From Anaerolineales bacterium UBA3940 (GTDB taxonomy: Bacteria; Chloroflexota; Anaerolineae; Aggregatilineales; UBA3940), in assembly GCA_002385675.1 (NCBI GenBank), contig DGDY01000137.1, positions 4,186 to 18,872 of the forward strand: 14,687 bases of DNA. The letters are read 5' to 3'. Below the pieces are notes generated by a model. It was not told the origin of the DNA and searched no databases. It saw only the letters and a program-made list of their open reading frames with translations. Positions within the stretch are counted from its first letter, which is position 1, and every line of letters begins with the position of its first letter. Shown piece by piece: positions 1 through 14,687 of this stretch. Position numbers and translations under genes: made by a program.

Positions 1-813
1 TACGCGATGGCGGGCCTGATCGACCTGAAAGACCAGTTCGACATTGCCTTTGGCAACGACCCGGACTATGACCGGCACGGCATCGTCACCCGGAGCGCCG
101 GGCTGATGAACCCCAACCACTACCTCGCCGTCGCGGTCTGGTACCTGTTCCAGAACCGGCCCGGCTGGGGCGCGGGGGCGGCAGTCGGCAAGACGCTGGT
201 GTCAAGCTCGATGATCGACCGCGTGGCCCGCCTCGTCGGGCGCGAACTGTGCGAGGTGCCGGTCGGCTTCAAGTGGTTCGTGGACGGCCTGCTCGACGGC
301 TCGCTCGGCTTTGGCGGCGAGGAGAGCGCCGGGGCGTCGTTCCTGCGGCAGGACGGCACGGTCTGGACGACGGACAAAGACGGCGTGATCATGGACCTGC
401 TCGCCGCCGAGATCCTCGCCGTGACCGGGCGCGACCCCGCCGAGCACTACCGCGCGCTGGAGGAGCGCTTCGGCGCGGCGGCCTACGAGCGGATCGACGT
501 GCCCGCCACGCCGGAGCAGAAAGATGTGCTGAAGAACCTCTCGCCGGAGATGGTCCAGGCGAGCGAGCTAGCCGGGGAGGCCATCATCGCCAGGCTGACA
601 CAGGCTCCCTGCAACGGCGAGCCCATCGGCGGGCTGAAGGTCATCACCGAGAACGGCTGGTTCGCCGCGCGGCCCTCCGGTACGGAGAACGTGTACAAGG
701 TGTACGCCGAGAGCTTCAAGGGGCCGGAGCACCTCAAGCGTCTGCAGGACGAGGCCCGCGCCATTGTTGATGCCGCCTTCCGCGAGGCGGGGGTCGGAGG
801 CGGGCAGGCTTAG
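1..813 (+). CDS. pgm: Phosphoglucomutase, alpha-D-glucose phosphate-specific (C-terminal part, 5' end outside the window)
   Basis: Interconverts glucose-1-phosphate and glucose-6-phosphate in the cytoplasm, supplying precursor for nucleotide sugars. The reading frame is already open at base 1, so about 270 C-terminal residues are present, compared with 546 in E. coli Pgm. By recalled similarity the fragment begins near E. coli residue 285. Visible are the metal-binding loop DPDYDR (fragment residues 20-25), the sugar-binding loop GGEESAG (105-111), and the phosphate-binding loop RPSGTE near the C-terminus (224-229). The N-terminal part with the phosphoserine is missing, so the ATG at 7 is an internal Met and not the start. 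The gene is convergent with the minus-strand cluster. Its link to polysaccharide synthesis is inferred from metabolism and position. Family assignment is very secure. Confidence 0.96.
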
Positions 814-834
814 CCATCTCGCCCCGCCTGCAAC

Positions 835-869
835 AAAAAAACGGCCAACCGTACGCGCGGTTGGCCGTT
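835..869 (-). terminator. Rho-independent terminator between convergent genes
   Basis: A perfect 11-bp inverted repeat (840-850 with 859-869, AACGGCCAACC) has an 8-base loop. Read on the minus strand it is followed by a run of seven T (835-841 as A on the plus strand), the canonical intrinsic terminator layout. It lies 18 bases beyond the stop of the metallophosphoesterase gene, so it probably ends the minus-strand operon. On the plus strand the stem is followed by only a weak T-containing stretch, so it may stop pgm transcripts less efficiently. Confidence 0.9.
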
Positions 870-887
870 CTGCGTCATCGGCTGCGA

Positions 888-2483
888 CTATGGGGCAGGG
901 GTCGCGCCCGCGCCTCCCCTTTGCGATGAGAGCACCAGCACCAGTTCCGGGTGATCGGCGCGCCCATCCGACGAGACAAAGTCGATGCCGTCATTCTCGT
1001 TCGAGTCGATCACAACCGTGATTTCATCCTCGGTCCACTGCCTCACCGTGTTGGTGATGTCAAGCGAAACCCACACGTCGTCAAGAGCGCCCGGCAGGGT
1101 GAAGATGGGCGGCCCGGTTTCCAGCCGCATGTTATAGGTGATCTCGTTCTCATCCCAGTCGTTCGTCTCGGCAATCGCCACGAACTGCTCATCCTCCGAG
1201 GGGTTGTCCACTCGCAGCCGCACGTACGCGGAGATCACCCGCGACGTATCGACATCGCTGATGTCGAATTTCAGGTACGAGATCTTATGCGCGGCGGCAT
1301 CCACTTCGAGAAGCGGCTCGCTGCCAAAGTTCGTGTCGGGCTCCGCGCTGCTGACAAAGGTATCGGCAAGCGGTCTGAGCACCACCGCTTCGAACGTGGG
1401 CTGCGTGGTGGTCGCGGTGATGGTGAAGAAGTCGATGACCTCGCCGTTGATGTTCTTGAAATAGCCCTGCGCCTTATACGGGTCGTTGTCCACGTTGAAG
1501 GTGATAAACAGCGCCCCGTAGTCGGCGCCCTGGTCCGCGCCGTAGATGCTGGCCCACTCGCCCTTGCAGCCGTACGGATACTCAGGCGGCAGGCAGCGCA
1601 CCTGGTCACGGATGCTGTGCCCGCCGATGCTGGGCACGGCAACAAAGGTCTGGCCGGGGCCAACCAGTACGGCGTCGCGCTGGGCATGCGGGTGGACAAT
1701 CTGGTGTGTCATGTCGATCAGCGTGTGGCTGCGCGAGTAGACGTGTGTATGCGCGTTGACGATGATCGCGCCCTGCTCGCGGCACGCCTCGTACACCTCC
1801 CAGCCCATGCGGTCATCCTTGTCGCCGACCTGCATCGCTTCCTGGTTCTCGTGCCAGGCGCAAATCTTCCAGATCTGATCGTCCGCCGCAAGCTGCCGGG
1901 TGACGAAAGACGCATAGGTCGGGTCGTCCGCGTCGCGGTCCTCGCCGACAAACACCATCCGCAACCCGCGATAGGTGGCGGCGTACATCTGATCGTCCAG
2001 GCTCTCGTCGTCCAGTTCAACGCCGAGTTCGATTAGCCGGCTGGCAATTAGATCCGCATAGCACCCGTTCGGATGCCCGCAATTCGAGTCCCACAGATCG
2101 GCATCGTGGTTGCCGACGATGGCGAAGATCGGGAAGTTGTCGCCGAGAACCTCCTCTGTCACCTCGAAAAAGCCGTTGGGGTTGTCGTCATAGTCGAAAT
2201 CGCCGAGGTGAACGACGAAGTCCGCTTGCTCCGCCCGTATCAGCTCCAGCACATCGAGGTAGTCCTCGTCAAAGCCGGTGTCGCCAATAAACGCGACTTT
2301 AAGCTCCGCGTCGGTCGCCGACACGACCGGCCTCGTCCGGTTGGACAGGAGCCGCACGCCGTTGACGATAGCCGCCACCAGCAGAACGCCGATTGCCACG
2401 TACTGCAAGAGCGCCAGCGGCTTGGGGATGGTCGTTCTGTTCGCATTCGACCGAATCGGCTGTCGCTGTCGATTCAGATTCAT
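888..2483 (-). CDS. Membrane-anchored calcineurin-like metallophosphoesterase with C-terminal DNRLRE-like domain
   Basis: A 531-residue protein. A basic N-terminus and one hydrophobic segment (about 24-46) suggest a signal anchor with the rest outside the membrane. The metallophosphoesterase core (about 61-290) shows GDTG (D68), GDFDYD (D95), GNHD (N125, H126, D127), a metal-ligand-like His in AWHEN (H211), and AHTHVYSR (H245, H247), a layout close to purple-acid-phosphatase-like enzymes. Residues about 366-519 resemble the DNRLRE/CBM96-type beta-sandwich of secreted carbohydrate-active proteins (ADTFVSS, YLKFDIS, W443, TYN). The likely role is phosphomonoester or diester hydrolysis at the cell surface; the substrate is unknown. 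The start is the ATG at 2483, because AGGAG (2494-2498) lies 10 bases upstream. A GTG at 2576 would add 31 arginine-rich residues before the anchor and is less likely. It is the last gene of the minus-strand cluster. Confidence 0.85.
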   Translation of the reverse strand: MNLNRQRQPIRSNANRTTIPKPLALLQYVAIGVLLVAAIVNGVRLLSNRTRPVVSATDAELKVAFIGDTGFDEDYLDVLELIRAEQADFVVHLGDFDYDDNPNGFFEVTEEVLGDNFPIFAIVGNHDADLWDSNCGHPNGCYADLIASRLIELGVELDDESLDDQMYAATYRGLRMVFVGEDRDADDPTYASFVTRQLAADDQIWKICAWHENQEAMQVGDKDDRMGWEVYEACREQGAIIVNAHTHVYSRSHTLIDMTHQIVHPHAQRDAVLVGPGQTFVAVPSIGGHSIRDQVRCLPPEYPYGCKGEWASIYGADQGADYGALFITFNVDNDPYKAQGYFKNINGEVIDFFTITATTTQPTFEAVVLRPLADTFVSSAEPDTNFGSEPLLEVDAAAHKISYLKFDISDVDTSRVISAYVRLRVDNPSEDEQFVAIAETNDWDENEITYNMRLETGPPIFTLPGALDDVWVSLDITNTVRQWTEDEITVVIDSNENDGIDFVSSDGRADHPELVLVLSSQRGGAGATPAP

Positions 2484-2641
2484 TTTTCGCTGTCTCCTCG
2501 CGTCCAAAAGCCCGCAACTCGGCGGACGCCAACCATCACAGGTGCTGCGGGCAGGGGCGCTGTGGCGAAGTCTCACCAGCGCCCGGTCACTACCAGTGCC
2601 TCAGTATCTCCCTTTACCGTTATCCGTCACCTCCCATGCAC

Positions 2642-4219
2642 TCAGTCCGACGGGGGCGGTACCGTTGGCGGCAGGCCAATCTCCTCGCCGGGAGCGAAGC
2701 CGTGCGTCAGTGTGCCGAAGCAGATATCCTGAGCACACTCGGTATCCCAGTCCATCTCCTGGAACCAGAACTCGAAGCCCGGCAGGGTATGGTACTGGAA
2801 GTAATACCGGTAGGCCACTTCAAGCGCGGCGTCGTGCCGCCATTCCGTCCGCGAATCCACGATGATGGCCTTAATCGCGCGCTCGATAGAGCCGCGCCCT
2901 GGCCGGAGGTGTGTCACCTTCTCCTGACCATCCGGCCCGATGAACCGGTATTCGGGGATGTCCGTGTTGTCCACATTGTCGTAGCAGGAGCGGTCGCCCC
3001 GGCGGAGCATCAGCTCGCACTGCTGGATGTTGTTCCCCAGGTGGATCTGCGGGTAGTTCTGGTATTCTCCGTTGTACTGCGGGATGTTGCAGTACTCGTC
3101 GCGGCGCGCATCTTCCGGGATGATGCCGTTCTCCGTGATCTGGGACTTCACCGGCTCCCACTGGTCGCTCTGCTGACTCCCACTCAGCAGGTCGCACGAG
3201 CTGCGGCTCCCGTACTCGACGCTGTAACCGTTCATCCGGTCCAGCATCCGCTGATTGGCGAACGCGTACGCCTGCGCCGGGCTGAAAATATACACCTGGC
3301 CGCCGTTCACCTGCGGCGGGTTGCGGTGGATCAACTGCACCTCAGGCCGGTCCCACAGATAGTCTGCAATATAGGCTGTGGCAGTGGTCGCGGCAGCACC
3401 CCAGTTGCTGCTTGCAGATGTCGCCGAATACGACACAATGTAGTACGGGTTCTTGACGAGCCAGTTCTGCCAGAGGTCCTTGCAGTCGCCCTCCTCAATC
3501 GTGATGTCAAGGTGCAGCGTGCCTGACGGGCCGGTGCAGCGCATCCCCCGCCAGTAATCCTCGATAAGGTCTGCCGCGGCGACCAGTTCCGGCGTGCCCC
3601 AGCCGAAGTTCAGGCGACACTGCTGGTCCTCGTCGTCGATCCGCTCGACCCGCGTCATGATGGCTTCCAGAATATCCTTGACTTCTTCCGCGTACTGCTC
3701 GTTGCCGGTCAGGTGATAGGCCAGCGCCTTGGCATACACGATGGGAACCCCGCCGCTGTCGTCCAGCCAGCGCGGGCGCTCGCTGCTCCTGCAATCTTCC
3801 AGGGCGTTGAAGTTGAAGTCCCAGGGCCGGTCAGCCCACTCTAAAACCACATCCACCGCCGAGGCATAAGGCTCCAGCCCCATCTCCGCTTTGGCAGCAA
3901 TGATCTTGAGTTCAGCCGGTGTTGTAAGGTAGCCACGCGAGGAAGTAACGCCCTGAGGGGCATCCGTCGGGGTGATCTCAGGTCCGGTTGTGGGCTGGAG
4001 GGCCTCGCCGGGCGCGCCTGTCATATCAGCCGCCAGGGCAGGGCTGGCGACGGCTGGTATCTCGAAGGTAGCGGTTGGCAAGGTGGCGGGGGCCACTGGC
4101 CGGTGCGGCTCTGGTGAGAGCACGATCTCCGGAGGAGTCGGATCAGCGCTGTTGCATCCTGACAGGATGAGCAAAAACAAGACGGCTACAGACAGAACGT
4201 GGCTGACGCGAACCTTCAT
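2642..4219 (-). CDS. Alginate-lyase-like lipoprotein (predicted exported polysaccharide lyase)
   Basis: A 525-residue protein with a lipoprotein signal: KVR, a hydrophobic stretch, then lipobox LSGC with Cys22 as the predicted lipidation site. A Pro/Thr-rich linker (about 25-92) leads to a helical domain (about 95-490) resembling the alpha/alpha-toroid of the alginate_lyase Pfam family. Features include RGYLTTPAEL near its start, GGVPIVYAKALAYHLTGN (155-172), SNWGAAA (271-277, N272 and W273) and a conserved-looking QIHLGNN (391-397, H393). The family cleaves uronic-acid polysaccharides by beta-elimination, but I cannot deduce the substrate, and the match is to the fold more than to one subfamily. 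AAGGGAG (4226-4232) sits 6 bases before the ATG. It could trim or release the polymer made by the cluster's glycosyltransferases (inference). Several Cys residues suggest disulfides after export. Confidence 0.72.
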   Translation of the reverse strand: MKVRVSHVLSVAVLFLLILSGCNSADPTPPEIVLSPEPHRPVAPATLPTATFEIPAVASPALAADMTGAPGEALQPTTGPEITPTDAPQGVTSSRGYLTTPAELKIIAAKAEMGLEPYASAVDVVLEWADRPWDFNFNALEDCRSSERPRWLDDSGGVPIVYAKALAYHLTGNEQYAEEVKDILEAIMTRVERIDDEDQQCRLNFGWGTPELVAAADLIEDYWRGMRCTGPSGTLHLDITIEEGDCKDLWQNWLVKNPYYIVSYSATSASSNWGAAATTATAYIADYLWDRPEVQLIHRNPPQVNGGQVYIFSPAQAYAFANQRMLDRMNGYSVEYGSRSSCDLLSGSQQSDQWEPVKSQITENGIIPEDARRDEYCNIPQYNGEYQNYPQIHLGNNIQQCELMLRRGDRSCYDNVDNTDIPEYRFIGPDGQEKVTHLRPGRGSIERAIKAIIVDSRTEWRHDAALEVAYRYYFQYHTLPGFEFWFQEMDWDTECAQDICFGTLTHGFAPGEEIGLPPTVPPPSD

Positions 4220-4284
4220 TCACAACTCCCTTATCCAGATGAGCAGTTAACTGGAGTCCAGTCGGTACGACATGCCCCCCTCTT

Positions 4285-5637
4285 CTACTCAATATAACCG
4301 AGATCCTGCAGGCGCTGTTCGATGAGCGCGAGTTCTTCCGGCGTGTATTCCTGCCCCTCCTCAGGCGGCTCGTCGCTGTAGCCGGCGGTCATCTCCTGGA
4401 AGCGCGCCCGCATCTCTGCCGCCACTTGCGGCAGCCGGTCGATCACATTGTGTTCCTCAGCCGGGTCGGCCTCAAGATCGTACAGCTCTTCCGGCAGCTC
4501 CGGGTTATACAGCCCGCGAGCATATTTGTAGCGCCACGTGCGGATGCCCCCTAGCCAGTACTCGGGGCCTGCCCGCGAGCGCTCGTGCATGCCGATCAGC
4601 GCCTCCAGGTACAGCGCCCGGTCGCCGAGATCGCTGATCTCGCCACGCACCAGCGGCATCAGGTCGATGCCGTTCAGCGTGGCGGGCGCACCCTCCAGCC
4701 CCAGTGCGGACAGGAGCGTCGGCAGCACGTCTACATGGCTGACCAGCTCATCGATCTTGTGCCCCTCAGGGAAAAGCCCCGGCCCGTACATGAGTAGTGG
4801 CACATGCGTAAGATAATCATACACATGATACCCGTGTCCTAACCACCCGAAGTGGAAATCCTTGTTGTTGGAGCTTAACCGCTCCATCCCCTTCACGGCG
4901 GCGGGCGTAAAGCGCCGCAGCCTGCGCGCGCCGGGGATGTGCTCCTTGATCCACTTCCAGGGCCCCTTAAGGCGGGCGATGATCTCGCCGCTCTGCGACG
5001 CCGAGACGTACTCGCCATGGTCGCCGGTCAGCACGACGATCGTGTTCTCAGGCAGCGCCTCGAACAGCCGCGCAAGCTGCGCATCCAGCGAGGACACCGC
5101 CCGGTCGTACAGGGTTTCGCCTGCCGAGCGGTGGTCGTAGCCCGGCGTGACCCGGCGCGGGTTGTGCAGTTCCCACAGGTGTAGCAGCCCGAACCACGGG
5201 GCGGGGAAGTCCGCGCCGTCCCGCAGGCGGCGGATGAACCCGTCGCCCCATTCGGTGTCGAGCCAGTGGTCATAGGGGCGGTACTCGTAGCGATCGAAGC
5301 CCCGGTCCAGCCCGCGCATCGCCTCCAGCGGGCCGGTCATCTCGGCCCAGGTATGGTAGCCGCCCGCCTTGAGCAGTTCCGGCAGCGTCGGCAGGTCCGT
5401 GCGGAGGCGGTTGCTGAGCAGCGAGTGGATGCCGTGCACGAACGGGTAGCACCCGGTCAGCAGGCTGGTCGTGCAGACAGTGGTGATGGACGCGGTTGAG
5501 AAGGCCCGGGTGAAGACGGTTGACCGCTTCACCAGGCCGTCGAGGAACGGCGTGCGCGCGCTGCGGCGACTGCCCCAGGTGCGGTCTGCACGCATGGCGT
5601 CTACCATCAGCAGCAGGATATTCGGTTGGGTTACCAT
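4285..5637 (-). CDS. Sulfatase-family (alkaline phosphatase superfamily) protein with Thr instead of the formylglycine Cys/Ser
   Basis: A 450-residue protein with the sulfatase (PF00884) fold. Metal-ligand regions are visible: VDAMRAD (D13, R16), ELHNP (H158), TGDHGEY (D206, H207) and the GHGYHVYDYLTHVPLL block. The segment leading into SLLTGCYPFVHGI (58-70) aligns to the sulfatase signature but reads T52-T-V-C-T rather than C/S-x-P-S-R. Formylglycine formation there is therefore not expected, and Thr52 is the predicted nucleophile, as in phospho- and phosphonate-handling relatives. It may hydrolyse or transfer phosphoryl-type groups instead of sulfate esters. No signal peptide is visible at the chosen start. 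That start is the ATG at 5637 with GAGG (5643-5646) 5 bases upstream. A TTG at 5700 would overlap the preceding ligase gene and is disfavoured. It lies 46 bases after the ATP-grasp gene, probably in the same transcript. Confidence 0.85.
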   Translation of the reverse strand: MVTQPNILLLMVDAMRADRTWGSRRSARTPFLDGLVKRSTVFTRAFSTASITTVCTTSLLTGCYPFVHGIHSLLSNRLRTDLPTLPELLKAGGYHTWAEMTGPLEAMRGLDRGFDRYEYRPYDHWLDTEWGDGFIRRLRDGADFPAPWFGLLHLWELHNPRRVTPGYDHRSAGETLYDRAVSSLDAQLARLFEALPENTIVVLTGDHGEYVSASQSGEIIARLKGPWKWIKEHIPGARRLRRFTPAAVKGMERLSSNNKDFHFGWLGHGYHVYDYLTHVPLLMYGPGLFPEGHKIDELVSHVDVLPTLLSALGLEGAPATLNGIDLMPLVRGEISDLGDRALYLEALIGMHERSRAGPEYWLGGIRTWRYKYARGLYNPELPEELYDLEADPAEEHNVIDRLPQVAAEMRARFQEMTAGYSDEPPEEGQEYTPEELALIEQRLQDLGYIE

Positions 5638-5683
5638 AGTCGCCTCAGAGTCAACTAACGCACACGTGTCCGAACCAGTACCA

Positions 5684-6964
5684 TCACATACTGCCGCCAA
5701 GCTGCGGTGTCACGGACGAGGCGTCGGCATCCGAACGGGCACGCTTGCCGCCCCTCCTCACGAAGAGCCCGGCGCTCCGCCACAGATCGGCGAGGAAGGG
5801 CACCGGATCGCTCCAACTGAAGATAGCGTAAGCCTTGCGCCCGCGCACCGATCGCCACCAGTCTCGCAGGGTTAGCTCCCCGCGCCGCCAGTAGTGCAGC
5901 GCCGACTGGAAGTCGCGCCGCAGGTAGATCCACTTCACGCCGGTGTACTGCTGCACGTACGGGCCGGGCAGCGGCAGCCCTGCCGCGTCGCAGTACATCG
6001 TGTACACAAGCTCGACGCCACCCGCCTCGGCAATCGCCGAGCGCCCCGTCGGCCTGCCGATGTTCGGCTCGATGATGTAGTGCTTGCCGGTGCGCTCGTC
6101 GCGCTTCATCTCGACGTAGCCCAGCCCCTGGTAGTTCACGCTCTTGAACAGCCGGATGGTTTCCTCGAGCACCACGTCGTTGCGGACCTCCTCGCCGAGG
6201 CAGCTTGTGCCTGTCTCCGGCGGCCACTGCCGCAGCTTCCGCGCGACGAACGTCACGAGCGGCTCGGATTGGGCGTTGAAGTAGACGTTGCAGGAGTACA
6301 GGTCGGAGTCCTTGCCCTCGACCCACTCCTGCACCATCAGCACGTCTGCCCAGTTTGAGCAGCGGTCGTACACCGCGAGGAACTCCTCGCGGCTCATCGC
6401 CCTGTAGACCTTCTCTTTGCTGTTGGCCTCCCAGCCCGGCGTTTTCATCGGCGGCTTGAGGATGCACGGGTAGTTGAGCGCATCTGCCGCCGCCTCGGCG
6501 TCCTGCCGGTTGTACAGCAGGAACATCTTCGGCACGGGCAGGCCGTGCTCCTGCGCGTACGTGCAGAAGCGCACCTTGTCCATCAGCATCTCGATGGTGT
6601 CGTGCTCCGGCAGCGACATGTGATACCACTCGTGCAGCCGGTCCCGGTAGCGCGAGATCGTCAGCACGCTCATGTCGCTGCACGGCACGAGCACCGCCTT
6701 CTGCGGCAGCGTCGGCCCGAGCGCCTCCAGCGTTTCGATCAGCGCCTCGCTGCCGGTGTGCGCCTCAAGGATCTGCTGGCAGACCCGCGTTTTCGCGCAG
6801 TAGTGCGTGCGGTCGTTGGCAATGCCGATCACCGGGACGCCATGGCGCGCCAGGATGCGGGCGGTTTGCAGGCCGGTCATGTTATCCAGCGCGACGACGA
6901 TGGCAGGGGGCAGCCCCACCCCGTCGCCGCGCTGGTCCCGGCTGAGCCGGTTAGATGATGCCAT
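5684..6964 (-). CDS. ATP-grasp family carboxylate-amine (or related) ligase
   Basis: A 426-residue predicted ATP-dependent ligase. The N-terminal pre-ATP-grasp part (about 20-120) starts with a Rossmann-like VVALDNMTGLQTARIL. The ATP-grasp core (about 125-325) shows MDK (K130), CILKPP (K170), QEWVEG (E213, adenine/ribose region), YVEMKRD (E285), and the metal-binding IIEPNIGR (E299, N301). A C-terminal extension of about 90 basic and aromatic residues follows. Such enzymes activate a carboxylate as acyl-phosphate and join it to an amine or other nucleophile; the substrates here cannot be read from sequence. It resembles the loose group of 'carboxylate-amine ligases' found in polysaccharide and secondary-metabolite clusters. 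Only 4 bases separate it from the PEP mutase stop, and its AGGTG ribosome-binding site (6972-6976) lies within that gene's last codons. Translational coupling and a shared pathway are therefore likely. Confidence 0.85.
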   Translation of the reverse strand: MASSNRLSRDQRGDGVGLPPAIVVALDNMTGLQTARILARHGVPVIGIANDRTHYCAKTRVCQQILEAHTGSEALIETLEALGPTLPQKAVLVPCSDMSVLTISRYRDRLHEWYHMSLPEHDTIEMLMDKVRFCTYAQEHGLPVPKMFLLYNRQDAEAAADALNYPCILKPPMKTPGWEANSKEKVYRAMSREEFLAVYDRCSNWADVLMVQEWVEGKDSDLYSCNVYFNAQSEPLVTFVARKLRQWPPETGTSCLGEEVRNDVVLEETIRLFKSVNYQGLGYVEMKRDERTGKHYIIEPNIGRPTGRSAIAEAGGVELVYTMYCDAAGLPLPGPYVQQYTGVKWIYLRRDFQSALHYWRRGELTLRDWWRSVRGRKAYAIFSWSDPVPFLADLWRSAGLFVRRGGKRARSDADASSVTPQLGGSM

Positions 6965-6968
6965 AGGG

Positions 6969-7871
6969 TTACACCTGTTCTGCTGCCGCCGTCGAGGTGC
7001 GGGTGGGCAGGTAGCGTTTCTCCGCCTGCTTGAGCTCGTCCGCGCCCTGCAGCCGGAAGATCTCCTTGACCGGCACCACCTTGCCCTCGACGTTCACCAG
7101 CGAGCGATCCTCGAAGATCTGCCGCGCGGTCTGCTGCATGGCCGTGATGGCGGAGCGCATCATGTGGTTGGCCCAGATGACGAGGCTCACGCCCAGCTCC
7201 TCAAACACCGAGGTCGGGGTGTTGTAGTACATCGTGGGCACGATGACCACCGGCGCGGCGTTGTCCCACTCCCGCATGAAGGCGGCGATCTCGTCAACCG
7301 TGTTGATCTTGCTGTGGATCAGGACGGCGTCCGCGCCCGCCTCGGCGTAGGCATGCGCGCGGCGCAGCGCCTCATCCAGCCCCCAGCCTGCGATGAACGC
7401 CTCGACCCGCGCCACCAGGCAGAAGTCCGGGTCCTGCTGGGTGTCCTTGGCCGCCTTGATCTTGCCGACGAACTCCTCCACGTCCGCCAGCGGCTGGCTC
7501 TCGCCGTTGATGAACGAGTTGGTCTTGGGGAACAGCTTGTCCTCGATGCAGGCCCCGGCGATCCCGCGCTGCTCCAGCTTCTTGACCAGCCGGCGCACGT
7601 TGTTGAAGTTGCCGTAGCCCGTATCGGCGTCGAGCAGGATGGGGATGCTGGTGATGTCGCTCATGAACTCGACGACCTCCAGCACCTGCGTCCAGCTTGC
7701 CTCATTGTTGTCGCGCACGCCCATCGCTGCCGAGATCGCAAGCCCGCTGCCCCAGATCCCCTTGAAGCCGGCCTCCTCGACGATCTTGGCGCTGATGCCG
7801 TTGTGCGCCTCCAGAATGAACTCCGTCTGGTCAGACTGGAGCATCTGTTTAAGCTGCGTTGTCTTCTTCAT
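6969..7871 (-). CDS. aepX: Phosphoenolpyruvate mutase (phosphonate biosynthesis)
   Basis: Rearranges phosphoenolpyruvate to 3-phosphonopyruvate, forming the C-P bond that opens almost all phosphonate pathways. The 300-residue length is normal for a stand-alone mutase. The diagnostic EDKx5NS motif is intact (E110, D111, K112 to N118, S119). Recalled residues of the mussel enzyme all have counterparts with a constant offset of 4: D54, D81, D83 and E110 around Mg, K116, N118, S119, R155 and H186. Asn118 argues against phosphonopyruvate hydrolase, which has Thr there. There is no fused nucleotidyltransferase or decarboxylase domain. The start is the ATG at 7871, with AGGAG (7881-7885) 9 bases upstream; a GTG at 7898 is weaker. 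It lies 51 bases downstream of the hydroxyacid dehydrogenase gene and 4 bases upstream of the ATP-grasp gene. The reaction equilibrium favours PEP, so a pulling enzyme is needed. Confidence 0.95.
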
Positions 7872-7922
7872 CGGTCGTGGCTCCTGTGTTAGGCCCACCC
7901 CCGCACGGATGGCGGGGCAGGG

Positions 7923-8876
7923 TTACTTCGCCTGTGCGGTGGCAGCGGCTTCGGCCTGCCGCGCCACGAAAGATTCAACAGTCTCAACAATAATGTTGCC
8001 GATCTGAATCTGCGTATCGAACGTGCCTGCGCCGATGTGCGGCGTTAGCACAACGTTCGGCAGTTCCGCCAGCGGGGAGATCTTCCCCTCGCCCTCGTTC
8101 TCGTGGACGTCCAGGCCCGCCCCGGCGAGGCGGCCCTCCGTCAGCGCGCGGTACAGCGCCTGCTCGTCCACTACGCCGCCGCGCGCCAGGTTGACGAGGA
8201 ACGCCGTCGGCTTCATCAGCGACAGGGCGCGCTCGTCCACGAGGTAGCGGGTGCTTTCCTTGAGCGGCACGTGGATGCTGACGAAGTCGGCGCTGCGGAA
8301 GACCTCATCGCAGTCCACCATCCGGATGCCGTGTGCGGCCAGCCGCTCGGCCTGCTGCTCGGAGGGGTGCTCCACGCAGCCAATGACCTCCATGCCCCAG
8401 GCGTGGCCCATCTGCCCAACGACGGTGCCGATATTGCCCGCGCCAACGACGCCCAGCACCTTACCCTGCAGCAGATGGCCGGTCATCTCGTGCTTGGCCC
8501 AGCGCCCCTTGCGGAGCAGGTTGTCGGCGATCAGCACCTTGCGCGCCAGCGTGAGCATCAGCGTAAAGGCCAGTTCGGCAACCGCCCGTGCGCCCGGCCC
8601 GGGGATGCGCACGAACTCGTAGCCCTGCTGCTTGACGAAGGGCACGTCGATGTTGTCCATGCCGGAGCCTGCCCGGATGATCAGCTTGAGGTTGGGGGCG
8701 GCCCGCATAACGTCGGCGGTAATCTGCACGCCGCTGCGAAATACCAGCGCGTCGCAGTCGACGATGAGCCGGGCAAGCTCGTCCGTCGGCGCGCCGAAGG
8801 CGCACACAACCTCGTGAGACTCGCTCAGCCGGTCAATAGCACTTTGATGAATCGAGCTTGCAACCAGGATCTTCAT
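7923..8876 (-). CDS. D-isomer-specific 2-hydroxyacid dehydrogenase (candidate phosphonopyruvate reductase)
   Basis: A 317-residue NAD(P)-dependent dehydrogenase of the D-3-phosphoglycerate/D-lactate dehydrogenase family. The cofactor-binding GAGNIG (145-150) lies in the Rossmann insert. An acidic residue (E169) follows the second beta strand, which fits NAD(H) preference. The catalytic Arg-Glu-His set is present: R232 (LARGGVVD), E261 and H280 (LTPHIGA). The C-terminal ACT domain of some SerA proteins is absent. The usual Glu-Pro after the catalytic Glu is Glu-Gly here (E261-G262), a small departure that may affect the active-site loop. General family members oxidise 3-phosphoglycerate or reduce 2-ketoacids. 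Next to a PEP mutase, an attractive substrate is 3-phosphonopyruvate, giving phosphonolactate (inference). The ribosome-binding site is weak (a GGAA-like stretch). It could instead serve serine or another hydroxyacid supply. Confidence 0.88.
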   Translation of the reverse strand: MKILVASSIHQSAIDRLSESHEVVCAFGAPTDELARLIVDCDALVFRSGVQITADVMRAAPNLKLIIRAGSGMDNIDVPFVKQQGYEFVRIPGPGARAVAELAFTLMLTLARKVLIADNLLRKGRWAKHEMTGHLLQGKVLGVVGAGNIGTVVGQMGHAWGMEVIGCVEHPSEQQAERLAAHGIRMVDCDEVFRSADFVSIHVPLKESTRYLVDERALSLMKPTAFLVNLARGGVVDEQALYRALTEGRLAGAGLDVHENEGEGKISPLAELPNVVLTPHIGAGTFDTQIQIGNIIVETVESFVARQAEAAATAQAK

Positions 8877-8933
8877 AGGAGTTCCGTTTCTCTCTCATCT
8901 AAAGGTTAGAAGCAACCGTCCGAATAAAAGCGA

Positions 8934-9917
8934 TCAGGCTGCCTGGGGCAGCGCGCGCAGCCCATTGAGGCGCGCAGTGTAGAGCAGCAGCCGGGCACGG
9001 AGCGTCCCGACCGTCGCATCCTCCTTTACATTGATACGCCGCAGCCGCAGCGGGTCGAGCCGGGCCAGATCGTTCGTTCCCTTGATCGTGGTGAAGGCCA
9101 GCCGAAAGCCCGCTTCTTTCAGTATGGCGACCACCTCAGCGTTGTACGCGCCCGCCGGGTACGCAAAGACGGGCATCACCTCCCCGATCTCGCGCCTCAG
9201 GTCCTCCAGCGAGCCGACAACCTCACGACGCGCCACATCGAGGGGCACGCGAGTGAGCAGCGGATGGGTACGGGTGTGCGCACCGAGCGTCACACCCTCG
9301 GCGGCAAGCTGCCGCAGTTCGTCCCAGCCGAGCACATCGCAGGGGGGCGTGCCGTCGTGCAGCGCCCCGGCAATCTGCTCGACAAAGGCCATCCCCTCAT
9401 CGTGCGGCAGGCTCTTGACGTAGGAAGTCAGCCGCTTGAACGCCTGCCCGCGCTCGCCCGGCGTCGCCAGCGGCAGCGGCCCGAACGGCGTGTCGAGCGG
9501 CGTCCGGCGCGTGGTGTGGGCCAGCGCATAGCTGAGCCGGTCCCACCAGAACGCCGGGAGCGCCCCGCCGGGGTAGCCGGTCGGCACGAACAGCGTCACG
9601 GGGATGCCGTAGCGCTTCAGGGCGGGCCAGGCCACCTGCGCGAAGTCGGTGTAGGCGTCGTCGAAGGTGACCATCACGGCGCGCGGCGGCAGTTCTCGCC
9701 TGCCCTCCAGCGCGTCGACCAGCTCCTGCATCGACACGGGGCAGGTGTGCTCGGCCAGGTAGCGCATCTGCGCCTCAAAGCTCTCCGGGCTACCCGCACG
9801 GTGGTAGGTGAGGACGCGCACCCGGTTCGGGCGCCGGTCGTCCACACGCTCCAGCGCGCCCAGCAGCCCCTGCCCGACGCCGCTCGACACCAGCCGGCTC
9901 ACAATCCCCTTGATCAA
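8934..9917 (-). CDS. Polysaccharide deacetylase (NodB domain, carbohydrate esterase family 4)
   Basis: A 327-residue protein predicted to remove N- or O-acetyl groups from a polysaccharide. NodB motifs appear in order: TFDDAY (84-89; D86 catalytic base, D87 metal), HTRTH (214-218; H214 and H218 metal ligands) and FAYPAGAYN (251-259). No clear signal peptide or anchor is seen, although the first 20 residues are mildly hydrophobic and basic, so it may act at the cytoplasmic side or associate with the membrane. The start is TTG at 9917: it has AAAGGGG (9926-9932) 8 bases upstream and leaves a 15-base gap to the preceding kinase-like gene. An in-frame GTG five codons in is the alternative. In this operon it would tailor the glycan made by the two glycosyltransferases (inference). 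Confidence 0.9.
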   Translation of the reverse strand: MIKGIVSRLVSSGVGQGLLGALERVDDRRPNRVRVLTYHRAGSPESFEAQMRYLAEHTCPVSMQELVDALEGRRELPPRAVMVTFDDAYTDFAQVAWPALKRYGIPVTLFVPTGYPGGALPAFWWDRLSYALAHTTRRTPLDTPFGPLPLATPGERGQAFKRLTSYVKSLPHDEGMAFVEQIAGALHDGTPPCDVLGWDELRQLAAEGVTLGAHTRTHPLLTRVPLDVARREVVGSLEDLRREIGEVMPVFAYPAGAYNAEVVAILKEAGFRLAFTTIKGTNDLARLDPLRLRRINVKEDATVGTLRARLLLYTARLNGLRALPQAA

Positions 9918-9932
9918 CGCGCCCGCCCCTTT

Positions 9933-10697
9933 CTACGTGTCCTGCTGCCCGGTCTGCGTCACGGAGGGCGCAACGGGCCGGGCGAGGATGCGTTCGTCTT
10001 TCACGCCCGCCGCAAAGCGGGAGATGATCTCCGCCACCTCGCGGGCGGCGTCCTCCTGCGGCTGCTCCGTGCTGACAATGGCGAAGTGGTCGATGTGATG
10101 GCGCATCTCCAGGTAGTCCTGGCGGCGCTGCTCCAGCGACTCGATGGTGCCCTCGCGCTTGCGGGCGTGCAGCACCTCCGCCGGCGCGTCAAGCATGATC
10201 ATCATGTCGGGCCGGGGGTACAGGTTTTTCAGGATCCACCCGTGCACCTTGCTCGTGAAGGGCCGGTCCGGGTCGCCGTCGGCGATGTCGCTGGCGTAAT
10301 AGTCCGGGAAGAAGTGACGGTCAAAGACGACCACGTACCCTCGAAGCTGGTAGATCCACGCGACAATCTGCCGGAACCACTCCTCGGCTATCCAGTTCAT
10401 CAGCCGGAAGACGGCCCTGAACTGGTAGATCAGGCCGCGCACGCCGCGCATGGAGCGCCGCTTGGCGCGGGCCGCCGTCGGGCTGATAGCGTCAGGGCGA
10501 TCGCCCCGCATCCGCTTCAATTCCAGCGCGAGCCGGGTCGTCGGCAGCATCAGGTTGCTTGCTTCCAGGTTGACGCCCATATACAGGTACTTTGCCGGGA
10601 TGTCGAGCATCTCAACCACTTTGCGGCTAATCGTCGACTTGCCCGCGCCATCCGGACCGATAAGGGCTACGGTAAATACTCCTCGATGCGGTTTCAC
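9933..10697 (-). CDS. Thymidylate-kinase-like P-loop NTPase
   Basis: A 254-residue cytoplasmic P-loop protein. Walker A is GPDGAGKST (14-22). A DRH segment (126-128, in VVVFDRHFFPDYYASD) corresponds to the DR motif of nucleoside monophosphate kinases. RPDMMIMLDAPAEVLHARK (162-180) is the usual strand and helix before the lid. It is longer than standard thymidylate kinase (about 210) because of an insert around residues 55-110, so housekeeping dTMP kinase activity is doubtful. A dedicated kinase for a sugar, nucleotide or pathway intermediate is more likely (inference). The start is GTG at 10697, with GAGG (10703-10706) 5 bases upstream, overlapping the stop codon of the HprK-like gene and suggesting coupling. 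A TTG at 10790 would overlap that gene by 86 bases and is disfavoured. Confidence 0.78.
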   Translation of the reverse strand: MKPHRGVFTVALIGPDGAGKSTISRKVVEMLDIPAKYLYMGVNLEASNLMLPTTRLALELKRMRGDRPDAISPTAARAKRRSMRGVRGLIYQFRAVFRLMNWIAEEWFRQIVAWIYQLRGYVVVFDRHFFPDYYASDIADGDPDRPFTSKVHGWILKNLYPRPDMMIMLDAPAEVLHARKREGTIESLEQRRQDYLEMRHHIDHFAIVSTEQPQEDAAREVAEIISRFAAGVKDERILARPVAPSVTQTGQQDT

Positions 10698-10704
10698 TCG
10701 TACC

Positions 10705-11820
10705 TCACAGAACAGGATAGATGATGTCAAAGAGTGCTGGGATGGAAACCGGGTGTGGATGCGCGAGACGGTACGTCTTCTTGCCGCCAAGCGCCTGCCT
10801 GAGCGTCTCCAGTTCGAGCGCCTGAAGACGCTCGATGAGCGGGTTGGGACGGTCAGGGAAGGCGAAGCGGAACTTCCAGTAATGCGTCAGGAGGTCGAAG
10901 TACTCGACCTTCGACGAGAACACCATGCGTTCGGCAATCTCGTCAGCATCCATTGGCTCCAGCCCGGTCCTGGCCGAGTCATGGCTGACCATGAAAATAA
11001 ACAGATCGGGTCTGCCGGTCGGCTGGCAGGCGTCCGCGCCGAACAGCTTCGCGGGCGGGATTTGCACATTGAGCTGCCGCTTCAACGCGGCGGCAAAGCG
11101 GGTCATGCTGCCGATCGGCAGGGCGCGCCGTGCCAGCCTGTTCGAGGCAAGCCGGTCCAGCCCGCTCGCTGTCGCGCCGATCAGCCGCAGCTTGCGGCGG
11201 TCGCCCGCACTGACCGCCCGCTTGTAGCGCGGCATCTGGTCAAGCTGCCATGTCCACAGCCGGATTGGCTCGGGGATGCCGAACATCTTCTCCCCGTCGC
11301 AACTCAGGTAGATCCACTCGTCGCCGACATACGTTGCGCCACGCGCCATGAACGAGAGCAGCGCCTCGGTCTTGCCTGCCTTCGCCCAGCCGGTGACGAC
11401 GATGCCCTTCCCTTCGTACGTGAATGCCGACGCATGCAGCGGCACAACGCCCTTGCTCAGCGCCGTCATGTTGACGATGGCGATCAGCAGCGGCACGGCG
11501 GGCAGCCCGCGCTCAACGACAATGTCGCACCCCTCGCCGATGCGATCCATCGGAATCTGCACCCGCGCCGACGCCTTGTGCTTGCTGCGCAGCACCAGGT
11601 AGGCGTCGTCCGTGTAGGCGGCGTCGTCCAGCCCGATGTAGCGCACGGGCGAGGCCGTCTCCAGTCGGTCCACGAAGCGGATGGTGATATCCGGCCTTCC
11701 GTCAACGTCCGTCTGGATCGGCCCGAGCTGCCGCGTGATGACGGCGGCATCTGCGGGTGTGGCGTCAAGCAAGCGGACGCGAACGACGCCGTGAAGGTCG
11801 TAGTCGATCGTCGATGTCAT
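10705..11820 (-). CDS. HprK-like P-loop kinase domain protein
   Basis: A 371-residue protein whose middle resembles the C-terminal catalytic domain of HPr serine kinase/phosphorylase. VPLHASAF (126-133, H129) is followed by strand-loop GIVVTGWAKAGKTEALLSF with Walker A GWAKAGKT (144-151), then RGATYVGDEWIYL (160-172), in which D167-E168 stands where HPrK has an Asp pair. True HPrK has Gly-Asp-Ser-Gly-x-Gly-Lys-Ser in the loop, so this is a divergent relative. The first 120 residues are unassigned and do not look like the HPrK N-domain, and about 190 residues follow the P-loop region. Such proteins recur in polysaccharide and peptide-modification clusters; the substrate is unknown. The start ATG at 11820 has only a weak ribosome-binding site. 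It is followed after 7 bases by the TMPK-like kinase gene, so the two probably work together. Confidence 0.7.
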   Translation of the reverse strand: MTSTIDYDLHGVVRVRLLDATPADAAVITRQLGPIQTDVDGRPDITIRFVDRLETASPVRYIGLDDAAYTDDAYLVLRSKHKASARVQIPMDRIGEGCDIVVERGLPAVPLLIAIVNMTALSKGVVPLHASAFTYEGKGIVVTGWAKAGKTEALLSFMARGATYVGDEWIYLSCDGEKMFGIPEPIRLWTWQLDQMPRYKRAVSAGDRRKLRLIGATASGLDRLASNRLARRALPIGSMTRFAAALKRQLNVQIPPAKLFGADACQPTGRPDLFIFMVSHDSARTGLEPMDADEIAERMVFSSKVEYFDLLTHYWKFRFAFPDRPNPLIERLQALELETLRQALGGKKTYRLAHPHPVSIPALFDIIYPVL

Positions 11821-11858
11821 GTTGGGCTCAGTCTTTCGCTGGCTGAATCGTCATGGGC

Positions 11859-13061
11859 TCAGATCGTCCTGTCGGTTGGCATGGCAGGCGTGCCGGGCGT
11901 CTCGGCGGCAGGCAGCGACCGCTCGGTATCCCACCGCTCGATGCGCCGCCCCCGCACGATGTTCGCGGCGGCGACGAGACAGGCCGCGTTAACCATGCAG
12001 AAGTAGTAAGGGATGGCGAGCGGCTTCTTCTGGCCGAGGCGCGTGTTCTCCAGCAGCGCGCCGAGCGCCGCCAGCCCGTAGAAGGCAAGCTGCCCCAGCA
12101 GCGCCAGCCGGTACAGCCAGCCTTTGGCCCACAGCAACGGGCTCAGCACGAACACCACGATCAGCGGGAGGACGACCAGCCGCCGCAGCACTTTGTGAGA
12201 CAGAAGCTGCAGCGAGTAGAAGCCATGCTGGAACGGGTTGAGCAGTTCGCGCCGGGAGAGCACCGCCTGCAGGCCACGCGTCGTGATGCGCACCTTGCGG
12301 TTGAACTCCTTGCCAGTCTCCCCGGCGACGGCTTCATAGGCGATGGCGTCGGCGCTGAACACCAGCCGCCGATGCTGCGCAATCACCCCGGTCGAGATGT
12401 AGAAGTCGTCCGTCACGCCGCCGATGACCGGCTGGTACAGCTCGCGCCGGATGGCGTAGATCGCGCCCGTCGCCGAGGTGACGTTACCTGCCCGGCTCTG
12501 GAACTCCTTAAGCAACCGGTCGAAGTTCCAGTACGTCTTCTCACCGTCGCCGCCCGTGCCGCGCTCAGGGTCGAGGTAGACCTGGTTGCCCGCCACGCCG
12601 CCCACGGACGGGTCGGCGAAGGGCCGGACGATCTCGCGGATGGCCTGCGGCGCGTACATGCTGTTCGCGTCGGAGAAGACCAGGATGTCGCCGGTGGCGG
12701 CCTTTACCGCTGCGTCGAGCGCGGGGGCCTTGCCTTGACGCGGCAGCGCCAGCAGCGTGACCCTCTCGCCCACATACCTCTGCACGATCTCGTTCGTGCC
12801 GTCCGTCGAGCCGTCCGACGCGATGACCACGTTCAGGCAGTCCGCCGGGTAGTCGAGCGACAGCACATTCTGTAGCTTGGCCTCGATCACATCCGCCTCG
12901 TTGTGGGCGGCGATGATCAGCGTGACGCTCGGCGTGATGTCCCCCGTCTGGTAGGGGCGGCGCATCAGCACGCCGCGCAGCAGCGTGAGCGCCGGGAAGC
13001 CTGCGTAGGAGTAGGCAATCAGCAGGACGGCCAGCCAGAAAAGGATCTCCAGGACGTTCAT
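11859..13061 (-). CDS. Membrane glycosyltransferase, family 2
   Basis: A 400-residue processive-type or membrane-bound GT2. An N-terminal membrane segment (about 3-28) precedes the GT-A catalytic domain: IIAAHNEADVIEAKL (49-63), VIASDGSTDGT (79-89, D83), GKAPALDAAV (110-119), and the metal-binding D131-A-N within VFSDANS. SATGAIYAIRR (196-206), the acceptor-side TDDF (217-220, D218/D219) and RITTRGLQ (258-265) follow, then about three C-terminal membrane segments (about 294-312, 316-337, 350-369). The layout matches hyaluronan- and cellulose-synthase-like GT2 enzymes, which build glycans from nucleotide sugars at the inner membrane face; the sugar is unknown. The start is ATG at 13061, sharing ATGA with the GT4 stop, with GGGGG (13069-13073) 7 bases upstream. 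The frame extends upstream to 13244, but only through GT4 antiphase sequence. Confidence 0.92.
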   Translation of the reverse strand: MNVLEILFWLAVLLIAYSYAGFPALTLLRGVLMRRPYQTGDITPSVTLIIAAHNEADVIEAKLQNVLSLDYPADCLNVVIASDGSTDGTNEIVQRYVGERVTLLALPRQGKAPALDAAVKAATGDILVFSDANSMYAPQAIREIVRPFADPSVGGVAGNQVYLDPERGTGGDGEKTYWNFDRLLKEFQSRAGNVTSATGAIYAIRRELYQPVIGGVTDDFYISTGVIAQHRRLVFSADAIAYEAVAGETGKEFNRKVRITTRGLQAVLSRRELLNPFQHGFYSLQLLSHKVLRRLVVLPLIVVFVLSPLLWAKGWLYRLALLGQLAFYGLAALGALLENTRLGQKKPLAIPYYFCMVNAACLVAAANIVRGRRIERWDTERSLPAAETPGTPAMPTDRTI

Positions 13062-14308
13062 GCAGGTACCCCCGTGCTGAATCGGGCCACCAGTCGAGAA
13101 GCGTTTGTCATCAGGTCGAAATCCTCCAGCACCCGCGCGCGGCCCGCTTCGCCCAGCCGCCGCCGCAGCGCCGGGTCCGCCGCCAGCCGCTCGATGGCAT
13201 CGGCGATGGCCTCGGAATCGCCGGGCGGCACGAGCAGGCCACACTCGCCATCGTGCACAAGCTCGGGGATGCCGGAGAGGCGGCTCGCGACGACCGGGAC
13301 CCCGCTTGCCATCGCCTCCATCAGCACCACCGGGATGCCCTCACGACGGCCATCGCTCGACGGCACGCTCGGCGCGACGAACACATCCGCCTGCTGCAGC
13401 ATCTCGATGATCTCCGCGCGCACACGCTGCCCGTGGAAGCACACGCGGTCCTCAAGCCCCGCTTCCCGCGCCTGCGCCTCAAGCATCTCGCGGTCCGGCC
13501 CATCGCCGATGATGTGGCACATCAGGTCCACCCCGCGCTCGTGGAGCAGGCGGCAGGCTTCGATCAGGTACTTCTGCCCTTTGACCTCGTGGATGGTGCC
13601 GATGTTGACGATGTTGAGCGGGCGGCGGGTGGTGTCGTCGCCGTTGGACGAGGCGGGCCGGAAGGCCTGCGTATCAATGCCGCAGTGGATGAGCACGAGC
13701 TTGTCGGCATCCTGCTGGCGGCACACCCCGCGAATGATCTCAGCGTTGTACGCCGAGATGGGCACAACGAACGCCGCCTCCTCGACCTTCTCGCGCAGCA
13801 TGGTCTGGTCGCGGTGCAGGTCGGAGCCGTGCGCCGTGAAGCTGTACGGGATGCCCGTCAGCAGGTGGATCACATAGGCGGCGGCTGCCGGGTGGCTGGC
13901 AAAGTGGGCGTGGATATGCGTCACGCCGGTTGCAGCCATCTTCTCGGCGAAATACACGGACTTGGGGAAGATGCCGAGCGCCCCCATAAAGAAGCGCATG
14001 CTCCCCCACGTGCCCTTGAACAGACGCCATGCCGCGCGCAGATAGCGGCGCGGGTGGCGCACCAGCATACGCAGGTTGGCGCGGATGATCGGCCAGGAGA
14101 TGAACGGCGTGAAGTTCGCCCGCTCCATCCACGGCCTGGCTTCGGGGTGCATTACGTCGGTGCGCTCCCGCAGGAGCGGGTAGAGGTCTACCTGCACGCC
14201 CAGCCGTTCGACGGCGGCCATCTCGAAGAGGATGAACGTTTCCGTGATCTTCGGGAAACGAGACATCATGTAGGCGACCCGGGGCCGATTGCTCACGTCC
14301 ATTGTCAT
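13058..14308 (-). CDS. Glycosyltransferase, family 4 (GT-B)
   Basis: A 416-residue retaining GT-B enzyme. The N-terminal acceptor domain begins RVAYMMSRFPKITETFI (10-26), with HIHAHFASHPAA (131-142) and FTAHGSDLH (157-165). The C-terminal nucleotide-sugar domain carries VNIGTIHEVKGQKYLIEA (234-251), IIGDGPDREML (266-276), FHGQ (291-294), and the diagnostic E-x7-E in EGIPVVLMEAMASG (E323, E331). It is expected to act in the cytoplasm, adding a sugar from a nucleotide donor to a lipid-linked or growing glycan; donor and acceptor cannot be deduced. The start ATG at 14308 has GGAG (14314-14317) 5 bases upstream. An in-frame ATG two codons later is the only close alternative. It overlaps the GT2 start by 4 bases (ATGA), which implies coupled translation. 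Confidence 0.93.
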   Translation of the reverse strand: MTMDVSNRPRVAYMMSRFPKITETFILFEMAAVERLGVQVDLYPLLRERTDVMHPEARPWMERANFTPFISWPIIRANLRMLVRHPRRYLRAAWRLFKGTWGSMRFFMGALGIFPKSVYFAEKMAATGVTHIHAHFASHPAAAAYVIHLLTGIPYSFTAHGSDLHRDQTMLREKVEEAAFVVPISAYNAEIIRGVCRQQDADKLVLIHCGIDTQAFRPASSNGDDTTRRPLNIVNIGTIHEVKGQKYLIEACRLLHERGVDLMCHIIGDGPDREMLEAQAREAGLEDRVCFHGQRVRAEIIEMLQQADVFVAPSVPSSDGRREGIPVVLMEAMASGVPVVASRLSGIPELVHDGECGLLVPPGDSEAIADAIERLAADPALRRRLGEAGRARVLEDFDLMTNASRLVARFSTGVPA

Positions 14309-14427
14309 CTGTACTCCACCATTCCACTGCCGATAAGCATCATCCCAAAACAGTTTCTGAGATGGTCCCCTGCTTCACCTCCTGCGCCTACTGATTGCCG
14401 GATGGGCCCCTCCTCCCGACACGGTGC

Positions 14428-14460
14428 GGGCACCCGCTCGCGCGCCAGGTGCCCTCTTTT
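14428..14460 (+). terminator. Hairpin with short T-run, terminator-like on the plus strand
   Basis: GGGCACC (14428-14434) and GGTGCCC (14448-14454) form a 7-bp stem with a 13-base GC-rich loop, followed on the plus strand by TCTTTT (14455-14460). The orientation is opposite to the surrounding genes, and no plus-strand gene is visible to its left here, so it would stop only antisense transcripts. A chance structure is possible. Confidence 0.25.
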
Positions 14461-14468
14461 GCATTGAC

Positions 14469-14502
14469 CACAGAGCGGGGTCGCCCCCGGCCCCGCCCTG
14501 TG
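14469..14502 (-). terminator. GC-rich stem-loop after the edge membrane-protein gene
   Basis: Arms 14469-14480 and 14491-14502 pair over 12 positions with one A-C mismatch, around a 10-base loop. It lies 9 bases past the stop of the minus-strand gene at the contig edge and upstream of the GT4 gene. No T-run follows on either strand, so it is a weak intrinsic terminator at best. It may instead be a processing or mRNA-stability structure. The rest of the 203-base gap (14309-14511) shows no gene and no convincing promoter. Confidence 0.35.
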
Positions 14503-14511
14503 CGCCCCCCT

Positions 14512-14664
14512 CTATGATGCGAGCAGCCTTTTGAGGATCGGAACTTTCATGATCTCAGGGAAGAACCGCTCGACCTGCAGCCGCCGCCGGTTCACCAGCA
14601 GCAGCACCAGCGACAGCACGGCGACCAGGAAGATGCCCACATACAGCGGCGGGTTGATGGTCAT
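14512..14664 (-). CDS. Small membrane protein or C-terminal end of a larger one (cut by contig end)
   Basis: From the ATG at 14664 the product is 50 residues. There is one strongly hydrophobic segment (about residues 7-24), then a basic stop-transfer cluster (NRRR, 25-28) and a short amphipathic tail ending LKRLLAS. The frame is also open upstream through the last genomic base (14668), so the Met may be internal and this could be the last transmembrane segment of a longer protein, for instance a polysaccharide polymerase, flippase or other inner-membrane protein. The GGAG directly before the ATG is too close to act as its ribosome-binding site, which mildly favours an internal Met. I do not recognise the family. 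Confidence 0.5.
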   Translation of the reverse strand: MTINPPLYVGIFLVAVLSLVLLLVNRRRLQVERFFPEIMKVPILKRLLAS

Positions 14665-14668
14665 CTCC

Positions 14669-14687
14669 CTGTCTCTTATACACATCT
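14669..14687. other. Tn5/Nextera mosaic-end adapter sequence (library artefact)
   Basis: The last 19 bases, CTGTCTCTTATACACATCT, are identical to the Tn5 transposase mosaic end used in Nextera libraries. They sit exactly at the terminus, with no transposase or second end nearby. They should be read as untrimmed adapter and not as genome. Confidence 0.97.

Follow-up and report, generated by a model that had tools for sequence, protein, structure and literature searches.

A candidate phosphonolactate branch: PEP mutase paired with a D-2-hydroxyacid dehydrogenase and an ATP-grasp ligase in bacterial polysaccharide gene clusters

Introduction

Surveys commonly route PEP mutase (PepM) to phosphonoacetaldehyde, and from there to aminoethyl-, hydroxyethyl- or methylphosphonate. 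The presence of phosphonate genes amid glycosylation genes is already known from the available portions of PMC8931226 and PMC9381506, and the former, in the portion available, uses the motif EDK(X)5NS as its criterion for a PepM. A reductive branch is also known, since the reduction of phosphonopyruvate to phosphonolactate is already in print. The available part of the Flavophos preprint (PMC12871164) has a 2-hydroxyacid dehydrogenase converting phosphonopyruvate to phosphonolactate, with reference to Zhang 2022 and one more source, and that of PMC11867202 has VlpB employed as PnPy reductase. The valinophos pathway of Streptomyces durhamensis, as far as the available text of PMC12723261 and the sources above describes it, runs from PepM to a 2-hydroxyacid dehydrogenase giving phosphonolactate and includes the ATP-grasp ligase VlpF.

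The window analyzed in this study, a stretch of 14,687 nucleotides, carries the same three kinds of gene. Valinophos is, however, the product of a small-molecule pathway in an actinomycete, whereas the window cassette lies among glycosyltransferase and polysaccharide genes and its relatives occur in unrelated phyla. The likeness drawn here between VlpB and the cassette dehydrogenase (DH) is one of described function. In the literature searched, which left most subscription papers outside its scope, no description of the cassette, its hosts or its polysaccharide setting was found, and the cassette, this setting and a second PepM-like lineage described below look new. We propose that the cassette DH probably reduces phosphonopyruvate to phosphonolactate.

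Results and discussion

Gene content of the window

The window holds 12 genes, 11 on the minus strand and one, a phosphoglucomutase fragment, on the plus strand (Table 1). The DH stop codon is separated from the PepM ATG by 51 bases, PepM from the ATP-grasp gene by 4 bases, and the end of the deacetylase gene from DH by 57 bases. The unit had been limited to 6969..8876 in an earlier sequence-only reading, which is too narrow, as it omits the ATP-grasp gene although this gene is linked to PepM about as tightly as DH is.

Table 1 Features of the window and of related loci (positions without a locus name refer to the window)
Feature	Position	Strand	Basis and remarks
D-2-hydroxyacid dehydrogenase (DH), candidate phosphonopyruvate reductase, core gene 1	7923..8876	-	Pfam 2-Hacid_dh and 2-Hacid_dh_C; cassette clade 100/100; R90, G95, H258, G262
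PEP mutase PepM, core gene 2, ATG start	6969..7871	-	TIGR02320, 402.9 bits; gapless against 1m1b; motif [10 protein letters not shown]
ATP-grasp ligase, core gene 3	5684..6964	-	PepM linkage; P0230 fusion; predicted ATP-grasp fold; E299/P300/N301
Polysaccharide deacetylase, accessory	8934..9917	-	PF01522; homologues close to the core in L002, L005, L015, L109, L110 and L125
Thymidylate-kinase-like (TMK) P-loop protein, accessory	9933..10697	-	Weak PF02223 match; alignment; likely start GTG 10697 by position, ORF to 10790
HprK-like kinase, accessory	10705..11820	-	Sub-threshold HprK matches; structural model closest in fold to PEP carboxykinase and HprK
Family 2 glycosyltransferase, setting	11859..13061	-	PF00535; start chosen by the analyst, ORF to 13244
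Group 1 / family 4 type glycosyltransferase, setting	13058..14308	-	PF00534
'Sulfatase'	4285-5700	-	PF01663 phosphodiesterase match
Metallophosphoesterase with DNRLRE/CBM96 domain	888-2576	-
EDN-type gene	L110:8813-9706	-
EDN-type gene	L109:10660-11565	+
EDN-type gene	L123:2009-2896	+
EDN-type gene	L125:10098-10970	+
Large CBM96 protein, 986 aa	L109:3905-6862	+
Large CBM96 protein, 1218 aa	L109:6999-10652	+

The PEP mutase of the window

Against the PEP mutase family model TIGR02320 the window PepM clears the cut-off of 319.55 bits, and its 252.4 bits against the phosphonopyruvate hydrolase model TIGR02321 (cut-off 374.4 bits) rule out an identity as a PalA-type phosphonopyruvate hydrolase. 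It aligns without gaps and at a constant offset of 4 with the Mytilus PEP mutase 1m1b over residues 1-290. Residues D54, D81, D83, E110, K116, N118, S119 and R155 do not vary in an alignment that extends to two diverged homologues; they correspond to D58, D85, D87, E114, K120, N122, S123 and R159 of 1m1b, which we take to be its catalytic residues. Together with the EDK(X)5NS motif, these results bear out the earlier description of an intact PEP mutase with its catalytic residues at constant offset, and suggest that the window PepM turns PEP into phosphonopyruvate. An ATG at 7871, with AGGAG within 20 bases upstream, is a more likely start of PepM than the GTG at 7898. With this start the gap to the DH stop is 51 bases, as had been stated, and the DH upstream is complete, with both 2-Hacid_dh domains and the catalytic R232, E261 and H280 expected of the D-2-hydroxyacid dehydrogenase fold.

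Conservation of the cassette across genomes

The sequence-only reading had suggested comparing the gene pair across genomes, and the pair proved to be conserved in several phyla. A PepM scan of genome contigs gave 80 loci, the best 80 of 541 PepM relatives, and DH (55-66% identity) adjoins PepM in 9 of them. The ligase lies beside or near PepM in eight of these nine loci; the contig of the ninth, L024, stops some 180 bases past PepM. Another locus, L073, contains PepM, the ATP-grasp gene and the TMK gene, and no cassette-type DH in its 8975-base contig. The best DH-family match in that genome groups with paralogues in the DH tree. An internal stretch bearing conserved residues is missing from the ATP-grasp protein of L073, and the locus may therefore be decaying.

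These seed loci come from Chloroflexota (L002, L003, L005, L006 and L073), Planctomycetota (L015 and L024), Ignavibacterium (L009), Pelobacter (L060) and an unclassified bacterium (L004), and polysaccharide-type clusters with the cassette of DH, PepM and ATP-grasp ligase occur repeatedly across Chloroflexota, Planctomycetota, Ignavibacteriota and Thermodesulfobacteriota. The gene order is HprK-like, TMK, deacetylase, DH, PepM and ligase in the window, DH, PepM, HprK-like, TMK and ligase in L004 and L009, and ligase, DH and PepM in L060. What stays constant is the placement of DH immediately ahead of PepM, both on one strand, in 13 of the 14 DH-bearing loci (the window, nine seed loci and four found later). 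DH and PepM-family genes overlap in L006, L024 and L110, where the locus coordinates exclude the stop codon. In a PepM tree built by a quick method and including 40 of the 70 other loci, the cassette PepMs did not form one supported clade.

The pair was also recovered from the DH side. The DH profile A2, built from 12 DHs (nine cassette DHs and three database matches), was searched against 298 genomes at E 1e-95 and against 294, 296, 297, 126 and 7 genomes at E 1e-90, these sets overlapping. It matched 10 different genomes, and in all 10 the DH contig also contains a PepM-family gene. Six of the ten were known via PepM and are therefore not independent evidence; G268, G405, G1545 and G1551 were new, G268 having first been met through a ligase profile that matched 2 of 301 genomes. 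The pairing of DH with PepM is not accidental. The contigs of the listed DH and ligase homologues share 11 sizes, against about 0.8 expected under a simple model, a circumstantial figure.

The gene caller used for the loci picks antisense ORFs where G+C content is high, and its gene table was used only via BLAST labels. Among mobile elements, 116 plasmid records matched PepM (best 69.6% identity) and 667 matched DH, all below 60% identity and at most 44.7% among the 10 listed. Three viral contigs came up as pattern matches for relatives, none of which was confirmed.

Distribution of phosphonopyruvate decarboxylase

As the sequence-only reading had noted, no decarboxylase, phosphonomethylmalate synthase or aminotransferase is encoded in the window: annotation with Pfam (12 of 12 genes) and NCBIfam (10 of 12) returned no ThDP enzyme, homocitrate-synthase-like enzyme or aminotransferase. 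The aminoethylphosphonate-type clusters that combine PepM with phosphonopyruvate decarboxylase (Ppd) resemble the cassette loci in their homologous PepM and, often, in lying within surface-polymer clusters (PMC8931226 and PMC9381506, available portions), but differ in the decarboxylase. With one Ppd, that of L010, as the probe, a homologue was present in 55 of the 70 other loci and in none of the 10 cassette-like loci (all among the best 80 of 541 PepM relatives; Fisher p = 2e-6), although some loci of both groups end close to PepM, so that the absence of Ppd from a locus is not always informative. In 52 of the 55 loci Ppd lies at most 100 bases from the PepM frame.

A decarboxylase co-conserved with the mutase, which the earlier reading had named as evidence that would count against it, was looked for in the 10 genomes with cassette-like loci, and none reached the 312.5-bit cut-off of TIGR03297; exactly one PepM above cut-off was found in each. 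The comparison set consisted of 15 genomes that we picked from the 70 other PepM genomes (best 80 of 541): 12 have a TIGR03297 match above cut-off, two more have a split enzyme, and one has weak matches only (Fisher p = 1e-4 for genomes). Many of the genomes are draft MAGs, which weakens the absence in each. The decarboxylase of the two Nitrospirales genomes, those of L014 and L025, is apparently split into two adjacent pieces that score 129-172 bits per half, below the cut-off; single-model cut-offs thus miss such enzymes.

An ordinary pathway, in which phosphonopyruvate made by PepM goes to a decarboxylase encoded at some unlinked site in the genome, is very improbable. The split Nitrospirales enzyme illustrates how a cut-off alone can miss a decarboxylase, and the search was confined to the 10 genomes with related loci. 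The weak TIGR03297 matches present in 8 of these 10 genomes, however, reach 36 bits at best, against 129-172 bits for the Nitrospirales halves, and the three best lie in open frames of 587-681 aa, which in our reading resemble acetolactate-synthase-type enzymes.

A separate clade of dehydrogenases

The nearest family models and PDB relatives of the cassette DH by sequence are phosphoglycerate dehydrogenases. DH shares with SerA the fold family, the catalytic Arg/Glu/His and the residues R47 and R68, but it scores 276.6 bits against the SerA model TIGR01327, below the cut-off of 454 bits; the model is 525 long and DH lacks the C-terminal part. In a tree of 42 sequences built by a careful method, the 14 cassette DHs and 10 database matches came together in a single group (100/100) whose stem measures 1.43 changes per site, and the 18 paralogues from cassette genomes fell outside it. 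The tree program warned that long branches meet at this split between cassette DHs and paralogues.

The residues of the two groups differ accordingly in 134 cassette-type sequences (the 14 from the loci and window plus the 120 best database matches) compared with the 18 paralogues. R90 is present in all 134 and replaced by N in 17 of the 18 paralogues; G95, H258 and G262 are likewise invariant, with N in 13, F or Y in 17 and P in all 18 of the paralogues, respectively. Two further positions, V168 (131 of 134) and E169 (128 of 134), correspond to D and P in most paralogues, whereas R232, E261 and H280 are kept in all sequences compared. We take the loops bearing these signature residues to face the substrate and cofactor, after the structures of phosphoglycerate dehydrogenases. 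With R90 as a further arginine besides R47 and R68, DH would be suited to a substrate in which phosphorus lies one atom nearer than in phosphohydroxypyruvate. R90, G95, H258 and G262, at which SerA differs from the cassette DH, provide a sequence signature for candidate reductive-branch dehydrogenases.

A separate, full-length SerA above cut-off is present in 9 of the 14 cassette genomes, where serine synthesis has no need of the cassette DH. This and the tree make serine synthesis unlikely as the role of DH; the other 5 genomes, with no SerA above cut-off, give no such argument. More broadly, DH might use another 2-keto or 2-hydroxy acid, such as 3-phosphohydroxypyruvate or a glycerate-type glycan block, and merely share the operon while another enzyme takes phosphonopyruvate. 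We consider this unlikely, even though the nearest models and structures are phosphoglycerate dehydrogenases, five cassette genomes have no SerA above cut-off, and L073 retains PepM and the ligase without the cassette DH. The clade stands apart on its long stem, all 10 genomes in which the profile found it also have a PepM-family gene within that contig, its loop residues are unlike those of all or nearly all of the 18 paralogues, and the gene directly precedes PepM in all but one of the DH-bearing loci. The conserved linkage, the lack of a decarboxylase above cut-off in the related genomes and the separate clade are among the reasons why the cassette DH reads as a probable phosphonopyruvate reductase.

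The ATP-grasp ligase

With TM-scores of about 0.5-0.6 by query length, the best Foldseek matches to the structural model of the third core protein (pLDDT 83.8) are ATP-grasp enzymes, which supports a predicted ATP-grasp fold; biotin carboxylase, PurK and the L-amino acid ligase RizA are among the enzymes matched. Database relatives of the ligase bear the automatic names carboxylate--amine ligase, D-aspartate ligase and ATP-grasp carboligase. One of the 120 relatives listed, P0230, is a natural fusion of PepM (motif [10 protein letters not shown]) with the ligase, indicating that the ligase belongs with PepM. Residues E299, P300 and N301 are nearly invariant and are missing in L073.

The fusion, together with the occurrence of PepM and the ligase without the cassette DH in L073, would also fit a scheme in which the ligase consumes phosphonopyruvate, or its product, directly and so provides the pulling step, with DH coming in afterwards, either on the product of ligation or on a side substrate. 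The equilibrium could be driven by ATP hydrolysis as well, as would be expected from established chemistry. Such a scheme is nevertheless improbable, somewhat more so than another substrate for DH, because DH adjoins PepM even where the ligase does not (in L004 and L009 two genes lie between PepM and the ligase) and because the L073 ligase, without its internal conserved stretch, may belong to a decaying locus.

Proposed pathway and its implications

In the preferred reading, in which DH is the phosphonopyruvate reductase, the operon would produce a phosphonate for a surface polysaccharide. PepM, judging from its family membership and residues, would isomerise PEP to phosphonopyruvate, and DH with NAD(P)H would reduce phosphonopyruvate to phosphonolactate (2-hydroxy-3-phosphonopropanoate). 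This reduction would pull the unfavourable mutase equilibrium and so replace the decarboxylase. The ATP-grasp ligase may then activate the carboxylate of phosphonolactate for attachment to a glycan, or to a precursor of one, at an amine or hydroxyl group. Since phosphonolactate carries a free carboxylate, the ligase would most simply serve to couple it to an amine or alcohol; this coupling, with the polymer as the acceptor, is the weakest step of the proposal. The deacetylase could free an amine on the glycan as the acceptor for phosphonolactate.

The sequence-only reading had held that DH pulls the mutase by making phosphonolactate. This is partly supported and is the most likely of the readings considered. 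In its favor are the distribution of Ppd in related genomes, the separate DH clade and the conserved pair; against it stands L073, which has no cassette-type DH, and the reduction itself is one that we infer. The further proposal that the cassette builds a phosphonolactyl decoration, as an amide or ester, on extracellular polysaccharides in four phyla, with an EDN-type second mutase lineage in part of Chloroflexota that phosphonate mining has overlooked, is tentative, and we regard it as a possibility rather than the expected outcome. If the preferred reading is right, a rare but phylogenetically wide set of bacteria makes a surface phosphonate of another, carboxylated kind, with consequences for where environmental phosphonates originate and for what their breakdown releases.

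An EDN-type PepM-like lineage in the same operon slot

The PepM-family genes of G268, G405, G1545 and G1551 encode proteins that are 36-39% identical to the window PepM and have EDNLFPKRNS in place of EDK..NS. Two that were tested score 249 and 257.5 bits against TIGR02320, below its cut-off, and are not filed as PEP mutases. In the alignment, the EDN-type proteins nevertheless keep the presumed catalytic positions of PepM, and they are a candidate second mutase lineage. Their relatives comprise 1100 database proteins at E <=1e-60, with EDN..NS in 120 of the 120 listed, and the EDN group is set apart in the PepM tree (quick method; 40 of the 70 other loci included). The PalA-type phosphonopyruvate hydrolase belongs to the superfamily common to PepM and the EDN-type proteins, but its representative 2dua has T-S where the EDN-type proteins have N-S.

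The layout of G268 closely resembles that of the window: an O-antigen-ligase/Wzy-type protein, two glycosyltransferases, GalE, a chain-length/tyrosine-kinase protein and a deacetylase are followed by the ligase, the EDN-type gene, DH, TMK, the HprK-like gene and a flippase-type protein. Some 6.8 kb separate DH from the EDN-type gene in G405, an interval that contains two large CBM96 proteins; this contig also carries the ligase, farther along. An EDN profile searched against the 126-genome set matched strongly in three genomes, precisely those with DH; being relatives, they do not represent three independent events. One weaker match, in G1560, is an EDK-type PepM that is 67% identical to the window PepM; its 3.8-kb locus contains no DH and no Ppd. 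An EDK(X)5NS filter, as in the available portion of PMC8931226, would drop the PepM-like EDN lineage.

Accessory and neighboring genes

The predicted structure of the HprK-like protein is nearest in fold to ATP-dependent PEP carboxykinase and also resembles HPr kinase. We do not claim the HprK-like and TMK-like proteins as phosphonate kinases, for which the sole basis is a sub-threshold FomB match (E 0.0072). The 'sulfatase' of the window has TTVCTTSLLTG at the position of the type I sulfatase motif, where, aligned by eye, a Thr presumably occupies the place of the formylglycine Cys. Its target may be phospho- or phosphonate esters rather than sulfate. A comparable homologue was not seen in the other cassette loci. 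A DNRLRE/CBM96 domain occurs near the window cassette on the metallophosphoesterase, and in L109 such domains are carried by the two large proteins whose genes separate DH from the EDN-type gene.
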